DNA from: an uncultured Eubacteriales bacterium
GTDB taxonomy: Bacteria > Bacillota > Clostridia > Lachnospirales > Lachnospiraceae
Direction of reading: 5' to 3'
Length of the DNA stretch: 64,000 bases
NCBI GenBank assembly: GCA_949292785.1
Contig: CASFBK010000009.1
Coordinates: 143,326 to 207,325 of the forward strand
Part shown: one piece after another, positions 1 through 64,000 of the stretch
Position numbering within the stretch: position 1 is the first letter of the stretch
Layout: each line of letters starts with the position of its first letter
Notes under the pieces: generated by a model
Seen by the model: only the letters and a program-made list of their open reading frames with translations
Database searches by the model: none
Told to the model about the DNA's origin: nothing
Made by a program: the position numbers and the translations under genes

Positions 1-182
1 TTGCTTAAATCACGGAGTAAAAGGTCTACTTCGTTTTGCTCTGTGCCTGACACTGACGATAGATTCAGCCGGGCATGAAGTTCTAAGAATCGTTTTTTTG
101 CCTGCTGGATTTCATCTTTTTTACGAATGACCTGATTTAATTCTTTGTGCAGTTCACTTAATCCACTGCCAAAATATTTCAT
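1..182 (-). CDS. Partial gene of unknown function, cut by the window edge
   Basis: An open frame starts at an ATG at 182-180 and runs off the left end without a stop. It begins MKYFGSGLSELHKELNQ and is rich in charged, helix-forming residues (Lys, Glu, Gln, Arg) over the 60 codons visible. The start of some DinB-type helical-bundle proteins of Lachnospiraceae looks similar, but too little is visible to assign it. It shares the strand of the next gene, which lies just upstream at 199-576. Confidence 0.5.
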   Translation of the reverse strand, partial: MKYFGSGLSELHKELNQVIRKKDEIQQAKKRFLELHARLNLSSVSGTEQNEVDLLLRDLS

Positions 183-198
183 TGTTTTACCTCATCAT

Positions 199-576
199 TT
201 ATTTTAGTATCTGAAATTCTTTTCTTTTTACAATAGTAACCACTATCACAAACAGGGAATATATCATGTTTCCAATATACGGCTGCTGATTCCATTGTTC
301 CACCTGACTTGCACTGATACAGAAAAATACGATGGAAAACATCAGAATAAACCAGAATGCAGCTTTTCTTCTCCTGGTATACAGAATTCCCATTGGAATA
401 AAAATCAGAGCCACCAGACTTTTTACCAGCGCATCCGGAATATTCGGCAGGTCAAATACCATATTTAATGAACTTCCGCCGAAAATAAGCGACAGCAACA
501 CTACCACTCCGCCAAAAACATAAAATCCACCAATAAATGTAACTACTTTTGATTCCGCTGTTATTTCTTTTTCCAT
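199..576 (-). CDS. Small integral membrane protein, unknown function
   Basis: The product is 125 residues with about four hydrophobic segments (near residues 10-32, 45-64, 70-88 and 98-116). The loops are short, and a positively charged stretch (YTRRRKAAFW) follows the second segment, fitting a cytoplasmic loop there. No catalytic motif or named family is recognised. It stands alone between the cut gene on the left and a GNAT gene on the right, with no conserved partner to suggest a role. Hydrophobic pattern and an ATG start in a clean frame are the only support. Confidence 0.6.
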   Translation of the reverse strand: MEKEITAESKVVTFIGGFYVFGGVVVLLSLIFGGSSLNMVFDLPNIPDALVKSLVALIFIPMGILYTRRRKAAFWFILMFSIVFFCISASQVEQWNQQPYIGNMIYSLFVIVVTIVKRKEFQILK

Positions 577-645
577 TCTATACTCCGCCTTTTTGAATTA
601 TTTTTATGTATAATACATTATATGTATGTTTGAGGCAGTCATTTG

Positions 646-1185
646 TCATTTCTGGTTATGATTCCATACTTTTTTACTAAAATACAAAACCAAATCATCA
701 TCATTACAATAATCTTTATGAGGTTCTGCTACTTCTTCGCCATACCATACACCCGTACCGTCTGGAATATATCCCCGTTTGCAATACATTCTCTGTGCAC
801 TTCCATAGCCGCTATGCAATCCGACTCCGAGATAAACGGTATCTGCATATTGACCAGCAATCTTTTCTGCTACATCCATAAGCTTAGAACCAATTCCATG
901 ACAACGATATTTTTCCAGCACGCCAAAATCCACAATTTCACAGTAGCCGGAATTTGCAAATGCACCCCAGACAGAGTTGGGATAAACATTGATATATCCT
1001 GCCACATTTCCCTTATATTCTGCAACTAAACTAATGGCCTTTCCGCTGGCATTATCCGCTATTCTCATATGATACTTTTCTTCTGTCTGGTTCCAGCCCT
1101 GTGCAATTTCTTCCTCACATATGGTCCTGGCGTCTGACTCAAGGATTGTTCTAATCAAAATGTCATTATCACTGTAATATATCAT
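646..1185 (-). CDS. GNAT-family N-acetyltransferase
   Basis: This 179-residue protein has the GNAT fold. The middle strand VAEYKGNVAGYINVYP is followed by the acetyl-CoA pyrophosphate-binding stretch YRCHGIGSKLMDVAE (motif A, R-x-x-G-I-G) near residues 93-107. A C-terminal GYGSAQRMYCKRGYIPDG segment is typical of motif B. It would move an acetyl group from acetyl-CoA to an amine. The substrate cannot be read from sequence. It appears monocistronic and cytoplasmic. Confidence 0.8.
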   Translation of the reverse strand: MIYYSDNDILIRTILESDARTICEEEIAQGWNQTEEKYHMRIADNASGKAISLVAEYKGNVAGYINVYPNSVWGAFANSGYCEIVDFGVLEKYRCHGIGSKLMDVAEKIAGQYADTVYLGVGLHSGYGSAQRMYCKRGYIPDGTGVWYGEEVAEPHKDYCNDDDLVLYFSKKVWNHNQK

Positions 1186-1257
1186 TTTTCTCGCCCTTTT
1201 TTCTATTTTTATTTCTTACACGTGTTTTATATGTAACGCCTGATTATTCTTTTATTT

Positions 1258-2244
1258 TCAATTCAAATAATCAGAAACTATTTTTATAGCAATTTCCTTT
1301 GCCTTAGTGCTGGACACATCTTTATTATCCGTTTCACCTAAATATACACAAAAGTAAATTCTTTTCCCAGAAGTATCTGCAAAACCTGTAAACCATGAGT
1401 CAACGACAATACCATAACTCTTACCCATTCCTGTTTTTCCGTAAATTAAAATATTTGACTCATTTTGCTCTGACAACAGCATAACCTGTTTTAATTGGTT
1501 TCGTGTTTCTTCTAAATAATTTGTATTATCACCAAAAATGCGTTCAAGAACTTCTACCTGTTCCTTTGGTGAAATTAACAAGGATGATTCAATCCAAAAA
1601 CCCGTTAAAGCTGGATTTCTATTATTTGTATTTAATTTCCCACCCCAGTCAGAAATGTCACAATTACCATATTGAAGCTTGTTTAATTCATCTTGCATCA
1701 TATCTTTCCCAATTTCATCAATAACCTCTCGAAAATACCAGACACAAGAGACATGAAACGCCTCAGAAAAATCAATGTCCTTATTCCAGTCTTCGTTCCA
1801 GAATACTTCTCCACTCCATATATGGGTAGAATCATTAGGGTCAATTACTCCATTTTCCAAAGCAATTAAAGAAGAAATTATTTTAAAGGTAGAGCATGGC
1901 GAACGCCGAGTGAGTGCTAATTCCTGATTATATATCTGATAGCAATTCTCAACCGGGTCGTAGATAACAGCAGCACCATTTATTTCTTCAAAATAATTTG
2001 ACCAATCCACTTCTGTTATCATTGGCTCAACAACTTCTTCCTGAATTTCGTCTGTTGTTTCTTCTGTTTGCGTCATTTTTTCTGTTGATGATTTTTCCGT
2101 TAGGTTCATTTCTTCTGATACCTGCATTTCCAATGACTGATTATCGGTCAAACTATCGTTTTCTCTTGTACAACCTGCCAAAACTAACATTGAAAATATG
2201 AAAACACAATTACAGATTTTACATAATATATCTATTTTTCTCAT
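1258..2244 (-). CDS. Lipoprotein class D beta-lactamase (or BlaR1-sensor-like penicillin-binding protein)
   Basis: A 328-residue exported lipoprotein. The signal peptide ends in the lipobox LAGC (residues 22-25), followed by a Ser/Thr/Glu-rich tether to about residue 75. The rest matches class D serine beta-lactamases: active-site STFK (118-121), SCV (166-168), YGN (192-194), FWIESSL (216-222) and KTG (270-272). The same fold forms the sensor domain of BlaR1, but no membrane protease domain is attached and no blaI is adjacent, so an enzyme is the better reading. It would acylate with and hydrolyse beta-lactams at the outer face of the membrane. A 10-bp palindrome ACAACGTTGT lies about 60 bp upstream (2302-2311). 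Confidence 0.8.
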   Translation of the reverse strand: MRKIDILCKICNCVFIFSMLVLAGCTRENDSLTDNQSLEMQVSEEMNLTEKSSTEKMTQTEETTDEIQEEVVEPMITEVDWSNYFEEINGAAVIYDPVENCYQIYNQELALTRRSPCSTFKIISSLIALENGVIDPNDSTHIWSGEVFWNEDWNKDIDFSEAFHVSCVWYFREVIDEIGKDMMQDELNKLQYGNCDISDWGGKLNTNNRNPALTGFWIESSLLISPKEQVEVLERIFGDNTNYLEETRNQLKQVMLLSEQNESNILIYGKTGMGKSYGIVVDSWFTGFADTSGKRIYFCVYLGETDNKDVSSTKAKEIAIKIVSDYLN

Positions 2245-2365
2245 AAATCACCTCTTCACGAATTGTATATTTCATTTTTTCTCTCATCTTTACACCATTC
2301 TACAACGTTGTCTGTATCTAAAGAAAGATATGATTTTTATATCCGCTCGGCTTTCATGGCATAAA

Positions 2366-2689
2366 CTATAACAATTCTCTCAATTTATCCAAAAATGCCT
2401 CTTCGCCAAATGTATTTACCTTCCAGAACACTGCCTGACTTCCGCCCGAGGTAATGGCAGACATTTTAATGGTTTCTCCACTTTGAAACAGCGTTACAGA
2501 CAGACTTACACGATTACTTCCGCTCCAGCTATAACGTTCAAATACACGGACACTGCAACGGGCATCTCCATCATAAAAGTCACTTGCATCTTCTAATGAC
2601 GCAGACACACTTCCATTCACTATTCCGTTTTCAATCCTTTTTAATATCTCGTCAAAATCTCCTGAAATGGTTGTCTCTAATTTTGCCAT
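2366..2689 (-). CDS. DUF6054-like conserved small protein
   Basis: The 107-residue product begins MAKLETTISGDFDEIL and ends FGEEAFLDKLRELL. Its pattern (SASLED near the middle, RVFERYSWSGSNRVSLSVTL, AITSGGSQAVFWK) resembles the small Firmicute proteins grouped as DUF6054, recalled from memory and not searched. No signal peptide or membrane segment is present, so it is likely cytoplasmic. Function is unknown. It lies 3 bp downstream of a GNAT gene and probably shares its transcript. Confidence 0.65.
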   Translation of the reverse strand: MAKLETTISGDFDEILKRIENGIVNGSVSASLEDASDFYDGDARCSVRVFERYSWSGSNRVSLSVTLFQSGETIKMSAITSGGSQAVFWKVNTFGEEAFLDKLRELL

Positions 2690-2692
2690 AAC

Positions 2693-3202
2693 TCATACCT
2701 CCACGATTTTTCTTTTATAAAGACAGATATATTCCGTTGTCCCCGCCTCTAACATTTTCGTTCCTTCAAAATAGAATCCTTGTTTCTCATAAAATTCTCT
2801 TGCTGATTGATTTTTCTCAAGTACCCATAAAAATACACTGGTAACTCCCTGATTTTTTGCATGGTCTATAAAATGATTTAAAAGATCTTTTCCAACGCCC
2901 TGCCCCTGAAAAAAAGTATCTACATACAATTCCCGTAATTCCCATTCATGATTAAAAACAGAACGGTCCCAGCTCATCATCCCCTTTACAATCCCATCAT
3001 CAAAAACATATACATCATTTAATCGCTCTGCATTATCACGATACTCTAATGCTATATCTAACACCTGCATTTCCCGGAAGGATACCGCATCGTTCTGAAA
3101 TATAGGTCTATATGTAACTCTTTTTGTAAAAATCAGTATTTCACTTAATCTGGAAGCATCGCTTTTCTGCGCTCTTCTAATCATACTTAACTCCTGTTTC
3201 AT
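2693..3202 (-). CDS. GNAT-family N-acetyltransferase
   Basis: A 169-residue GNAT protein. Strand 4 LRELYVDTFFQGQGVG leads into the canonical Q-G-Q-G-V-G acetyl-CoA loop at about residues 98-103. It is followed by LLNHFIDHAKNQG and by the NQSAREFYEKQGF motif B typical of RimI-like members. An acceptor substrate cannot be deduced. It precedes the DUF6054-like gene with a 3-bp gap, consistent with a two-gene operon. Confidence 0.82.
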   Translation of the reverse strand: MKQELSMIRRAQKSDASRLSEILIFTKRVTYRPIFQNDAVSFREMQVLDIALEYRDNAERLNDVYVFDDGIVKGMMSWDRSVFNHEWELRELYVDTFFQGQGVGKDLLNHFIDHAKNQGVTSVFLWVLEKNQSAREFYEKQGFYFEGTKMLEAGTTEYICLYKRKIVEV

Positions 3203-3233
3203 CCTTTTTCTCCCGCTCCATATTTATATTCTC

Positions 3234-3605
3234 TTACCGAATCATCATCTGTGCCCCAAAAACCGCAAGCACTCCCAATACAACACTCGCCAGAACATAA
3301 CACACTGCAACTCCCATATTTCCTTTCTGAATTAAGTCTGATGTCTCATAGGCAAAGGTAGAAAAAGTAGTAAATCCACCACAAACACCTACTTTCAGCA
3401 TTAAAACAATCTGCGGATTCATGGACTTATTTTTTGCCGCCAACGCAGTTATCATACTGATTACAAATGCGCCAACTACATTAATAATAAGCGTTTTGAT
3501 TGGAAAGCCGCTATCTGTTTTTATGGGCACAAGCCCGATTAAATACCGTAAGACTGTTCCGATAAAGCCCCCGATTCCCACTAAAATACATTCCAGCACA
3601 GCCAT
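3234..3605 (-). CDS. crcB: CrcB/Fluc fluoride ion channel
   Basis: A 123-residue, four-helix membrane protein of the CrcB/Fluc family, which exports fluoride as a dual-topology dimer. Diagnostic motifs are GGFIGTVLRYLIG at the N-terminus, the pore Asn in TLIINVVGAF, and GVCGGFTTFSTFAYE in helix 3 with its Phe residues. Many Firmicutes carry two adjacent crcB genes. Only one is here, so it may work as a homodimer. No fluoride riboswitch was seen in the 85 bp upstream. It follows hemA on the same strand. Confidence 0.92.
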   Translation of the reverse strand: MAVLECILVGIGGFIGTVLRYLIGLVPIKTDSGFPIKTLIINVVGAFVISMITALAAKNKSMNPQIVLMLKVGVCGGFTTFSTFAYETSDLIQKGNMGVAVCYVLASVVLGVLAVFGAQMMIR

Positions 3606-3690
3606 TCCTCCTGCTTTTTTTAATCTCTTTCATATATCTTATCTAAAATTTCTTCATGATTCTTTCATACGCTTATTCCCAAATTCCTCA

Positions 3691-4923
3691 TTACTCTTCT
3701 CCATATACCTGCTCTAACACTTCCACACACTGCCGCAAAGTGTCCGTATCCACTTGGTCCCGCAGAGCAAATAATAGCTTATCCACTACTTTCGCGGTAG
3801 TCCGTGCCATCTGTCCACGCAGATTTTCTTTCTCTTCCTCTGCTAAGGGAATATGTTTCAATTCCTTTTCCATACGCCAGCTGAATTCCTGTCCGCAAGC
3901 CCCTCCAATCTGTTGGATTCTTGGCACTAAGTCTCTGCTTTCCTGCCAATCGTAAAATCCCTGCATATGTTGATTCAGAATATCTTCCGCCTGCTTCATC
4001 TGCTGTTTCATCTGCTCTGACTGATGTTCTAAATGAAAAGAATCAATGTCATATAAGCGGATATGTGCCAAATCTTCAATGGTTTCATCAATATCTCTTG
4101 GCACTGCCAGGTCAACATATATCTGTGTCTTTTGTATATTACAGGTTTCCAGCAGTTCCCTGGTAATCGTCAGATTCGGGCTTGCCGTTGCAGAAAAAAC
4201 AAAGTCACATTCCGGTATATAACTATAACGTTCTCCATAATTCATCCGCTTTGCTCCCTGTGGAATATTAACTACACCGCTTCGATACTGACGAATGGTT
4301 ACGGTCACATCCACACCTTCCTCCATCAACGCCTGCGCCGTAATTTTTCCCATCTCACCATTTCCAATGACTAATGCCTTTTTTCCTGCAAAAGGCACTT
4401 GTAATTCTTTCAGAAAATGTATCGCCTGATGAGCAGCAGAGAAATTAGCTTTATCCATAGACACTTCGGTCTTGACCTGTTTTCCCGCAGTCACTGCCAT
4501 CCGAAACAGCACTTCCAGCACATGGTCCATACACTCCTGTTCTCTGGCAAAAGCTGCCGCTTCCTTTACCTGTGTCAATATCTGGTCTTCTCCTACAATC
4601 TGAGATTTCATCCCCGCACTTAGCAGGAACAAGTGACGAATCGCCTCTTCTCCTTCTCTGACCTTGAGGAATTTTTTATACTGCTCCCCATCCAGTTCCT
4701 TCAGACAGCAAATATAGGACCGCAAATCCAGCGTTGCACCATCCGAAAGACTTACCCACAACTCCATCCGGTTACAGGTAGAAAGTATGACACATCCCTT
4801 TATCTCTTTTTCCTGCTTCATTTTCTCCATGGCAAGTGTCATTGCACTTTTGGTAAAGGCAAAACACTGCCTTACATTAATCTGCGCCATGGTAAAATCA
4901 ATCCCTGCCATCTTAACGTTCAT
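3691..4923 (-). CDS. hemA: Glutamyl-tRNA reductase
   Basis: A 410-residue glutamyl-tRNA reductase, making glutamate-1-semialdehyde from glutamyl-tRNA in the C5 route to tetrapyrroles. The catalytic thioester Cys is C50 in VILSTCNRMEL, the usual position. The NADPH-binding segment KALVIGNGEMGKITAQAL lies near residues 183-200 and is followed by a helical dimerisation tail. The first 11 bases overlap the end of cbiC, so it is the last cobalamin-linked gene of this cluster. Here it supplies corrin rather than heme precursors. hemL, hemB, hemC and hemD are not in the window. Confidence 0.93.
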   Translation of the reverse strand: MNVKMAGIDFTMAQINVRQCFAFTKSAMTLAMEKMKQEKEIKGCVILSTCNRMELWVSLSDGATLDLRSYICCLKELDGEQYKKFLKVREGEEAIRHLFLLSAGMKSQIVGEDQILTQVKEAAAFAREQECMDHVLEVLFRMAVTAGKQVKTEVSMDKANFSAAHQAIHFLKELQVPFAGKKALVIGNGEMGKITAQALMEEGVDVTVTIRQYRSGVVNIPQGAKRMNYGERYSYIPECDFVFSATASPNLTITRELLETCNIQKTQIYVDLAVPRDIDETIEDLAHIRLYDIDSFHLEHQSEQMKQQMKQAEDILNQHMQGFYDWQESRDLVPRIQQIGGACGQEFSWRMEKELKHIPLAEEEKENLRGQMARTTAKVVDKLLFALRDQVDTDTLRQCVEVLEQVYGEE

Positions 4924-5548
4924 ATATCATATATAATAAGGCATTCACAATGGCGGCTGCCACGTTACTGCCTCCCTTTCTTCCCTTTGCAATGATATAC
5001 GGAATATCTAATTCCATAATCATTTCTTTTGACTGTACTACATTGACAAATCCCACCGGAGTTCCAATAATTAATTCTGGATTTAATTTTTTCTCCTGCA
5101 CCAGCTCGTAGATTCTTACCAGAGCAGTGGGAGCATTTCCAATCACAAATATCACAGGCTTGTCCAAAGCTGCTGCCTTGTCGATACAGGAGGCGGAACG
5201 TGTTGTTCCGTTTTCCTTCGCCAGCTTTGACACGTCTTCATCTGCAATAAAATTATAAATTTCAACTCCCAGCTTTGCCAACGCCTTTTTGTTAATTCCT
5301 GCCCTCGCCATCTGGGTATCTGTCACAATACAGGCTCCGTTCTGCAGCGCTGATAACGCTTTTTCCCGTACTCCTTCGGAAAACAGCAGATTATCCGCAT
5401 AGTCAAAATCTGCTGTAGTGTGAATCACACGCTTGATGATGGGTGCATACGCTTCATCCAATTTTCTATCTCCCAGTTCTTCCGTGATAATCTCAAAGCT
5501 GCGCTTTTCAATCTCTTTGGGAAGCACCTGTTCTAATTCTGTCTTCAT
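4913..5548 (-). CDS. cbiC: Cobalt-precorrin-8 methylmutase
   Basis: A 211-residue CbiC/CobH protein that moves the C11 methyl group to C12 of the corrin ring to give cobyrinate. Family signatures are IKRVIHTTADFDYADN near residues 39-54 (with the catalytic His), VTDTQMARAGINK, GNAPTALVRI, and the C-terminal GTPVGFVNVVQSK followed by IIAKGRKGGSNVAAAIVNALLY. The start ATG overlaps the cobO stop (ATGA), indicating translational coupling. Confidence 0.95.
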   Translation of the reverse strand: MKTELEQVLPKEIEKRSFEIITEELGDRKLDEAYAPIIKRVIHTTADFDYADNLLFSEGVREKALSALQNGACIVTDTQMARAGINKKALAKLGVEIYNFIADEDVSKLAKENGTTRSASCIDKAAALDKPVIFVIGNAPTALVRIYELVQEKKLNPELIIGTPVGFVNVVQSKEMIMELDIPYIIAKGRKGGSNVAAAIVNALLYMIYER

Positions 5549-6108
5549 AGTTCGATTCCTTTTCTTGCACCGATTCCCTTATCATAGGGGTGCTTTCTTT
5601 TTTCCATGAAAGTTACATAGTCTGCCAGTTCTAACAATTCTTCTGCCGGATTGCGGCCAGTCAGCACTACTTCCATTTCCCGTGGTTTTTCTTTCAAAAA
5701 CTTTAAAAGCACTTCATGGCTTATCATATCGCTGTTATAGGCATCTAACACCTCATCCAGCACCAATAATCCTGCCTGCTTTTCTACGGCTTCTGCCAGC
5801 ACTTTTTTTAAATGGGCATTATAATATTCTGCTGCTTCCTGCTTTTTCTCCGGTGTCATACGAAAGGTAAATCCAAAGCTTTTTTCGCATCGCAAAAGGC
5901 AGATATTCTCTATCTGCTCTAAGATTACAAGTTCACCGGAATCATTCCGCTTCAAAAACTGGGTAAATACTACCTTTCCTCCGGTTCCTGCAAAACGGAC
6001 ACTTAAGCCCGTTGCTGCTGTCGTTTTCCCTTTGCCGTCTCCTTCATAGATGTGAATCATTCCTGTGTTTCTGTCTGTATTGGTATTTTTATCTGAATTA
6101 ATACTCAT
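5545..6108 (-). CDS. cobO: Cob(I)yrinic acid a,c-diamide adenosyltransferase
   Basis: A CobO/BtuR-type ATP:corrinoid adenosyltransferase of about 187 residues. It attaches the upper 5'-deoxyadenosyl ligand to cobalt using ATP. The P-loop is GDGKGKTTAATG, followed by VVFTQFLKRNDSGEL and the LLVLDEVLDAYN Walker B-like strand. An earlier TTG at 6114 is in frame, but the ATG at 6108 is preferred. It overlaps the last bases of the Dabb gene upstream. The downstream overlap with cbiC is 4 bp. Confidence 0.93.
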   Translation of the reverse strand: MSINSDKNTNTDRNTGMIHIYEGDGKGKTTAATGLSVRFAGTGGKVVFTQFLKRNDSGELVILEQIENICLLRCEKSFGFTFRMTPEKKQEAAEYYNAHLKKVLAEAVEKQAGLLVLDEVLDAYNSDMISHEVLLKFLKEKPREMEVVLTGRNPAEELLELADYVTFMEKRKHPYDKGIGARKGIEL

Positions 6109-6403
6109 AATCAATACACGCCCTGCTTTCTCTTACAGGTGTAATATATGCACCAAAGTTCTTATGAACCGGATGCACCTGGTATTCATTCAATCCCGCA
6201 ATGTCATTAAAATCACATACTAACGCAAGCTCATAATTGCTCTCTGGCGCTTCCGGCGAATTGGTTCTTGCCTCAAAATGTACCAGTGACGGAATCTCCT
6301 GCTCAAAATTCTTTAGAAGCTCCAATGCTCCGTCTAAGTTTTCTTTTGCTGTTTTTCCGTTTGCCTCTTCCTTTAATTTAAACATTACAATATGCTTTAT
6401 CAT
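6098..6403 (-). CDS. Dabb (stress-responsive A/B barrel) domain protein
   Basis: A 101-residue protein of the Dabb ferredoxin-like dimeric barrel family. It opens with MIKHIVMFKLKEEANG and closes with the typical EYQVHPVHKNFGAYITPVRESRACIDYEY, which contains the conserved HP-x-H motif. A good ribosome site (AGGAGG) precedes the ATG. It is cytoplasmic and its activity is unknown. Its place between cobQ and cobO, overlapping cobO, suggests co-translation with cobalamin genes, but no corrinoid role is established for the family. Confidence 0.82.
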   Translation of the reverse strand: MIKHIVMFKLKEEANGKTAKENLDGALELLKNFEQEIPSLVHFEARTNSPEAPESNYELALVCDFNDIAGLNEYQVHPVHKNFGAYITPVRESRACIDYEY

Positions 6404-6430
6404 AATTTCTACCTCCTGATAGTCTTAATA

Positions 6431-7939
6431 CTATTTTATTCCTTCTTTTAGAATCTCATATATTGCTTTCATATTCAAGTGTTTTCGCAAGGTATCTGCC
6501 AACAAATCATACTGCGCTTCCTTATAGGCATGACGCTCCATTTCACAAACCTCTTCCAGATGGATTCCTTTCTTTTCCGCCAGAATTCGTACCAGTTCTG
6601 CCCCGATTCCGTCTTCGTCAAAAACGCCGTGGACATAGGTTCCATATACATTTTCCAGATATGCTCCATCTGACTTTTCCGGCTTTCCTTCTTCTGAAAT
6701 GATGGAGAAATGTTCTACTTTTCCACTTCCTGTGGTAATGCCCATATGAATCTCGTAGCCTTCTAACTTTCTGCCGGAAAGTCCCTGCAGCACGCCCGAC
6801 AGCTCCTGTATCGTTCCTGATACTCTGGTTCTGGTCTTTTCTCCGGTAAATACAGTGCGTATCGGCAAAAGTCCCATTCCCCGGATATTTCCGCCTTCCT
6901 CTATGCCCTCCGGGTCTTCTAAGGCTTCGCCTAACATCTGATAACCGCCACAAATTCCAAAGATGACGGTTCCCTTTTGCTGTTCCTTTAACATTGCGGC
7001 TTCCAATCCGTTTTCCCGCATCCACTTCAAATCTGCCATGGTGTTTTTTGTTCCCGGAAGCAGAATCATGTCCGGCGTTCCCAGCTTTTCTACTTTATCG
7101 ACATATCGCAGGTTTACCTCTTCCATTCCTTCTAATACTGCAAAATCTGTAAAATTAGAAATTCTCGGAAAACGTATCACTGCAATATCCACCACGCCCT
7201 GAGTATTTTTATGCGAAAAACGTTCACTGAGGCTGTCCTCATCTTCAATATCTACCTTCATGTATGGCGTCACTCCCACCACAGGAATCCCGGTCATGTT
7301 TTCTAACATTTCTACGCCCGGGTCCAGAATGGTCTTATCACCGCGAAATTTATTAATGATAGTACCTTTTATCATTTTTTTCTCATCTTCTTCTAAGAGC
7401 ATGATAGTCCCGACTAACTGTGCAAAAACACCGCCCCGGTCAATATCTCCTGCCAATAATACCGGAGCATTTACCATTTTTGCCAGTCCCATATTAACAA
7501 TATCGTCCTGTTTTAAATTGATTTCCGCCGGGGAGCCTGCCCCTTCAATCACGATTATATCGTACTCTTTGTCCAGTTTTTCATATGCCTTTCGGATATC
7601 CGGTATCAGTTGTTTTTTGTAGGCAAAATATTCCCGGGCACTCATATTTTTTACCACTTCACCGTTTACAATGACCTGAGAACCAATATCGTTTGTGGGC
7701 TTTAATAAAATGGGGTTCATAGAAACAGACGGCTCTACTCCTGCCGCCTCTGCCTGCGTCACCTGGGCACGTCCCATTTCCAGCCCCTCTTTTGTAATAT
7801 AGGAATTCAGCGCCATGTTCTGTGATTTAAAGGGCGCCACTCTATAGCCATCCTGCTTAAAAATCCGGCACAAGCCTGCTGCAAGAAGACTTTTCCCTGC
7901 ATTAGACATGGTGCCCTGTATCATGATTGGTTTTGCCAT
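6431..7939 (-). CDS. cobQ: Cobyric acid synthase (glutamine-hydrolysing)
   Basis: A CobQ/CbiP enzyme of about 502 residues that amidates four carboxylates of adenosylcobyrinate a,c-diamide. The N-terminal ATPase half carries [30 protein letters not shown] and [14 protein letters not shown]. The C-terminal half is a triad glutaminase with the nucleophile Cys in [10 protein letters not shown] and a late catalytic His in YVHGVFD. The ATG at 7939 is preferred to one 15 bp upstream because GAGGAG lies 7 bp before it. It starts 4 bp after the stop of the O-acetyltransferase gene. Confidence 0.95.
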
Positions 7940-7943
7940 GTAT

Positions 7944-8561
7944 TCACTCCTCAAAAAACGTGTCTTCTACCATCTTGCCTTTAAAATAATATTTTCTGTC
8001 ATGCTCGCTTACTTCCCGAAGTACTTTGCAGGGATTTCCAACTGCAATCACATTTGACGGGAGGTCTTTTGTTACAACGCTTCCGGCGCCCACCACTACG
8101 TTATCGCCAATGGTAATTCCCGGCAGCACAATTACTCCTGCCCCAAGCCAGCAATTTTTCCCGATATGAATCGGCGCATTGTACTGGTAGCCTTTTTGCC
8201 GCAGCTCTGCATTAATGGGATGCCCGGCAGTTGCTATGGTGACATTCGGGCCAATCATCGTATAATCTCCCACATGAATATGGGTATCATCCACCATGGT
8301 AAGATTAAAATTCGCATAAATGTGGGCGCCAAAGTGAACGTGTTTTCCCCCAAAATTAGCATGAAGTGGCGGTTCAATATAACAGCCCTCTCCTATCTCG
8401 GCAAACATTTCTTTTAACAATGCTTCTCTTTTTTCAAACTCCGTAGGACGGGTCATATTAAAATCATATAATCTGTCCAGATAACCGGTCTGCTCCTTCA
8501 TCAATGCTTCGTCTCCCGGGTTATACAGCATCGTACTGTGCATTCTTTCTTTGATATCCAT
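7944..8561 (-). CDS. Sugar O-acetyltransferase (maltose/galactoside acetyltransferase type)
   Basis: A 205-residue left-handed beta-helix acyltransferase of the Maa/LacA family. The N-terminus has the [13 protein letters not shown] and [22 protein letters not shown] cap. Hexapeptide repeats follow, including [34 protein letters not shown] and [29 protein letters not shown]. The active-site His is probably in TAGHPI. It transfers acetyl from acetyl-CoA to a sugar hydroxyl. The gene stops just before cobQ and may share its transcript, but no cobalamin role is implied. Confidence 0.88.
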
Positions 8562-8899
8562 GCTCCTTCTCCTTTCATATTGTATATGTCCGGCTCATTT
8601 GTTTCCTATGAGTTTCATGATACAATTCTTATAAAGCTTCCTGTAACACGGCACTTGCTCATGCTCCATAAGAATAAAAAGATTTCTTATCATTAATTTT
8701 TTCCAAAATTTTAAATGCCTCATCCTTACCCTTCCTTTCATTATATACCTTTCCATACTTCTGGTACAGTTAAAATTACTCCTTTTTCTATTTTCCTATA
8801 TCTGTTTCTATGTTATAATAATAGTATCTAAAACTCTTATTTTCTATCAATATTGTTGAGGAAAATTATAAAAATCGTATTTTTATGGAGATGATTTGA
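8562..8899 (+). other. Intergenic region between divergent genes, mostly AT-rich
   Basis: This 338-bp gap separates the minus-strand O-acetyltransferase from the plus-strand AraC gene. A TATAAT at 8814-8819, with a weak TTTTCC 17 bp upstream (8791-8796), is a possible promoter for the AraC gene. A small AT-rich inverted repeat (ATAAGAA...TTCTTAT) lies near 8668-8690. No coding frame, cobalamin-riboswitch core or GC-rich terminator was seen. Confidence 0.45.
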
Positions 8900-9804
8900 A
8901 TGATGCTAGATATTGAAGTCATGCAGGACGATTCTGAAATTATACATTATGACACCATTGGAATTCCACTTTATATCAGAAATAGTAATTTATCCAATTA
9001 TCCTGATAAATGTGCACTTCCCCACTGGCATGAAGATATTGAATTTATTCGCGTTGTAAAGGGTACTATGAACTACCGTATCAATAGAAAAAAAGTCCTT
9101 CTTAAGGAAAATGACTGCCTTATGGTAAATGCAAGGCAGATGCACTTCGGCTATTCTTTCCAACAGCAGGACTGCAACTTTACCTGTGTTTTATTTCATC
9201 CCGAACTGCTTTCGGGCAATTCCATAATCTACCAAAAATATTTGCATCCAGTTCTGGAAAACAGTGATCTGGAATTTCTTCACTTGGACTCTGAGAGCCC
9301 TTTTTGCATAGAGCTTGCTGCCTCTCTGGACCATATCTCTGCCTTAAAAAATGCCGGAACCCCTGCCTATGAATTAAAAGTAACAAGTATTCTTGGTTCT
9401 ATCTGGTACCGACTGTTGCAGCACTTTGAACTACTGTCTGCTCCCACCTCCGAGGTTGATTCTTCTGAACTGAATGTGCAAAAAAAGATGGTAACCTATA
9501 TTTACCATCATTATAGTGAAAAAGTATCTTTATCTGATATTGCTGCTTCGGGAAATGTATGCCGCAGCAAATGCTGTCAGATTTTTAAGCATTATTTACA
9601 GCAATCTCCCATTGATTTTATGAATCACTATCGCCTGGAGGTCAGTTGTAATCTGCTAAAAATACAACCTTGTCCATTACTGAAGTTGCACTCACCTGTG
9701 GTTTCCTGCATCTCAGCTATTACTCAAAAATGTTCTGTCAGAATTATGGCTGCACCCCCAGCCAATACCGGACTTTGCATAACGCTTCTAACAACATTCT
9801 ATAG
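8900..9804 (+). pseudogene. AraC-family regulator with a frameshift in the DNA-binding domain
   Basis: The frame encodes an AraC-type regulator: a cupin-like sensor (CALPHWHEDIEFIRVVKG, ENDCLMVNARQMHFGYSF) and the first half of the helix-turn-helix domain (KVSLSDIAASGNVCRSKCCQIFKHYLQQSP). After residue about 253 the reading frame loses similarity. In the frame shifted by one base from 9661 the sequence resumes perfectly (ITEVALTCGF, SYYSKMFCQNYGCTPSQYR) and stops at TAG 9802-9804. One A appears to be missing from the five-A run at 9658-9662. The unshifted frame would instead end with unrelated residues at 9853. Either the gene is inactive or the run hides a sequencing error or slippage. Confidence 0.85.
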
Positions 9805-10854
9805 CACTTTTTCTGCAAGCAGAACAGCTCTCATTCCTTGTAACAACGTTTGATTTTCTGTTCTGCTTCGCACTGCAATGCGATACCATCCTTCCTCCAG
9901 CCCTCGGAAATTACTACAATCCCTGATTAAAATATGGTATTGCTCCAGCTTTTTCTCTAATCCCTTTTCCGCCTTGAAAAAAATAAAGTTCGCGGCATGT
10001 CCATATATTTCCACCGGAAGCTGTTTTAATTCTTCCAGTAAATATCCCTTTTCTTCTGCTACCGCCTCTCTGGTACGCTCCATAAATCCGAGTTCTTTAG
10101 CGGCTGCCATTCCAGCCTCCTGTGCAATTACCGACACGTTCCACGGCTGTGTTACCTGCTTCATTTTTTCCAACAGACTCTTATCGGAAGACAGACCATA
10201 TCCAAGACGTATCCCGGGGATTGCAAACATCTTTGTGAAAGCTTTCACAAGAAAAAGACACTTATATTTTTCCAAAAAGGGCTTCATGGTCACGTCTTCT
10301 GCCTCCGACACAAAGTCCAGAAAACATTCATCCACCACCAGTCTTGCCCCGGCTTTTTCGCATTTTTGCAGTAAACGAAGCAGATATTCACGTTCCTTTA
10401 AAAGCCCTGTAGGGTTGTTTGGATTACAAAAAAACACCATATCAATATCATCCATAACTTTATCCAGAAAGCTCTCTTCCGATACTATCTCTGATGTTTT
10501 CTCTTTCAAAGTATTTACAACTTCCACCTGGCAGTCCACACTCAAAAGTGACTGCTCGTATTCCTGAAAGGTCGGTGCCGGAATCAACGCTTTTTTGGGT
10601 TTTTCTGCTAAAACCAATGAAAATATCACATCTGCCGCGCCGTTTCCGCAAATAACCTGTTCCGGCGTTACATGCTCCATTTCCGCAACCGTCTGACATA
10701 GTCTTACACTGCCCGGCTGTGGATAATGGGTTATCTCCTGCAATGCACTTTGGGTGGCTTTTTTCACAGCTTCCGGTACTCCCAGAAAATTAATATTCGC
10801 TGAAAAATCTATGAAATTTGGATGACTGTAAATATCTCCGCCGTGCTTATGCAT
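9799..10854 (-). CDS. cobD: Threonine-phosphate decarboxylase (aminopropanol arm)
   Basis: A 351-residue PLP-dependent fold-type I enzyme. It decarboxylates L-threonine O-3-phosphate to (R)-1-amino-2-propanol O-2-phosphate, used by CbiB to build adenosylcobinamide phosphate. It begins MHKHGGDIYSHPNFIDFSAN, a hallmark of CobD. It has the cofactor-contact motif VFFCNPNNPTG, the Asp in RLVVDECFLDF and the PLP Lys in LVKAFTKMFAIPGIRLGYG. The distantly related histidinol-phosphate aminotransferase is less likely given the N-terminus and context. Its 3' end meets the convergent AraC gene. Confidence 0.92.
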   Translation of the reverse strand: MHKHGGDIYSHPNFIDFSANINFLGVPEAVKKATQSALQEITHYPQPGSVRLCQTVAEMEHVTPEQVICGNGAADVIFSLVLAEKPKKALIPAPTFQEYEQSLLSVDCQVEVVNTLKEKTSEIVSEESFLDKVMDDIDMVFFCNPNNPTGLLKEREYLLRLLQKCEKAGARLVVDECFLDFVSEAEDVTMKPFLEKYKCLFLVKAFTKMFAIPGIRLGYGLSSDKSLLEKMKQVTQPWNVSVIAQEAGMAAAKELGFMERTREAVAEEKGYLLEELKQLPVEIYGHAANFIFFKAEKGLEKKLEQYHILIRDCSNFRGLEEGWYRIAVRSRTENQTLLQGMRAVLLAEKVL

Positions 10855-10868
10855 GATGCTTTCCTTTC

Positions 10869-11141
10869 CTATAACAAATCGAGTAAGTCCACTAAATATT
10901 TTCGCAGTGTTTTAGAAGTAACACAGGTTCCAATCACTCCTGCGATTGCTACCGGAATTCCTATCCACGCCAGGACCGGCATATCCTCTACAAAATAAAT
11001 ACACGCAGAAATCATTAACACGCCAATAACTGCAATACCGAAAAATACTTTTCCCGCTATTTCCTTCATACAGCGCTTCTCCTCCTTATACAGTTTGCAA
11101 AAGACTTCGCTGGTAACCTTCTGATATTTCTTATCTCCCAT
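10869..11141 (-). CDS. Small two-helix membrane protein, unknown function
   Basis: A 90-residue protein with a charged N-terminal third (MGDKKYQKVTSEVFCKLYKEEKR) and two hydrophobic segments, about residues 30-48 (VFFGIAVIGVLMISACIYFV) and 53-72. No family is recognised. It sits 14 bp upstream of cobD on the same strand and probably shares its transcript. This placement inside the cobalamin cluster is the only hint to a role. Confidence 0.6.
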   Translation of the reverse strand: MGDKKYQKVTSEVFCKLYKEEKRCMKEIAGKVFFGIAVIGVLMISACIYFVEDMPVLAWIGIPVAIAGVIGTCVTSKTLRKYLVDLLDLL

Positions 11142-11246
11142 TATACATTAAGTACAAAGACGGAGCAAGAATGGATATGAATACTTGTGATTTTATGGAC
11201 AATAAAAAAGATTTTTGTTACAATCACCTCAAAGAGAAATTGGAAT

Positions 11247-11777
11247 TTATCTTCGTGTATAGATTAAATCTGTCATGCCATTATATGACTGTGTATTAAG
11301 TAATCTTAACTTAATCTCATGTTTTGCATTTTCAAAAAGCCGAATACCTGAACCCAAAATTGTGGGAATGACTGTAATGTAATAGTAATCAATCAAATCT
11401 TCCCTCACCAACTGCTGAATAAGATTTGCACCGCCGCATATCCAGACATCTTTTCCGATTTCTTCTCGTAGTTTCTTTACCAATTCAACAGGACTTTCAT
11501 CAGTAAAACGGATTTTATCAGAAGATGCATGTTTGTTGTGTGTCACGACATAAGTTGTAAAATCATCATAAACCCATTCGTTGGGGGAAAGTTCAGTGAT
11601 AATTTGATAATATGTATTCCACCCCATCAAAACAGTATCAATGTCTTTCACAAAGTCGGAATATGTGTCGATATTCTCATCATCATTACCCTGTCCGACT
11701 AGCCAATCAACACCGCCCTTCCTATCCGCAATATATCCATCAAGGCTCATCGCAATAAACAAACTAATTTTTCTCAT
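11247..11777 (-). CDS. RibD C-terminal / dihydrofolate reductase-like protein
   Basis: A 176-residue cytoplasmic protein of the RibD_C/DHFR-fold family. It starts RKISLFIAMSLDGYIADRKGGVDWL and has VLMGWNTYYQII, the NADPH-contact motif VWICGGANLIQQL, and a closing DYYYITVIPTILGSGIRLF. Members reduce small heterocycles with NADPH, but this stand-alone type has no assigned substrate. It lies between cobalamin genes without overlap and may be a separate insertion. It is not the housekeeping FolA type. Confidence 0.85.
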   Translation of the reverse strand: MRKISLFIAMSLDGYIADRKGGVDWLVGQGNDDENIDTYSDFVKDIDTVLMGWNTYYQIITELSPNEWVYDDFTTYVVTHNKHASSDKIRFTDESPVELVKKLREEIGKDVWICGGANLIQQLVREDLIDYYYITVIPTILGSGIRLFENAKHEIKLRLLNTQSYNGMTDLIYTRR

Positions 11778-11840
11778 GTTTGTATCCCTCCAAATTCCGA
11801 TTTATCAGAGAAATAATAAATCCAGACTACCATACAACAC

Positions 11841-12821
11841 CTATATTTGCAAATACACAATAATTCCCCGAATTCCTAATAGCGCCACCGCCGTCAATAT
11901 TGCCGTAACATACATCAGTCGGTTGCTTCTTTCAATATCTGCAAGCTCCACCGGGCGTTTCGCATCCCCTATGGTCGGCTTTTCATGCTTCACTCCAAAA
12001 TACCAGGCATCTCCTGCAAGCTGTACCCCTAAGGCTCCCGCCATCACAGACTCTGTCTGGGCAGAGTTTGGACTGGCATGACAGTAACGGTCTCTTTTGA
12101 AAATCCGAAAGGCTCCCTTTCCGTCCATGCCGCAAAGAAAGGCAGATAATATCATCATAAAGGCACTGACCCTTGCCGGAATAAAGTTCACCACATCATC
12201 CAGCTTTGCCGCCGCAGTCCCAAGATACCGATACTTCTCATTCTTATAGCCAATCATGGAGTCCATAGTATTAATGGCTTTATAGAAAAATCCTCCCAGT
12301 CCCCCGAATATCCCCATAAAAAGCAAAGGCGCAATGACGCCGTCCGAGGTATTTTCCGCCACCGTCTCTACTGCCGCCTTTATCACTCCTGTTTCGTCCA
12401 AACGCTTCGTATCCCGTCCCACAATCATGGACACTGCCTTTCTTCCTGCTTCTAAGCCCTCCTGTTCCAGGGCAGATGCCACCTTCATGCTCTCTGTCTT
12501 TAAGGACTTTGCGGCAAGCATAGCGTAGCACATCACTGCTTCCAGAATCATTCCTGCCACAGGATGAAGCCGATAAGCCCCATATAACAAAACTGCCGGA
12601 ATTCCCACAGATATGAAAATCACAATTACCGCCAGTATCCCGCCAGCAATACGTTCCCCTGTTTTTGTCTTTGGAAATATGCTTCTAAAAGCTGTCTCTG
12701 TCTTTGTAATTATTTTTCCGATTCCCATCACCGGATGCCACCAGCCATGAGGGTCTCCCAAAATAAAATCCAGGATAATTCCCAACAGCAGGGCTATCGT
12801 AGAGCAGGTAAATAGATTCAT
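11841..12821 (-). CDS. cbiB: Adenosylcobinamide-phosphate synthase
   Basis: A 326-residue membrane enzyme that joins adenosylcobyric acid to aminopropanol phosphate. The N-terminus has LLLGIILDFILGDPHGWWHPVMGIGKII, the family signature. DGVIAPLLFMGIFGG and FYKAINTMDSMIGYKNEKY follow, then NFIPARVSAFMM and the GDAWYFGVKHEKPTIG region near the C-terminus. About five hydrophobic segments are seen. A ribosome site GAAAGGAATG precedes the ATG. The downstream neighbours are RibD-like and membrane genes and then cobD, its substrate supplier. Confidence 0.95.
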   Translation of the reverse strand: MNLFTCSTIALLLGIILDFILGDPHGWWHPVMGIGKIITKTETAFRSIFPKTKTGERIAGGILAVIVIFISVGIPAVLLYGAYRLHPVAGMILEAVMCYAMLAAKSLKTESMKVASALEQEGLEAGRKAVSMIVGRDTKRLDETGVIKAAVETVAENTSDGVIAPLLFMGIFGGLGGFFYKAINTMDSMIGYKNEKYRYLGTAAAKLDDVVNFIPARVSAFMMILSAFLCGMDGKGAFRIFKRDRYCHASPNSAQTESVMAGALGVQLAGDAWYFGVKHEKPTIGDAKRPVELADIERSNRLMYVTAILTAVALLGIRGIIVYLQI

Positions 12822-12912
12822 GATACATTCCTTTCTTCCTGTCTTTTTACACTATTTTGACACTATCAATTACAGCCTGTCTTTCTCCCAGACTTCTCAT
12901 GCCTGACGGAAA

Positions 12913-15117
12913 CTATGGCGCCAGTTTTACATTGTCAATCGCCACTTTCCCCTCTTCCTGCGGAAATTGCAGGGTAATCTTTTTAAGCTTCGTTACATCT
13001 ACGCCCACAAAGTCTGTAAACGGTACGGAAACGGTCTGAAACTGATGCTTATATTCCACCCCGCCGAACATATATTGCAGTTTTTCCAACCGGACGGGAA
13101 ACGCCGGATAAAGGGCAGCATAATCTCCTGCCTGCACCCTTGCGCTGTTCCCTTCCGTGTCTGTCAGAATAATCTCTGCCTCCAAAAGCTCTGCTTCTTC
13201 CTCTTCAAACTCTTCCTGCATATCCATAATGTCAAACCGCAGGCTGCCCGCATTTCCTACTTCTGACTCCAAAGAAAAGGTAATCTGCGCCTCATCTTTT
13301 GACTCCCATTTTAAAATCACCGCATAATTTTCACGGGATTCTCCATTAGAAAAGCTCAGTTCCTCCTCCCGCCAGCTGTCCACATTTTTTGCCCATATGG
13401 AAACGCCCGCAAGGCTTCCTGTCTCCAGTCTGACGTCCTCCTCAAAGTCACACAGGGTAAGTGCATCTGCAGTATCGTAAGACTGGACATACAGCGTCTG
13501 AGGAAGAACGCTCTGATATTTTCCGTAATCCGTAAGCAGTTCTGTCAACTCCGAATCCGAATTTTTCAGTGTTTTATCCAGAAATGTCCGGATAAATATT
13601 TTTGCTATGTTCTGCTGCTCCTGCTGGGATAGAAAATTTTCCACATTCAGCATCCGGTTCATAGGCTCTGAGGAATCATATTTTCCCCAGAGGGAATTAA
13701 ACTGTCCATGATTTAAGCCAGCCACATACAGGGCGGTTTTTATACCGTCCTCTTCCCCGGTAAAGGTGATGTTTTCATACTGGCTCATTCCCATAAAGGT
13801 ACTGACATCCTGGTCATTGGCTCCGTGTATTACCATATAATTTACATCGGAAAGCTCTACCTCACGGTCAGAGGGCTGATACTGCCCGCACACCGGCGCA
13901 ATGGCTATCAGAGACTTTATGGAAAAGTCCCAGTAAAAAGTATGGTTCCCATTGTCAGGATAGTGCGTCAATTCGTTGAACAGGCAGGCTTCTGTAATGG
14001 CTTCGCCTCCTCTGGAGTGTCCTGCCAGGGCAAGATTGTCATAATCCATCTTCTCATACAGGGGACTTTCCTCCTGACTGTTATATTTTTTCACCTGTCT
14101 CATATTTTCCAGAAGCAGTACGGCACGTCCGTCATTTTCCCCGGACAGACCGTTACAGGCATTTTCATCCACAGAAACTACCACATATCCATGGGATGCA
14201 AGATAGGTACCCAGATATTCATAACCCAGATAAGAATCCGTAATCCAGTTATGATTTCCATGAATGATAAATAATGTGGGACAGTTATCAATTTCTTCCG
14301 GATACCATATGATTCCTGCCAAGGGAGTTTCTTTTAAGGAATACCCCTGATATTTCTCTTTCAGAAATCCTATGATTCCTTCATTTGAGGCAAAACCACT
14401 GATATCCACGGTATCCGACGCAAGGTCCTCTTCTCCTGTGGTTCCGTATGTAACGGTACTGACGGTGTAAGGTCCGTTCTCCAGCGCGGTCTGGAATTCT
14501 GCTTCTTCCTGCTTCGTCAGCGTATCCCGCTTCGTCAAAGTATCCTGCTTCGTCATATCTTCTGCGTATGCCAGTTCCAGATATTTTTCTATATAAGTAT
14601 CCTCAAAGCCATCACTGAAAAGAAGTACCACGACTGCGGCTATAAAAAGTCCGGTCAGCGTTGTTGTAATAAATATGGCTTTTGTGCGTACTTTATTGTG
14701 TATTATTCCCCAAAGACTCTTAAAAAATAATGCTGCAGCCAGACTAAGGCAGATTGCCAAAGCGATGTACTCTTCCTCTAGCAGTGATACACACAGTAAA
14801 CACAGCAGAATCCAGGACAACAGCTCTGTTATGCCGTTTCGCAGCGCAAGCCTCACTATTCTTTTCAGGAGCCATAAAACTGGTATCAGAACAAAAAAGG
14901 TAAGTATGCTTACCAGCAAAACGCCTGCCCATGCGGGACGCATAAACGTTCCCGACATCAAGCCTGTGCTGAAGCTGCATAAAAGCAGCGTTATCCAGTA
15001 TAACAGTTTCCCGGTGTCCTTCCAGTTACACTCTGCAAAGTGTACAAAACGCAGAATTTTCTGACGGAAAAAAATCTTGACTTTCTCAAACAGCTTCTTG
15101 ATTTTTCTCATATGCAT
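12913..15117 (-). CDS. Membrane-anchored alpha/beta hydrolase with C-terminal beta domain
   Basis: A 734-residue protein. Four to five hydrophobic helices fill residues 38-175. An extracellular linker with a 6-residue repeat (DTLTKR, DTLTKQ) follows. Next comes an alpha/beta hydrolase domain with oxyanion segment FIIHGNHN, nucleophile elbow GHSRGGE and a likely catalytic His in GLNHGQF; the Asp probably lies in HGANDQDVS. The last 200 residues look like a beta-sandwich carbohydrate-binding-like domain (SLRFDIMDMQ, VPFTDFVGVDVTKLKKITLQF). The order suggests an ectoenzyme acting on an ester or similar bond outside the cell. It lies between cobU-like and cbiB genes, with no known cobalamin role. 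Confidence 0.75.
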   Translation of the reverse strand: MHMRKIKKLFEKVKIFFRQKILRFVHFAECNWKDTGKLLYWITLLLCSFSTGLMSGTFMRPAWAGVLLVSILTFFVLIPVLWLLKRIVRLALRNGITELLSWILLCLLCVSLLEEEYIALAICLSLAAALFFKSLWGIIHNKVRTKAIFITTTLTGLFIAAVVVLLFSDGFEDTYIEKYLELAYAEDMTKQDTLTKRDTLTKQEEAEFQTALENGPYTVSTVTYGTTGEEDLASDTVDISGFASNEGIIGFLKEKYQGYSLKETPLAGIIWYPEEIDNCPTLFIIHGNHNWITDSYLGYEYLGTYLASHGYVVVSVDENACNGLSGENDGRAVLLLENMRQVKKYNSQEESPLYEKMDYDNLALAGHSRGGEAITEACLFNELTHYPDNGNHTFYWDFSIKSLIAIAPVCGQYQPSDREVELSDVNYMVIHGANDQDVSTFMGMSQYENITFTGEEDGIKTALYVAGLNHGQFNSLWGKYDSSEPMNRMLNVENFLSQQEQQNIAKIFIRTFLDKTLKNSDSELTELLTDYGKYQSVLPQTLYVQSYDTADALTLCDFEEDVRLETGSLAGVSIWAKNVDSWREEELSFSNGESRENYAVILKWESKDEAQITFSLESEVGNAGSLRFDIMDMQEEFEEEEAELLEAEIILTDTEGNSARVQAGDYAALYPAFPVRLEKLQYMFGGVEYKHQFQTVSVPFTDFVGVDVTKLKKITLQFPQEEGKVAIDNVKLAP
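14510..14558 (-). repeat. 18-bp in-frame tandem repeat inside the hydrolase gene
   Basis: Two full copies and one partial copy of an 18-bp unit (core GCTTCGTCA..GTATCC on the plus strand) lie in the linker that follows the membrane helices. They encode repeats of D-T-L-T-K-R/Q, so changes in copy number would keep the frame. Confidence 0.75.
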
Positions 15118-15150
15118 GCTCCTAAACCATTTTTCATTCGTGTGATTCTA

Positions 15151-15579
15151 TTACTTTAATCGCTTGGGTATTCCGTAGTTTACCAGATATACCTGTTCTG
15201 CCTGATTTGCCAGAATACAGCCGATTCTTCCCACTTTTTCCCGATAGCTCCGGTCAAAGGCATCTATAGGCACTACTCCACAGCCAAGCTGTGTTATTTC
15301 CAGAATTACATTGGGATTTTCCTGCAGGAGCTCCTTCACCTGCTCTTCTATTTCTGTTTCCTCTTCCAGATGATTTTTCTCATTGCTATTTTCTTTTTCA
15401 TTTCCACGCTCTTCCATACATTTTCGAATATACAAGTGAAACTGCCCAATAATATCTGCCTGTTTTAGCTCCTCAAAGTCTGCCTTTTCCCCCTCTGCAA
15501 TCATAGGCTCCCTCTTTTCACAGATACTTTTTGCAAACGCCAGCTTGCCCTGATAAGCCCCTCCGGTTATCAATATCAT
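15151..15579 (-). CDS. Short CobU-like nucleotide-binding protein
   Basis: A 142-residue relative of CobU. The N-terminal P-loop is MILITGGAYQGKLAFAK, and the C-terminal half keeps the CobU pattern LEITQLGCGVVPIDAFDRSYREKVGRIGCILANQAEQVYLVNYGIPKRLK. The middle of a normal CobU, with the guanylylated His and its RI..H...R helix, is missing. It is replaced by a Glu/Lys/Asn-rich stretch (residues 55-80). It may therefore bind a nucleotide without guanylyltransferase activity. The complete cobU lies two genes upstream. A strong ribosome site precedes the ATG. Confidence 0.75.
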   Translation of the reverse strand: MILITGGAYQGKLAFAKSICEKREPMIAEGEKADFEELKQADIIGQFHLYIRKCMEERGNEKENSNEKNHLEEETEIEEQVKELLQENPNVILEITQLGCGVVPIDAFDRSYREKVGRIGCILANQAEQVYLVNYGIPKRLK

Positions 15580-15608
15580 ATGCGTTCTCCTTCCTGCTGC
15601 ACTCGTTT

Positions 15609-15641
15609 TTCTGTTATATCAGTTCTTCTGTTATATCAGTT
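15609..15641 (-). repeat. 16-bp direct repeat over the cobS stop codon
   Basis: TTCTGTTATATCAGTT occurs at 15609-15624 and again at 15626-15641, a 17-bp period. The second copy contains the cobS stop (15631-15633), so the first looks like a duplication of the gene's 3' end. Confidence 0.85.
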
Positions 15642-16410
15642 TCTCTGTCACAACCACAGCTATCAATATCATCAGCTCACAGACCTGCAAAAAGCATCCC
15701 GCCAGGTCTCCGGTAATTCCACCGAACTTTTCCACGGACATGTGATGATACCAGAGAAATGTCAACATTGCTGCCACAATGGCTGCTGCTCCCAGTGGAA
15801 TACTAAGCCAAAGCAAGAAAACTGCCCCAAGAACCCCTTCTATCAGTAAAATGATTCCTGCCCGTTTCCTGTCGGCTCCATTGGCAAAGGTTGCAACAAG
15901 ACCACTGCCCTTAGCACAAGGAAACGCAGTTACTGCAAACCCGCTGAGACAACGGCTGAGAAAGAAACCTGCCGCTGCTACTTCCAATCCTTTCCTATGG
16001 AATTCTGCTGTCAAAAAAAGCTCCGATGCAAAGCCAAAATATGCCAGAAAATACATACAGCACACAATAATTGCAAAGGCTCCTGCGTGTGAATCCTTCA
16101 AGATTTCAAGGCGCCTTTCCCTGGGCTGATATGAGCTTAAGGCGTCTGCTGTGTCTAAAAGCCCATCTAAATGAATTCCTCCGGTAATCACCACAGGAAT
16201 CAGTGTAAGCACCACCGCATACAATGTCTTTCCCACTGGAATCTGTCCTGCAAAATGTCCCCAGAGATAAAAGCAGGCTCCTATGATAGCTCCTACCCAT
16301 GGAAAAAAGCACATGGCATATTTCATATTTTCTTTCTTCCAATCTGCCCTTGGCATCGGTATTTTCGAATACATGGCAAAGGCTATGATACATGCATTAA
16401 TGTACCTCAT
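15631..16410 (-). CDS. cobS: Adenosylcobinamide-GDP ribazoletransferase (cobalamin synthase)
   Basis: A 259-residue polytopic membrane enzyme that joins AdoCbi-GDP to alpha-ribazole (phosphate) in the last steps of cobalamin synthesis. The signature GGIHLDGLLDTADALSSYQPRERRLEILKDSHAGAFA is present as GIHLDGLLDTADAL with the DSHAGAFA segment, including the metal-binding Asp residues. Near the C-terminus is FGGITGDLAGCFLQVCEL, another conserved element. Six to seven hydrophobic helices are seen. Its start overlaps the cobU end by 14 bp. Confidence 0.95.
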   Translation of the reverse strand: MRYINACIIAFAMYSKIPMPRADWKKENMKYAMCFFPWVGAIIGACFYLWGHFAGQIPVGKTLYAVVLTLIPVVITGGIHLDGLLDTADALSSYQPRERRLEILKDSHAGAFAIIVCCMYFLAYFGFASELFLTAEFHRKGLEVAAAGFFLSRCLSGFAVTAFPCAKGSGLVATFANGADRKRAGIILLIEGVLGAVFLLWLSIPLGAAAIVAAMLTFLWYHHMSVEKFGGITGDLAGCFLQVCELMILIAVVVTEKLI

Positions 16411-16963
16411 GCTTTCCTCCTTTCCAGAACAACGGAATTCCGCAGATTACTTCTATTACCTCGTCTGACTGCTCTGCTAAAAAACAGTGAAGCTCTGCCA
16501 TCTGTTTTAAATAACTTTCCGTAGTTTCGTCATACTGCATTCCATCTTCAAATACATTATTTCCCACGATAATTACATCCCTGCTCTGTTCTATCAGATG
16601 GATGATTCCTTTTTTTATCACAGGTACCACGCTGTCCCCCCGCCCCTTTGAAGAAAACATTTCATTTGCCGTAAGGTTAGAAAGACATTCCAGCAATACA
16701 ATGTTCTGTTTTTCCGAATTGTTTCTCAGGGTCAGTTCTTCTAAATGGGTATAACATTCACAGGTTGTAAAGTGTTTCTCTGCCCGCATTTTTTGATGAC
16801 GTTGTATCCTTTTTTGACTTTCCAGGTCCTGTGCTTCCATTGTTGCCACATAGACCAGTTCCGTCTCCTGAATGTTTTTGGACTGCTCTCTTAACAGGAC
16901 CGCCCTCTGTTCTGCATATTCCGACTTTCCGCTCCCGCTTCCTCCTGTGATAAATATTACCAT
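16397..16963 (-). CDS. cobU: Adenosylcobinamide kinase / adenosylcobinamide-phosphate guanylyltransferase
   Basis: A 188-residue bifunctional CobU that phosphorylates adenosylcobinamide and transfers GMP to it. The P-loop is ITGGSGSGKSEYAE. The guanylylated His lies in RIQRHQKMRA, and VLLECLSNLTANEMF matches the LxDCLT strand. A C-terminal VGNNVFEDGMQYDETTESYLK region matches the usual NEVGxGIVP element loosely, and the normal GIVP is absent. AAAGGGAGAAC gives a ribosome site before the ATG at 16963. An ATG in the upstream repeat reads another frame and is ignored. Confidence 0.9.
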   Translation of the reverse strand: MVIFITGGSGSGKSEYAEQRAVLLREQSKNIQETELVYVATMEAQDLESQKRIQRHQKMRAEKHFTTCECYTHLEELTLRNNSEKQNIVLLECLSNLTANEMFSSKGRGDSVVPVIKKGIIHLIEQSRDVIIVGNNVFEDGMQYDETTESYLKQMAELHCFLAEQSDEVIEVICGIPLFWKGGKHEVH

Positions 16964-16979
16964 AAAGTTCTCCCTTTTC

Positions 16980-17070
16980 CATACATTATTCTAAGCTGCT
17001 CCCCTGTCCTCATACATTATTCTAAGCTGCTCTCCTGTCCTCATGCATTATTCTAAGCTACCCCCTGTCT
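16980..17070 (-). repeat. 31-bp tandem repeat between cobT and cobU
   Basis: Two 31-bp units (16980-17010 and 17011-17041), nearly identical, are followed by a 29-bp diverged copy (17042-17070). A fourth degenerate copy runs into the cobT stop codon at 17076-17078. On the coding strand the junctions spell short open frames (ATG TAT GAG GAC AGG GGA GCA GCT TAG and one variant), each with a purine-rich stretch that could act as a ribosome site. Confidence 0.88.
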
Positions 17071-17075
17071 ATACA

Positions 17076-18128
17076 CTAATCTAACGGCACATAGTCTTCT
17101 ATCTCAATCTGTGCAAAGGTGCTCATTTTCTCATAAATATGCAGTCCCATGTCCAACAGCGGGAACAATGCCACTGCTCCGGTTCCTTCGCCCAAACACA
17201 TGTCGCAGGTAAGACTTGGAGACTTTCCGATTGCTTCTAGCAACATCGCTCCTGCCGGCTCTTTTGACACATGAGAGGCAATTACATAATCCTGCACCAA
17301 AGGCTCCATGCGAATGGCTGCAAGTGCTGCCACACCAGAAATAAATCCGTCTGCGACTACCGGAATTCCATAGACTGCTCCTCCCAAGTAAACGCCTGCA
17401 AGCCCTGCGATATCAAATCCTCCTACCTTGGACAATACATCTATAACATCCTTTGGGTCCGGCTGATGGAGCTTAACTGCATTTTTTATTGTATCAATTT
17501 TTCGCATCAATCCGGCACTGTCAAGTCCGGCGCCTCTTCCTGTCACCTGCTCCACTGGCTGATGCAGTAATACACTTGCCACAGCACTGCTGGTGGTAGT
17601 GTTCCCGATTCCCATTTCACCTGTGGCAATAATACCATATCCTTTTTCCTTCAGTTCTCCTACGACCTGAATCCCTGTCTCAATGGCATGTACTGCTTCT
17701 GCCCTTGTCATAGCAGGCTCCTTTGCCATGTTTTTCGTTCCATAAGCAATTTTTCGTTTTTCTACCCGCGGTGTATCTACTGCCATTCCAATATCTATGG
17801 GGAAAATATCTGTTCCCGTGTCCTTGCACATAATGGCGGCACAGGACTTTTCATCCAGAAAATTTTCTGCCACGATAGCAGTAACTTCCTGTCCGGTCTG
17901 GGTCACTCCTTCTTCTACCACACCGTTATCCGCACACATGACAACCAATGCTTTTTTTTCAAGCTGAATTGCGGCGGTTCTTTGGATGCCTGCAATTTGT
18001 ATCAGGTTTGTCTCTATTTTTCCGAGGCTTTTTAAGGGCTTTGCAATAGAATCCCAACGTTTCTCACACTCTTCCATCGCCCCCTTGTCTATCGGTTTTA
18101 TCTCTCTAATGTATTCTTCCAGTCTCAT
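17076..18128 (-). CDS. cobT: Nicotinate-nucleotide-dimethylbenzimidazole phosphoribosyltransferase
   Basis: A CobT of about 350 residues that moves phosphoribose from nicotinate mononucleotide to the lower-ligand base to form alpha-ribazole phosphate. Signatures are KPLKSLGKIETNLIQIAGIQ, VMCADNGVVEEGVTQTGQEVT, GEMGIGNTTTSSAVA, GRGAGLDSAGLMRKID, and the C-terminal catalytic Glu region LGEGTGAVALFPLLDM. The chosen ATG (18128) overlaps the cbiA stop as ATGA and has AAAGGGAG before it. An in-frame ATG 39 bp upstream would extend it into cbiA. No bza lower-ligand genes are nearby. Confidence 0.94.
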   Translation of the reverse strand: MRLEEYIREIKPIDKGAMEECEKRWDSIAKPLKSLGKIETNLIQIAGIQRTAAIQLEKKALVVMCADNGVVEEGVTQTGQEVTAIVAENFLDEKSCAAIMCKDTGTDIFPIDIGMAVDTPRVEKRKIAYGTKNMAKEPAMTRAEAVHAIETGIQVVGELKEKGYGIIATGEMGIGNTTTSSAVASVLLHQPVEQVTGRGAGLDSAGLMRKIDTIKNAVKLHQPDPKDVIDVLSKVGGFDIAGLAGVYLGGAVYGIPVVADGFISGVAALAAIRMEPLVQDYVIASHVSKEPAGAMLLEAIGKSPSLTCDMCLGEGTGAVALFPLLDMGLHIYEKMSTFAQIEIEDYVPLD

Positions 18129-19519
18129 TTTTTTCTCCCTTTCTTTTCTTGCTGCCAAGACGCACACTTTTGCAAAAACCGAAAGACAAACTCCGGGTTA
18201 GAATAATAATACAAATGTGGAAATCCTGCTGCATGATTTTTTCCACCATGAATACAATCCCATTCCCTTTTTCCCACCGGTTTTCGGGCATGATAATCTG
18301 CTCCGTTCTTTGTGGTGTCAAAATAATGGAATTCATGTGCCTTGATACTCTCACCTTTTTTTAACAGTTGTTGTTCTTTCTCTGTAGAAAGGGTAATATA
18401 CCCGAATCTTCCCAGCTTTTGTGTACCATAAGCCTGTCCACTTATGGCACCTGCCATGGGATATTTCCTTCCCTTCATATCTTCCATGGTTTCCTGAAGG
18501 TACATAAATCCGCCACATTCCGCAAGGTAAGGCATTCCCTTTAAAATGGCATCTTTGATTTGCTTTCTCATGGATTTATTTTTGCTTAACTGTTCTGCAT
18601 AAAGTTCGGGATACCCGCCATACAGTAACAGTCCATCCAAATCTTCCGGAAGTTTTTCATGGTGCAGGGGAGAAAATTCCACCAGTTCTGCTCCCAGCTT
18701 TTCTAACAGTTCCAGATTATCCTGATAACAAAAACAAAACGCTTCGTCCCTTGCCAAACCAATCCTGATGGCTTTTTGCCCTGCTCCTAACTTCCGTTCC
18801 GAAAAGTCCGGTTCTTTCCAGTCTAATTCCTCTGCTGCTTCTGCCAGTGCCAGCAGCTTTTCTACTTCAACGGTCTCCTCTAAGAGCCCCGCAAGCCCCT
18901 GTATTTTTCCCCTTAAGTCTGCAACCTCCTCCGGTGTCACCAACCCCAGATGGCGGCTTTCTATTGCAAGCTCCGCACACTTTGGCACATATCCCAGTGC
19001 CGCAATTCCAAGCTCCTGTTCTATGGGTTCCTTTAACAACTGATATGTCATTTTCGTGGTCTGATTTAGAATCACGCCCCGGATATGACTATCCTTTTGA
19101 TACTGCAAAAAGCCCTTTATCAGGGGAATGACAGAAAGGCTCATCCCCTTGGCGTTTACTATCAGAATCACCGGCGTATCTGTTACCCTTGCAAGTTCAT
19201 AGGAAGAAGCCGCTGTGGTAATGCCGCCGACTCCATCGTAAAAGCCCATAACCCCTTCCAGAACAGAAATATCTGCCTTTTTGGCTTCCTTCCCAAACAG
19301 ATATCTCGTTGTATTTTCATCGGTGAAAAAAGTGTCCAGATTCTTAGATGGAGTTCCTATGACCTTTCGGTGAAACATGGGGTCAATATAATCTGGTCCG
19401 CATTTAAAGGCAGCTACCCTTTTTCCTCGATTTACCAGAAGCTGTAGCAATCCACAGGTTATTAATGTTTTTCCACTTCCACTTGCGGGCGCTGCCAGCA
19501 TCACTCTCGATAACTTCAC
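18125..19519 (-). CDS. cbiA: Cobyrinate a,c-diamide synthase
   Basis: A 464-residue glutamine-dependent enzyme that amidates the a and c side chains of cobyrinate. The N-terminal P-loop AAPASGSGKTLITCGLL is followed by FKCGPDYIDPMFH and VLEGVMGFYDG. The glutaminase domain has nucleophile C335 in YLAECGGFMYL and a later His in KAHEFHYFD. The start is GTG (19519), with AGGAGG 7 bp upstream. It is the first cobalamin gene of this block, and its stop overlaps cobT. Confidence 0.95.
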   Translation of the reverse strand: MKLSRVMLAAPASGSGKTLITCGLLQLLVNRGKRVAAFKCGPDYIDPMFHRKVIGTPSKNLDTFFTDENTTRYLFGKEAKKADISVLEGVMGFYDGVGGITTAASSYELARVTDTPVILIVNAKGMSLSVIPLIKGFLQYQKDSHIRGVILNQTTKMTYQLLKEPIEQELGIAALGYVPKCAELAIESRHLGLVTPEEVADLRGKIQGLAGLLEETVEVEKLLALAEAAEELDWKEPDFSERKLGAGQKAIRIGLARDEAFCFCYQDNLELLEKLGAELVEFSPLHHEKLPEDLDGLLLYGGYPELYAEQLSKNKSMRKQIKDAILKGMPYLAECGGFMYLQETMEDMKGRKYPMAGAISGQAYGTQKLGRFGYITLSTEKEQQLLKKGESIKAHEFHYFDTTKNGADYHARKPVGKREWDCIHGGKNHAAGFPHLYYYSNPEFVFRFLQKCASWQQEKKGRKK

Positions 19520-19546
19520 CTATATTCCTCCTGCTTTTTTCACTTT

Positions 19547-19921
19547 TTATATCAATGTTTCTGCAAGACTGTCATATCCGTATATTTTCATGACCTGCTT
19601 CATTCCCTCTGCCACTTCCTGTCTGGAATAATCACACTTCTCCAAATATTCATTGCTCATTTTATTTAGATGCTCGTAAAACAATATCGCCATTTTCAGA
19701 TATTCCAGATTTCCTTCGTCTAATTCTTCATAAAGAATATTTTCTGCTTCGTTTATTTCTCCACGGTCTGCCATCGCACACAGCGTCTCAAAGCTTCCGG
19801 CAGTTTCATTATCTTCGAACTGTACTTCCTCCTGCTTTTCCTCATCAATATGAAATACCAGTTTTAAAAAGGTTCGCACCATCTCATGAATGATACGCAT
19901 GATATAATCCTGTTCTACCAT
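19547..19921 (-). CDS. DUF6483-like protein
   Basis: A 124-residue, mostly helical acidic protein starting MVEQDYIMRIIHEMVRTFLKLVF, a pattern I associate with DUF6483 proteins of Clostridia. It carries TPR-like leucine/alanine spacing (ILYEELDEGNLEYLKMAILFYEHLN). No membrane segment is present and function is unknown. It lies 27 bp upstream of cbiA on the same strand and downstream of a DUF1275 gene, so it may be co-transcribed with the cobalamin genes. Confidence 0.7.
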   Translation of the reverse strand: MVEQDYIMRIIHEMVRTFLKLVFHIDEEKQEEVQFEDNETAGSFETLCAMADRGEINEAENILYEELDEGNLEYLKMAILFYEHLNKMSNEYLEKCDYSRQEVAEGMKQVMKIYGYDSLAETLI

Positions 19922-19939
19922 TCCGTTCTCCTCTCTGCC

Positions 19940-20626
19940 TTACAACATCTCATGCTCCACATCTTCCCGGACAAACATAATAAGAAATGCCACTAATAAC
20001 AATCCACAGGAAATCCAGATTGCCTGTTCCTTTAAAATTCTTGCCAATACACCACCAAATGCTGCTCCCACAATAAAGATTCCAATAAATCCGTAGTACA
20101 AAAGACTTTTGTTCCGCAGCCGTTTATCCTTCGTCACATGATAACTGCACAGCATATCCGTTGCAGTCCGTAAGTTTCCGATACACATGGTACTGGCATA
20201 AGCATTCCCATTGACTTTCCGAAAGCTCTGAACCTGCATGGCACATACAAAAGAAACCAGCATATTCGCCACAAGATTTACGTTCTGCGGCATCCAACCT
20301 ACCCCAAAAAGCAAAATCATTTCCAGTACGACAATCAGCTGTCTCCAATGTATCTTTTCGTAATATTTAAAATGTCTGCGAATTCGTTCTGCGGTGTAAA
20401 TTCCTGCCGCAAAGGCAAGAACCGGCAAAAGATAGCGCAGTCCTGTGTGATAATCTCCTGTTGCAAAGCTGGTTCCCATCAGCACCATATTCCCTGTCTG
20501 GGCATTTGCAAAGACCTCTCCTCTGCAGAAAAATGTATAAGCGTCTTGAAAGCCACCAGACAGACATAAAAATGCCGCAACCAGCACTGACTCCGACATT
20601 TGTTTCTTTTGACTCATACTTCTCAT
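19940..20626 (-). CDS. YoaK/DUF1275 family membrane protein
   Basis: A 228-residue inner-membrane protein with six hydrophobic segments. Its N-terminus VLVAAFLCLSGGFQDAYTFFCRGEVFANAQTGNMVLMG carries the DUF1275 hallmark (GGxxDAxTxx...F..xxTGN). A later SFRKVNGNAYASTMCIGNLRTATDML segment is also typical. The family's transport or other activity is not established. It ends 18 bp before the DUF6483-like gene. Confidence 0.85.
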   Translation of the reverse strand: MRSMSQKKQMSESVLVAAFLCLSGGFQDAYTFFCRGEVFANAQTGNMVLMGTSFATGDYHTGLRYLLPVLAFAAGIYTAERIRRHFKYYEKIHWRQLIVVLEMILLFGVGWMPQNVNLVANMLVSFVCAMQVQSFRKVNGNAYASTMCIGNLRTATDMLCSYHVTKDKRLRNKSLLYYGFIGIFIVGAAFGGVLARILKEQAIWISCGLLLVAFLIMFVREDVEHEML

Positions 20627-20686
20627 TGCTCCTGTCTAATGATATGAAAACGAAGCGGCTAAAAGCCACCCCGTCCTCAGCAATTC

Positions 20687-21076
20687 CTATTTTTCTTTCT
20701 TCTTATCCGCCTTATTCTGGAACTTCTCTTCCTCTATGATAAAGCGTTCATGAATTCCTTCACCGACTTTTCCTGTTTCATCAAAAACATCCACGGAAAA
20801 TACCAGCTTTCTTCCATCTACTTCATTTAGCAATGACTCGCACCATACCTTCATTCCAACAGGAGTTGGTGCAAGATGCTTGATATTCAGACTGGTTCCT
20901 ACGGTTCCCATTTCCGGTTCTAACTGGTCTGCCACACTTTTCCAGGCAGTTTCTTCCATAAGCGCTACCATGGCGGGGGTTGCTAATACATCTAATGTTC
21001 CACTCTTATGAACCTTTGCTGTATCCTTTTTTTCTACAACAAATTCCTGATATCCTTTAAGTCCTACTTCTAACAT
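20687..21076 (-). CDS. Hotdog-fold thioesterase (FlK-like)
   Basis: A 129-residue single hotdog domain. It has VHKSGTLDVLATPAMVALMEETAW, where the Thr and Glu match catalytic positions of fluoroacetyl-CoA thioesterase FlK, and GTSLNIKHLAPTPVGMKVW with the expected His. This family hydrolyses short acyl-CoA thioesters. The real substrate is unknown and fluoroacetyl-CoA is unlikely in this setting. The C-terminal tail is Lys-rich. It is likely cytoplasmic and monocistronic. Confidence 0.82.
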   Translation of the reverse strand: MLEVGLKGYQEFVVEKKDTAKVHKSGTLDVLATPAMVALMEETAWKSVADQLEPEMGTVGTSLNIKHLAPTPVGMKVWCESLLNEVDGRKLVFSVDVFDETGKVGEGIHERFIIEEEKFQNKADKKKEK

Positions 21077-21226
21077 GATAATGATTCCTTCCTGTTTTCA
21101 CTTTCTTCATTATATTTTGTCACCTGTCACAGGACTGATGACTGGGGCACACATCAATGTGCTTTCTTCATTATATATTCTTTTCCTAGAAAAATAAACC
21201 TTTTTATTTATAAAATTAGGATATTC

Positions 21227-21258
21227 AAAAAAGTGAGAAAACGTCTGTCTTCCCACTT
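21227..21258 (-). terminator. Intrinsic terminator after pflA
   Basis: The arms at 21231-21239 and 21250-21258 pair over 9 bp with one G-U pair. On the minus strand six T residues follow. It lies 18 bp beyond the pflA stop. The remaining 150 bp to the thioesterase gene is AT-rich with no convincing gene. Confidence 0.8.
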
Positions 21259-21275
21259 CCTGTTGAAATACAACA

Positions 21276-22019
21276 TTATCTGTCCAGCCGCAGAATCTCT
21301 TCCGCATTGCGTACCCGCTCTGCAGAAGGCGGATGAATTCCCTCCAAAGGATAGTCAATGCCCAACTGCTCCCATTTGAATACTCCTAGGGTATGATACG
21401 GTAAAACCTCTACCCGCTCCACATTTTTTAACGAATGAATAAAATCTGCCAGCTGATGCAGATATTCATCCTTATCGTTCCGCTCCGGCACCAGTACGTG
21501 ACGAATCCAGACCGGCTTTTCCAAATCAGACAGGTGTTTTGCCATATCCAAAATATTTTTATTCGTCTGTCCTGTGAGGATTCTGTGCTGTTCCTCATCA
21601 ATATGCTTAATATCCAGCAAAATCAAATCCGTATACTTCATCAATTCCAACCATTTAGAATAAAATGGCTCCTCTGTGGTAAATGGGTTTCCACTGGTAT
21701 CGAGCGTGGTGTGAATCCCCCTCTGCTTTGCTTCCCGAAACAACTCCAGTAAAAAATCAATCTGAAGCAGGGGTTCCCCTCCACTTACAGTAATACCGCC
21801 CTCACTTTTCCAGTAAGAGCGGTATCGACAGGCTTTATCCAATAATTCACCTGCTGTATAGGGAGTACCCTTTTGCATGTCCCAGGTGTCCGGATTGTGA
21901 CAGAACTGGCAGCGCATAGCGCAGCCGGTTAAAAATATCACATACCGGACTCCCGGTCCATCCACGGAACCAAAGCTTTCTAAGGAATGTACATATCCTG
22001 TTATATCTTTGTTTTCCAT
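21276..22019 (-). CDS. pflA: Pyruvate formate-lyase activating enzyme
   Basis: A 247-residue radical SAM enzyme that installs the glycyl radical on PflB. The iron-sulfur motif is CAMRCQFCHNPDTW (C-x3-C-x2-C). ITVSGGEPLLQIDFLLELF (GGEP motif), TTLDTSGNP and WIRHVLVPERND follow, as in known PflA proteins. The N-terminus GYVHSLESFGSVDGPGVRYVIFLTGC is typical. It lies 28 bp downstream of pflB and ends at a terminator, so the two form an operon. Confidence 0.96.
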   Translation of the reverse strand: MENKDITGYVHSLESFGSVDGPGVRYVIFLTGCAMRCQFCHNPDTWDMQKGTPYTAGELLDKACRYRSYWKSEGGITVSGGEPLLQIDFLLELFREAKQRGIHTTLDTSGNPFTTEEPFYSKWLELMKYTDLILLDIKHIDEEQHRILTGQTNKNILDMAKHLSDLEKPVWIRHVLVPERNDKDEYLHQLADFIHSLKNVERVEVLPYHTLGVFKWEQLGIDYPLEGIHPPSAERVRNAEEILRLDR

Positions 22020-22047
22020 CGGTATTCCTTTCTATCTGTGCATACTT

Positions 22048-24300
22048 TTACATGCTTTCGTGGCAGGTTCTGGAAATAACATCCATCTGCTGTTCACGAG
22101 TCAGGTCAATGAACTTAACTGCATAACCGGATACACGGATTGTAAAGTTTGCATATTCTTCTTTTTCCGGATGCTCCATAGCATCAATCAATTTTTCTTT
22201 TCCGAATACGTTTACATTCAGATGATGTGCACCCTGATCAAAGTATCCATCCAGAACATTTACCAGGTTCTGAGTTCTTTCCGCATCGTCATGTCCCAGT
22301 GCTCCCGGATTGATGGTCTGTGTATTGGAAATTCCATCTAAAGCTTCTTCATATGGAAGCTTTGCAACAGAGTTTAAGGATGCAAGTAATCCGCTCTGCT
22401 CTGCACCATAAGATGGATTTGCTCCTGGAGATAATGGTTCTCCTGCTTTTCTTCCATCCGGAAGAGAACCGGTTGCTTTTCCGTAAACCACGTTAGAAGT
22501 AATGGTCAGGATAGAAGTGGTCGGTTCGGAGTTACGATAAGTATGGCAGCTTCTCAGACGACCCATAAAGGTACGCAGTAACCATACAGCGATATCGTCT
22601 GCACGTTCATCATCATTTCCGTATCTTGGGAAATCTCCTTCGATTTCATAATCAACAGCCATTCCGTCTTCGTCACGGATTACCTTTACCTTAGCATATT
22701 TGATAGCGCTTAAGGAGTCTACTACGTGAGAGAATCCTGCGATACCTGTTGCAAAAGTACGTCTTACATCTGTATCGATTAATGCCATCTGGCTTGCTTC
22801 ATAGTAATATTTATCATGCATGTAGTGAATCATGTTCAATGTCTCTACATACTTATTTGCCAGCCATGTCATCATAGCGTCATATTTTTCCATTACTTCA
22901 TCGTAATCAAGATATTCAGAAGTAATTGGCTGGTAAGCAGGTCCTACCTGCTGTTTGCTCTTTTCGTCTACTCCGCCGTTGATTGCGTATAATAAACATT
23001 TTGCAAGGTTTGCACGAGCACCGAAGAACTGGATTTCCTTTCCTGTCTCTGTTGCAGATACACAACAGCATACGGAATAGTCATCACCCCATACCGGACG
23101 CATTACATCATCATTCTCGTACTGGACAGAGCTTGTAACAACAGAAATATATGCTGCATATTTCTTGAAGTTCTCTGGCAGATGAGAAGAATATAATACA
23201 GTCAGGTTCGGTTCCGGAGACGGTCCCATGTTCTCTAAGGTATGTAAGAAACGATAATCAGACTTTGTAACCTGATGACGTCCGTCCATACCGATACCTG
23301 CTACATCCAGAGTAGCCCATACCGGGTCACCGGAGAATAACTGGTTATAGGACTCGATTCTTGCAAACTTCACCATACGGAATTTCAGTGTCATATGGTC
23401 AACTAATTCCTGTGCTTCTTTCTCTGTCAGAATACCTTTCTTTAAATCTCTTTCGATATAAATATCAAGGAATGTGGACACACGGCCAACGCTCATTGCT
23501 GCACCGTTCTGAGTCTTAATTGCTGCCAGATAACCAAAATACAGCCACTGGAATGCTTCCTTTGCTGTCTCTGCAGGCTGAGAAATATCAAAGCCATAGC
23601 TCAAAGCCATTTCCTTCATCTGCTTCAAGCATTTAATCTGCTCTGCAATTTCCTCACGCAGACGGAAACGGTCACTTCTCATATTGGAACGCTCTGTTCC
23701 TGCAAAATCATTTTCCTTCTGCTCAATCAGATAATCAATACCGTATAATGCAATTCTACGGTAATCGCCTACGATTCTTCCTCTTCCGTAAGTATCTGGA
23801 AGTCCGGTGAGAATCTTGTTGTGGCGCATTTTCTTCATCTCTGGTGTATACACATCGAATACAGCTTCGTTATGTGTCTTATGATACTTTGTGAAAATCT
23901 CATGAAGCTTTTCACTTGGCTGATATCCATACATAGTACAGGACTGCTCTGCCATTTTGATTCCACCGTAAGGCATAAATGCACGCTTTAACGGCTTATC
24001 TGTCTGCAGACCTACTACCTGCTCTAAATCCTTTAATTCATCACTGATATAGGCTGGTCCATAAGCGGTAATAGAAGACACTACTTCTGTCTCCATATCC
24101 AGGACTCCGCCCTTCTTACGTTCTTCTTTCTGAAGCTCCTGAACCTTGCCCCAGAGTTTGTCAGTTGCTTCTGTTGGTCCTTCTAAGAAGGATTCATCTC
24201 CCTCATAAGGCGTATAGTTATTCTGAATAAAATCGCGGACATCTACGCCTTCTTTCCATAATCTTCCCGCGAATCCATCCCACTGCTTGAATTCTTTCAT
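22048..24300 (-). CDS. pflB: Formate C-acetyltransferase (pyruvate formate-lyase)
   Basis: A 750-residue glycyl-radical enzyme that splits pyruvate and CoA into acetyl-CoA and formate during fermentation. The radical site is G725 in RVSGYAVKF. The catalytic cysteines lie in [12 protein letters not shown] (C412-C413). The length and [17 protein letters not shown] and [14 protein letters not shown] segments match true PFL rather than glycerol or choline lyases. A promoter lies at 24349-24377. Its activating enzyme is encoded next. Confidence 0.97.
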
Positions 24301-24348
24301 CTCTGCTTCCTTTCTATATGTGATACAAAACTTTCTTTAAACACTGAT

Positions 24349-24377
24349 ATAATAACTAATTTTTTGCAAAAAAGCAA
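24349..24377 (-). promoter_or_regulatory. Sigma-A promoter of pflBA
   Basis: On the minus strand TTGCTT, a 17-bp spacer and TATTAT precede pflB, with about 45 bp of 5' leader to the ATG. Confidence 0.65.
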
Positions 24378-24429
24378 GGTGATTATTGTGACTGTTTTCT
24401 CAATAGCAGATTGTACAAAATAAAATACA

Positions 24430-24464
24430 AAAGAGAAGCCTCTGTACAACATCGGCTTCTCTTT
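24430..24464 (-). terminator. Intrinsic terminator after the arsR gene
   Basis: Perfect 11-bp arms AAAGAGAAGCC / GGCTTCTCTTT enclose a 13-base loop, followed on the minus strand by TTTTGTATTTTATTTTG. It ends the metal-efflux operon and shields the pflB promoter. Confidence 0.88.
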
Positions 24465-24467
24465 CCG

Positions 24468-24830
24468 TCAGTCTTCCTCTATATGCTCACAGCCTTGGGC
24501 TATAATCGTACGAACATGTTCGTCTGCCAGTGAATAAAAGATGGACTTCCCTTCCCGGCGGCTCTTTACCAGTTTATTCTGTTTTAAAATCCGCAGCTGA
24601 TGGGAAATTGCAGACTGTGTCATATTCAACACCTGTGCCAAATCACAGACACACACCTCAGCTTCAAATAAGACAAATAAAATCCGGATTCTGGTTGAAT
24701 CACCAAATACTTTGAACAGCTCCGCCAAATCATAGAGCTTCGTCTCTTCCGGCATGGTCTCATTTACAATCCTTAAGAGATTCTCATGAACCTCAAAGGA
24801 TTCACAGCATTCTGTTTCTTTTTCCGCCAT
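24468..24830 (-). CDS. ArsR/SmtB-family metal-sensing repressor
   Basis: A 120-residue winged-helix repressor. The recognition helix region is DLAQVLNMTQSAISHQLRILKQNKLVKSRREGKSIFYSL. The alpha-3 metal site motif EAEVCVCDLA (C-x-C) is seen in CadC/ArsR sensors, and an N-terminal CC pair (ECCESF) could complete a CadC-type site. A C-terminal H...H/C pattern (EHVRTIIAQGCEH) could form an alpha-5 zinc site. It would release DNA on binding Cd, Pb or Zn. It is the last gene of the hma-ATPase-arsR operon and probably acts at 27055-27070. Confidence 0.88.
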   Translation of the reverse strand: MAEKETECCESFEVHENLLRIVNETMPEETKLYDLAELFKVFGDSTRIRILFVLFEAEVCVCDLAQVLNMTQSAISHQLRILKQNKLVKSRREGKSIFYSLADEHVRTIIAQGCEHIEED

Positions 24831-24876
24831 TCTCTCACCGCCTTTTTATATTCATTCCATTTCTTTTTCCGCCATT
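24815..24876 (-). repeat. 17-bp direct repeat duplicating the arsR start
   Basis: TTTCTTTTTCCGCCATT occurs at 24815-24831 (the arsR start, encoding MAEKE) and at 24860-24876 in the gap after the ATPase. The upstream copy starts a seven-codon frame, MAEKEME, with its own stop. Confidence 0.8.
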
Positions 24877-24888
24877 TTTTACCGGAAC

Positions 24889-26757
24889 CTACAGCTTCTT
24901 GACGAACAATGCCCGAATCGCATTAAGAACTGCAATTACCATAACGCCTACATCTGCAAAAATCGCAAGCCACATATTAGCAATACCAAGTGCGCCTAAA
25001 ATCAGACAGATTGCCTTGATTCCCAGTGCAAAACCGATATTCTCATAGACGATGCGGATACATTTTCTGGATATCTTAATCGCCTTTGCAATTTTCAGCG
25101 GGTCGTCGTCCATAAGAACCACATCTGCCGCTTCGATGGCTGCATCTGAACCAAGCGCGCCCATGGCAATTCCAATATCCGCTCTGGATAACACAGGGGC
25201 ATCGTTGATTCCGTCACCCACAAAGGCAAGCTTTTCCTTCTCACCCTTTTTGTGCAGAAGCTCTTCTACCTTGGATACCTTGTCAGCCGGAAGCAGCTCG
25301 CTGTATACCTCCTGAATATCAAGTTCTTTCGCCACCTGCTCCGCTACGTTTTTTGCATCTCCGGTCAGCATGACAGTTTTGAAAATGCCTGCCTTTTTCA
25401 GTGCATGAATCGCTTCCTTTGCATGAGGCTTTAAGATATCGGATATCAGGATATGACCTGCATAAGCGCCGTCTACTGCCATATGAATTACGGTTCCTAC
25501 CTGATGACATTCCTTATATTCAATGCCCAGCCGTTTCATGAGCTTCCCATTACCGGCTGCCACTGGGGTTCCATCCACCTTTGCCGTTACGCCGTTTCCG
25601 CTGATTTCCTCTATCTCAGTCACCCGTTCCCGGTCAATGGGCTTTCCGTATGCCCTTTGCAGACTCTTACTAATAGGATGGGAAGAGGCACTTTCTGCCA
25701 GCGCTGCATACTCTAACAGCTTTTCCTCCGCCAGCTTGTTGTGATGGATGCCGCTGACCTCAAACACTCCCTGGGTCATGGTGCCAGTCTTGTCAAACAC
25801 AACATATTTTGTCTGGGAAAGGGTCTCTAAATAATTGGAGCCTTTTACCAGAACCCCCTGATTGCTGGCTCCTCCGATTCCTGCAAAGAAGCTGAGGGGA
25901 ATACTGATAACCAGAGCACAGGGACAACTAATAACCAGGAAGGTCAGCGCACGATAAATCCATTCGCCCCATTCCGGTGTCAATCCCAAAACTGCCATTC
26001 GTACCAGTGGAGGCAGGATTGCCAGTGCCAGCGCTCCGTAACAGACTGCCGGTGTGTAATATTTGGCGAACTTGGAGATAAAGTTCTCAGACCTTGACTT
26101 CTTGGAGCTGGAATTTTCCACCAGGTCAAGAATTTTGGAAACGGTGGACTCACCGAATTCCTTTGTGGTCTGAATCTTAAGTACCCCTGTCATGTTGATA
26201 CATCCACTGATTACCTCATCTCCTGCTGCAGCATCCCGGGGAAGGCTTTCTCCGGTCAGAGCACTGGTATTTAAAGTGCTGGTTCCTTCTGTGATGATAC
26301 CGTCAATGGGAATCTTTTCTCCCGGCTGAACGACAATCACAGTACCGACCTCTACTTCGTCCGGGTCTACCCGCTCCAGCTTTCCGTCTCTTTCTATATT
26401 TGCGTAATCCGGGCGGATGTCCATCAATTCGCTGATATTTCTTCTGCTCTTTCCTACGGCATAGCTCTGGAACAGCTCTCCCACCTGGTAAAACAGCATT
26501 ACGGCAACGCCCTCTGTGTATTCTCCCAGAATGATGGCTCCAATCGTTGCAACCGCCATCAGAAAGTTTTCGTCAAATACCTGCTTATTCAAAATGCCCT
26601 TAAACGCTTTTTTCAGAATATCATAGCCGATTACCAGATAGGGAATCATAAAAAGTGCAAGCCTTACATAGCCCTCTATGGGCAGCAGGGACAAAACTCC
26701 CATCAAGACCGCAGCTACGATAATCCGGATTAAAACCTTCTTCTGCTTTTTATTCAT
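24889..26757 (-). CDS. Heavy-metal translocating P1B-type ATPase (CadA/ZntA-like)
   Basis: A P1B-type ATPase of about 622 residues that pumps a soft metal cation, likely Cd/Zn/Pb, out of the cell. Membrane metal site CPC is in SCPCALVISIPLSF. The phosphorylated Asp is in DKTGTMTQG, the actuator loop in TGESLPRD, the SEHP-like His in SSHPISKSL, and the hinge in GDGINDAPVL. It lacks an N-terminal HMA domain, which is encoded separately just upstream. The ATG at 26757 is chosen over 26796 because CAGGAGGAG precedes it. Confidence 0.94.
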   Translation of the reverse strand: MNKKQKKVLIRIIVAAVLMGVLSLLPIEGYVRLALFMIPYLVIGYDILKKAFKGILNKQVFDENFLMAVATIGAIILGEYTEGVAVMLFYQVGELFQSYAVGKSRRNISELMDIRPDYANIERDGKLERVDPDEVEVGTVIVVQPGEKIPIDGIITEGTSTLNTSALTGESLPRDAAAGDEVISGCINMTGVLKIQTTKEFGESTVSKILDLVENSSSKKSRSENFISKFAKYYTPAVCYGALALAILPPLVRMAVLGLTPEWGEWIYRALTFLVISCPCALVISIPLSFFAGIGGASNQGVLVKGSNYLETLSQTKYVVFDKTGTMTQGVFEVSGIHHNKLAEEKLLEYAALAESASSHPISKSLQRAYGKPIDRERVTEIEEISGNGVTAKVDGTPVAAGNGKLMKRLGIEYKECHQVGTVIHMAVDGAYAGHILISDILKPHAKEAIHALKKAGIFKTVMLTGDAKNVAEQVAKELDIQEVYSELLPADKVSKVEELLHKKGEKEKLAFVGDGINDAPVLSRADIGIAMGALGSDAAIEAADVVLMDDDPLKIAKAIKISRKCIRIVYENIGFALGIKAICLILGALGIANMWLAIFADVGVMVIAVLNAIRALFVKKL

Positions 26758-26779
26758 AATCACTCCTCCTGTTCTGTGT

Positions 26780-26998
26780 TTACAGGAAAATCTCACAATC
26801 GTCTTCTACTTTCTTGCAGTTCTTTCTTACTTCTTCCATGACTGTCTTTGGTTCCTGTCCTTCTTCAAATTCTACAATCATCTTAAGCGCCATAAAGTTT
26901 ACGGTGGCATCTTTTACGCCAGCAGTATTCTTAGCTGCGTCCTCCATCTTATTTGCACAGTTTGCACAATCCACATCAATTTTGTAAGTCTTTTTCAT
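26780..26998 (-). CDS. Stand-alone heavy-metal-associated (HMA) domain protein
   Basis: A 72-residue ferredoxin-like HMA domain with the metal-binding C-x-x-C in VDCANCANKMEDAAKNTAGV. The downstream ATPase lacks this domain, so the pair looks like a split CadA. It could deliver metal to the pump in trans or buffer it. A C-terminal DDCEIFL adds one Cys. First gene of the operon, 22 bp before the ATPase start. Confidence 0.93.
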   Translation of the reverse strand: MKKTYKIDVDCANCANKMEDAAKNTAGVKDATVNFMALKMIVEFEEGQEPKTVMEEVRKNCKKVEDDCEIFL

Positions 26999-27054
26999 AA
27001 TAGTTACTTCCTTTCTTCTCTTATATTTTTACAATTTTGTTTTAATTTAATCGC

Positions 27055-27110
27055 ATGAACAATTATTCATATGTTTAATTGTATTATAGCACGGATGAAA
27101 TGAATGTCAA
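27055..27110 (-). promoter_or_regulatory. Promoter and operator of the metal-efflux operon
   Basis: The minus strand carries consensus TTGACA (27105-27110), a 16-bp spacer and TATAAT (27083-27088). Just downstream, ATGAACAATTATTCAT at 27055-27070 is an inverted repeat (ATGAA/TTCAT) of the ArsR/CzrA type. The position fits repression by the operon's own ArsR protein. Confidence 0.85.
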
Positions 27111-27146
27111 TACTATTTGCAAAAAAAATCCGGGCAACAGTAAAAA

Positions 27147-27190
27147 TGCCCGCATAACCTATAAAGCACGGCTATACGGGCATTTATTAT
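27147..27190 (-). terminator. Intrinsic terminator after asnB
   Basis: The arms AATGCCCG-ATA and TATACGGGCATT pair across about 16 loop bases with one mismatch. On the minus strand T residues follow. A short GGGC/GCCC inverted repeat next to it (27132-27153) may add a second hairpin. Confidence 0.75.
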
Positions 27191-27209
27191 TCCTGGCACA
27201 TATCATATT

Positions 27210-29054
27210 TTAACGGATTTTATACATTTTCATCCACTCATTGACCTGAAACAGGTAGGCAAGCATCTGCGGCCCTGCCATTAACTGACCATACCAGGGC
27301 TTTCCGTAATCGGAAGACTGCTTCATAAATTCCTCCAGCTTCTTTTTATCCAAAAACTGCAATACCGGAGCGCTGGAATCCTCTAACATTTCCCGAAATA
27401 TTTTTTTCAACAGAGCCTCATACCCAGGGTCATAAGTCTTAGGGTACGGAGATTTTCTGCGAAACAGTACCTCCTCCGGCAGCTTTCCCCTGCCTGCTTC
27501 CCGCAAAAGATTTTTTACCACACCGTCTCTTGCTTTCATTTCCCACGGTACATTCCACACGTACTGTACAATTCTGGTATCTGCAAAGGGCACCCGGGCT
27601 TCTAGTCCGCAGTACATGCTGGTTCTGTCCATGCGGTTTAAAAGGGTCTGCATGAACCATTTCAGATTCAGCCAGGAAATCTCCCTCCGCCTTGCTTCCG
27701 CCGGGCTGTCCTCCGGGCATTTTGGCGTCTCTGCTACGGACTTTTCGTAAGCCTCTGACACATATTCCTCCATTTGAAGCTCCTCTAGGAACTCCTCCGA
27801 TAAGAGCTGTTTTCTGGGGGATAAATCCATGGTCCAGGGAAACATTTTTGCTTCCATGGCTTCTTTTTTATGGAACCATGGATAACCGCCAAATATTTCA
27901 TCTGCACATTCGCCCGTCAGAGTTACCTTGTTGCTCTTTGCCACCTGACTGCAGAAATACAGCATAGAAGAATCCACATCTGCCATTGCCGGCAGGTCAT
28001 GGGCTTTTACCGAATCCGTAAGCAGGGAAAGCTGATGTCCGTTATCGCACTCTAAAAAGTGGTGGTCGCTGTCTAAATATGCCACCATTTTTTCCACATA
28101 GGGACGGTCCAGTGACGGTTGAAAATCATTTGCCTTGAAGTTTTTCTGATTATCTACAAAGTCAAAGGAAAAGGTAGTGAGCTGTTTTCCCTTTTTTTTC
28201 AGTTCGGATGCACAGATAGAGGACACCAGACTGCTGTCCACCCCGCCGGATAAAAAGGTGCAGATTGGCACATCAGATACCATCTGTCTGGCGATGGAGT
28301 CATAGACCAGACCGGAAACCGTCTCAATGGTTCTTTCATAGCTGTCTTCATGAGGATGGCTTTCCAGTTTCCAGTATTTTTGCCGATGAAAGCCTTCCCG
28401 GCTGCACACCAGATATTCTCCGGGCAGCACTTCATGTACATTTTTGAATACGCCACAGCCGCCGCTTCTGGCAGGTCCGATTCCGAAAATTTCGTTCCAG
28501 CCATTTTTATCTACCTCCGGCTTGGGGGATGGATGGGCAAAAATCCCCTTTAATTCTGAGGCAAAAATCAGTTCTTCGCCGCACCAGGTATAAAACAGGG
28601 GTTTTACTCCCATGGGGTCACGGAACAGATAGAGCTTTTGTCCGGCTGTATCCCATGCGGCAAAGGCAAAGATACCGTTCATCTTTTTTACGAATTCCGG
28701 TCCCATTTCCATGACACCGGTCAAAATTACCTCCGTGTCGCTGGTGGTAGTAAACTGGCAGCCTCTTATTTCCAACATCTGACGCAGTTCTTCTGTATTA
28801 TAGAGTTCTCCGTTGTAGACAATGGCGCAGGTTCTTCCGTCTTTATTTCTTACCATAGGCTGATGTCCGCCCTGAAGGTCAATGATAGACAAACGGCTAT
28901 GGGCAAGCCCGCAATGTCTGGACAGATAGATTCCTTCATCATCCGGTCCCCGATGCCATAACGCCTGATGCATGGCAGTAAGAAGGGAACGGTAATATTC
29001 CGCCCGTCCCCTGTAATCTTTTTCTTTATGATAAAATCCCGCAATTCCGCACAT
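27210..29054 (-). CDS. asnB: Asparagine synthase (glutamine-hydrolysing)
   Basis: A 614-residue AsnB. The N-terminal class II glutaminase begins MCGIAGFYHKE, with catalytic Cys2, and continues with WHRGPDDEG and HSRLSIIDLQGGHQPM. The synthase domain has the ATP pyrophosphatase loop FLSGGVDSSLVSS, TLTGECADEIFGGYPWF and LKWFMQTLLNRMDRTSMYCGLEARVPF. It makes asparagine from aspartate, ATP and glutamine. It appears monocistronic between the cad operon and the cobalamin block, and no riboswitch or T-box was seen in its 80-bp leader. Confidence 0.95.
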   Translation of the reverse strand: MCGIAGFYHKEKDYRGRAEYYRSLLTAMHQALWHRGPDDEGIYLSRHCGLAHSRLSIIDLQGGHQPMVRNKDGRTCAIVYNGELYNTEELRQMLEIRGCQFTTTSDTEVILTGVMEMGPEFVKKMNGIFAFAAWDTAGQKLYLFRDPMGVKPLFYTWCGEELIFASELKGIFAHPSPKPEVDKNGWNEIFGIGPARSGGCGVFKNVHEVLPGEYLVCSREGFHRQKYWKLESHPHEDSYERTIETVSGLVYDSIARQMVSDVPICTFLSGGVDSSLVSSICASELKKKGKQLTTFSFDFVDNQKNFKANDFQPSLDRPYVEKMVAYLDSDHHFLECDNGHQLSLLTDSVKAHDLPAMADVDSSMLYFCSQVAKSNKVTLTGECADEIFGGYPWFHKKEAMEAKMFPWTMDLSPRKQLLSEEFLEELQMEEYVSEAYEKSVAETPKCPEDSPAEARRREISWLNLKWFMQTLLNRMDRTSMYCGLEARVPFADTRIVQYVWNVPWEMKARDGVVKNLLREAGRGKLPEEVLFRRKSPYPKTYDPGYEALLKKIFREMLEDSSAPVLQFLDKKKLEEFMKQSSDYGKPWYGQLMAGPQMLAYLFQVNEWMKMYKIR

Positions 29055-29134
29055 ATTGTATCCCTCTGTTTCTAAAAATATAGTTATGTATAATATATAG
29101 AAAGTGAGGGGGAATTAGAACCGAAGTTTGTCAC

Positions 29135-31237
29135 CTACCTCTGTAACGTCACCACATACACCGGATTTTGTCCCATCATCATCTGATAGTTTCCGATTTC
29201 CTTTGCCTTTGCTATGGTTACCTGTACGATTTCTTTTTGCGAAAAATCATATTTTTTCAAAAGTGTGGCTATCTCTGATATTGTTTCCAGAGAAATAGCA
29301 TTTAATACCACACGCACATCAGAATTCTTTTCCCACAAATTTTTCAGGATTACTTCTAGTTTTCCACTGCTTCCACCGATAAACGCGTGGGTCGGTACCG
29401 GCAAATCTCTTAATACGTCCGGCGCTTCTCCGGCTATGATTTGCAGGTTACTTACTGCCAGCTTGTACTTATTTTCTTCTATGAGCTTACATGCCTCCTG
29501 CTTCTTTTCGATGGCATATACACTTCCATCCACTGCTATTTTGGCACATTCTACTGAGATACTTCCAGTTCCAGCACCAATATCCCAAACAACGGAATCT
29601 CTTTTTAATCCCAGCTTGGATATGGAAATACTGCGTACCTCTTCCTTTGTCATAGGAACCTTGCCACGCAGGAATTTTTCATCCGGGATTCCATGGGTTA
29701 TGACATTCTCTCCTGCTCTTTCATTTACCAGAACTAATACGCAGAGTCCCTCTTTTTCATAATCCTTAAAATCCTTTGGGCTTCCTTCCTCTTTCTCTTC
29801 TTCCAAGCTTCCAAGTTGTCTTCCAAGATAGATTTTGACATGTTCCATACCATACCGTATTAATTCACTGCAGAGGGTTCGGATTCCCTCTGCACCTTTG
29901 GTCAGCGTAAATACCTTTTCGTTTTGATGTAATGCTCCGATCACGTTTTGACTTCTTCCGTGAAGGCTCATCAGCTTCATATCCTCCCAGGGCATTTGAA
30001 GCTTAGATGCAAAATATATGGCTGAGGAAATACCGCATATCAGCTTTATCTGATACGTTAACTTTTCTTGTACTTTTCCCTCTTTTGCTTGTCCTTCCAT
30101 TTGCTCTTTTGAATGTTCTTTTAGCTGTTTCAGCAGATGATTCGCTCCACTGTAAAATCCGACGTCACCGGAAAACAGAACTGCTATTTTTTCGTATCGG
30201 GGATGATTTTGTATATAGGAAATAATCTCCTGTGTTTGATAGGATATGAACTGCTCCTTGTCCTTTTTGAGTTCCTCCGGTATTGCCTCTATCATTCGTA
30301 CTGCACCAATCAAAAGCTGTGCCTCTTTGATAGTCTGGCAGGCTTCTACGGTCAGGGTCTCACGGTTTCCCATGCCGATGCCGACAAGTGCAATTTTTCT
30401 TACCGGAAAGCCTGTCTCATCTTCGGAAATCTTCATTTCTCTGAAAATCCTCATTTCTTCAGAAATTCCTGTTTTTTCGGAAATCCCTAATTTTTCTATA
30501 ATCTCTTCCATGGAATACCCTGTTTCTTCGGGTCTTTTAATCACGATTACCTGTGCACCTGCACGTTCTGCCGCCCGCAGCTTTTCCGGATAACCTCCGG
30601 CTCCCGCAGTTTCTTTTGTCACCAACCATTCTGCTTTTACTTCCTTCATCATGGCAAGGTTTAATTCTTCGCTAAAAGGTCCCTGCATGCAGATAATCTG
30701 TCTGCCTTTCAGCCCCAGTTCATGGCACTTTTCCAGTTCTTCGGTTCCGGGCAGGATTCGGACAAATATTCGCTCTTTTTCCTGTATTAATTCCATGTAT
30801 TTGGACAGTTCCTTGCTTCCAGTAGTAAGAAAAATATTTCCTGTCATTTCATTCAGATGACTTGCAGCTTCTTCTGCGGAATTTACATAGTGAATCTGAG
30901 CCGCAGGAATAGCATTTGTGCGCTGGGTCCGGGAACGCAGCAGGCGCAATACCTCCCTGCCCTGCCCCTCACATGCACGTTTTATATTTTCTGTTACTTC
31001 TCTGGCATATGGATGGGTGGCGTCTATCACTACCAGCCAGTCCCTTGACTGAATCAGGCGCTCCATTTCCTCCTGATTCATACGGCCTACTCTGACTGTT
31101 ATCAGGTCAGATTCCCGCATTACTTCCTGTCCGTATTCCGTAGCAACACAGACAGTTGCGGCAATGGAATGAGCGCTTAAAAGCTCTGCCAGAGTTCTTC
31201 CTTCACTTGTCCCTGAAAATATTAATACTTCCTGCAT
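29135..31237 (-). CDS. Fused precorrin-6A reductase / precorrin-6Y methyltransferase-decarboxylase (CobK-CbiE-CbiT)
   Basis: A 700-residue three-domain fusion. Residues 1-250 are CobK/CbiJ (IFSGTSEGRTLAELL, VIDATHPYAREVTENI, MQGPFSEELN). A charged linker (250-278) follows. Residues 280-510 are CbiE (ALVGIGMGNRETLT, VLFSGDVGFYSGA, MSLHGRSQN). Residues 518-700 are CbiT, a Rossmann methyltransferase with WDIGAGTGSISVE at 551-563. It would reduce precorrin-6A, methylate C5 and C15 and remove the acetate at C12. CbiET fusions are common, but adding CobK puts three consecutive steps on one chain. It starts 3 bp after cbiH. Confidence 0.93.
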   Translation of the reverse strand: MQEVLIFSGTSEGRTLAELLSAHSIAATVCVATEYGQEVMRESDLITVRVGRMNQEEMERLIQSRDWLVVIDATHPYAREVTENIKRACEGQGREVLRLLRSRTQRTNAIPAAQIHYVNSAEEAASHLNEMTGNIFLTTGSKELSKYMELIQEKERIFVRILPGTEELEKCHELGLKGRQIICMQGPFSEELNLAMMKEVKAEWLVTKETAGAGGYPEKLRAAERAGAQVIVIKRPEETGYSMEEIIEKLGISEKTGISEEMRIFREMKISEDETGFPVRKIALVGIGMGNRETLTVEACQTIKEAQLLIGAVRMIEAIPEELKKDKEQFISYQTQEIISYIQNHPRYEKIAVLFSGDVGFYSGANHLLKQLKEHSKEQMEGQAKEGKVQEKLTYQIKLICGISSAIYFASKLQMPWEDMKLMSLHGRSQNVIGALHQNEKVFTLTKGAEGIRTLCSELIRYGMEHVKIYLGRQLGSLEEEKEEGSPKDFKDYEKEGLCVLVLVNERAGENVITHGIPDEKFLRGKVPMTKEEVRSISISKLGLKRDSVVWDIGAGTGSISVECAKIAVDGSVYAIEKKQEACKLIEENKYKLAVSNLQIIAGEAPDVLRDLPVPTHAFIGGSSGKLEVILKNLWEKNSDVRVVLNAISLETISEIATLLKKYDFSQKEIVQVTIAKAKEIGNYQMMMGQNPVYVVTLQR

Positions 31238-31240
31238 GTC

Positions 31241-31975
31241 CTAACCTCTAATCTCATAACCTCTCGGCGTTACCATTTTTCCGTTTATCTCTTTTGTGGA
31301 AGAATTTCCAATAAAAACTGTCGTGAACATATCTGTCTGTACGTCTTTTAATTCCGCTAAAGAGTACAGCTCCATATGTTCTCCCTCTCTTCCAATCTGG
31401 GAAACGATACCGCAGACGGTTTCCGGCTTTTTGGCTTTCAGCATAATATCACATGCTTTTTTCAGATAATCCGCCCGCTTCCTGCTAGAGGGATTATACA
31501 GACATATGGCTAAGTCTGCTTCTGCCGCCGCCAGAAGTCTCTTTTCAATAGTTTCCCAGGGAGTCATCAGGTCACTGAGACTGATAACTGCAAAATCGTG
31601 CATTAAAGGTGCTCCCAGTACCGCACCACCGCTTAAGGCTGCGGTTACTCCCGGAACGATTTCCACTTCTACGTCAGGATATTCTTCGGAAAGCTCTAAC
31701 ATCAAACCGCTCATTCCATATACGCCGGCATCACCGCTGCATATCATTGCTGTGATTTTCCCGCTCCCCGCCTGTTCAAATGCCAGACGGCACCGCTCTA
31801 CTTCCTTGCGCATAGGAGTGGTGAGAAATTCTTTCTGTGCAAAATGCTCCTTTACCAAGTCCACATACACGGTATAACCTACGATAACGTCACAGTTTTC
31901 TAAGGTTTTGATTGCTTTGAGGGTCATGTCTTCATATGCCCCCGGTCCGATTCCAACTACATATAATTTATTCAA
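31241..31975 (-). CDS. cbiH: Cobalt-precorrin-3B C17-methyltransferase
   Basis: A SAM-dependent CbiH/CobJ of about 244 residues that causes ring contraction. Motifs are LYVVGIGPGAYEDMTLKAI, VGYTVYVDLVKE, TAMICSGDAGVYGMSG and VPGVTAALSGGAVLGAPLMHDF. An ATG at 32008 is in frame but sits inside cbiG without a ribosome site. The TTG at 31975 has GGAG about 8 bases upstream and overlaps the cbiG stop, so it is chosen with moderate confidence. Confidence 0.93.
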   Translation of the reverse strand: MNKLYVVGIGPGAYEDMTLKAIKTLENCDVIVGYTVYVDLVKEHFAQKEFLTTPMRKEVERCRLAFEQAGSGKITAMICSGDAGVYGMSGLMLELSEEYPDVEVEIVPGVTAALSGGAVLGAPLMHDFAVISLSDLMTPWETIEKRLLAAAEADLAICLYNPSSRKRADYLKKACDIMLKAKKPETVCGIVSQIGREGEHMELYSLAELKDVQTDMFTTVFIGNSSTKEINGKMVTPRGYEIRG

Positions 31976-32960
31976 AATTAACACTCCATTCTTTTTCAGC
32001 GATTGCAAGAGTCATGCCGTTTTCTGCCGTTTTGTTTCGAATGATATGGGCATTTTCTGTGCGCTGTGCACAGATTGCCGCCCGCTCACATACGTTTCCC
32101 ACACCGATGGTTTCTTCTACAAAGGCAGACTCAGCAAAGTCTCCCTGCACTTTCTTTAATTGCTCCGAAGAAAAGGTCTGAAACTTTAATCCATACTTTT
32201 GGCAAAACGCTACTAACCCGGGCTCTTCCTTTTTCTTATCTACAGAAGCCACGCAGGCGATACTTTCTAAGGCAATCTGCTGTTTTTCTAACTGTTCTAA
32301 CACAAACCGCTCGATTTCTTCTGCCGGCTTTCCTTTCCGGCAACCGATGCCTAAGGTTACTGCCTTTGGAATTAAGTGATTTTCTGTATGGATTCCTATG
32401 GAAATCTGCGGCCGCATTGATACACGAAATAATTCCTCCGGCAGATTTCCGACCATATCCCCCTCACAAGAAACTCCTATTTTTTCTCCCTGCAAAATGG
32501 CTGCCGAAATATTCTTTGCCCAAACTCTGTCTCTGATTACCAGTCCGTTTTTTTGTGCAAATACATCTACTGCAAACTTTTTATTCAAATCCGTTGCTGT
32601 GGTAATAACTGCCGTGGCGGATAGTTTTTCCGAAAGGTATATGGCATATTCATTGGCTCTGCCAACATGACCGGACAAAATAGGAATCACATAGGTTCCT
32701 TTTTCATCCACCACAAGCACTGCCGGGTCGGTAAACTTATCCCGTACAAATGGGGCAATAGTACGCACTGCAATTCCTGCGGCTCCCACAAAAATCAGAA
32801 GCTGTGCGTTTAAAAATGCCTCCCGGCACCAGTCCTGTAAGGGCTGCTTCATCTTTTTCCCATAGACCACATGGGACTCTGCGTATGGTTCCAGTTCTTT
32901 TCTGATGTTTTCTGCTAATCTGCTTCCCTGCTCTGTAAAGCTGATAATCTCTATCTGCAT
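31968..32960 (-). CDS. cbiG: Cobalt-precorrin-5A hydrolase
   Basis: A 330-residue CbiG that removes the C20 two-carbon fragment as acetaldehyde in the anaerobic route. The N-terminal domain has FVGAAGIAVRTIAPFVRDKFTDPAVLVVDEKG and VIPILSGHVGRANEYA. The C-terminal domain has LGIGCRKGKPAEEIERFV, SIACVASVDKKKEEPGL and VGNVCERAAIC. This gene marks the pathway as the oxygen-independent one. It overlaps cbiF upstream by 10 bp and cbiH downstream. Confidence 0.95.
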   Translation of the reverse strand: MQIEIISFTEQGSRLAENIRKELEPYAESHVVYGKKMKQPLQDWCREAFLNAQLLIFVGAAGIAVRTIAPFVRDKFTDPAVLVVDEKGTYVIPILSGHVGRANEYAIYLSEKLSATAVITTATDLNKKFAVDVFAQKNGLVIRDRVWAKNISAAILQGEKIGVSCEGDMVGNLPEELFRVSMRPQISIGIHTENHLIPKAVTLGIGCRKGKPAEEIERFVLEQLEKQQIALESIACVASVDKKKEEPGLVAFCQKYGLKFQTFSSEQLKKVQGDFAESAFVEETIGVGNVCERAAICAQRTENAHIIRNKTAENGMTLAIAEKEWSVNFE

Positions 32961-33709
32961 GGCTTGCGAAACTCCGTTTCAAACTCCGGGTGATACAAAT
33001 CACTCCTGCGGTAATTACTATGGGTTACTACATCACCGACAATAATCAATGCGGTTTTGGTAATGTTATGCTCCTGTGCAGTCTGTGCCAGAGTGCTTAC
33101 GGTGCAGATATACTTTTCTTCCTCCTGCCAGGTTGCCTTATATACGATAGCCGCAGGGGTATCTGCTTCATAGCCTCCTGCTGCCAAACGTTCCTGAAGT
33201 TCCGGTAACATGCCGGTACTTAAAAATATCACCATGGTAGCATGGTGTGCCGCAAAGCCTGCGATTTCTTCCCGCTCCGGCACAGGGGTTCTGCCTGCCA
33301 TCCGGGTGATGATGACGCTTTGGGATACATCCGGCAGGGTGTATTCCAAATTCAACGCTGCTGCCGCACCGCAAAAAGAGCTGACACCGGGACAGCTTTC
33401 ATAGGGAATTCCTTCCTGCTCCAGAATATCCATCTGTTCCCGCACCGCTCCGTAAATGCTGGGGTCGCCTGTGTGAAGCCGCACTGTCATTTTTTTCTGT
33501 TGGTGTGCTCTTTTCATTACCTCCACGACTTCTTCCAAGGTCATTTTAGCACTGTTAAAAATTTCACAATCTTTTTTCGTTTCTTTAAGCAAAGCCGGAT
33601 TCACCAGAGAACCCGCATAGATTACTACATCTGCCTGCTGTAACAGTCTTTGTCCCCGGATTGTAATCAAATCCGGTGCACCGCTTCCTGCTCCTACAAA
33701 ATAAACCAT
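32951..33709 (-). CDS. cbiF: Cobalt-precorrin-4 C11-methyltransferase
   Basis: A 252-residue SAM-dependent enzyme of the CbiF/CobM type. It opens MVYFVGAGSGAPDLITIRGQRLL and has VIYAGSLVNPALL, VRLHTGDPSIYGAVREQMD, PGVSSFCGAAAALN and VIITRMAGRTPVPE, all characteristic. GGAG lies about 10 bp before the ATG. It lies between cbiL and cbiG in the order usual for anaerobic cobalamin operons. Confidence 0.95.
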   Translation of the reverse strand: MVYFVGAGSGAPDLITIRGQRLLQQADVVIYAGSLVNPALLKETKKDCEIFNSAKMTLEEVVEVMKRAHQQKKMTVRLHTGDPSIYGAVREQMDILEQEGIPYESCPGVSSFCGAAAALNLEYTLPDVSQSVIITRMAGRTPVPEREEIAGFAAHHATMVIFLSTGMLPELQERLAAGGYEADTPAAIVYKATWQEEEKYICTVSTLAQTAQEHNITKTALIIVGDVVTHSNYRRSDLYHPEFETEFRKPCR

Positions 33710-33754
33710 TTTTCTGCTCCTTTATGCTCGGTCAAGTCTTACTAACATCAAACG

Positions 33755-34438
33755 CTACCCCTCTTTTACAATAATCAGGGAATAATAGCCTGCTTCCTCC
33801 GGTATTTCCTCTGCACTGCGATATATTTTTTCGTTTTCCATGCCGCAGTTTTCTATCATGGATACCTGAACGTTCCTTTCCTTTAACTGCTCCCTGACTT
33901 GTCCCATTTTCTTTCCTGCTTTCATTAAAACACGGGTTCCGGACAGTTTCATCCCTTCTTCAATTCCATATGAGGATGGAATAACATGAAGCATCTCGCT
34001 GCGCTCTACAAGTCCCTGATTCAGCCTTGCGGACACAGCGCAAAAGGAGGGGATTCCGCTGACGATTTCTGTGTCATAGCCTGCCTGCGCTATTTTTTTG
34101 TGAACATAGATGTAGGTGGAATAAACGCAGGGGTCGCCCAGAGTTAAAAAGGCAATACTTTTTCCGCTGTCTAATACCTGTGATACCTTTTCAAAAGCGG
34201 CGTTATGGCTCTGCGCCAGCTTTTCCTTATCCTTTGTCATTGGCATGTCCACTTCCAGACACTCTTTTTCTGTAATTTCCGGTACTGCCTGTTTTACAAT
34301 TCTGTAGGCTACCGTTTCTTCCTTCTGTTTTCCGGGAACTGCTATGACGTCACATTCCTTTATGAGGCGTACTGCCTTTAGAGTAAGGAGCTCCGGGTCA
34401 CCCGGCCCTACTCCGATTCCGTATAATTTTCCTGTCAT
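33755..34438 (-). CDS. cbiL: Cobalt-precorrin-2 C20-methyltransferase
   Basis: A 227-residue SAM-dependent methyltransferase (CbiL/CobI) that acts on (cobalt-)precorrin-2. Motifs are KLYGIGVGPGDPELLTLKAVRLI, VIAVPGK, AFLTLGDPCVYSTYIYV and VSGIPSFCAVSARLNQGL. AAGGAGAAATC precedes the ATG. Its substrate needs a chelatase and a sirohydrochlorin or precorrin-2 source that are not encoded here. Confidence 0.94.
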   Translation of the reverse strand: MTGKLYGIGVGPGDPELLTLKAVRLIKECDVIAVPGKQKEETVAYRIVKQAVPEITEKECLEVDMPMTKDKEKLAQSHNAAFEKVSQVLDSGKSIAFLTLGDPCVYSTYIYVHKKIAQAGYDTEIVSGIPSFCAVSARLNQGLVERSEMLHVIPSSYGIEEGMKLSGTRVLMKAGKKMGQVREQLKERNVQVSMIENCGMENEKIYRSAEEIPEEAGYYSLIIVKEG

Positions 34439-34504
34439 GATTTCTCCTTTTTTTGCAAATATGGTAAATGCAGTTGTCGTGCTTAAACCTAAGACCTTAC
34501 GTGT

Positions 34505-35197
34505 TTATTCCATAATCATATCCACCAAAGTCTTAATATGAATCTTCATCGTATCCAGACAAGGAACCGGACTTACCTCATCATTTAATAAAAGCGGTAA
34601 TTCCGTACACCCTAATATAACTGCTTCAATACCGTTTTCTTCTTTCATACGCTCTATCATCTTCTGAAAACTTCTCAATGTGTCTTCCCGTACAATCCCA
34701 AGCTCTAACTCAGAGGATATTTTTTCATTGATAAAATCCATTTCCTCCATCGTTGGCACAACAATCTCAATCCCACTGTTACAGAATGGCTCTTTGAAGA
34801 AGTCACCTGTCATAGTAAAAATAGTGCCCAACAGCCCCAGCTTCCGCTTGTTCCATCGAATTGCTTCGTCTCGTGTTGCTTCGATAATGCTTACCATTGG
34901 AACCGCTGATTGTTCCTTTAGTCTGTCGAATACAATATGAGGTGTATTGGCACTTAACGCCACAAAATCTGCTCCGCTTTTAATCAGATTATTGATGGCA
35001 GCCATGAGATACTCTGTCAATTCATCATATTTTTTCTCACCGCAAAGGTGTAAAACCTCAAATACATTTACACTTTCAATCGTTAAATTTGGGAAAAAAT
35101 CCTTTCCTGCCTTCTCCTGCACCCCATAAACGATGTCATGGTAGTAAGGAATGGTTGACTCCGGTCCCATTCCTCCTACTAAGCCTAATTTTTTCAT
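34505..35197 (-). CDS. Aspartate/glutamate racemase-family protein
   Basis: A 230-residue protein of the PLP-independent Asp/Glu racemase fold. It opens KKLGLVGGMGPESTIPYYHDI. Such enzymes use two facing Cys residues. The second is present (C197 in ILGCTELPLLL), but the first motif reads ALSANTPH, with Ala83 in place of Cys. E. coli L-DER (YgeA) also departs there, using T83/C197. The protein may thus act on one enantiomer, or do another reaction such as a lyase or isomerase step. It lies between cbiD and cbiL, with gaps of 39 and 66 bp. Confidence 0.85.
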   Translation of the reverse strand: MKKLGLVGGMGPESTIPYYHDIVYGVQEKAGKDFFPNLTIESVNVFEVLHLCGEKKYDELTEYLMAAINNLIKSGADFVALSANTPHIVFDRLKEQSAVPMVSIIEATRDEAIRWNKRKLGLLGTIFTMTGDFFKEPFCNSGIEIVVPTMEEMDFINEKISSELELGIVREDTLRSFQKMIERMKEENGIEAVILGCTELPLLLNDEVSPVPCLDTMKIHIKTLVDMIME

Positions 35198-35236
35198 ATT
35201 TTTACCTCAATCTCTTTTATTTTGGCAAACGGATTT

Positions 35237-36379
35237 TTAACACTGTATCTTTCCTGCCACTTCCTCAAAATCCCCTGTTCTGCCAAGCTCGCCCTGTTCA
35301 TTGGAAAACATTACAACTGCTATCTTACATTTCCCATAGCTTCTCTTTTCCAGATAAAATTGCACTTTTTGCAAAACCAGTTCCATGGTTTGTTCCAGAT
35401 ACCCGGCTTTTTTCAGCAGACGCAGTCCTTCCTCTGTAGTGACTGCATTCATTATCTTTTGCAATACATCAGCGTCAGCCCCGGCAACTGCCGCATTGGC
35501 GCATAAAATCTCCATGCGGGCATCCGCGTTTCTGGAATGGGTGTTCATGATTCCCCCCGCGACCTTGATAAACTTTCCGATATGGGCCACAAAAAGAATA
35601 TTTTCCACGCCCAGCTCTACCGCCATGTCAATAGTATCTCCCACAAAATTGCTGCACTTTATCGCCGCTTTCAGGTCAAAGGGAAAGTTTTCTCTTAAAA
35701 ATTCTCTTCCGTAATTTCCCGGTGTTATCACAAGGCTTTTGTGCCCTGTCTGCACCTGCTGTTTCAGTTCTACCCGGATACTGGCAAGAAGAGCCGCTTC
35801 ACTCATTGGTTCCACAATTCCTGTGGTTCCTAAGATGGAGATTCCACCCATGATGCCAAGTCTGGGATTAAAGGTCCTTTCTGCGGTCTTTTCTCCTTCG
35901 GGCACAGAAATTTCTACCAGAAGTCCGCCCTGATATCCACTTTTTCGGCAGACCTGCTCCAACTCTTCTGTAATCATCTGCCTTGGCACCTTATTGATGG
36001 CAGGACTTCCTACCTGCTGTTCTAATCCCGGCTTTGTTACGACACCTACGCCTTTTCCTCCAGTAATCTCTATTCCAGTCTGCTCACGTTTTGATACCTT
36101 TGCATAAATCCAGAGCTTATCTGTTACATCCGGGTCATCCCCTGCATCTTTTTCTATCGCACAGGAAACACTATCTGTTGTTTTTTCAATGTCTAAGACT
36201 TCCAGATGCAATTTGATGCCCTTAGGTGTCATTAAACTTACATAAGCAATGTCTGCTTCCGCAAGCAGCATAAGAGCTGCCGCTTTTGAAGCGGCAGCCG
36301 CACAGCTTCCGGTGGTATAGCCCATACGGAGCTTTTTATTATCTTTTATAATGTATTGATTTTCTAATCCGTTCTTCAT
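35237..36379 (-). CDS. cbiD: Cobalt-precorrin-5B C1-methyltransferase
   Basis: A CbiD of about 380 residues that methylates C1 in the anaerobic pathway. The N-terminal signature KLRMGYTTGSCAAAASKAAALML is clear. KGVGVVTKPGLEQQVGSPAINKVPR, ILGTTGIVEPMSEAAL and ILFVAHIGKFIKVAGGIMNTHSRNADAR follow. The ATG at 36379 is chosen. An in-frame TTG at 36415 and an ATG at 36391 are alternatives, and none has a convincing ribosome site. A promoter-like TTGCAA-N17-TATGAT lies immediately before the ATG. First gene of this cobalamin block. Confidence 0.92.
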   Translation of the reverse strand: MKNGLENQYIIKDNKKLRMGYTTGSCAAAASKAAALMLLAEADIAYVSLMTPKGIKLHLEVLDIEKTTDSVSCAIEKDAGDDPDVTDKLWIYAKVSKREQTGIEITGGKGVGVVTKPGLEQQVGSPAINKVPRQMITEELEQVCRKSGYQGGLLVEISVPEGEKTAERTFNPRLGIMGGISILGTTGIVEPMSEAALLASIRVELKQQVQTGHKSLVITPGNYGREFLRENFPFDLKAAIKCSNFVGDTIDMAVELGVENILFVAHIGKFIKVAGGIMNTHSRNADARMEILCANAAVAGADADVLQKIMNAVTTEEGLRLLKKAGYLEQTMELVLQKVQFYLEKRSYGKCKIAVVMFSNEQGELGRTGDFEEVAGKIQC

Positions 36380-36385
36380 AATACT

Positions 36386-36529
36386 TATCATACCATTGGT
36401 GTGAAAGGCTTGCAAGAAAAAGAATCATTTTCAAAGCCCTGCCAGCATCATACACATCAACTGGTCTCTTCGCACGGCATCCTCTTTTCCTTTGACATCT
36501 TGAGAACTCCTCATTATAATACAACGAAA
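36386..36529 (-). promoter_or_regulatory. Leader region upstream of cbiD with possible short coupled frames
   Basis: A TATAAT at about 36518-36523 on the minus strand is followed by GAGGAG and, 8 bases on, a 13-codon frame (MSKEKRMPCEETS). Its TGA overlaps the ATG of an 8-codon frame (MCMMLAGL). TTGCAA-N17-TATGAT (about 36386-36414) follows. No cobalamin-riboswitch box was recognised. Whether these frames are translated is unknown. Confidence 0.4.
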
Positions 36530-36560
36530 AAACAGTGCATGCATTTCTACACACACTGTT
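36530..36560 (-). terminator. Intrinsic terminator after the GH16-GH64 gene
   Basis: The arms AACAGTG / CACTGTT (7 bp) enclose about 16 bases and are followed on the minus strand by TTTTTTCG. It lies 25 bp after the stop of the glucanase gene. Confidence 0.75.
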
Positions 36561-36583
36561 CTTCTCTTTTTACAATATCTAAT

Positions 36584-39500
36584 TTACCACTTCAAATCAA
36601 CAATCAATCCGGTTGGATTGGTGTAATGTAGTAAGGTACTATAATCAAATACATCATCATAGCAGAATCCATATGCATCTCCATTGACACTGTGGTCATG
36701 CCAGAACTTTGCATAATAGTTGCATGGAGCCTGCTGATAGAAGTACTGTGCATTTGACCACTGCTCCGGATTCAGTGCAACGCCGCGGTTTAATGCCGCA
36801 CACAACTGTGCTTCTACTACTTTTTCCATTGTTGTACCGGAATCTAAGGTTCCTTTTCCTTCGAATACATCCTGAGTGGTTGGCTTATGTACAACGATGT
36901 CACTTGCTCCGCCATCTTTGCTAAATATCATATCGTCTCCCACTACACGACCGCGGAATTCTCCAGCTTCACACTGGAATACCAGGTCTTTGGTGCGGTA
37001 GGTATCCCATACCAGATTAATATATTCGTCAAAATAGTTTCCATTCGCCTGTCCTGCGTTAAAGGTGGACTTGCAAGGCGCTACGATACGGTACTCATTG
37101 ATAAGGCTCTTAAATGCTTCCGGAACTTCTGAAGCAAATGCACTATAAATTTCGTCTCTTGTTCCTACGTCACCAACTGTTTTGTCATAAACATCGGAAT
37201 CGCCCGGAACACGGTCATAACCACCTTCTCCAAACAAACGGGTTACAACTGGGAAACAGAAATTATCTACACGTGTTGTATTGCCCCAGTATTCACCATT
37301 TTTCAGAGTAAACTCAATAAACTCAAAGTACACATCCTGATTTGGGTCGCTTGGGTTATTCAGGTCAGGTCCTGCAAATCCCATATTTCCGTTTATATCC
37401 TGATTGATGGTAACGTAAACAGGAGAACCATAGCTTAAATACATTCTTCCTGAAACTATATTGGGAAGGGATACCCAGTTTGCTTCTGCTAAGCTGTAAT
37501 AAATATCAGCACACTTTCTATCCCCTTTTTGAATAGTATTCAATGCTGTGGTTGCTTCCACTAAATTGCCATCCTTATCTACATAGCAGAGTTTTCCTGT
37601 TTCCGGATGATAACCTACTACCAACCAATAAATCTCGCTGTCGCTGAATTTTCCATTTGTTTTATTGTTCAGCCGTAAGGTCATAGCTCCATTGCCTGTT
37701 GGAACGGTTGGAAGAGTTCCGGTATTCCCTGTACTTCCAGCCTCTTCTTTAACAGTACCATATATCTCTGCTTCATAGAGAGAGTAGCCATATGGCAATG
37801 CTCTTTCGATTCCTTGAATCTTCACATAACGAGCGTCTACTCCGGCAAAGGAACTTTTCTCAACACCGCCTGCTCCATTTTCCTGAGTTGCTACTGTCTT
37901 ATACTGGTTTCCATCTGTGGACACCTGAATCTCGTATTTCTTTCCGTATGCTGCTTCCCAATTCAATACTACTTCACTGATATGACATGTTGCTCCTAAA
38001 TCAATCACAGCCCATGCATCATCAGCAAAATTAGAAGACCATCTGGTATCTGCATTGCCATCTACCATATTTGCAGCCGGATAACTATCGTTTTCCACAC
38101 CGGAAACAGTTACCTGTTTTCCTGTTGCCAGATTTACTGTAGCAACCGGTACTTCTGGAGATGTGGTTCCGCTCTGATTCTCATCACTTTCTGCTGGTAA
38201 AACAAATGTTTCCCACTGGGTATCCAGTGCTCCGTTTCCCAGATTATAAGTAAAGAAGTATTCAATGGTATCTCCTGTGGAAAGTCCTGTTACCTGATAG
38301 GTATAGTTTCCATTTCCATCAGACTGCATTCCTACATTTACCTGTCCGCCACCGTTCACTTTATAATGAACATCTGCGAACGTTGCTCCATTTACATAGA
38401 ATTCTACGGTTCCATCCGTTCTCTTCAATCCGCATACCTCGTCACCTCTTACATTTGTAACAGAGGAAGACGGTGTCTCTGGCTCTACCGGTATCTCCGG
38501 GTCCACCGGTGTCTCCGGCTCTACCGGTGTCTCCGTATCTGCCGGCGCTTCTGTGGTATTGTTGGTATATGTGCTATTGGTACTCTCCGGATCCTGATAT
38601 ACACGTACATAATCTACCTGCATATTAGCCGGAATATCTCCCGGATTTGGAGTCACTCCTCCATCAAACCATCCGCCTACTGCAAGATTCATAACAATAT
38701 AAAATTCCTGGTCAAATGGTGCTCCTGAAGTTTCCCCATTTGCAGTTGTAAACCATTTATCACTGCTGATTGCAGAATAACAGGTGCCATCTACATACCA
38801 TTTAATCATATCCTGTTCCCAGACAACACTGTAAACATGCCAGTCGGTCATGTCTGTTCCTTCCGGGAAGGTATATGCATTACTTAAATTCCTATTTCCT
38901 GGATAAGTTCCACCAAAATGAATGGTTCCATACACATTATCGGGATATCTTCCCTTTGCTTCCATAACATCCAGCTCGCCAGATGCCGCCCATGTACCAT
39001 AGCTTTCATCATTTGGAAGCATCCAGAGTGCCGGCCATACGCCCTGCCCTGTCGGCAGTTTTGCACGGAAATCAATTCTTCCATATTTAAATGTAAACTT
39101 GTCTTTGGAAGTTATTTTTCCAGAAGAATACTGTGCTACACGATTTGGGTCAATTTCCGGGAAAGTAGTCGGTTCTTCATACGCAGTTAGATTCAGGCTG
39201 CCGTCCTTGACAGATACATTCTTCTCGCTGTCCGTATAGTATTCCAACTCAGCATTTCCCCACCCCCATGTATTCGGGTCACTATTCAAATAATATCCTG
39301 TATTATAATTCCATGCACCGGTATTCAGTGCATCTCCCTTGAATTCTTCGCCCCAGATATAATTCCATCCTTCAATCTGGGCATTTTCTGATGTTCCAAG
39401 CTCCAATGGTGCAAAGTCTTCCGGATTTGGTCTTGGTGCATGCGGATTTCCTACAAAATTGTAGTATACATAATTATCTCCGATTGCTCCTCCTGCCTGT

Positions 39501-40642
39501 CCATTTGTCGGATATCCAATACGCAGCTGCATATCCTCCTGAATTGGCTGGAACCATAATCCATAAATACCGTCTACCCAGTAGCCCCACTGGTTTTTTT
39601 CATTTATATCACTGTAGCCATTTCCCTGATAGATAAATCCACTCTGATTGTAGTCAGCCAGATTTACCCATGTACCATCCTTGTATACTTCATACACGAA
39701 ATTTCCAAGCTCTGAATTCACCGGATAAGTTCCATCAATACGTGGAAGTGGTATACCGATTGCTCCTGATTCGCCTGCTGTATAAGTTGTCTGGTCCGCA
39801 GATAATTTGTACTCTGTTCTGACCGGCTCGCTATACTTAATCGTATAATCCAGATATACCTGTGGAGAGGTCTTAGATTCCAGTCTTACCTTCGTAGTCT
39901 TTTCTACCTGAAACCAATATCCTCCATCTCCATCCCAGAACTGTCCGAAATTCTGGTCATAAATCCATCCGCTTGCTGCATTATTATTAATATCAATCCA
40001 TGCCGACTGTTCCTCAGACCATACGGACACCTTTAAATCCTCAGCTACCTGCTCATACTTTATACTACTGTCTCCATTAAATGTGGGATAGGTAAATCCT
40101 ATGCTTCCGGTTACTCCCGCCTCAAGCTCAGGTCCCTGCGTAGCTGTCATAGATGTAATTACTGTTTTATCTAACTTATGAAACTCCAAAGTATAATCCA
40201 ATGTAACTTCCGGATTTGCCTTAGATGCCAACTGCAGATATGTATTCTCAGATACTTTAAACCAGTATCCACTAAATCCACTGTCATTCCAATGTCCCCA
40301 GTTATTGTTATAAACAAAACTGCTGACAGTATCGATATCTTTCCAGACTCCATCTACTTTTACATTTACCTGCAAATCTCCTGCTACATCAGAAAATGAT
40401 GCAGCTCCGCCGTTAAACACTGGCATCACAAATCCATAACTGGCGTCTTCCACCCCTGAACCAGTCATAACCGGTCCATCATTCGTAGAATAATAATCCA
40501 TTGATGTAATGGTCGTTCCACTTGCCGCCATTACAAACCTCCCTGTTGGCATAATAAGTCCGGCTACCATGGCAAAAAGCACCAACACCCCTAGCGCTCT
40601 TTTCCATTTTCTGGCACCGGATGCCAAAAACTTTTGCAACAT
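36584..40642 (-). CDS. Secreted multidomain beta-1,3-glucanase with GH16 and GH64 catalytic domains
   Basis: A 1352-residue exported enzyme. The signal peptide ends near VMAA (residue 40). Residues 44-155, 160-272 and 274-398 are three related modules sharing a G-x-WF pattern and a closing Tyr-rich strand; they match no family I know. Residues 425-684 are GH16, with catalytic GELDVME (E556, D558, E561), the laminarinase form. A Pro/Glu/Thr linker leads to a CBM56-like module (728-806, FADVHYKVNGGGQVNV) and an F5/8-type CBM32 (835-962). Residues about 985-1352 resemble GH64, with E1110 and D1126 spaced by 16 as in the known E154/D170 pair, plus LCAALNRG and DAYGFCYDDVFDY. It would cut laminarin, yeast glucan or callose outside the cell. 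No anchor was seen. Confidence 0.9.
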   Translation of the reverse strand: MLQKFLASGARKWKRALGVLVLFAMVAGLIMPTGRFVMAASGTTITSMDYYSTNDGPVMTGSGVEDASYGFVMPVFNGGAASFSDVAGDLQVNVKVDGVWKDIDTVSSFVYNNNWGHWNDSGFSGYWFKVSENTYLQLASKANPEVTLDYTLEFHKLDKTVITSMTATQGPELEAGVTGSIGFTYPTFNGDSSIKYEQVAEDLKVSVWSEEQSAWIDINNNAASGWIYDQNFGQFWDGDGGYWFQVEKTTKVRLESKTSPQVYLDYTIKYSEPVRTEYKLSADQTTYTAGESGAIGIPLPRIDGTYPVNSELGNFVYEVYKDGTWVNLADYNQSGFIYQGNGYSDINEKNQWGYWVDGIYGLWFQPIQEDMQLRIGYPTNGQAGGAIGDNYVYYNFVGNPHAPRPNPEDFAPLELGTSENAQIEGWNYIWGEEFKGDALNTGAWNYNTGYYLNSDPNTWGWGNAELEYYTDSEKNVSVKDGSLNLTAYEEPTTFPEIDPNRVAQYSSGKITSKDKFTFKYGRIDFRAKLPTGQGVWPALWMLPNDESYGTWAASGELDVMEAKGRYPDNVYGTIHFGGTYPGNRNLSNAYTFPEGTDMTDWHVYSVVWEQDMIKWYVDGTCYSAISSDKWFTTANGETSGAPFDQEFYIVMNLAVGGWFDGGVTPNPGDIPANMQVDYVRVYQDPESTNSTYTNNTTEAPADTETPVEPETPVDPEIPVEPETPSSSVTNVRGDEVCGLKRTDGTVEFYVNGATFADVHYKVNGGGQVNVGMQSDGNGNYTYQVTGLSTGDTIEYFFTYNLGNGALDTQWETFVLPAESDENQSGTTSPEVPVATVNLATGKQVTVSGVENDSYPAANMVDGNADTRWSSNFADDAWAVIDLGATCHISEVVLNWEAAYGKKYEIQVSTDGNQYKTVATQENGAGGVEKSSFAGVDARYVKIQGIERALPYGYSLYEAEIYGTVKEEAGSTGNTGTLPTVPTGNGAMTLRLNNKTNGKFSDSEIYWLVVGYHPETGKLCYVDKDGNLVEATTALNTIQKGDRKCADIYYSLAEANWVSLPNIVSGRMYLSYGSPVYVTINQDINGNMGFAGPDLNNPSDPNQDVYFEFIEFTLKNGEYWGNTTRVDNFCFPVVTRLFGEGGYDRVPGDSDVYDKTVGDVGTRDEIYSAFASEVPEAFKSLINEYRIVAPCKSTFNAGQANGNYFDEYINLVWDTYRTKDLVFQCEAGEFRGRVVGDDMIFSKDGGASDIVVHKPTTQDVFEGKGTLDSGTTMEKVVEAQLCAALNRGVALNPEQWSNAQYFYQQAPCNYYAKFWHDHSVNGDAYGFCYDDVFDYSTLLHYTNPTGLIVDLKW

Positions 40643-40955
40643 AAATCTCCTCCTTATAATTAATTATTTTTTTAGACTGAAAATTCAATCTCTTTGTATT
40701 ATACGTTTCTCTTTTTCTGAAAAAAGTATCTTTTTTTATACCAAGTATTCTTTTTTTATAATCAGTTTCCATTTTCTTCTTTTTCACCATATTTCGCCCT
40801 ATTCTTTTCAAAAAATCATGTCATTCTATATAAAAAATAATATATATAACACCCAAAATCATACATACAATACAAAGAAATTATCTTCACGCAAAAAAAT
40901 CGTGCACATACAAATCTTATCTCTACATGAATTCTGTGTAATTTTTTTTGCTCTC
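40643..40955. other. AT-rich divergent regulatory region
   Basis: It lies between the glucanase gene (minus) and the preQ1 promoter (plus). On the minus strand AAGGAGGAG precedes the glucanase ATG, and TATAAT (40698-40703) is a likely -10 without a good -35. Two direct repeats sit at 40724-40740 and 40743-40760 (next entry). The remaining 190 bp are AT-rich with no recognisable gene. Confidence 0.6.
40724..40760 (-). promoter_or_regulatory. Direct repeat, likely activator site upstream of the glucanase promoter
   Basis: AAGTATC-TTTTTTTATA and AAGTATTC-TTTTTTTATA are two copies in tandem (period 19-20 bp), 21-57 bp upstream of the presumed -10. Spacing of about two helical turns and the weak -35 fit a response regulator or AraC-type activator. 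No such activator gene is adjacent. Confidence 0.55.
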
Positions 40956-40984
40956 TTGCATCTTTCTTATTACTATGCTACAAT
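40956..40984 (+). promoter_or_regulatory. Promoter of the preQ1-controlled operon
   Basis: TTGCAT (40956-40961), a 17-bp spacer and TACAAT (40979-40984) lie about 20 bp before the riboswitch aptamer, giving a start near 40991. Confidence 0.8.
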
Positions 40985-41006
40985 GAGAAACGCTAAAAAC
41001 TACATA

Positions 41007-41046
41007 AGACAGTTCGTGACCATCCTGTCTCTAAACAAAACTACGG
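41007..41046 (+). ncRNA. PreQ1-I riboswitch aptamer
   Basis: Stem AGACAG/CTGTCT (41007-41012 and 41025-41030) encloses a loop starting TTCG and ending ACCATC. An A-rich tail CTAAACAAAACTACGG follows, which would pair back into the loop to form the H-type pseudoknot. The layout matches known preQ1-I aptamers, which have UUC after the first stem arm, ACAUCC before the second arm and a tail with AAAAAACUA. A perfect 7-bp hairpin (41052-41070) and a terminator follow, so preQ1 probably switches transcription off. The downstream genes are a radical SAM enzyme and a queuosine-precursor transporter, which supports the call. Confidence 0.85.
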
Positions 41047-41094
41047 ATTCAGCAGAAGGTAATGCCTTCTGTTTCTATTGTTATATTATGGATG

Positions 41095-41128
41095 GACACG
41101 TTTTTACCCAAAGCGTGTCTTTTTTATT
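41095..41128 (+). terminator. Riboswitch expression-platform terminator
   Basis: A 10-bp stem (GACACGTTTT / AAAGCGTGTC, one G-U pair) with loop TACCC is followed by TTTTTTATTTG. It lies between the preQ1 aptamer and the first gene. It is therefore a conditional terminator rather than the end of an operon. Confidence 0.82.
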
Positions 41129-41227
41129 TGCCAGAAAAGAGCCGTCGCAGAACTCATGAAAAAATGGAAAAGTTCTGCGAAAATCTTTACGAGAAAATGG
41201 TTGTACATACGAACAGAAAGGACTATT

Positions 41228-41953
41228 ATGACAGAAACTTTTGACCCCATCCGTTATTCTGTGATAACGGAGAAAAATCCAAGAGAAATTGTAATGCTGC
41301 GAGGCTCCGGCTGTGTCTGGAAACGCTGCCGCTTCTGCGACTATCACCTGGACAAATCCTCTGATGAAGCTGCAAATTTTGCCCTGAACCAGAAACAGTT
41401 ATTGCAGATAACCGGACAATATCATAAGCTGGAGGTCATCAACTCCGGCAGCTTTGTAGACTTAGATGAGCAGACCATCGCTCTTATCGAAGAGATTTGT
41501 CTGAAAAAAAATATCACTGAAATTCACTTCGAATGTCATTGGATGCACCGGGAGGCAATTCCTGCCTTTCGGGAACGTTTTTCGAAAAAAGGTATTACAC
41601 TGAAGCTGAAAATCGGTGTAGAAACCTTTGATTCCCTGTTTCGGGAAAGCTATCTGGTAAAGGGAATTGATACCGATTCTCCTGCTGAAATTGCTGAATT
41701 TTTTGACGAAGTCTGTCTGTTACAGGGAATTCCCGGACAAACCCTTGAGAGCATGGAGCAGGATATTAAAACAGGACTTAATTTTTTTGAACGTGTCTGC
41801 GTCAATATCATGGTGGAAAACCGGATGCCAATTAAGCCTGACCCACGGGTAATTGCGCTATTTCGGGAGCATCTGTATCCACGCTATATTGACAATCCGC
41901 GGGTAGATATTTTAATGGAAAATACAGATTTTGGAGTAGGAGGAACGCCATGA
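41228..41953 (+). CDS. Radical SAM protein, likely queuine/queuosine salvage lyase (QueL-like)
   Basis: A 241-residue radical SAM protein. The cluster motif is GCVWKRCRFCDYHLD (C29, C34, C37), a C-x4-C-x2-C spacing instead of the usual C-x3-C-x2-C. EVINSGSFVDLDEQT, IHFECHWM and LLQGIPGQTLESMEQDIKTGL follow. The preQ1 riboswitch and the next transporter gene point to queuosine metabolism. The closest known role is QueL, reported in Clostridioides difficile to release preQ1 from queuine; this is inference by context. The ATG at 41228 follows AGAAAGGACTATT. Upstream in-frame ATGs fall in the terminator and are rejected. Confidence 0.8.
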   Translation: MTETFDPIRYSVITEKNPREIVMLRGSGCVWKRCRFCDYHLDKSSDEAANFALNQKQLLQITGQYHKLEVINSGSFVDLDEQTIALIEEICLKKNITEIHFECHWMHREAIPAFRERFSKKGITLKLKIGVETFDSLFRESYLVKGIDTDSPAEIAEFFDEVCLLQGIPGQTLESMEQDIKTGLNFFERVCVNIMVENRMPIKPDPRVIALFREHLYPRYIDNPRVDILMENTDFGVGGTP

Positions 41954-42045
41954 AACAAAGTTTCATATCGAAATGCGTTCCGACGAGTTGGCAGGTGACG
42001 CAAAGCGGTGCGTGCCGTTACATTGAGATAGGAGGAACCAAATAA
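41950..42045 (+). CDS. 31-codon frame coupled to both neighbours (possible)
   Basis: The frame starts at an ATG overlapping the radical SAM stop (ATGA) and ends at a TAA overlapping the transporter start (TAATG). It encodes a 31-residue product starting MKQSFISKCVPTSW and ending YIEIGGTK, with two Cys. An ATGAAAC-AAA-GTTTCAT hairpin covers its first codons. No family is recognised. It may be a real small protein, or a device that carries ribosomes to the GGAGG before the transporter. Confidence 0.4.
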   Translation: MKQSFISKCVPTSWQVTQSGACRYIEIGGTK

Positions 42046-42743
42046 TGCCAAATGAACTTTTATTGATTTTATCACTGATACTTACTTTTTCTGCTGTACT
42101 TGCAGTATTTTATATTTTTCAGGAACAGGGACTTTATCTTTGGACTATCATTGCCACCATTGCAGCAAACATCGAAGCGTTGATTGTTGTCAATGCCTTC
42201 GGAATGGAAATGACACTGGGAAATATCCTGTTTGCTTCTACCTTTTTAGTGACAGATATTTTAAGTGAAGTATACGGAAAAGAAATTGCCAAAAAAGCCG
42301 TTTATCTTGGAATTGCAACTTCGGTCATTTTTATCCCCATCAGTTGTTCCTGGCTTTTGTATACCCCTAACGAAAATGACTGGGCTATGCCAAGCATACG
42401 CACGATTTTTTCCAGCACTCCGCGGCTTATGCTGGCCGGTATTGTTGTCTACATCATTGTACAACTGTTCGACGTTTGGGCATACCATAAATGGTGGGCT
42501 TTTACCACAAAAAAATTTGGTGACAGCAAGAAATTCCTGTGGCTTCGTAATAACGGTTCCACTATGATTTCCCAGTTAATGAACACCGTACTGTTTACCC
42601 TTGGTGCATTCCTTGGTGTCTATGGAGTAAAAACCTTGGTTTCCATTATGATTTCCAGTTATGTTATCTTCGTGATAACCAGCCTTGCAGATACGCCCTT
42701 TGTGTATCTGGCAAGATATATTTATGAGAAGAAAAAAAAGTAA
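42045..42743 (+). CDS. Queuosine precursor transporter (YhhQ family)
   Basis: A 232-residue inner-membrane protein of the YhhQ/COG1738 (Vut_1) family, which imports queuosine precursors such as preQ0, preQ1 or queuine. The signature STFLVTDILSEVYGKEIAKKAV lies near residue 70. WLRNNGSTMISQLMNTVLFTLGAF is also conserved. About six helices are seen. It follows the preQ1-I riboswitch and the QueL-like gene, which suggests import of queuine and conversion to preQ1 for tRNA. GGAGG lies 10 bp before the ATG. Confidence 0.92.
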   Translation: MPNELLLILSLILTFSAVLAVFYIFQEQGLYLWTIIATIAANIEALIVVNAFGMEMTLGNILFASTFLVTDILSEVYGKEIAKKAVYLGIATSVIFIPISCSWLLYTPNENDWAMPSIRTIFSSTPRLMLAGIVVYIIVQLFDVWAYHKWWAFTTKKFGDSKKFLWLRNNGSTMISQLMNTVLFTLGAFLGVYGVKTLVSIMISSYVIFVITSLADTPFVYLARYIYEKKKK

Positions 42744-42754
42744 TCCTATATATC

Positions 42755-42800
42755 AAAAGGCTTATTTACCATGGATATTTCTCTGGTAAATAAGCCTTTT
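42755..42800. terminator. Bidirectional terminator between convergent genes
   Basis: Perfect 17-bp arms AAAAGGCTTATTTACCA / TGGTAAATAAGCCTTTT enclose 12 bases. Each strand ends in TTTT. It serves the transporter gene from the left and the aminotransferase gene from the right. Confidence 0.93.
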
Positions 42801-42807
42801 CTTATCC

Positions 42808-43947
42808 CTATTTGTATTCTTGTTCAAAAGCTTCTTTCATACTTCTTTTTAAGGAAACACCCAGCTTTTCTAATGTATCATCTAATGCCCTTAAAGTCTC
42901 TGTCATATCCTCCACATTGGCATTGCTGCCCATGTGTCCGATACGGATGACCTGTCCTGCCAGAGCATCAAAGGAACCTGCCAGCATAATATTGTGTTCC
43001 TTTCGCATGGTATCTAAAATCTCTTTCGCAGTAGTTCCTTTTGGTACATCAAAAACTGTAACCGTATTGGAAAAACCTGCTTCCAGATGTAATTTTAATC
43101 CTGACTCTACTACTGCTTTGCGGCAGGCGTTTCCTATCTTTGCGTGACGTTTCAACATATCCTTGTCCGCTGCAATATTGTCAAAGGCTGCCCGCAGTCC
43201 GTAAATATCACTGATAGGCATGGTATAAGGAAACCATTTTGCTTCATAGTATCCTTCAAACACTTTCAGATTGGCATAGAAAGAAGCTATCGGCGTCTTC
43301 CGCTGTGCCATTGCCTTTTTGGCGTCTTCACTTACTACTACAAAGGTCAATCCCGGAGGTGCAGAAACCGCTTTCTGGGAACCGCCGCATAAAATATCTA
43401 TCTGATAATCGTCTACCCTTACTTCTTCCCCGAACATAGCTGATACGGAATCCACTACCGTCATAATACCATATTTTTTCAAAAGCGGGCAAAGGCTTCC
43501 GATATCATTGAGCATTCCGCTTGGAGTATCGCAGTGCACCACTGTGGCATATTTATAATCATGATTATCCTTCAAAAACGCTTCCAGTGCTGCCGCGTCA
43601 ATGGGATTTTTGTCATCCACGGTATAAAGCTCCGGTCTGCCGCCGTACATGGAAACAAAGTCTGCAAAGCCTTTTCCGTAGACTCCATTATCCAGAACAA
43701 GAACCTTGTCTCCCGGCTCAGTCAAAGAGGCACAGGCGGCTTCTAATCCCAAAATTCCCTCGCCGTCTAAAATCAACGTCTCGTTTTCGGTATGTAAAAG
43801 GCTGCTGATTAATTCACAGGTTTCTTTATAGAACTCCACAAATTCTTCGTCAAGGTCCGGATTCGTACACTCCAGACTTCTTGCCATACGGACATTTTCC
43901 TTTACCTGGGTAGGTCCCGGTGTCATAATCTTATACATATTTTTCAC
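42808..43947 (-). CDS. Class V aminotransferase (alanine-glyoxylate / pyridoxamine-pyruvate type)
   Basis: A 379-residue PLP enzyme of the small-subunit alanine-glyoxylate/serine-pyruvate aminotransferase group. It begins YKIMTPGPTQVKENVRMARS, has GEGILGLEAACASL and VVDSVSAMFGEEVRVDDYQID, and the PLP Lys in CGGSQKAVSAPPGL. Pyridoxamine-pyruvate transaminase belongs to the same group. It lies 1 bp after an ECF S-component gene, so substrate import and transamination are probably linked. The substrate is not known. Confidence 0.85.
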   Translation of the reverse strand: MKNMYKIMTPGPTQVKENVRMARSLECTNPDLDEEFVEFYKETCELISSLLHTENETLILDGEGILGLEAACASLTEPGDKVLVLDNGVYGKGFADFVSMYGGRPELYTVDDKNPIDAAALEAFLKDNHDYKYATVVHCDTPSGMLNDIGSLCPLLKKYGIMTVVDSVSAMFGEEVRVDDYQIDILCGGSQKAVSAPPGLTFVVVSEDAKKAMAQRKTPIASFYANLKVFEGYYEAKWFPYTMPISDIYGLRAAFDNIAADKDMLKRHAKIGNACRKAVVESGLKLHLEAGFSNTVTVFDVPKGTTAKEILDTMRKEHNIMLAGSFDALAGQVIRIGHMGSNANVEDMTETLRALDDTLEKLGVSLKRSMKEAFEQEYK

Positions 43948-44487
43948 CTATAAAACTTTATTGGCTGCTTTTTTTAATGGTACAATTACTACTGCCGTAA
44001 TCACAATGGCTGCTACAACCTGAAGAACATTTCCCGGAATGGATAAATAAGGTGCCACCCAGTTTCCGGTAATAAATCCTTCTGCGATATAGTAACCTAC
44101 AATCTTAATTGGCAGTGCGGCTATCATTGCCAGCAGATACCAGAAGAATCCCTTTTTCTTCTCTGCAATCAGACCTGTCACAAATCCCATGATTGCTACA
44201 ACAATCAGGGTAAACGGCGCCCAGGCTGTCCATCCTGAGGTCAGGTCAAAAAGTCCCATGCCGATTCCACCTGCAATGGCTCCGGTCTTTTTGCCAAAGA
44301 GAATGGCAAAAATGAATAATGGAACATTTCCTAAATGTACCAGACCGCCTTCTCCAGGGAAAATCTGTACATTAATCAACCAGGTAAATACATATACCAG
44401 TGCAATTCCCATTGCAGTGATTGTTAAAAATTTCACCTGCTCTAAAGTGCTTCCTGCTGTTTTTGCTGTTGCTTTTGTTTCTGACAT
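43948..44487 (-). CDS. ECF transporter S component
   Basis: A 179-residue membrane protein with six helices, matching energy-coupling-factor substrate-binding components. It has LTITAMGIALVYVFTWL near the N-terminus, the LVHLGNVPLFIFAILFGKKTGAIAGGIGMGLFDL stretch typical of S components, and IVGYYIAEGFITGNW. S components need EcfA, EcfA' and EcfT, which are not encoded here. The vitamin is uncertain. The aminotransferase next door makes a B6 vitamer or another amine-bearing compound conceivable. Confidence 0.85.
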   Translation of the reverse strand: MSETKATAKTAGSTLEQVKFLTITAMGIALVYVFTWLINVQIFPGEGGLVHLGNVPLFIFAILFGKKTGAIAGGIGMGLFDLTSGWTAWAPFTLIVVAIMGFVTGLIAEKKKGFFWYLLAMIAALPIKIVGYYIAEGFITGNWVAPYLSIPGNVLQVVAAIVITAVVIVPLKKAANKVL

Positions 44488-44672
44488 TTTTCATCACTCC
44501 TCGTTATGAGCACTTAGCGACCGTACTGCGGGCGCTTACGTGCGATACATGCCGCCGCCGTTAGCGAGGTCCTTTCGAGCTTACTAGGCGACTTCGTTAA
44601 AATCTAGGCATTATCATACTCCCTTTCTGACCTTTTTGATAGTGCCAGTTTTGAAGTTTTTCTCATGCCAGA
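44488..44672 (-). other. GC-rich leader upstream of the ECF gene
   Basis: This 185-bp gap includes about 95 bp (44505-44600) clearly richer in G and C than its surroundings. It contains two TCGCTAA motifs and several inverted repeats, and a -10-like TATGAT lies upstream (around 44615). GAGGAG gives the ribosome site. No known riboswitch core was recognised, but a folded leader is possible. Confidence 0.45.
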
Positions 44673-45368
44673 TTATTTTTTCTTCCAGGGGCGCTTGTTC
44701 TCTAACCAGCCCTTCTCTTTCCAATAGGTAACGTCTGCTTCATTCCAGCCGTTCCTCTGCATCATCCCCATGATGGAAAAAAATGCTTTTGTCTTAATGC
44801 CGGGGCGCACTTTTCCATCCACCGCTTTGACTTTGTTTGCCAGTTTCGTTGTCTTGCTGTCAATTTTTTTCTTCCTTTTATCCGATATTTCTTCATAAGA
44901 AGTTGCACTCACTGCCACTCCATACCGATAAATTTTTGCAACTCCCCAGAAAAACAGACTATCCGCCATATCCTTATTCGTGGATTTCATTCCGGCACCT
45001 GCTGCAGTGGAAATACACACTGCCTGCTTTTGGAACATTTTTTCTTCCGGGCGGTGCACTATCCAACGGTAGCCATAATGGTCTAAAAAGGTTTTCATAG
45101 CTCCCGTAGCATGATACACATACACCGGACTTGCAAAAATCAAAACATCTGCTTCATCCATTTTTTCTGTAATTTCATGAAGTTCTTCATAGTGGGGACA
45201 GGTGTCTTCTCCCTTCATAAAGCAACTGGTACATCCTATGCAGGCTCTGTCAAAATCTCTCGGCAGGAAAAATTCCATTACCTCTCCTCCGATTTTATCT
45301 GCAAGCTGCCTTGCAATATGATAAGTAGAACCCTTGTGAGACTGTCCATGTATCATAACAATTTTCAT
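44673..45368 (-). CDS. NADPH-dependent FMN reductase-like flavoprotein
   Basis: A flavodoxin-fold protein of about 231 residues. The FMN phosphate loop is IHGQSHKGSTYHIARQL. RACIGCTSCFMKGEDTCPHYEEL holds four Cys, and ADVLIFASPVYVYHATGAMKTFLDHYGYRW is typical of the NAD(P)H-dependent oxidoreductase group. It would reduce a quinone, flavin or toxic electrophile. The ATG at 45368 is preferred to one 9 bp upstream. It lies 19 bp downstream of tetR and is probably controlled by it. Confidence 0.87.
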   Translation of the reverse strand: MKIVMIHGQSHKGSTYHIARQLADKIGGEVMEFFLPRDFDRACIGCTSCFMKGEDTCPHYEELHEITEKMDEADVLIFASPVYVYHATGAMKTFLDHYGYRWIVHRPEEKMFQKQAVCISTAAGAGMKSTNKDMADSLFFWGVAKIYRYGVAVSATSYEEISDKRKKKIDSKTTKLANKVKAVDGKVRPGIKTKAFFSIMGMMQRNGWNEADVTYWKEKGWLENKRPWKKK

Positions 45369-45396
45369 AAAAAACACCCTTTCTTCCCGTAAATTC

Positions 45397-46020
45397 TTAT
45401 TTTCCGTAAATTCTGTTAAATTGTAAAATATGCTGTTCTAACATTTCCAGTGCTTCTTCCTCCCGCTGGGGCTGGCGGTCGCACATGGAAAGCATGAAAT
45501 AGATAGGAGCATAAAAATGCAATGCTGTGATTTTTGGATTTTCCTGACGCAATTCCCCCTGTTTCATTAGTAAGTCAAACAGCATTCCCTGATAAGCTAA
45601 AGGATCGTCTCCATACTGTCTGCTATAAACAGATGCAAGTTTTTCATTACGGAATTGCTCTATGGTCAGCATTTTTCGGAATTTCCCTGCATACTCATCA
45701 TGGAGAAAATACAGAAACAAATTCTTTCCCATCTGTAATAATCGCTCTTCTGAAATGCCGGCATATACTTTAACATCTCTGTCTGCCTCCGCCCCATCCA
45801 ACTGCATACCTGCTGCCTGCTCTTTATACCGCTGCTCCATTTTCTCAAGAATCGCCTCAAATATGGCTTCTTTTCCCTTGAAATGATTATAGATAGAAGC
45901 CCCTTTGATTCCTACGGCTGCCGCAATATCCCGCATGGAAACACCGTCATATCCCCTTTGGGAAAATAATTCAAGGCTTTCTGCTATTATTTTTTCCTTT
46001 GTGGAAATCTTCTCCTCCAT
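45397..46020 (-). CDS. TetR-family transcriptional regulator
   Basis: A repressor of about 207 residues. The N-terminal helix-turn-helix reads KEKIIAESLELFSQRGYDGVSMRDIAAAVGIKGASIYNHFKGKEAIFEAIL, standard TetR. The C-terminal ligand domain is divergent. The ATG at 46020 has CAGGAGG before it; an in-frame ATG 75 bp upstream lacks support. Paired inverted repeats over the promoter (46102-46146) imply autoregulation together with the reductase downstream. Confidence 0.93.
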   Translation of the reverse strand: MEEKISTKEKIIAESLELFSQRGYDGVSMRDIAAAVGIKGASIYNHFKGKEAIFEAILEKMEQRYKEQAAGMQLDGAEADRDVKVYAGISEERLLQMGKNLFLYFLHDEYAGKFRKMLTIEQFRNEKLASVYSRQYGDDPLAYQGMLFDLLMKQGELRQENPKITALHFYAPIYFMLSMCDRQPQREEEALEMLEQHILQFNRIYGK

Positions 46021-46101
46021 CTTTTCCTCCTGTCTTGTAATTATCCAAAATGTAATCTTCCGAAACATATAACTTTGAAAATTAAAATTTCTCAACGCAA
46101 A

Positions 46102-46151
46102 AAGCTAACAGTTGTTAGTTTAATTATAACTAACGACTGTTAGCTTGTCAA
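46102..46151 (-). promoter_or_regulatory. Consensus promoter with double TetR operator
   Basis: On the minus strand TTGACA (46146-46151), a 17-bp spacer and TATAAT (46123-46128) form a perfect sigma-A promoter. Two 19-bp arms (46102-46120 and 46128-46146, one mismatch) form a large inverted repeat. Each arm is itself a dyad of CTAACA-N2-TGTTAG. One lies in the spacer and the other just after the -10. Bound repressor would block polymerase directly. Confidence 0.9.
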
Positions 46152-46198
46152 GTAATTTCAACCCTGAATTGATTTCACCCCTGAATATTTGGATTAAT

Positions 46199-46843
46199 TC
46201 AAATCTTTTTCTTGCAGATATCATTCAGGCAGCAACGCTCACAATAGGGTTTTGTGCGGGCAGTACATACTTCCCTGCCGTGGTATACCAGACGATGACA
46301 AAAGGCACTGCCCTCCTCTGGCGGAATCAGCTTCCACAGCTCCATCTCCACTTTCTTCGGCTCCTTGATACCATCTACCAGACCCATGCGGTTTACCAAA
46401 CGGATGCAATGCGTATCCGTAACAATGGCAGGCTTACCAAATACATCTCCCATAATCAGATTAGCGCTTTTCCTGCCTACCCCAGGCAGCTCCAGCAATG
46501 CGTCAAAATCATCCGGCACCTGTCCGTTATATTTTTCCTGTAGTATTTTCATGCAGGCGCTGATATCCCGCGCCTTACTGTGTCCCAGACCGCAGGGCTT
46601 CACAATCGCCTCGATATCCTCTACCGGTGCTTCTGCCAATGACTGCACCGTAGGATATTTTTCGTACAGCTTTTCTACTACCACATTTACTCTGGCATCG
46701 GTGCACTGGGCTGCCAGACGAACGCTGACTAACAGCTTCCACGCCTGATTGTAGTCCAGGGTACATTGTGCATCGGGGTACTCTGCCCGAAGACGCTCTA
46801 TCATTTCTAATGCAAGTTTTTCTTTTGCTGTTTTACGTGCCAT
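46199..46843 (-). CDS. nth: Endonuclease III
   Basis: A DNA glycosylase/AP lyase of about 214 residues for oxidised pyrimidines. The helix-hairpin-helix with catalytic Lys is LLELPGVGRKSANLI and the catalytic Asp is in VTDTHCIRLVNRMG. The C-terminal [4Fe-4S] ligands are in CTARTKPYCERCCLNDIC. The ATG at 46843 follows AAGGAGAAAGG. It lies just upstream of the tetR promoter region with no clear terminator. Confidence 0.95.
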   Translation of the reverse strand: MARKTAKEKLALEMIERLRAEYPDAQCTLDYNQAWKLLVSVRLAAQCTDARVNVVVEKLYEKYPTVQSLAEAPVEDIEAIVKPCGLGHSKARDISACMKILQEKYNGQVPDDFDALLELPGVGRKSANLIMGDVFGKPAIVTDTHCIRLVNRMGLVDGIKEPKKVEMELWKLIPPEEGSAFCHRLVYHGREVCTARTKPYCERCCLNDICKKKI

Positions 46844-46906
46844 CCTTTCTCCTTGCCGTCCTTTCTTATTCTTATTTTTCATTCATTATACTACGGAAAG
46901 GTATTT

Positions 46907-47536
46907 TTACCAGCTAACTGCGAACAAAATCACATAAAACGCAGTCACAGCTCCTATGAAAATAAAAAAAGAAACCTTGTCACTTTCCACCGGAATCGCT
47001 CTTCCTGATTTTTTCCTAATCATTTTCGCGAAATCCCTTGCCGCTCTGGTAAATGCTCCACATCTAAGTACACAAATATCTGTAAATGTCTGTCCGCTTG
47101 CCTCATCCGTATAGGTAAAGGTCAATTCTACCGCAGAATGGTCACTTCTATGATTCGGTCTATTCTTAGTTGTCGGTTTATACTGGATTTTCTGAATACT
47201 ATCATACGGAATAAAAATCATTTTCTCCTCATTGTCAAAATTGTTCCATTTGGATAATTCCACTTCTCGCAATGCGTAAAATCCTTTTTCCACAAAAACT
47301 GCAAGCACTCGTCCTATAAACAGATTCAAAATCATCGCAATTATCATTAGAGGCAGGAAAAAGGCATACACCGGCGCCGCTGAGTCCAATATATCATTTT
47401 TTTCCAAAATGAAGTGCTGCAATAATCCTCCAATCAGCAACGGCAATGCAGCCTGACAACATAGTATAAAATATCCGCTCCAATGAACGCGATAATGTTT
47501 TCCTGATTGTTGTAATAATTTCTCTTTTTCTGACAT
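46907..47536 (-). CDS. YcxB-like membrane protein
   Basis: A protein of about 209 residues with a two-helix hairpin (residues about 20-75: FILCCQAALPLLIGGLL and YAFFLPLMIIAMILNLFI), a beta-rich PH-like domain (FIPYDSIQKIQYKPTTKNRPNH) and a third helix at the C-terminus. The arrangement recalls bacterial PH/YcxB-like membrane proteins, recalled not searched. Function is unknown. The ATG at 47536 is preferred to one at 47584 that would overlap nspC. It follows nspC, perhaps as the tail of the polyamine operon. Confidence 0.6.
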   Translation of the reverse strand: MSEKEKLLQQSGKHYRVHWSGYFILCCQAALPLLIGGLLQHFILEKNDILDSAAPVYAFFLPLMIIAMILNLFIGRVLAVFVEKGFYALREVELSKWNNFDNEEKMIFIPYDSIQKIQYKPTTKNRPNHRSDHSAVELTFTYTDEASGQTFTDICVLRCGAFTRAARDFAKMIRKKSGRAIPVESDKVSFFIFIGAVTAFYVILFAVSW

Positions 47537-47558
47537 TTTGTTCTTCCCCTCATTTCCC

Positions 47559-48749
47559 TTACAACCGCATCTTAAAGTCCTCATAACCGAATTCTTTCAC
47601 AATACGGCAATCCTCTCCGCTTTTCCATACAATATCCGGCAGCTTCATTCCGTTAAAGGTATTATTCTTCACCATGGAATAAATCGCCATATCCTCAAAT
47701 ACCAACGTCTGCCCGATTGTTAATTCTTTGTCAAAGGAATAATCTCCTATTACATCTCCTGCAAGGCAGGTGGGACCTCCCAGGCGGTAGGTATATGCCT
47801 TTTCCTCCGGTTCTCCGCTGTCCCGAAGCGGCGGGCGGTAGGGCATCTCCAGTACGTCCGGCATATGACATGCAGCAGAGGTATCTAAAATAACATTTTT
47901 TATTCCACCGTTTTCTGTAATATCCAGCACCCTTGTCACCAGAAGTCCGGCGTTTAATGCCACTGCTTCTCCCGGTTCCAGATAGATTTCCAGACCGTAA
48001 GTTTCCTGCATATGGCGAATACAGGAAATCAGCAGTTCCACATCATAATCCTTTCTTGTAATGTGGTGTCCGCCTCCCATATTCAGCCATTTCATTTTCC
48101 TTAAAAGAAAACCAAACTTTTCTTCCACTGCCTCTAAGGTTGTTTTCAAATCGTCGGAATTCTGCTCGCAAAGGGTATGGAAATGCAAGCCTTCCACTCC
48201 TGCTAACAGGTTTTCTATTGCAGTCTCTACCTGTTCCGCGGTATATTCCCGTTCTGCCAAAATCTCCTGCTTCGCCACCTTTTCCAGCTGTTCCAGCGTA
48301 ATTCCAAGACGGGAACCGGGCGCACAGGGGTCATAAATCGCATGCCCCTCCTGGGTAGAACATTCCGGGTTGATACGAATTCCAATACTTTTTCCTTTTG
48401 CTCTTGCAGTTTCCTGAAACTTTAAAAGCTGCCCGATGGAATTAAATACAATATGGTCGCAAAGCTCTGCAATTTCTTCAAACTCATCTTCCCGGTATGC
48501 CCCGGAAAAAACATGATTTTCCTTTCCCATTTCCTCTGCTCCAAGCTTCGCCTCATACAATCCGCTTGCAGTCGTTCCGCTTAAATATTCTCCAAGCAAC
48601 GGATAACTGTGGTACATGGAAAATGCTTTCTGCGCCAACAGGATATGGCATTCGGTTTCTTCCATTACATACTGCAAAACCTTCAGATTCTTTTTCAACT
48701 TCTCTTCCTCTACAAGGTAGCAGGGGGTCTTAAGTTCTTCTATTTTCAT
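47559..48749 (-). CDS. nspC: Carboxynorspermidine/carboxyspermidine decarboxylase
   Basis: A 396-residue fold-type III (alanine racemase-like) PLP decarboxylase. It has the PLP Lys in HILLAQKAFSMYHSYPL, FHTLCEQNSDDLKTTLEAVEEKFG, WLNMGGGHHITRKDYDVELL and the C-terminal GGPTCLAGDVIGDYSFD with the catalytic Cys. It converts carboxyspermidine to spermidine. The partner dehydrogenase lies 20 bp upstream. This is the last dedicated enzyme of the polyamine operon. Confidence 0.94.
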   Translation of the reverse strand: MKIEELKTPCYLVEEEKLKKNLKVLQYVMEETECHILLAQKAFSMYHSYPLLGEYLSGTTASGLYEAKLGAEEMGKENHVFSGAYREDEFEEIAELCDHIVFNSIGQLLKFQETARAKGKSIGIRINPECSTQEGHAIYDPCAPGSRLGITLEQLEKVAKQEILAEREYTAEQVETAIENLLAGVEGLHFHTLCEQNSDDLKTTLEAVEEKFGFLLRKMKWLNMGGGHHITRKDYDVELLISCIRHMQETYGLEIYLEPGEAVALNAGLLVTRVLDITENGGIKNVILDTSAACHMPDVLEMPYRPPLRDSGEPEEKAYTYRLGGPTCLAGDVIGDYSFDKELTIGQTLVFEDMAIYSMVKNNTFNGMKLPDIVWKSGEDCRIVKEFGYEDFKMRL

Positions 48750-48769
48750 GATAATCTATGATTCTCCAT

Positions 48770-49972
48770 TTACTCTACCAAATCCGGATTCTCTGAAATT
48801 TTCCAAGGAAGTCCCCATTTGTTCAGGGCATCCATAAATGGGTCCGGATCAAATTCTTCAATATTATATACCCCGGGCTTTTGCCACTTTCCGCTCATCA
48901 CCATCATGGCTCCAATCATTGCCGGAACTCCGGTGGTATAAGCAACTGCCTGGGAGCCGACCTCCTTGTAGCACTCCTGATGGTCACAGGTGTTATAAAT
49001 GTAGAGCTTCTTTTCGACGCCATCCTTTTTCCCGATAAAAATACAGCCGATATTTGTCTTTCCTTTTGTTCTTGGGCCTAATGAGGATGGGTCTGGCAAT
49101 ACTGCCTTTAAGAACTGCAGCGGAACGATTTCTTTTCCTTCATACATAATCGGTTCAATGCTTGTCATACCTACGTTTTCTAAGCATTTCAGATGGGTGA
49201 GATAGCTCTGTCCAAAGGTCATGAAGAAACGGATTCTTTTGATGCCCGGAATATTGAGTGCAAGGGATTCAATTTCTTCGTGATGAAGCAAATACATGTC
49301 CTTCTCTCCGATTTCCGGGAAATTGTACACACGCTTGATTTCCATTGGTTCTGTCTCTACCCAGTGTCCATCCTCCCAGTAAGAGCCTTTCGCAGACACT
49401 TCACGGATATTGATTTCCGGATTAAAATTGGTAGCAAATGGATATCCATGGTCTCCTGCATTACAGTCCAAAATATCAATATAATTGATTTCATCAAAAT
49501 AATGCTTTAAGGCATAAGCAGAAAACACACTGGTAACTCCCGGGTCAAAGCCGCTTCCTAATAATGCCGTAATTCCGGCCTGTTCAAAGCGTTCCCGATA
49601 CGCCCACTGCCATTTATATTCAAACTTCGCCGTATCCTCCGGTTCATAATTTGCCGTATCAATGTAGTGTACCTTGGTTTCTAAGCAGGCATCCATAATG
49701 GTTAAGTCCTGATAAGGAAGCGCCAGATTTAATACTGCCTGAGGCTGTTCCTTTTGGATTAATGCAACCAGTTCTGCTACATTGTCCGCATCCACCTGGG
49801 CTGTGGTGATTTTTACGGAAGTAGTTCCTTCCAGCTTTTCCTTTAACGCATCACACTTGGACTTTGTCCGGCTTGCAATACAGATTTCATCGAAAAACTC
49901 ACTGTTCTGACAACACTTATGAATGGCAACACTTGCTACGCCTCCGCAGCCGATAATCATTAATTTTCTCAT
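48770..49972 (-). CDS. Carboxyspermidine (carboxynorspermidine) dehydrogenase
   Basis: A 400-residue protein of the saccharopine-dehydrogenase-like family. The Rossmann loop is MIIGCGGVASVAIHKCCQ, with SRTKSKCDAL next for NADP(H). VLNLALPYQDLTIMDACLETKVHYIDTANYEPEDTA and GSGFDPGVTSVFSAYALKHYF are typical of carboxynorspermidine synthase. It condenses putrescine with aspartate semialdehyde and reduces the imine. It lies between speB and nspC, as expected for the route that needs no decarboxylated SAM. Confidence 0.93.
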   Translation of the reverse strand: MRKLMIIGCGGVASVAIHKCCQNSEFFDEICIASRTKSKCDALKEKLEGTTSVKITTAQVDADNVAELVALIQKEQPQAVLNLALPYQDLTIMDACLETKVHYIDTANYEPEDTAKFEYKWQWAYRERFEQAGITALLGSGFDPGVTSVFSAYALKHYFDEINYIDILDCNAGDHGYPFATNFNPEINIREVSAKGSYWEDGHWVETEPMEIKRVYNFPEIGEKDMYLLHHEEIESLALNIPGIKRIRFFMTFGQSYLTHLKCLENVGMTSIEPIMYEGKEIVPLQFLKAVLPDPSSLGPRTKGKTNIGCIFIGKKDGVEKKLYIYNTCDHQECYKEVGSQAVAYTTGVPAMIGAMMVMSGKWQKPGVYNIEEFDPDPFMDALNKWGLPWKISENPDLVE

Positions 49973-50046
49973 TTTCTTCCTCCTGATTCTCGCACATTTT
50001 ATAAAAAATTAAATCCAGATTTTATTTCTATTCTTGTTCTGATTCC

Positions 50047-50913
50047 CTATTTCTGTTTTTTTAACAATGCTAATAAAAATTCCCGTACCACCTTGCAGGC
50101 TACTGCGGTAGATGCACCGCTCATGTCGCAGGGCGGACACAGCTCATTCACGTCGCAGCCAACAATATCAAGCGCATAGCAGGATTCATATATGGCATCT
50201 AATAGTTCCATAAATCCCACGCCCCCTGCCTCCGGGGTTCCTGTTCCCGGGAAAACAGACGGGTCTAATACATCCAAATCTATGGTAAAATACACCGGTT
50301 TTCCTTCCAGTTGTTTTAACACCTCTTCTAACCCGTCAAAGTTGAATTTGTGGGTGGTCACATGTCCTTCCTTGCTCCATTGGAATTCTGCCCGCTCTCC
50401 GGAACGAATTCCAAACTGAAAGATTCTTCCATCTCCCAGAATATCATGGCACCTGCGCAATACACAGGCATGGGACAATTCTACTCCCAGATATTCCTGC
50501 CGCAAATCCGTATGTGCATCAAAGTGCAGAATATGAAGGTCAGGATATTTCTCCGCTGCTGCACGAACTGCACCTAAGGTCACCAGATGTTCTCCTCCTA
50601 TGAGAAATGGCAGTTTTCCATCTTCTAATATAATCCTTGTCCGTTCCTCTATCTGTTCCAATGCTATTTTCGAATCGCCTATGCAAAGCTCCAAATCACC
50701 GCTGTCAAATACTGCATAATCCTCCAAATCTTCATCCTGATAGGGACTATAGGTTTCCAATCCATAGGATTCCTGACGGATGGCCCGACTGGCAAACCGC
50801 GTACCCGGGCGGTACGATGTCGTGGAGTCAAAGGGCGCTCCAAACAACACAATTTGTGCATCTTCATACTCTGCATCACAGCCGATAAATGTCTCGATAT
50901 TTTTCTCCAGCAT
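50047..50913 (-). CDS. speB: Agmatinase
   Basis: A 288-residue ureohydrolase that splits agmatine into putrescine and urea. Manganese ligands are in GGEHLVTLG, LHFDAHTDLRQEYLG and FTIDLDVLDPSVFPGTGTPEAGG. The N-terminus has FIGCDAEYEDAQIVLFGAPFDSTTSYRPG. It follows speE and speA, so arginine would be taken through agmatine to putrescine. Confidence 0.95.
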   Translation of the reverse strand: MLEKNIETFIGCDAEYEDAQIVLFGAPFDSTTSYRPGTRFASRAIRQESYGLETYSPYQDEDLEDYAVFDSGDLELCIGDSKIALEQIEERTRIILEDGKLPFLIGGEHLVTLGAVRAAAEKYPDLHILHFDAHTDLRQEYLGVELSHACVLRRCHDILGDGRIFQFGIRSGERAEFQWSKEGHVTTHKFNFDGLEEVLKQLEGKPVYFTIDLDVLDPSVFPGTGTPEAGGVGFMELLDAIYESCYALDIVGCDVNELCPPCDMSGASTAVACKVVREFLLALLKKQK

Positions 50914-50989
50914 TTCTTACTCCTTTCTTTCCCTTTTCTGCCTTTTTCCCGCTTCTGCTTCCATATTTATCTCAGTTTTTTTATGTCTT

Positions 50990-51841
50990 CTACTCTACTT
51001 CCCGCAGCATTTCTTCTACATAAGCAGGCAGCGCAAAGGCTCCCTGGTGAAGTCTCGTGGTATAGTAACGGGTATGAATCCCCCGCATATTCCATCTTTC
51101 CGGTGCAAGGTCATTTAATGGATGATATTTTTTTGATGCAAATCCAAAAAGCCAGTGCCCGGAGGGATACGTCGGAAGATGTGCCTGATATACCGCACTT
51201 TCCTCAAAAATGTCACAGACTCTCTTATGAATCCGCTGACACCATGCCGCCTCCTCCATATAGAAAGGACTTTCGTTGTGGTGAATCATAATCCCCTCTT
51301 CTGTCAATGCCTTATAGCAGCTTCCGTAAAATTCTTTGGTAAACAGAATCTCCCCCGGTCCAAAGGGGTCCGTAGAATCCACAATAATCAAATCGTATTC
51401 ATTTTCTTTGATACGCATGAAACGCAGGGCATCCGTACAGTAAAGATTCAGCCGTTCCTCATCCATCCTGCAGGAGATATTTGGCAGATATTTCTTGCTG
51501 ACCTCTACCAGTAAGGGGTCTATTTCTACCAAATCAATGCTTTCAATCTCCGGATAATGAGACAGCTCTCTTACCACACCGCCGTCCCCACCGCCGATAA
51601 TCAATACTTTTCGCACATTGGGATGAACCGCCATCGGCACATGCACCAGCATTTCATGAAAAATAAATTCATCCCGCTCTGTCAGCATTACATAACCGTC
51701 TAAGGTCAGCACTCTGCCAAATTCCTTAGAATCAAACACATCAATCCTCTGATAATCACTTTGGACACTGTAGAGCTGTCGGTCCACACGAATCGAAAGC
51801 TTCACATCATCCGTATGATTTTCTGAAAACCATATTTCCAT
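50990..51841 (-). CDS. speE: Polyamine aminopropyltransferase (spermidine synthase)
   Basis: A 283-residue SpeE-type enzyme. It has LDGYVMLTERDEFIFHEMLVHVP, IIGGGDGGVVRELSHYPEIESIDLVEIDP, the catalytic Asp in IIVDSTDPFGPGEILF, and LPTYPSGHWLFGFASKK. In the segment usually containing a Gln it reads HHNESPFY, so the acceptor pocket may differ. Standard SpeE needs decarboxylated SAM from SpeD, and no speD is in the window, while the operon also encodes the carboxyspermidine route. Its real role here is thus open. It lies between speA and speB. Confidence 0.9.
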   Translation of the reverse strand: MEIWFSENHTDDVKLSIRVDRQLYSVQSDYQRIDVFDSKEFGRVLTLDGYVMLTERDEFIFHEMLVHVPMAVHPNVRKVLIIGGGDGGVVRELSHYPEIESIDLVEIDPLLVEVSKKYLPNISCRMDEERLNLYCTDALRFMRIKENEYDLIIVDSTDPFGPGEILFTKEFYGSCYKALTEEGIMIHHNESPFYMEEAAWCQRIHKRVCDIFEESAVYQAHLPTYPSGHWLFGFASKKYHPLNDLAPERWNMRGIHTRYYTTRLHQGAFALPAYVEEMLREVE

Positions 51842-51902
51842 CTTTTTTCCTCATATCTGTTCTTTCATTCATCTTTTATTCCGGTTCTTTCCGCTCATAT
51901 CT

Positions 51903-53357
51903 CTAAATATTTTTCAATACATTCAACCGCTCAATGGCAGGGTCTTCTGTACCCGTCATGGAACATCCCTTTTCCTTGGCATATTGAATATAATGCAGAA
52001 TATCTCCGGTAATCTCTTCTCCCGGTGCAAGAATTGGAATTCCGGGGGGATAGCACATTACAAACTCGCTGCAGATTCTTCCCTTTGTCTCCATCATAGG
52101 CAGAGATTCCTTTTCGGCATAAAAGGCTTCCTGAGGTGTCACCACCACCTTAGGGGCTAAATATTCCTGCGTCAGCATTCCTGCCTTGTCCTTGCGGAAA
52201 CGTCGGCGTATCTCTGATAACGCTCCCACCAGACGTTCAATATTCTTCTGCTGGTCTCCAATGGATATGTACGCAAGAATATTTCCGATATCGCCAAACT
52301 CGATTTGAATGTCATATTCATCCCGCAGTAAATCATAGACTTCGATTCCTGCCAGACCAACATCTAAGGTATACACGGACAACTTTGTTTCATCAAAATC
52401 AAAAATACTGTCCCCATTTATCAGCTCTTTAGAATACGCATAATAATCTCCGATTCTGTTAATCTCTTCTCTTGCATATCTTGCCTTCCCAATCACCTTA
52501 AAGAACTCTTCTCTTCCGCGGATGGCAAGGTTTCTTCTGGAAATATCCAGACTCGACAACAGCAGATAGGAACCGCTGGTGGTCTGGGTCAAATTAATAA
52601 TCTGTCTTACATATCCTTCATTTACCTTTGGTCCGGTCAGTAAAAAGGAGCTTTGGGTCAGACTTCCTCCCGACTTATGCATGCTGACTGCCGCCATATC
52701 TGCTCCCGCCGCCATGGCTGACACCGGAAGACTCTCCCCAAAGTAAAAATGTGTTCCGTGGGCTTCATCTGCCAGTACCATCATTCCGTGTTCATGCGCC
52801 AGCTTTACAATGGAACGCAAATCGGAGCAAATCCCATAATAGGTAGGATTGTTTACCAATACCGCTTTGGCATCCGGATTTTCTTTCATTGCCTTTTCTA
52901 ACTGAGACAATTTCATTCCAAGGGGAATTCCCAAACGCTTATCTACATCCGGATTTACATATACCGGATGGGCACCGCCCAAAATCATGGCATTGATTAC
53001 ACTTCTATGTACATTTCTTGGTAAAATAATCTTCTCTCCCCGTTTACAAACGCTCAAAATCATACTCTGTACCGCAGAGGTAGTTCCTCCTACCATAAAA
53101 AAAGCATTTGCCGCCCCAAAGGCCTCTGCCGCCAGCTGTTCTGCCTCCCGTATCACCGATACCGGATGGCACAGGTTATCCAGAGGCTTCATGGAATTCA
53201 CATCATTAGAAACACACTGTTCCCCTAAAAGCTCCTTTAGTTCGGGATTTCCTTTTCCCCGCTTATGGCCCGGTACATCAAATGGAACCACTCTTTTTTT
53301 CTGAAATTGTTTTAACGCCTCATAAATAGGTGCATCATTCTGTGTCAATGTTTTCAT
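51903..53357 (-). CDS. speA: Arginine decarboxylase (Orn/Lys/Arg decarboxylase family)
   Basis: A fold-type I PLP decarboxylase of about 484 residues, Bacillus SpeA-like. It has FDVPGHKRGKGNPEL, FFMVGGTTSAVQSMIL, LADEAHGTHFYFGE and the PLP Lys in SMHKSGGSLTQSSFLL (K232 counted from the upstream ATG). The C-terminus has YPPGIPILAPGE. Agmatinase in the same operon indicates arginine as substrate, though lysine or ornithine activity is possible. The ATG at 53357, preceded by GGAG, is preferred to the ATG at 53369. A long folded leader lies upstream. Confidence 0.9.
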   Translation of the reverse strand: MKTLTQNDAPIYEALKQFQKKRVVPFDVPGHKRGKGNPELKELLGEQCVSNDVNSMKPLDNLCHPVSVIREAEQLAAEAFGAANAFFMVGGTTSAVQSMILSVCKRGEKIILPRNVHRSVINAMILGGAHPVYVNPDVDKRLGIPLGMKLSQLEKAMKENPDAKAVLVNNPTYYGICSDLRSIVKLAHEHGMMVLADEAHGTHFYFGESLPVSAMAAGADMAAVSMHKSGGSLTQSSFLLTGPKVNEGYVRQIINLTQTTSGSYLLLSSLDISRRNLAIRGREEFFKVIGKARYAREEINRIGDYYAYSKELINGDSIFDFDETKLSVYTLDVGLAGIEVYDLLRDEYDIQIEFGDIGNILAYISIGDQQKNIERLVGALSEIRRRFRKDKAGMLTQEYLAPKVVVTPQEAFYAEKESLPMMETKGRICSEFVMCYPPGIPILAPGEEITGDILHYIQYAKEKGCSMTGTEDPAIERLNVLKNI

Positions 53358-53398
53358 CTTCTTCTCCATGTTCCGTTCGCGTTGCTCCTGCTCATGTC

Positions 53399-53437
53399 AT
53401 ATCACAAAATTTTCTGTAAACAGAAATTTTGTGATAT
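53399..53437 (-). promoter_or_regulatory. Long hairpin just before speA
   Basis: The arms ATATCACAAAATTTTCTG and CAGAAATTTTGTGATAT pair over 17 bp with one bulged A around a TAAA loop. No T-run follows on the minus strand, so it is not a terminator. It sits 40 bp before the start codon and could affect mRNA stability or RNase processing. Confidence 0.7.
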
Positions 53438-53463
53438 TTCATGTTCTGTCTGCTGAATCGCGC

Positions 53464-53505
53464 AAAAAAACGCAGGTAATGATATACTTCTATCATCACC
53501 TGCGT
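53464..53505 (-). terminator. Strong intrinsic terminator upstream of speA
   Basis: Arms ACGCAGGT-ATGAT and ATCAT-ACCTGCGT form 13 bp with a one-base internal mismatch around an 8-base loop. Seven T residues follow on the minus strand (53464-53470). It ends the structured RNA that starts at about 53742 and lies about 95 bp before the speA start. Confidence 0.92.
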
Positions 53506-53742
53506 CTGATTATTCACATATAGTAGTATTTTCCATTTAAAAATACTATGTGCATTTATTCACAGATAGGGTTTCCAGAGTCTATATAGCAAATACTTAC
53601 TTTTACTACTCTTATTGACCACTTCACAAGTTGATGTGTATACCACACTGGTTTTAAGTAACCAACTTATAAAATTTGAGCTTCTAACTCAATCAATAAT
53701 GCGACTATGAAAACAACCCATTTCTGTTTTCGCACATCTAGG
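53506..53742 (-). ncRNA. Densely structured leader or independent small RNA upstream of speA
   Basis: Between a clear promoter and a strong terminator lie about 235 noncoding bases. On the minus strand they contain five helices: 53700-53734, 53676-53692 (TTGAG/CTCAA), a branched unit at 53628-53668 (outer AAGTTG/CAACTT with inner GGTT/AACC and GTGT/ACAC hairpins), 53577-53612 (AGAGT/ACTCT), and 53515-53552 (CACATA..TATGTG with inner GTATTTT/AAAATAC). No T-box, lysine, guanidine or 6S core was recognised. It may be a riboswitch-like attenuator for polyamine genes, or a free sRNA. Confidence 0.65.
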
Positions 53743-53748
53743 AAAAAG

Positions 53749-53776
53749 ATTATCATATAACCATGTATCTTGTCAA
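53749..53776 (-). promoter_or_regulatory. Promoter of the speA leader RNA
   Basis: Minus-strand TTGACA (53771-53776), a 16-bp spacer with TATG before it, and GATAAT (53749-53754). The start would fall near 53742. It lies just beyond the rubredoxin stop codon. Confidence 0.8.
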
Positions 53777-53799
53777 TAATTTTAGACAATCCTTTTCCA

Positions 53800-53961
53800 T
53801 TATTTTTCTTTTACAAACACTTCTTTTCCTAATCCGCACCATGGGCACACCCAGTCATCGGGTATATCCTCGAACGCAGTTCCCGGAGCAATCCCATTAT
53901 CAGGGTCTCCTACCTCCGGGTCATATACATATCCACAGGGTTCACAAAGATATTTATCCAT
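53800..53961 (-). CDS. Rubredoxin
   Basis: A 53-residue rubredoxin, short enough to be missed by simple length cut-offs. Iron ligands are in [15 protein letters not shown] (C6, C9) and [10 protein letters not shown] (C39, C42), and [18 protein letters not shown] between them is the family core. It is a one-electron carrier, often for reductases that remove oxygen or peroxide. GGAGAAAAAAT precedes the ATG. It follows the DUF2325 and flavodoxin genes on the same strand. Confidence 0.95.
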
Positions 53962-54012
53962 ATTTTTTCTCCTTTTTACCTTTTCTGGTAGTATGCCCTG
54001 TGTTTTCTTTTA

Positions 54013-54297
54013 TTATGCACTGCACTTTTCTGACAAAATTTCTTCTAATGCTGTTCCGCTGCTGGTATGACAGCGTACCACATCTGCATTGGTGCGTTCC
54101 GCTTCGGTCAGTGCACAGCGTACCATTTTATGAGATACGGTATTCGTAAATAACACAATCAAATCAGGACTTCCGATTTTTTCCTTTAAATTTCCTGACA
54201 TCTGGGTAAATACTTTCGCTCTGCACTGATGTGCCTTACAGATTTTTTTATATTGACAGACCATTCTGTCATGTCCTCCAATAATTACTACGCTCAT
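54013..54297 (-). CDS. DUF2325 domain protein
   Basis: A protein of about 94 residues of the DUF2325 family. It has MSVVIIGGHDRMVCQYKKICK at the N-terminus, VFTQMSGNLKEKIGSPDLIVLFTNTVSHKMVRCA in the middle, and RCHTSSGTALEEIL near the end. The fold is probably Rossmann-like; function is unknown. The ATG at 54297 is preferred to 54321. It lies between flavodoxin and rubredoxin genes, an arrangement suggesting a redox or metal-related role. Confidence 0.85.
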   Translation of the reverse strand: MSVVIIGGHDRMVCQYKKICKAHQCRAKVFTQMSGNLKEKIGSPDLIVLFTNTVSHKMVRCALTEAERTNADVVRCHTSSGTALEEILSEKCSA

Positions 54298-54347
54298 TAT
54301 TCTTTTCCTTTCTTCTCTCAATCAATTATGCTATCTTTTATGGAAGC

Positions 54348-54371
54348 CAGGCTGTCTGTTACGACAGCCTG
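54348..54371 (-). other. Intercistronic hairpin between flavodoxin and DUF2325 genes
   Basis: Perfect 9-bp arms CAGGCTGTC / GACAGCCTG around a 6-base loop. No T-run follows on the minus strand, so it may stabilise or process the transcript rather than end it. Confidence 0.7.
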
Positions 54372-54397
54372 CATATCAATTATGTAAAATTGCCTCT

Positions 54398-54829
54398 TTA
54401 CAGAGATGCTAACTGTTTTCCCAGACTCTCGCATTCTGCTTCACCGGATGCATCCGGTGTTTCATGTATCGCTAAACCTTCTCCGTTTACCACTGTTGCT
54501 CCTGCTGCTGTCATTCGTTCTTCCCAGTCACGCATCCACTGACCGTCGCCCCATCCATAAGAGCCAAACAGTGCAATTTTCTTGCCGGCTGCAAAACCTT
54601 CCACCTCAGTTACAAATGGTTCCATTTCGCATTCTTCTAACACTTCTGCTCCCATAGCCGGGCATCCTAATGCAAAACAATCTGCCTGCTTTAAATCATC
54701 TACAGATACGGCAGAAACCGGAAGCACCTCTGCTTCTTTTCCTGCTGCTGTAATTCCTCTTCCGATGGCATTTGCCATAGCTTCTGTATTTCCGGTCTGA
54801 GACCAAAACGCTACAATAATTTTACTCAT
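54398..54829 (-). CDS. Flavodoxin
   Basis: A flavodoxin of about 143 residues. The FMN phosphate loop is AFWSQTGNTEAMANAIGRG, and GSYGWGDGQWMRDWEERM matches the FMN-stacking 90s loop. It replaces ferredoxin as a low-potential carrier when iron is scarce. The ATG at 54829 has AGGAGG 7 bp upstream. It follows the DUF3793 gene directly, downstream of a DtxR-type operator at 55504-55521, which fits induction under iron limitation. Confidence 0.94.
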   Translation of the reverse strand: MSKIIVAFWSQTGNTEAMANAIGRGITAAGKEAEVLPVSAVSVDDLKQADCFALGCPAMGAEVLEECEMEPFVTEVEGFAAGKKIALFGSYGWGDGQWMRDWEERMTAAGATVVNGEGLAIHETPDASGEAECESLGKQLASL

Positions 54830-54840
54830 ATCAATTCCTC

Positions 54841-55464
54841 CTAAATCATGACCTGTTTCCATTGCCTATCCTGAAAAGCTTCGTGATTCAATATATGAAA
54901 AATATTTTTTCCTTCCGAAACCATCCTGACTGCTGTTTCTTTTGCCTGGTCATATCGTTCAAAATGCTTCAGCGCCTCGGAAAGATTGGTATATACTTTC
55001 CAATATCCGGAATACAAAAAATTCTCCCCCTCATTCCGGATAAATCCTGCCACATCCTCTACCGGATATCCTAACAGCAGACCCATCTCATGAGGAAACT
55101 CCCCATCTTCCTCTACATATTGGGTATACCTTGCAGAAAATTCTTTTAATATCTCTTCTAAGCTATATCTTGCATATCCAAAGTTCTCCATCATTTCCCG
55201 AACCTCTATACGCTCCAGATAGGAAATCAATTCCTGTTCCCGATAAATTAGAAAAGCCGCTTTTTCTCCCGATACCATCAACAGCTTACAGGATAATTCT
55301 GTCTTGGGAAACAACTGCATGACCTGACTGATTTTTTCCTTTTCCACAATCAAAAGATTCGATATTTTGTAGTTCATCAGTACCGGGGCACACTGCAGTG
55401 CAAGCTGAGCATCCAACATTTTCATATTCATGTTAGTAATCAGATACACCATTTCCCTGCTCAT
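54841..55464 (-). CDS. DUF3793 family protein
   Basis: A 207-residue protein with ALQCAPVLMNYKISNLLIVEK near the N-terminus, LLMVSGEKAAFLIYREQELISYLER in the middle and FPHEMGLLLGYPVEDVAGFIRNEGENFLYSGYWKVYTN in the second half, all characteristic of DUF3793. No function is established. It often neighbours flavodoxin genes in Clostridia, from memory. First gene of an apparent operon (DUF3793, flavodoxin, perhaps DUF2325 and rubredoxin), directly after a metal-regulator operator. Confidence 0.88.
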   Translation of the reverse strand: MSREMVYLITNMNMKMLDAQLALQCAPVLMNYKISNLLIVEKEKISQVMQLFPKTELSCKLLMVSGEKAAFLIYREQELISYLERIEVREMMENFGYARYSLEEILKEFSARYTQYVEEDGEFPHEMGLLLGYPVEDVAGFIRNEGENFLYSGYWKVYTNLSEALKHFERYDQAKETAVRMVSEGKNIFHILNHEAFQDRQWKQVMI

Positions 55465-55503
55465 TGAATTTTGTCATCCTTTCAGTTAGTCTTTTCTTTC
55501 TTT

Positions 55504-55557
55504 GGTTAGTTTTTACTAACCTATGGATATCATACAGGAAGTCATCCTATTTTTCAA
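55504..55557 (-). promoter_or_regulatory. Promoter and DtxR-type operator of the DUF3793-flavodoxin operon
   Basis: Minus-strand TTGAAA (55552-55557), a 17-bp spacer and TATGAT (55529-55534). Directly downstream is the perfect dyad GGTTAGTTTTTACTAACC (55504-55521), covering the expected start. Sites of the same form lie at the feo and dtxR-family promoters. Confidence 0.85.
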
Positions 55558-55591
55558 GATAGTTATTGAACGGCTTTTCTCAAAAACCCTC

Positions 55592-55622
55592 AAAAAAAGC
55601 ACTGAGATAATTATCCCAGTGC
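55592..55622 (-). terminator. Terminator overlapping the ZIP gene stop
   Basis: GCACTG-GATAA and TTATC-CAGTGC (55599-55622) pair with one mismatch and are followed by seven T residues on the minus strand. The TAA of the ZIP gene lies inside the stem. Confidence 0.85.
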
Positions 55623-56387
55623 CACATCTAATATCATCATGATTACAAATCCAAATGCAAATCCAATGGTTCCGATATTGGAATGTTCCCCTTCCGATGC
55701 CTCCGGCAGAAGTTCTTCCACCACCACATAAATCATAGCTCCCGCCGCAAAGGACAAAAGATACGGTAAAAACGGAACCACCAGTCCTGTCAATAAAATG
55801 GTAATTCCTGCCCCAATCGGCTCTACGATTCCCGATGCCATGCCATAGAAAAACGCCTTTCCTTTGCTGCCTCCTTCACTTTTCAACGGAAGAGAAATAA
55901 TAGCTCCTTCCGGAAAGTTCTGAATCGCAATTCCGATTGCCAGAGCAAAGGCTCCCGCTACGGTAATTCCGCTTTCTCCTGTCAAAAGTCCCGCAAACAC
56001 CACACCAACTGCCATTCCCTCCGGTATATTGTGAAGGGTAACAGCCAGTACCAGCATGGTTGTTTTTTTTAGGTTTGTTTCCGGCCCCTCCGGCTTGTCA
56101 GCATTCATATGTAAATGCGGAATCAGTCTGTCCATTCCCAACAAAAATAGAATTCCCAATGAAAATCCTACTGCCGCCGGAACAAACGCAAGCTTTCCCA
56201 TTTCCTCTGACATATCAATCGCCGGTATCAGCAAAGACCATACGGATGCCGCCACCATAACGCCGGATGCAAAACCAAGCAATGACTTTTGCACCAACGG
56301 TTTTATTGTATTTTTCAAAAAGAACACACAGGCTGCACCAAGTGTTGTTCCTAAAAATGGAATTAATAATCCAACTGCTATATTCAT
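55611..56387 (-). CDS. ZIP-family metal transporter
   Basis: A 258-residue, eight-helix ZIP permease (GufA/ZupT-like) for zinc or related divalent ions. The metal-binding motifs HNIPEGMAVGVVFAGL (helix 4) and QNFPEGAIISLPLKSEGG (helix 5) are intact. A His/Asp-containing loop (HLHMNADKPEGPE) lies between helices 3 and 4. Its terminator overlaps the stop. No operator was seen in its 5' region. Confidence 0.92.
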   Translation of the reverse strand: MNIAVGLLIPFLGTTLGAACVFFLKNTIKPLVQKSLLGFASGVMVAASVWSLLIPAIDMSEEMGKLAFVPAAVGFSLGILFLLGMDRLIPHLHMNADKPEGPETNLKKTTMLVLAVTLHNIPEGMAVGVVFAGLLTGESGITVAGAFALAIGIAIQNFPEGAIISLPLKSEGGSKGKAFFYGMASGIVEPIGAGITILLTGLVVPFLPYLLSFAAGAMIYVVVEELLPEASEGEHSNIGTIGFAFGFVIMMILDVALG

Positions 56388-56567
56388 TTCTGTCTCTCCT
56401 GTCTGTCATCATTCTTTATAATGATTTTATTCTCTGTTTCTAATATATGCACGGGTTTACGCAAGGTGCTCCCATACGCTATTTCCGCATATCATCGTTA
56501 TTCATCATAACCACTAAGCTCCCAAAGCGTTCATATTATAGCATACATTTTCACAAAGAAAAAGAGA

Positions 56568-56613
56568 AATGAACAATTATAGCGTAATCTAAACCGTTCA
56601 TTTCTCTCATTTA
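56568..56613 (-). terminator. Terminator after the GH53 gene
   Basis: Arms AGAGAAATGAAC / GTTCATTTCTCT (12 bp, perfect) enclose about 21 bases, and TTTTTC follows on the minus strand. The rest of the 245-bp gap to the ZIP gene shows no other clear feature. Confidence 0.85.
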
Positions 56614-56632
56614 TTTCATCTTCTCTCTTATT

Positions 56633-57742
56633 TTAACCTTTAAAATCCCGAATCACTTCCAGTGCGGGAAGGGCATTTCCCTCGTAGTCAAACAATGCCT
56701 GATTTGCCCATTCGTTTCCGCAGGGTCCCTTATCCTTCATATACTTAAGAGAGGCTTCCGTTGCCCAGCCGGAACCAGAAATTGGAATCCACGCCGGCTC
56801 CCAGTAATAAAATCCACGTCCCTTGTTTTCCGGTATCTCTTTTAGCCGCTTCATTATATCCAGTATAAAGTCACTCTGCCCCTGCTTTGTCATGGGATAC
56901 TCTATCTTTTCTACCAAAGAAGGCTTGGTTGCCATACCCTTTCGTTCCTGTGGCTCCAGTTTTTCATAGGCTGCATAGTCCTCCATGGTATAGCCCATAG
57001 ATACCTCTGCTATTATCACTTCTTTGTTGTAACGCTTCGCAATATCCTTCATGTTATTGCTAAGGCTATCAAGGCTTCCATGCCAGAAGGGATAATAGGA
57101 CAAGCCAATCACATCAAAATCCTCGCCCCGTTTACAATAATTGTCAAACCATCTGCGGTACAGCTCGTTATTTCCTCCGTTATCCAGATGAATCATAATC
57201 TTCATATTCGGAATTACCGCCTTTACGCCGCGGATTCCGCTACTTACAAATCTTGCAAGGTTATCGTAGTTGGGAACCTCACCCTCCGGCCAGAGAATTC
57301 CATTAGAGAGCTCATTTCCCACCTGAACCATGGTCGGAACCGCATCTGCCTTAACCATAGCCTCCATGACCGCTACAGTATAATCATACATTGCCTGTTC
57401 CAGCTCTTCCAGGGAATAATTCCTCCATGCCTTTGGCTTTATCTGCTTGCCCGGGTCGGTCCAGAAATCGCTGTAATGAAGGTTCAGCAGAAAATCCAGC
57501 CCCCTTTGCCGCACCTTTTTTGCCATCTGAAGAGTAACTGCAAGGTCATTTGTGCCCGCTCCGTAAGGCTCTCCGGACTCCGAATAAGGATTGTGCCACA
57601 AACGCAGGCGCACCGCGTTAATGTCATATTCCATCAGAATGTCCAGCACATCGCCTTCTACTCCGTGATTATAATATTTCACTCCAAGCCTCTCTAGCTC
57701 TGCCATAGTAGACAAATCCACACCCTTGATAAATTCTTCCAT
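56633..57742 (-). CDS. GH53 endo-beta-1,4-galactanase
   Basis: A glycoside hydrolase of about 369 residues that cuts beta-1,4-galactan side chains of pectin. GH53 motifs are FIKGVDLSTMAELE, INAVRLRLWHNPY and LLNLHYSDFWTDPGKQIKPKAW, then the acid/base Glu in MVQVGNELSNGILWPEG and the nucleophile Glu in EVIIAEVSMGYT. No signal peptide is present, so it should act on imported oligosaccharides in the cytoplasm. The ATG at 57742 follows GGGAGGGAAAAG and is preferred to an in-frame ATG at 57820. Last gene of its operon. Confidence 0.92.
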   Translation of the reverse strand: MEEFIKGVDLSTMAELERLGVKYYNHGVEGDVLDILMEYDINAVRLRLWHNPYSESGEPYGAGTNDLAVTLQMAKKVRQRGLDFLLNLHYSDFWTDPGKQIKPKAWRNYSLEELEQAMYDYTVAVMEAMVKADAVPTMVQVGNELSNGILWPEGEVPNYDNLARFVSSGIRGVKAVIPNMKIMIHLDNGGNNELYRRWFDNYCKRGEDFDVIGLSYYPFWHGSLDSLSNNMKDIAKRYNKEVIIAEVSMGYTMEDYAAYEKLEPQERKGMATKPSLVEKIEYPMTKQGQSDFILDIMKRLKEIPENKGRGFYYWEPAWIPISGSGWATEASLKYMKDKGPCGNEWANQALFDYEGNALPALEVIRDFKG

Positions 57743-57825
57743 TCTTTTCCCTCCCTTTGTGCCAAAACAGGGAACGAAGCCTTTTTTTTCTTCATTCCCT
57801 GTTTTTATTTGATTTTTCACCTTAC

Positions 57826-58044
57826 TTAATCGAAATCAAACTTCTCAAAACGTTTCATCATATCGCGATAACGGAACCGTACCATTTCATTTTTTGCCAG
57901 AACATCTTCTTCTGTTCCGCTGTACTGACAACGAATGCAGTAATATTCTTTTTTCTCTTTGTCATAGAACATATCAATGTCCAAGTCCCTCATAAAGCAG
58001 GACGGACAACGGTAATTTAATTTGCCTTTTCCAGATTGAGCCAT
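57826..58044 (-). CDS. Small zinc-ribbon protein
   Basis: A 72-residue protein with two C-x2-C knuckles, YRCPSCFMRD and YYCIRCQYSG (C13, C16, C36, C39), consistent with one bound zinc. The C-terminal third is charged and helical. AAGGAGG precedes the ATG. It overlaps the end of the upstream gene by 28 bp and may be translationally coupled to it. Function is unknown. Confidence 0.8.
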   Translation of the reverse strand: MAQSGKGKLNYRCPSCFMRDLDIDMFYDKEKKEYYCIRCQYSGTEEDVLAKNEMVRFRYRDMMKRFEKFDFD

Positions 58045-59849
58045 GTCGCAAATACCTCCTTATCCGAAACTTTTTTCTTATATCCCAATGTAAACATCGG
58101 GGAGAATGCGTAACCTTCCTTTATGTATCCTTCTGCATCAGCGGAAGGAGTCAGAGATACTTTTGTCTGGATAGCCGGAATCACTGCGCTGACTGCTTTT
58201 GCGCCTTCCAGGCTCTCTTCTCTGCACTTATACTCGTAAGAAATGCTCTTTGTCTCACTTCCTTCACACGCCAGCGTAATTCCGGTCATATCCTCCGGAT
58301 ATTCTGTTGTGCCATAGCATGCTACCATGTATTCGTTCAGTTCTACTTCTGCCGCGGGGTCGCTCATCTCTAAAATGGTTCTTTCCATCTTGATATTGGA
58401 TGCCCCTTCCTCAAAGGAAATCTTTGTCTGAAGCTTTACGGTCAGGTCCGCAAATTCAATCTCCACCGGATCAAGGGTCAGGATACGGGTATTTCCTTCC
58501 TGTGAAAAATGAGCCTTGGTGCGGCATAAGCACAAGTCTACTTCTTCTCCGTTGTGGGAAAGCTTTGCACTGCGCACAGTTCCTTCTCCTGCATAATGGG
58601 TAAAATAGCCGGCACGATATTTTTCCTGAATCAGGAATGGATACGAAGCATCCTGTACATGCGGTGTTCCGATTCCTACCTGCCACTCCAGCTTTGCTGC
58701 ATACGGGCGAAGGTCAACGATAGCGCCGCCCTGGTCCATATTGACGCAGGCTCTCATATATGGGTCTGTGTACCAGAAGACCTGCTTGTCAGAGCCATAG
58801 AGAATGTCTCTCCAAAGCGCACATTCCGGCTCTTTATATGATTTTTTCTGACGGTAGTAATCGGCAAACTCTGCCATAGTCATATCAATGAGCTTTCCTT
58901 CTTTTTTCAATTTTCCATAGTAAGCACAACCGTCTGAATAGGATTTTTCCAATAATTCGTATGGTGCCTCCCAGCGTCCCATTTTGTTCATCCAGCCCGG
59001 TCCTACAAACATCATATTATAAGCATACCCGTTGTTGTATTTTTCCAAAGAACGATACTGGTCAATCAGGTTATACAGATAAGGATATTCCCAGGTCTTG
59101 GAATCATAAATCATACCGCGCAGTACGTTCTGGGGATGGGTTCCGAAGTTGGAGCCGTTTCCGTCATAGCAAGCCAGCAGGTCGCGGGATAAGTGTGGAA
59201 TCGCTACAATTCCGGAGTCTTCACTCTCATCTGCCGCCGGTGCATGGGTATTCTGCTTAGAAGGAATCCACGGCGCCCATGGACCACCATCGAATAAGGT
59301 ATACCAGGAATTGTTACAGGTGTGATATGCCTTGGGTCCTTCTTCCCAACAGGTTGCAACGGCGCATTTTACCATAGGATATTTCTCTTTGATATAATTG
59401 GTCAGGTCTGCATCCATGTAATAGGAACCGGTAGATTCCGGATAAAATCCAAAACGCTCATAAAACTTTTCAAACACATCATCTACAATGGATTTCTTAT
59501 CTTCCATGGAAAACATCCAGATACAAAAATCCTTGGTCTTGTATTTCTCACGAAATTCGTTACAAGGCAATCCCAACAGGGAGAGCGCAATCTCATCTCC
59601 ATATGTCTCATGGTCTGCTTTTGCTAACTCTACCGCTTCGTCATTGAAAAGACTTGCATATGTCATCTGTATGGTGGTTTTCAGTCCGTTCTCATGGGCA
59701 AGTCGCTGCTGTGTTTTGAAAATATCCAGTGATTCTGTCAGTAATGATTTTCTTCCGATATCCTCTTCCTTTCCATGTCCAGTTACTTTCTCCGCGTACT
59801 CTGGAACCATTTCCGGACGATGAATAATGTTTACCACAAATTTATCCAT
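58017..59849 (-). CDS. Large carbohydrate-operon protein of unknown family
   Basis: A cytoplasmic protein of about 610 residues, without a signal peptide. The N-terminal half looks like a (beta/alpha)-barrel or deacetylase-like domain (VNIIHRPEMVPEYAE, TTIQMTYASLFND, FYPESTGSYYMDADLTNYIKE, TCNNSWYTLFDGGPWAPW). The C-terminal half is beta-rich like carbohydrate-enzyme accessory domains. Co-location with GH53 and LacI-type operators suggests a role with sugar polymers or oligosaccharides, perhaps as a glycosidase. I cannot place it in a named family. The ATG at 59849 follows AAAAGGAGAG and replaces an upstream in-frame ATG at 59897. Confidence 0.75.
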   Translation of the reverse strand: MDKFVVNIIHRPEMVPEYAEKVTGHGKEEDIGRKSLLTESLDIFKTQQRLAHENGLKTTIQMTYASLFNDEAVELAKADHETYGDEIALSLLGLPCNEFREKYKTKDFCIWMFSMEDKKSIVDDVFEKFYERFGFYPESTGSYYMDADLTNYIKEKYPMVKCAVATCWEEGPKAYHTCNNSWYTLFDGGPWAPWIPSKQNTHAPAADESEDSGIVAIPHLSRDLLACYDGNGSNFGTHPQNVLRGMIYDSKTWEYPYLYNLIDQYRSLEKYNNGYAYNMMFVGPGWMNKMGRWEAPYELLEKSYSDGCAYYGKLKKEGKLIDMTMAEFADYYRQKKSYKEPECALWRDILYGSDKQVFWYTDPYMRACVNMDQGGAIVDLRPYAAKLEWQVGIGTPHVQDASYPFLIQEKYRAGYFTHYAGEGTVRSAKLSHNGEEVDLCLCRTKAHFSQEGNTRILTLDPVEIEFADLTVKLQTKISFEEGASNIKMERTILEMSDPAAEVELNEYMVACYGTTEYPEDMTGITLACEGSETKSISYEYKCREESLEGAKAVSAVIPAIQTKVSLTPSADAEGYIKEGYAFSPMFTLGYKKKVSDKEVFATWLNLEKAN

Positions 59850-59888
59850 GTTTTCTCTCCTTTTCTCTTGGTGCTCCCGTTGTTCACC

Positions 59889-59945
59889 GTTGCGCAATCG
59901 GTTGTTCTATAATTTGAGTATATCAACAATAATTTCTGTTGTCAA
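59889..59945 (-). promoter_or_regulatory. Promoter and first LacI-type operator of the GH53 operon
   Basis: Minus-strand TTGACA (59940-59945), a 17-bp spacer and TATACT (59917-59922) form a strong promoter. Just downstream lies a site with core TTGCGCAA (59889-59908), a central-CpG palindrome typical of LacI-family repressors. Confidence 0.82.
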
Positions 59946-60010
59946 CATGCATTTTTTATATATAAATCGTCCATTTTTTGTACATATTTCACATTATTTT
60001 TGTGTTTTTG

Positions 60011-60030
60011 GTTGCGCAACAAGTTGTTCT
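60011..60030 (-). promoter_or_regulatory. Second LacI-type operator, 122 bp upstream of the first
   Basis: It carries the perfect palindrome GTTGCGCAAC followed by the same GTTGTTCT found after the first site. The two 20-bp sites agree at 16 or 17 positions. Their spacing would allow looping by a tetrameric repressor, which is not encoded in the window. Confidence 0.72.
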
Positions 60031-60088
60031 GTTTTAAATGCCATATTTCACAATTTTACACTTTAACACAACAGGGTATTTCCTATAG

Positions 60089-60137
60089 AGCAAAAAAAAG
60101 GATATCCCCTCTGTGCTTCAGAGAGAATATCCTTACT
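60089..60137 (-). terminator. Terminator after fur
   Basis: Arms AAGGATAT / ATATCCTT, with inner CTCTG / CAGAG, are followed by eight T residues on the minus strand. It ends the feoA-feoA-feoB-fur transcript. Confidence 0.88.
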
Positions 60138-60158
60138 GCTTTTATCATATATGAAATT

Positions 60159-60590
60159 CTAGCATGTCTTTTCTTTGCAATCACATCCTGAAATAGTGAC
60201 AGACTCAATCCCCTGATTTTTCAAGTAACCGCAGGCATTCAGTCCTCTGCGAATCACTTCATTCCACTCCTTTGCAGAAAGGTTATAGCTACTGTCATCA
60301 TCCAGGATTACTGTACACGCATTTTCCAAAAGACAGTTGGGGGAATATGCAACCTTATACATATTCTTTCTGTCGATTGCTCCTATTTCCTCTAACATGT
60401 TCACCATACGGTATACCGTTGCCGCACCAATACCTTCATCTTTCTCTGATGCCTTATAGAAGATTTCCTTACAGCAGGCGCAATCTTCCTCCAGAATCAC
60501 ATCTAAAATCAGACGGCGCTGCTTGGTAATCCTGCATCCGTTTTCTTTCAGTTTTTCCAGTATCATGTCTTTCTGCATTTGTGTTCTCAT
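60159..60590 (-). CDS. Fur-family transcriptional regulator
   Basis: A 143-residue Fur superfamily protein. The winged helix reads MILEKLKENGCRITKQRRLILDVILE, then KDEGIGAATVYRMVNMLEEIGAIDR. The family's HHH metal-binding loop is not obvious; CACC near residue 40 and the C-terminal GCDCKEKTC offer Cys ligands instead. It lies 1 bp downstream of feoB, so it is probably induced with iron uptake. Whether it senses iron, peroxide or something else cannot be told. Confidence 0.85.
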   Translation of the reverse strand: MRTQMQKDMILEKLKENGCRITKQRRLILDVILEEDCACCKEIFYKASEKDEGIGAATVYRMVNMLEEIGAIDRKNMYKVAYSPNCLLENACTVILDDDSSYNLSAKEWNEVIRRGLNACGYLKNQGIESVTISGCDCKEKTC

Positions 60591-60591
60591 T

Positions 60592-62739
60592 CTATTTTGC
60601 TCCCACCATGCCTTTTACTTTTAATGTGCTGCTTTCTCTATATGGACGGAACAGCAGGTAAATAAATGCTGCAATAAAGATAAGTGCAATTACTGTTCCA
60701 ATTCCAAATACTCCGGTAGTAATCCATGTTCCAACCTGGTATACACACAGAGATACGATGTATGCCAGAACGGTCTGATATCCAATCGCAAACCAGAACC
60801 ATTTTGCATTGTTCATCTCACGCTTGATGGCTCCCATTGCTGCGAAGCAAGGTGCACACAACAGGTTGAATACCAGGAAGGAATAAGCTGCGATTGCTGT
60901 CATGCTTCCTGCAAGCTGTCCCCAAATCTCTGCTCCGTCTTCTGCTACTTCACCAAATCCGAAGAGAATACCAAAGGTACCAACTACGTTTTCTTTTGCA
61001 ATAAGTCCGGTTACGGCTGCAACTGCCATCTTCCAATCGCCCCATCCAAGTGGTGCAAAGATTGGTGCAATTACGCTTCCGATTGATGCTAAAATACTAT
61101 CATCTAACTGCTCTGCATCTAACATTCCAAAGGAACCGTCTACCCATCCAAATCCCTGTAAGAACCAGAGTATAACGGTAGATAAAAGAATAATAGTTCC
61201 TGCCTTTTTAATAAAGGACCAACCACGTTCCCACATGCTTCTTAATACGTTTCCAACGGTAGGCCAGTGGTATGCCGGAAGTTCCATTACGAAAGGAGCC
61301 GGCTCTCCTGCAAACATCTTTGTTTTCTTTAAAATAATTCCAGAGAAGATAATTGCGGCAATTCCTACAAAGTAAGCACTTGGTGCAACCCACCATGCGC
61401 CGTCAAACAATGCACCTGCAATCAATGCAACGATTGGCATTTTTGCTCCACAAGGAACAAATGTAGTTGTCATAATGGTCATCTTACGGTCTCTGTCGTT
61501 TTCAATGGTACGGCTCGCCATAACACCAGGTACACCACATCCGCTTCCGATCAACATAGGAATAAAGGATTTTCCGGAAAGTCCGAACTTACGGAAAATT
61601 CTATCCATGATAAATGCAACTCTCGCCATATATCCACAGCTTTCCAAAAATGCAAGGAAAATGAACAATACGAGCATCTGCGGAACGAATCCGAGAACTG
61701 CACCTACACCGGAGATAATACCGTCAACAATCAATCCGGTCAGCCAGTCTGCACAACCGATATTTTCAAACAAGGTCTGTGCACCCGGAACAATCCATTC
61801 TCCGAACAAGGTATCATTGGTCCAGTCTGTAACGATTGCACCAACCGTTGTAACAGAAACATAATATACCAGGAACATAACTACGGCAAAAATCGGTAAT
61901 GCCAGGAAACGGTTTGTTACAACTTTATCAATCTTATCAGAAATTGTCAGTTTCTCTTTGCTCTGTTTTGTATAACATTCTTTGATAATAGAAGAAATAT
62001 ATACATATCTTTCATTGGTGATAATACTTTCTGTATCATCATCCATTTCCTTTTCAATCGTGGAAATCTCTGCTGTCACGTCAGGAACCTTTTTCAACTG
62101 TGTGGAAATCTTATCGTCCTTTTCCAGCAGCTTAATAGCAAAGAAACGCTTCTGTTCCTGTGGAACATCAGAACCAAGCTTATCTTCAATAGAAGCCAGA
62201 ACGCTTTCTACTTCCGGTGCAAAGGTATGTACCGGTGGCTTTGCATTTTTATTCTGTGCAAGCTTTACTGCTTTTTCTGCTGCTTCTTTGATTCCGGTTC
62301 CCTTTAACGCTGAAATCTCAACTACTTCACAGCCTAACTTCTCACTTAACTTTTTAATATGTATCTTGTCACCGTTCTTGTTGACAATATCCATCATGTT
62401 GACTGCCATAATAACCGGAATTCCAAGCTCCATCAACTGTGTAGACAAATACAGGTTACGCTCAATATTTGTTCCATCTACAATATTTAAAATGGCATCC
62501 GGTCTTTCACCGATTAAGTAATTTCTGGCTACCACTTCTTCCAAAGTGTATGGAGACAGGGAATAAATTCCCGGTAAGTCCATAATAACGACATCCTTAT
62601 GTCCTTTTAACTTTCCTTCTTTTTTCTCTACTGTTACTCCCGGCCAGTTTCCTACAAACTGATTAGAACCGGTCAGTGCATTAAATAATGTTGTTTTTCC
62701 GCAGTTTGGATTACCTGCTAATGCTATCTTTACTGACAT
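60592..62739 (-). CDS. feoB: Ferrous iron transporter FeoB
   Basis: A 715-residue Fe(II) permease. The N-terminal G domain has G1 AGNPNCGKTTLFNAL, FVGNWPGVTVEKKEG, G3 DLPGIYSLSP and G4 NMMD. The polytopic domain has two Gate segments, LVLFIFLAFLESCGYMARVAF with FIPMLIGSGCGVPGVMASRTI after it. C-terminal helices carry LLCAPCFAAMGAI. Two feoA genes precede it and a Fur-family gene follows. An 18-bp DtxR-type site lies in the gap upstream (62780-62797). Confidence 0.97.
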   Translation of the reverse strand: MSVKIALAGNPNCGKTTLFNALTGSNQFVGNWPGVTVEKKEGKLKGHKDVVIMDLPGIYSLSPYTLEEVVARNYLIGERPDAILNIVDGTNIERNLYLSTQLMELGIPVIMAVNMMDIVNKNGDKIHIKKLSEKLGCEVVEISALKGTGIKEAAEKAVKLAQNKNAKPPVHTFAPEVESVLASIEDKLGSDVPQEQKRFFAIKLLEKDDKISTQLKKVPDVTAEISTIEKEMDDDTESIITNERYVYISSIIKECYTKQSKEKLTISDKIDKVVTNRFLALPIFAVVMFLVYYVSVTTVGAIVTDWTNDTLFGEWIVPGAQTLFENIGCADWLTGLIVDGIISGVGAVLGFVPQMLVLFIFLAFLESCGYMARVAFIMDRIFRKFGLSGKSFIPMLIGSGCGVPGVMASRTIENDRDRKMTIMTTTFVPCGAKMPIVALIAGALFDGAWWVAPSAYFVGIAAIIFSGIILKKTKMFAGEPAPFVMELPAYHWPTVGNVLRSMWERGWSFIKKAGTIILLSTVILWFLQGFGWVDGSFGMLDAEQLDDSILASIGSVIAPIFAPLGWGDWKMAVAAVTGLIAKENVVGTFGILFGFGEVAEDGAEIWGQLAGSMTAIAAYSFLVFNLLCAPCFAAMGAIKREMNNAKWFWFAIGYQTVLAYIVSLCVYQVGTWITTGVFGIGTVIALIFIAAFIYLLFRPYRESSTLKVKGMVGAK

Positions 62740-62779
62740 ATGAAATCCTTATCCTTCCTTGTTTGTCTTTTCTTACCAA

Positions 62780-62797
62780 AATTAGTTAAAGCTAACC
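62780..62797 (-). promoter_or_regulatory. DtxR-type operator between feoA and feoB
   Basis: AATTAGT-N4-GCTAACC matches the operator form seen at three promoters in this window. It lies in the 70-bp gap before feoB. A second, internal control point is possible. Confidence 0.65.
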
Positions 62798-62809
62798 TTT
62801 GGGCAAAAA

Positions 62810-63028
62810 TTATTCTACTTCAATCATTTCTGCATCTGCTTTTCGCAATGACAGCTCATACCCTCTTACGGTAACCTCTACCGGGTCGCCCAACGGTGCT
62901 ACTTTTCTAACAAACACCTCTACTCCCTTTGTAATCCCCATGTCCATAATCCGGCGCTTTACCGGGCCTTCTCCATTGAGCTTACATACCTTAACGGTCT
63001 TTCCACATGGAATTTGTCTTAATGTCAT
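62810..63028 (-). CDS. feoA: FeoA-domain protein (second copy)
   Basis: A 72-residue SH3-like FeoA domain with LRQIPCGKTVKVCKLNGEGPVKRRIMDMGITKGVEVFVRKVAPLGDPVEVTVRGYELSLRKADAEMI as its core, notably RRIMDMGITKG and APLGDP. It probably interacts with FeoB or its G domain. It lies between the other feoA (15 bp upstream) and feoB. Confidence 0.95.
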   Translation of the reverse strand: MTLRQIPCGKTVKVCKLNGEGPVKRRIMDMGITKGVEVFVRKVAPLGDPVEVTVRGYELSLRKADAEMIEVE

Positions 63029-63043
63029 GTTTTTTTCCTTCCT

Positions 63044-63292
63044 TTATATCATTATTTTATTTGCCATATCTTTATTAATGGCAACTCTTGACTCTTTCAC
63101 ATTAACAATCATGTTTCCGCCAATCTCAGACACAACAGTCACTAATCCGCCTGTCACAAATCCAAGATTCTCCAAAAATCTTCTGGTTTCTTCTTTTCCA
63201 CCGATTTTTTTGATTACATTTGCTTCTCCGGTTTTCGCCATTGTCAAAGGCATCATTCTCATCCTCTTTTCGTATTTGATAATGAATCTCAT
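63044..63292 (-). CDS. FeoA-domain protein (first copy)
   Basis: An 82-residue FeoA domain, more divergent than its neighbour: MPLTMAKTGEANVIKKIGG, RRFLENLGFVTGGLVTVVSEIGGNMIVNVKESRVAINKDMANKIMI. Paired feoA genes before feoB are common in Clostridia. The ATG at 63292 may be too early; the ATG of MPLTMAK is the alternative. First gene downstream of the feo promoter. Confidence 0.9.
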   Translation of the reverse strand: MRFIIKYEKRMRMMPLTMAKTGEANVIKKIGGKEETRRFLENLGFVTGGLVTVVSEIGGNMIVNVKESRVAINKDMANKIMI

Positions 63293-63304
63293 TTACTTTT
63301 ACGT

Positions 63305-63337
63305 AGTTAGTATATTCTAACAATTATTAGTTGTCAA
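63305..63337 (-). promoter_or_regulatory. feo promoter with overlapping DtxR-type operator
   Basis: Minus-strand TTGACA (63332-63337), a 17-bp spacer and TATACT (63309-63314). The dyad AGTTAGT-N4-TCTAACA (63305-63322) covers the -10, so a bound regulator would block initiation. Confidence 0.87.
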
Positions 63338-63363
63338 GAACATTATTGATAAATTTTCTCAAT

Positions 63364-63412
63364 TTGCTTTTTTCGAATTTTTATGTTATAGTATGGTTAT
63401 TTAAAACTAACT
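63364..63412 (+). promoter_or_regulatory. Promoter and operator of the DtxR-family gene
   Basis: TTGCTT (63364-63369), a 17-bp spacer and TATAGT (63387-63392) are followed by GGTTATT-N4-ACTAACT (63395-63412). This is the same operator form as at feo, pointing to autoregulation. Confidence 0.78.
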
Positions 63413-63439
63413 TTTATTTTATGAAAAAGGGGATTTTGC

Positions 63440-63811
63440 ATGAAAACGAATGAATCAGCGGAAAACTATTTAGAAACAATTTTAATTTTAAGCCAAAGGT
63501 TACCTGTCGTACGTTCGATTGATGTAGCTACGGAGCTTGGCTTCAAAAAGTCCAGCGTCAGTGTTGCCATGAAGCATTTACGGGAAAAGGAACATATTAA
63601 GGTTTCCGAATCCGGCTATATTACCCTGACAGATGCAGGAAGAGAAATTGCAGAAATGATTTATGAGCGGCATAATATTCTAACCAGTATGCTGATAGCC
63701 CTTGGTGTGACACCGGAAGTCGCATCGGAAGATGCCTGCCGGATTGAGCATGTTATCAGTGCAGAGAGTTTTGCTGCCATTAAGACACATTTTAACAGCA
63801 ATCAGCATTAA
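63440..63811 (+). CDS. DtxR/MntR-family metal-dependent regulator
   Basis: A 123-residue iron/manganese-dependent repressor. The N-terminal winged helix is ESAENYLETILILSQRLPVVRSIDVATELGFKKSSVSVAMKHLREKEHI. The dimerisation/metal domain carries ERHNILTSMLIALGVTPEVASEDACRIEHVIS with candidate ligands E, H, D, C, E and H. It lacks the SH3-like third domain, as in MntR. AAAAAGGGG precedes the ATG. It is divergent from feo and probably binds the four shared operators. Confidence 0.92.
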   Translation: MKTNESAENYLETILILSQRLPVVRSIDVATELGFKKSSVSVAMKHLREKEHIKVSESGYITLTDAGREIAEMIYERHNILTSMLIALGVTPEVASEDACRIEHVISAESFAAIKTHFNSNQH

Positions 63812-63946
63812 GCTATGACATTCATGCAAATATGGAAATTTTAATATTATTCTTAATTGATAGCAGAGAGTGTCTCTGTACAGGCAGAAATGGGACAGTC
63901 TGAGTGTGTGAATAAAAGTCTGTAAATACAGATCTTCTATGATAAT

Positions 63947-63992
63947 GACTGGGCTGAAGGCTCTCGGATGAGCTTCCAGTCCTTATTTTATA
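63947..63992 (+). terminator. Terminator-like hairpin after the DtxR-family gene
   Basis: GACTGG...CCAGTC (63947-63952 and 63976-63981), with inner GAAGGCTC/GAGCTTC, is followed by a T-rich tail. The 135 bp before it hold small hairpins (such as CAGAGA-GTG-TCTCTG) but no gene. It could instead belong to the leader of a gene beyond the window. Confidence 0.6.
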
Positions 63993-64000
63993 TATAACAG

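Follow-up and report, generated by a model that had tools for sequence, protein, structure and literature searches.

A single open reading frame occupies positions 36584–40642 on the minus strand of the window (the whole 64-kb stretch of DNA analyzed, which contains no N), with an ATG start and a product of 1352 amino acids. Promoter-like sites near the gene were not above chance (12 found vs. 14.0 expected). The strand of the gene and the N-terminal ~400 amino acids of its product were absent from a preliminary description of this DNA. The protein comprises, in order, a signal peptide, three N-terminal repeats, and GH16, CBM56, CBM32, and GH64 domains:

40647..40655, minus strand: ribosome-binding-like AAGGAGGAG, 4 bases 5′ of the ATG (sequence read)
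40523..40642, minus strand: signal peptide, approximately residues 1–40 (basic N end and hydrophobic core, by eye)
40181..40513, minus strand: N-terminal repeat 1, residues 44–154, mostly beta strand (self-comparison, model)
39833..40162, minus strand: N-terminal repeat 2, residues 161–270 (self-comparison, model)
39443..39832, minus strand: N-terminal repeat 3, residues 271–400, weakly matching core 288–376 (self-comparison, model)
38582..39382, minus strand: GH16 laminarinase-type catalytic domain, residues 421–687, E556/D558/E561 (Pfam, PDB matches, conservation)
38438..38581, minus strand: Pro/Thr/Glu-rich linker, residues 688–735 (sequence)
38207..38437, minus strand: CBM56, residues 736–812 (Pfam, 1.1e-23; BglH structure 7quz, 2.3e-32)
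37757..38134, minus strand: CBM32 / F5-8 type C, residues 837–962 (Pfam and solved-structure matches)
36587..37702, minus strand: GH64 beta-1,3-glucanase domain, residues 981–1352, E1110/D1126 (Pfam, solved-structure alignments)
36527..36564, minus strand: terminator-like hairpin of 17 pairs, 3′ of the stop codon

The preliminary description had proposed that two beta-1,3-glucanase folds, GH16 and GH64, lie on one secreted chain, and Pfam, alignments with solved structures, and fold comparison all bear this out. The Pfam matches to GH16, CBM56, F5/8 type C, and GH64 each exceed the gathering score. The GH16 match (PF00722, residues 470–631) has an E value of 2.4e-21 and 76.4 bits against a cut-off of 22, and the domain matches the solved structures 4dfs and 3azx at E values of ~2e-54; matches of the GH16 part to NCBIfam all fell far under their cut-offs. 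The ExDxxE motif is present as E556, D558, and E561 within GELDVMEA, and these residues are kept in all 30 GH16 rows (those with >150 aligned residues and 60 bits, a threshold that excludes shorter pieces such as that of locus L028). The domain is predicted to be a retaining endo-beta-1,3-glucanase.

The GH64 match is nearly full length (PF16483, residues 986–1349, profile positions 2–369 of 370), with an E value of 1.8e-83 and 281.3 bits against a cut-off of 27. E1110, within FEFIEFT, and D1126, within TTRVD, align with the Glu and Asp of LPHase 3gd0 from Streptomyces matensis, and likewise with those of PbBgl64A (5h9x); the position aligned to E1110 is Glu in 5h9x and Ala in 5h9y. Both residues are kept in 85 of 87 GH64 rows, the other two being fragments without those columns. 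All five catalytic residues named in the preliminary description are present and aligned with solved enzymes, and CBM56 and CBM32 do lie between GH16 and GH64. The C-terminal third, previously read as GH64-like, also takes up the thaumatin-like fold in a predicted model of moderate quality (mean pLDDT 67.5), for which 5h4e is the best match. The preliminary description had named the absence of a GH64 match or of this fold as grounds for refutation, and that outcome did not arise.

The remaining modules are probably concerned with binding. The CBM56 match (PF22184, residues 741–808) has an E value of 1.1e-23 and 83.7 bits against a cut-off of 27; the F5/8 type C match covers residues 843–956 (E value 2.1e-22), and the nearest solved kin of this CBM32 domain are the glucanase/chitosanase domains 4zxe and 2rv9. 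Self-comparison matched repeats 1 and 2 to each other at ~54 bits and the third repeat to either only weakly, at 5 to 9 bits. The repeat region is mostly beta strand in the predicted model (mean pLDDT 91), from which Foldseek recovered generic Ig-like tandems with TM scores mostly ~0.2 and no CBM among the best 50 matches; the lack of a specific hit carries no weight either way. By likeness to the three N-terminal repeats of the glucanase PglA, these repeats may bind beta-1,3-glucan.

A local glucan locus, in the sense of a gpPUL-like arrangement of a glucanase gene with adjoining transporter and phosphorylase genes, was considered and rejected, as the genes flanking the GH16-GH64 ORF are, by eye, cobalamin and unrelated genes. 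Glucanase, transporter, and phosphorylase genes do occur together on other contigs of the same genome, at loci L109 and L144, the former containing a diacetylchitobiose-phosphorylase-like gene. Taken together, the other contigs hold a GH161-like gene and two genes resembling laminaribiose phosphorylase, as well as a CBM5/12 chitinase and a GH30 gene whose nearest solved chains, among the best 20 matches, are mostly glucosylceramidases and include no beta-1,6-glucanase. This gene set fits with a fungal wall as food and with intracellular phosphorolysis of the released oligosaccharides.

Together, these data suggest that the gene encodes a secreted multi-modular beta-1,3-glucan depolymerase, in which a BglH/PglA-like endo-beta-1,3-glucanase is joined to a C-terminal GH64 glucanase of the laminaripentaose type; we place the probability of this reading at roughly 0.75. 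In such an enzyme, the repeats, CBM56, and CBM32 would anchor the protein to beta-1,3-glucan that is insoluble and perhaps surrounded by chitin or chitosan; the retaining GH16 domain would make internal cuts in accessible strands, and the inverting GH64 domain would attack ordered (triple-helical) glucan, freeing oligosaccharides of approximately five units. Once imported, these oligosaccharides would be degraded by cytoplasmic phosphorylases of families GH161 and GH94. The uniform products previously proposed for the chain are plausible from what is known of the GH64 family, though GH16 on the same chain could give mixed product lengths.

The proposed substrate, fungal or yeast glucan, is favored by the genome context, but other beta-1,3-glucans stay in contention: it is conceivable, if the less probable case, that the main substrate is soluble algal laminarin, plant callose, or dietary mixed-linkage glucan instead of fungal wall. 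GH16 laminarinases are broad in substrate. The layout of L109, the second GH16 locus, resembles the BpGH16MLG mixed-linkage glucan locus described for Blautia producta, with a GH16 gene carrying four CBM4 modules, GH94, and transporter genes; the GH16 enzyme of that locus is reported also to cut laminarin and yeast beta-glucan, its GH94 enzyme is reported as inactive on laminaribiose, and the word GH64 is absent from the main text of that report (PMC10318527). The CBM56 of PsLam81A is described as aiding action on the insoluble linear glucans curdlan and pachyman, with no such help on laminarin or yeast beta-glucan (PMC9609564); the former counts against this alternative, whereas the latter makes it less likely that CBM56 is aimed specifically at yeast glucan. 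However, the CBM5/12 chitinase and the diacetylchitobiose-phosphorylase-like gene point to a chitin-glucan wall.

It is rather improbable that only one of the two catalytic domains is active, the other now serving as a substrate-binding module in which the catalytic residues persist because its ancestry is recent. In keeping with such a role, beta-glucan is bound by some thaumatin-like proteins that are not known glycosidases. GH64 is also placed in a GH64-TLP superfamily (PMC13251364). However, GH64 is full length here, and all five catalytic residues are not only present but conserved in relatives.

The two-glucanase architecture is uncommon. A scan of genome contigs identified 186 GH64 relatives, of which 80 were kept and examined; GH16 and GH64 share one frame at three of these loci (L030, L095, and L028), all in Lachnospiraceae by record title, a family common in guts, and lie in neighboring genes at ten, including in Paenibacillaceae, spirochaetes, and a Streptomyces. 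L030 is a protein of 1524 amino acids from Butyrivibrio sp. MC2013, with identities to the window protein of 61% in the repeats, 67% in GH16, 68% in CBM56, and 66% in GH64. Both L030 and L095 have three repeats, GH16, CBM56, and a C-terminal GH64, as does the window protein, but carry ricin modules and, by eye, crystallin-like sequence where the latter has CBM32. Two of the three records end at contig edges: the contig of L095 ends within GH64, and that of L028, which has no CBM56 match, starts within GH16. In a family that includes Paenibacillus and Cohnella records, GH64 was found in 61 of 344 genomes; among the nine GH64 frames >600 amino acids, none had GH16 in the same frame and four had it in the next gene (shorter frames were judged on length alone). 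A search of plasmids matched 93 records, with query coverage below 80% throughout; three of these were looked at individually. Though the one-chain pairing occurs in only one of 397 genomes in the family sample, that of the window itself, an assembly error fusing two genes can be dismissed, given the single open frame without N, similar GC and GC3 across the folded domains, and three other records with the same domain order, of which one belongs to a named strain and is not a MAG. The preliminary description knew of no such enzyme from a gut Firmicute; our searches of the open literature likewise found no paper naming a GH16-GH64 chain, but the chain, although real, is not unique given the three Lachnospiraceae records, and each of its parts is of a known kind.

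Gene trees bear on how the fusion arose, with tested groups that were named after the architectures, and partly the trees, had been seen. In the tree of repeats and GH16, a single clade of fused proteins is rejected (p-AU 3.35e-6) because the unfused L124 is sister to L030; a group of the window protein, L030, L095, and L124, which would mean one fusion followed by loss, is a borderline case that escapes rejection (p = 0.055). In the same tree, the window protein with L011 and L125 is not rejected (p = 0.159), and the value with L011 alone is 0.038. The GH64 tree gives p = 0.0505 for a fused-only clade and 0.19 for a clade that also takes in three stand-alone proteins, and a GH16-only tree (30 rows) leaves the placement of the window protein unsettled. 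The fused GH64 did not come directly from the neighboring GH64 gene of genome G151 (L011), as that gene lies upstream and its product belongs to a short type, with 50% identity across 304 residues.

More tentatively, the depolymerase may act as a one-chain machine from wall to oligosaccharide, with GH16 and GH64 working in turn on the same bound fiber, product lengths suited to GH161 and GH94, and an origin by joining, within Lachnospiraceae and perhaps repeatedly, of two enzymes that are neighbors in Paenibacillaceae, spirochaetes, and a Streptomyces. To our knowledge, insoluble beta-1,3-glucan breakdown by Gram-positive gut bacteria is little studied. The predicted targets are the beta-1,3-glucans of fungal, yeast, or algal material, for which this chain would combine an endo-cutter, a laminaripentaose-type cutter, and several binders in a genome with matching phosphorylase-like genes. 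It would allow synergy through covalent linkage to be examined directly on triple-helical glucan, and could be a natural scaffold for making defined laminari-oligosaccharides.

The first two thirds of the protein (repeats, GH16, CBM56, and CBM32) are similar to two GH16 beta-1,3-glucanases already described, BglH and PglA, a link that runs through locus L151 and the CBM56 structure rather than the full BglH and PglA sequences. PglA, from Paenibacillus sp. S09, is described as a protein of 876 amino acids with a signal peptide, three N-terminal repeats, GH16, and a glucan-binding C-terminal part; an Ig-like domain is described after its GH16, and the domain search of that report found none in BglH (PMC4219603). 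Three repeats before GH16 are therefore common to PglA and the window protein (the third being weak in the latter), as likened by the description of PglA and not by alignment, and the CBM56-type module after GH16 matches structure 7quz of BglH from Bacillus circulans IAM1165. Unlike PglA, the window protein has no Ig-like (Big_2) domain reported by Pfam at E values up to 1, and has instead a linker (residues 688–735) in the place that Big_2 occupies in L011 and L125; for this reason, we regard it as likely to work like a PglA-type enzyme but do not file it as one. Compared with BglH and PglA, it additionally carries CBM32 and the entire GH64 domain. The last third is similar to GH64 enzymes known to produce laminaripentaose, and its products may be of similar length; GluY of Cellulosimicrobium funkei is reported to yield mainly laminaripentaose (PMC8394091). 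The window GH64 has its fold and a strong sequence match in common with 5h4e (Clostridium beijerinckii), and its fold and catalytic Glu/Asp pair in common with LPHase and with PbBgl64A of Paenibacillus barengoltzii; the segment at query positions 232–297 is mostly missing from PbBgl64A, while the 5h4e and LPHase alignments span it. PbBgl64A is also described with CBM56, like the window protein, and GluY with a ricin-like module; however, both are described with a single catalytic domain, whereas the window protein has two.

The presence of GH16 and GH64 domains on one secreted chain, which the preliminary description had claimed from the sequence alone, is confirmed: within the 1352-residue ORF (window 36584-40642, minus strand), both Pfam matches lie above their curated cut-offs.

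Pfam matches in the window protein, all over curated cut-offs
Residues 470-631: GH16
Residues 741-808: CBM56
Residues 843-956: F5/8 type C
Residues 986-1349: GH64

Corresponding PDB sequence matches are laminarinase 4dfs/3azx for the GH16 part, bglH 7quz for CBM56, the glucanase/chitosanase domains 4zxe and 2rv9 for the CBM32 part, and 5h4e (8.1e-105) for GH64; the GH16-type matches from NCBIfam all fell far under cut-off. The N-terminal 400 residues additionally contain three repeats, absent from the preliminary description, of which the first two align to each other at ~54 bits and the third at only 5 to 9 bits. This region was modelled as mostly beta strand (mean pLDDT 91), and tandem Ig-like or cadherin-like modules dominate the 50 fold-search matches listed for the model, with TM mostly ~0.2.

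The glucanase gene looks like a single-gene unit, because it has a ribosome-binding-like AAGGAGGAG (read from the sequence), a signal peptide recognized by eye, and a 17-pair terminator-like hairpin directly 3' of its stop codon. Promoter-like matches around it are not above chance (12 found versus 14.0 expected), and GC across its folded domains is 0.415-0.432, compared with 0.425 for the window. A perfect sigma-70-type site (TTGACA-17-TATAAT; window 36492-36520, plus strand) is directed into the 3' end of the gene, stopping just short of the hairpin, and could possibly yield a small or antisense RNA. By eye, the gene adjoins many cobalamin-biosynthesis genes, among others (window 3691-36415), with no evident link. 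Further features of the window include a lipoprotein predicted by eye (1258-2244, minus strand) that contains a penicillin-binding transpeptidase-type domain (PF00905) and looks, again by eye, like a sensor domain or a class D beta-lactamase, and a 626-aa protein without a Pfam match (58017-59897, minus strand) adjoining a GH53 galactanase gene (56633-57820).

GH64 is rare in Lachnospiraceae (6/397 genomes) and in the phylum sample (2/398), the window's genome counted in both, and it was found in none of 28 other genomes of the window's genus; in a genome of this genus (loci L112 / L019; G025 C4), a GH16 gene has its frame broken by a TGA. Among relatives, 80 of 186 GH64 loci found were kept: 62 contain no GH16, 15 have it in a separate frame, and three have it in the same frame as GH64.

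Relatives' loci with GH16 and GH64 in one frame (named after their record titles)
L030: Butyrivibrio sp. MC2013, 1524 aa
L095: reindeer MAG; contig end cuts GH64
L028: rumen MAG; contig start cuts GH16

Locus L091, from the same MAG as L095, may hold the remainder of its GH64. In 10/15 separate-frame loci, no more than ~620 bases separate the GH16 frame from a GH64 of the same orientation (neighbours: L071, L096, L097, L098, L099, L101, L102, L103, L104, L106), and the two genes also adjoin on a Streptomyces yangpuensis plasmid. In genome G151 (locus L011), a CBM56-ricin-GH64 gene is directly upstream of a gene encoding a 1015-aa repeats-GH16-Big_2-CBM56-CBM32 protein, which comes close to the window protein in layout but lacks GH64.

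Gene trees (10 rows for repeat+GH16; 87 for GH64) are compatible with one as well as with several GH16-GH64 fusions. In the repeat+GH16 tree, Butyrivibrio-type fused proteins cluster with the unfused protein of locus L124, with the window protein apart; the test rejects a clade restricted to fused proteins (p 3.35e-6), but a single fusion that was later lost in L124 is borderline and not rejected (p 0.055). The GH64 tree places the window protein outside the 50 other rows of its group (100/96), most of them titled as Lachnospiraceae or Eubacteriaceae, and joins the other fused proteins with the stand-alone L053, L029, and L031 (98/89). Tests holding groups together gave p 0.0505 for a fused-only clade and p 0.19 for one including these three stand-alone proteins. 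The L053 signal peptide is similar by eye to that of L095, which might mean that repeats and GH16 were lost from L053.

The window's genome contains no second GH64, two further GH16 genes, and a GH18 chitinase with CBM5/12. This chitinase (GH18-ChiC-CBM5/12, L146:3872-5955; G000 C2) is divided between two overlapping ORFs, reflecting a broken gene or a sequence error. On another contig (L109), one GH16 gene carries four CBM4_9 domains, and the locus also encodes a laminaribiose-phosphorylase-like protein (6ggy, 1.2e-301), a protein closely resembling diacetylchitobiose phosphorylase (8bou, 1537 bits), and, by eye, an AraC-type regulator and an ABC sugar transporter whose binding protein has no Pfam match; the layout is similar to that of a Blautia producta locus, as far as the available text describes it (PMC10318527), and on this resemblance Blautia may be guessed as the genus. 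Locus L144, likewise outside the window's contig, holds a second laminaribiose-phosphorylase-like gene, a GH161-like gene (9qqk, 1365 bits), and a GH30 gene whose closest solved chains are mostly glucosylceramidases. Directly upstream of these is a 596-aa protein without a Pfam match (L144:1612-3402; G000 C10), which could be an undescribed beta-glucan enzyme. Tandem GH161 and GH94 are proposed to act successively on beta-1,3-oligosaccharides, GH161 requiring at least three units (PMC6484121, in the portion available). Since phosphorylase-like genes are present, laminaripentaose made externally could possibly be broken down inside the cell by the GH161/GH94-like enzymes. The combination of chitin and beta-1,3-glucan points to the fungal wall as target. 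Laminarin or cereal glucan is a possible substrate instead; the CBM56 of PsLam81A gave no gain on yeast beta-glucan, according to the part of PMC9609564 available, which counts against the fungal-wall reading.

The interpretation that the preliminary description gave of the chain is supported in part. The pairing is uncommon and testable, and no paper naming a GH16-GH64 chain was found in the open literature as far as its texts were available (subscription papers and CAZy being outside this scope); however, each part is already known, and the pairing is shared with three further fused proteins and recurs as neighbouring genes. The repeat triplet occurs in 8/397 genomes (taken as the same 397 as in the GH64 count), always ahead of GH16. 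GH64 is present in four of the eight as well, within the same chain in the window's genome, next door in G151, and elsewhere in G333 and G417 (Fisher p 1.0e-6, kinship ignored). A Paenibacillus cellulosilyticus plasmid (L151) encodes an 881-aa frame of repeats, GH16, and CBM56, the C end of which matches BglH (7quz, 1.5e-81). PglA, as described in the available part of PMC4219603, is an 876-aa protein in which three N-terminal repeats precede GH16 and the C-terminal part is Ig-like; it shares 76% identity with BglH, and insoluble beta-1,3-glucan is bound by its N-terminal and its C-terminal part alike. The window protein, unlike PglA, has no detectable Ig-like domain, and because of this it is not filed as a BglH/PglA member. 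On the strength of L151 and this partial description of PglA, its first two thirds are therefore read as BglH/PglA-like.
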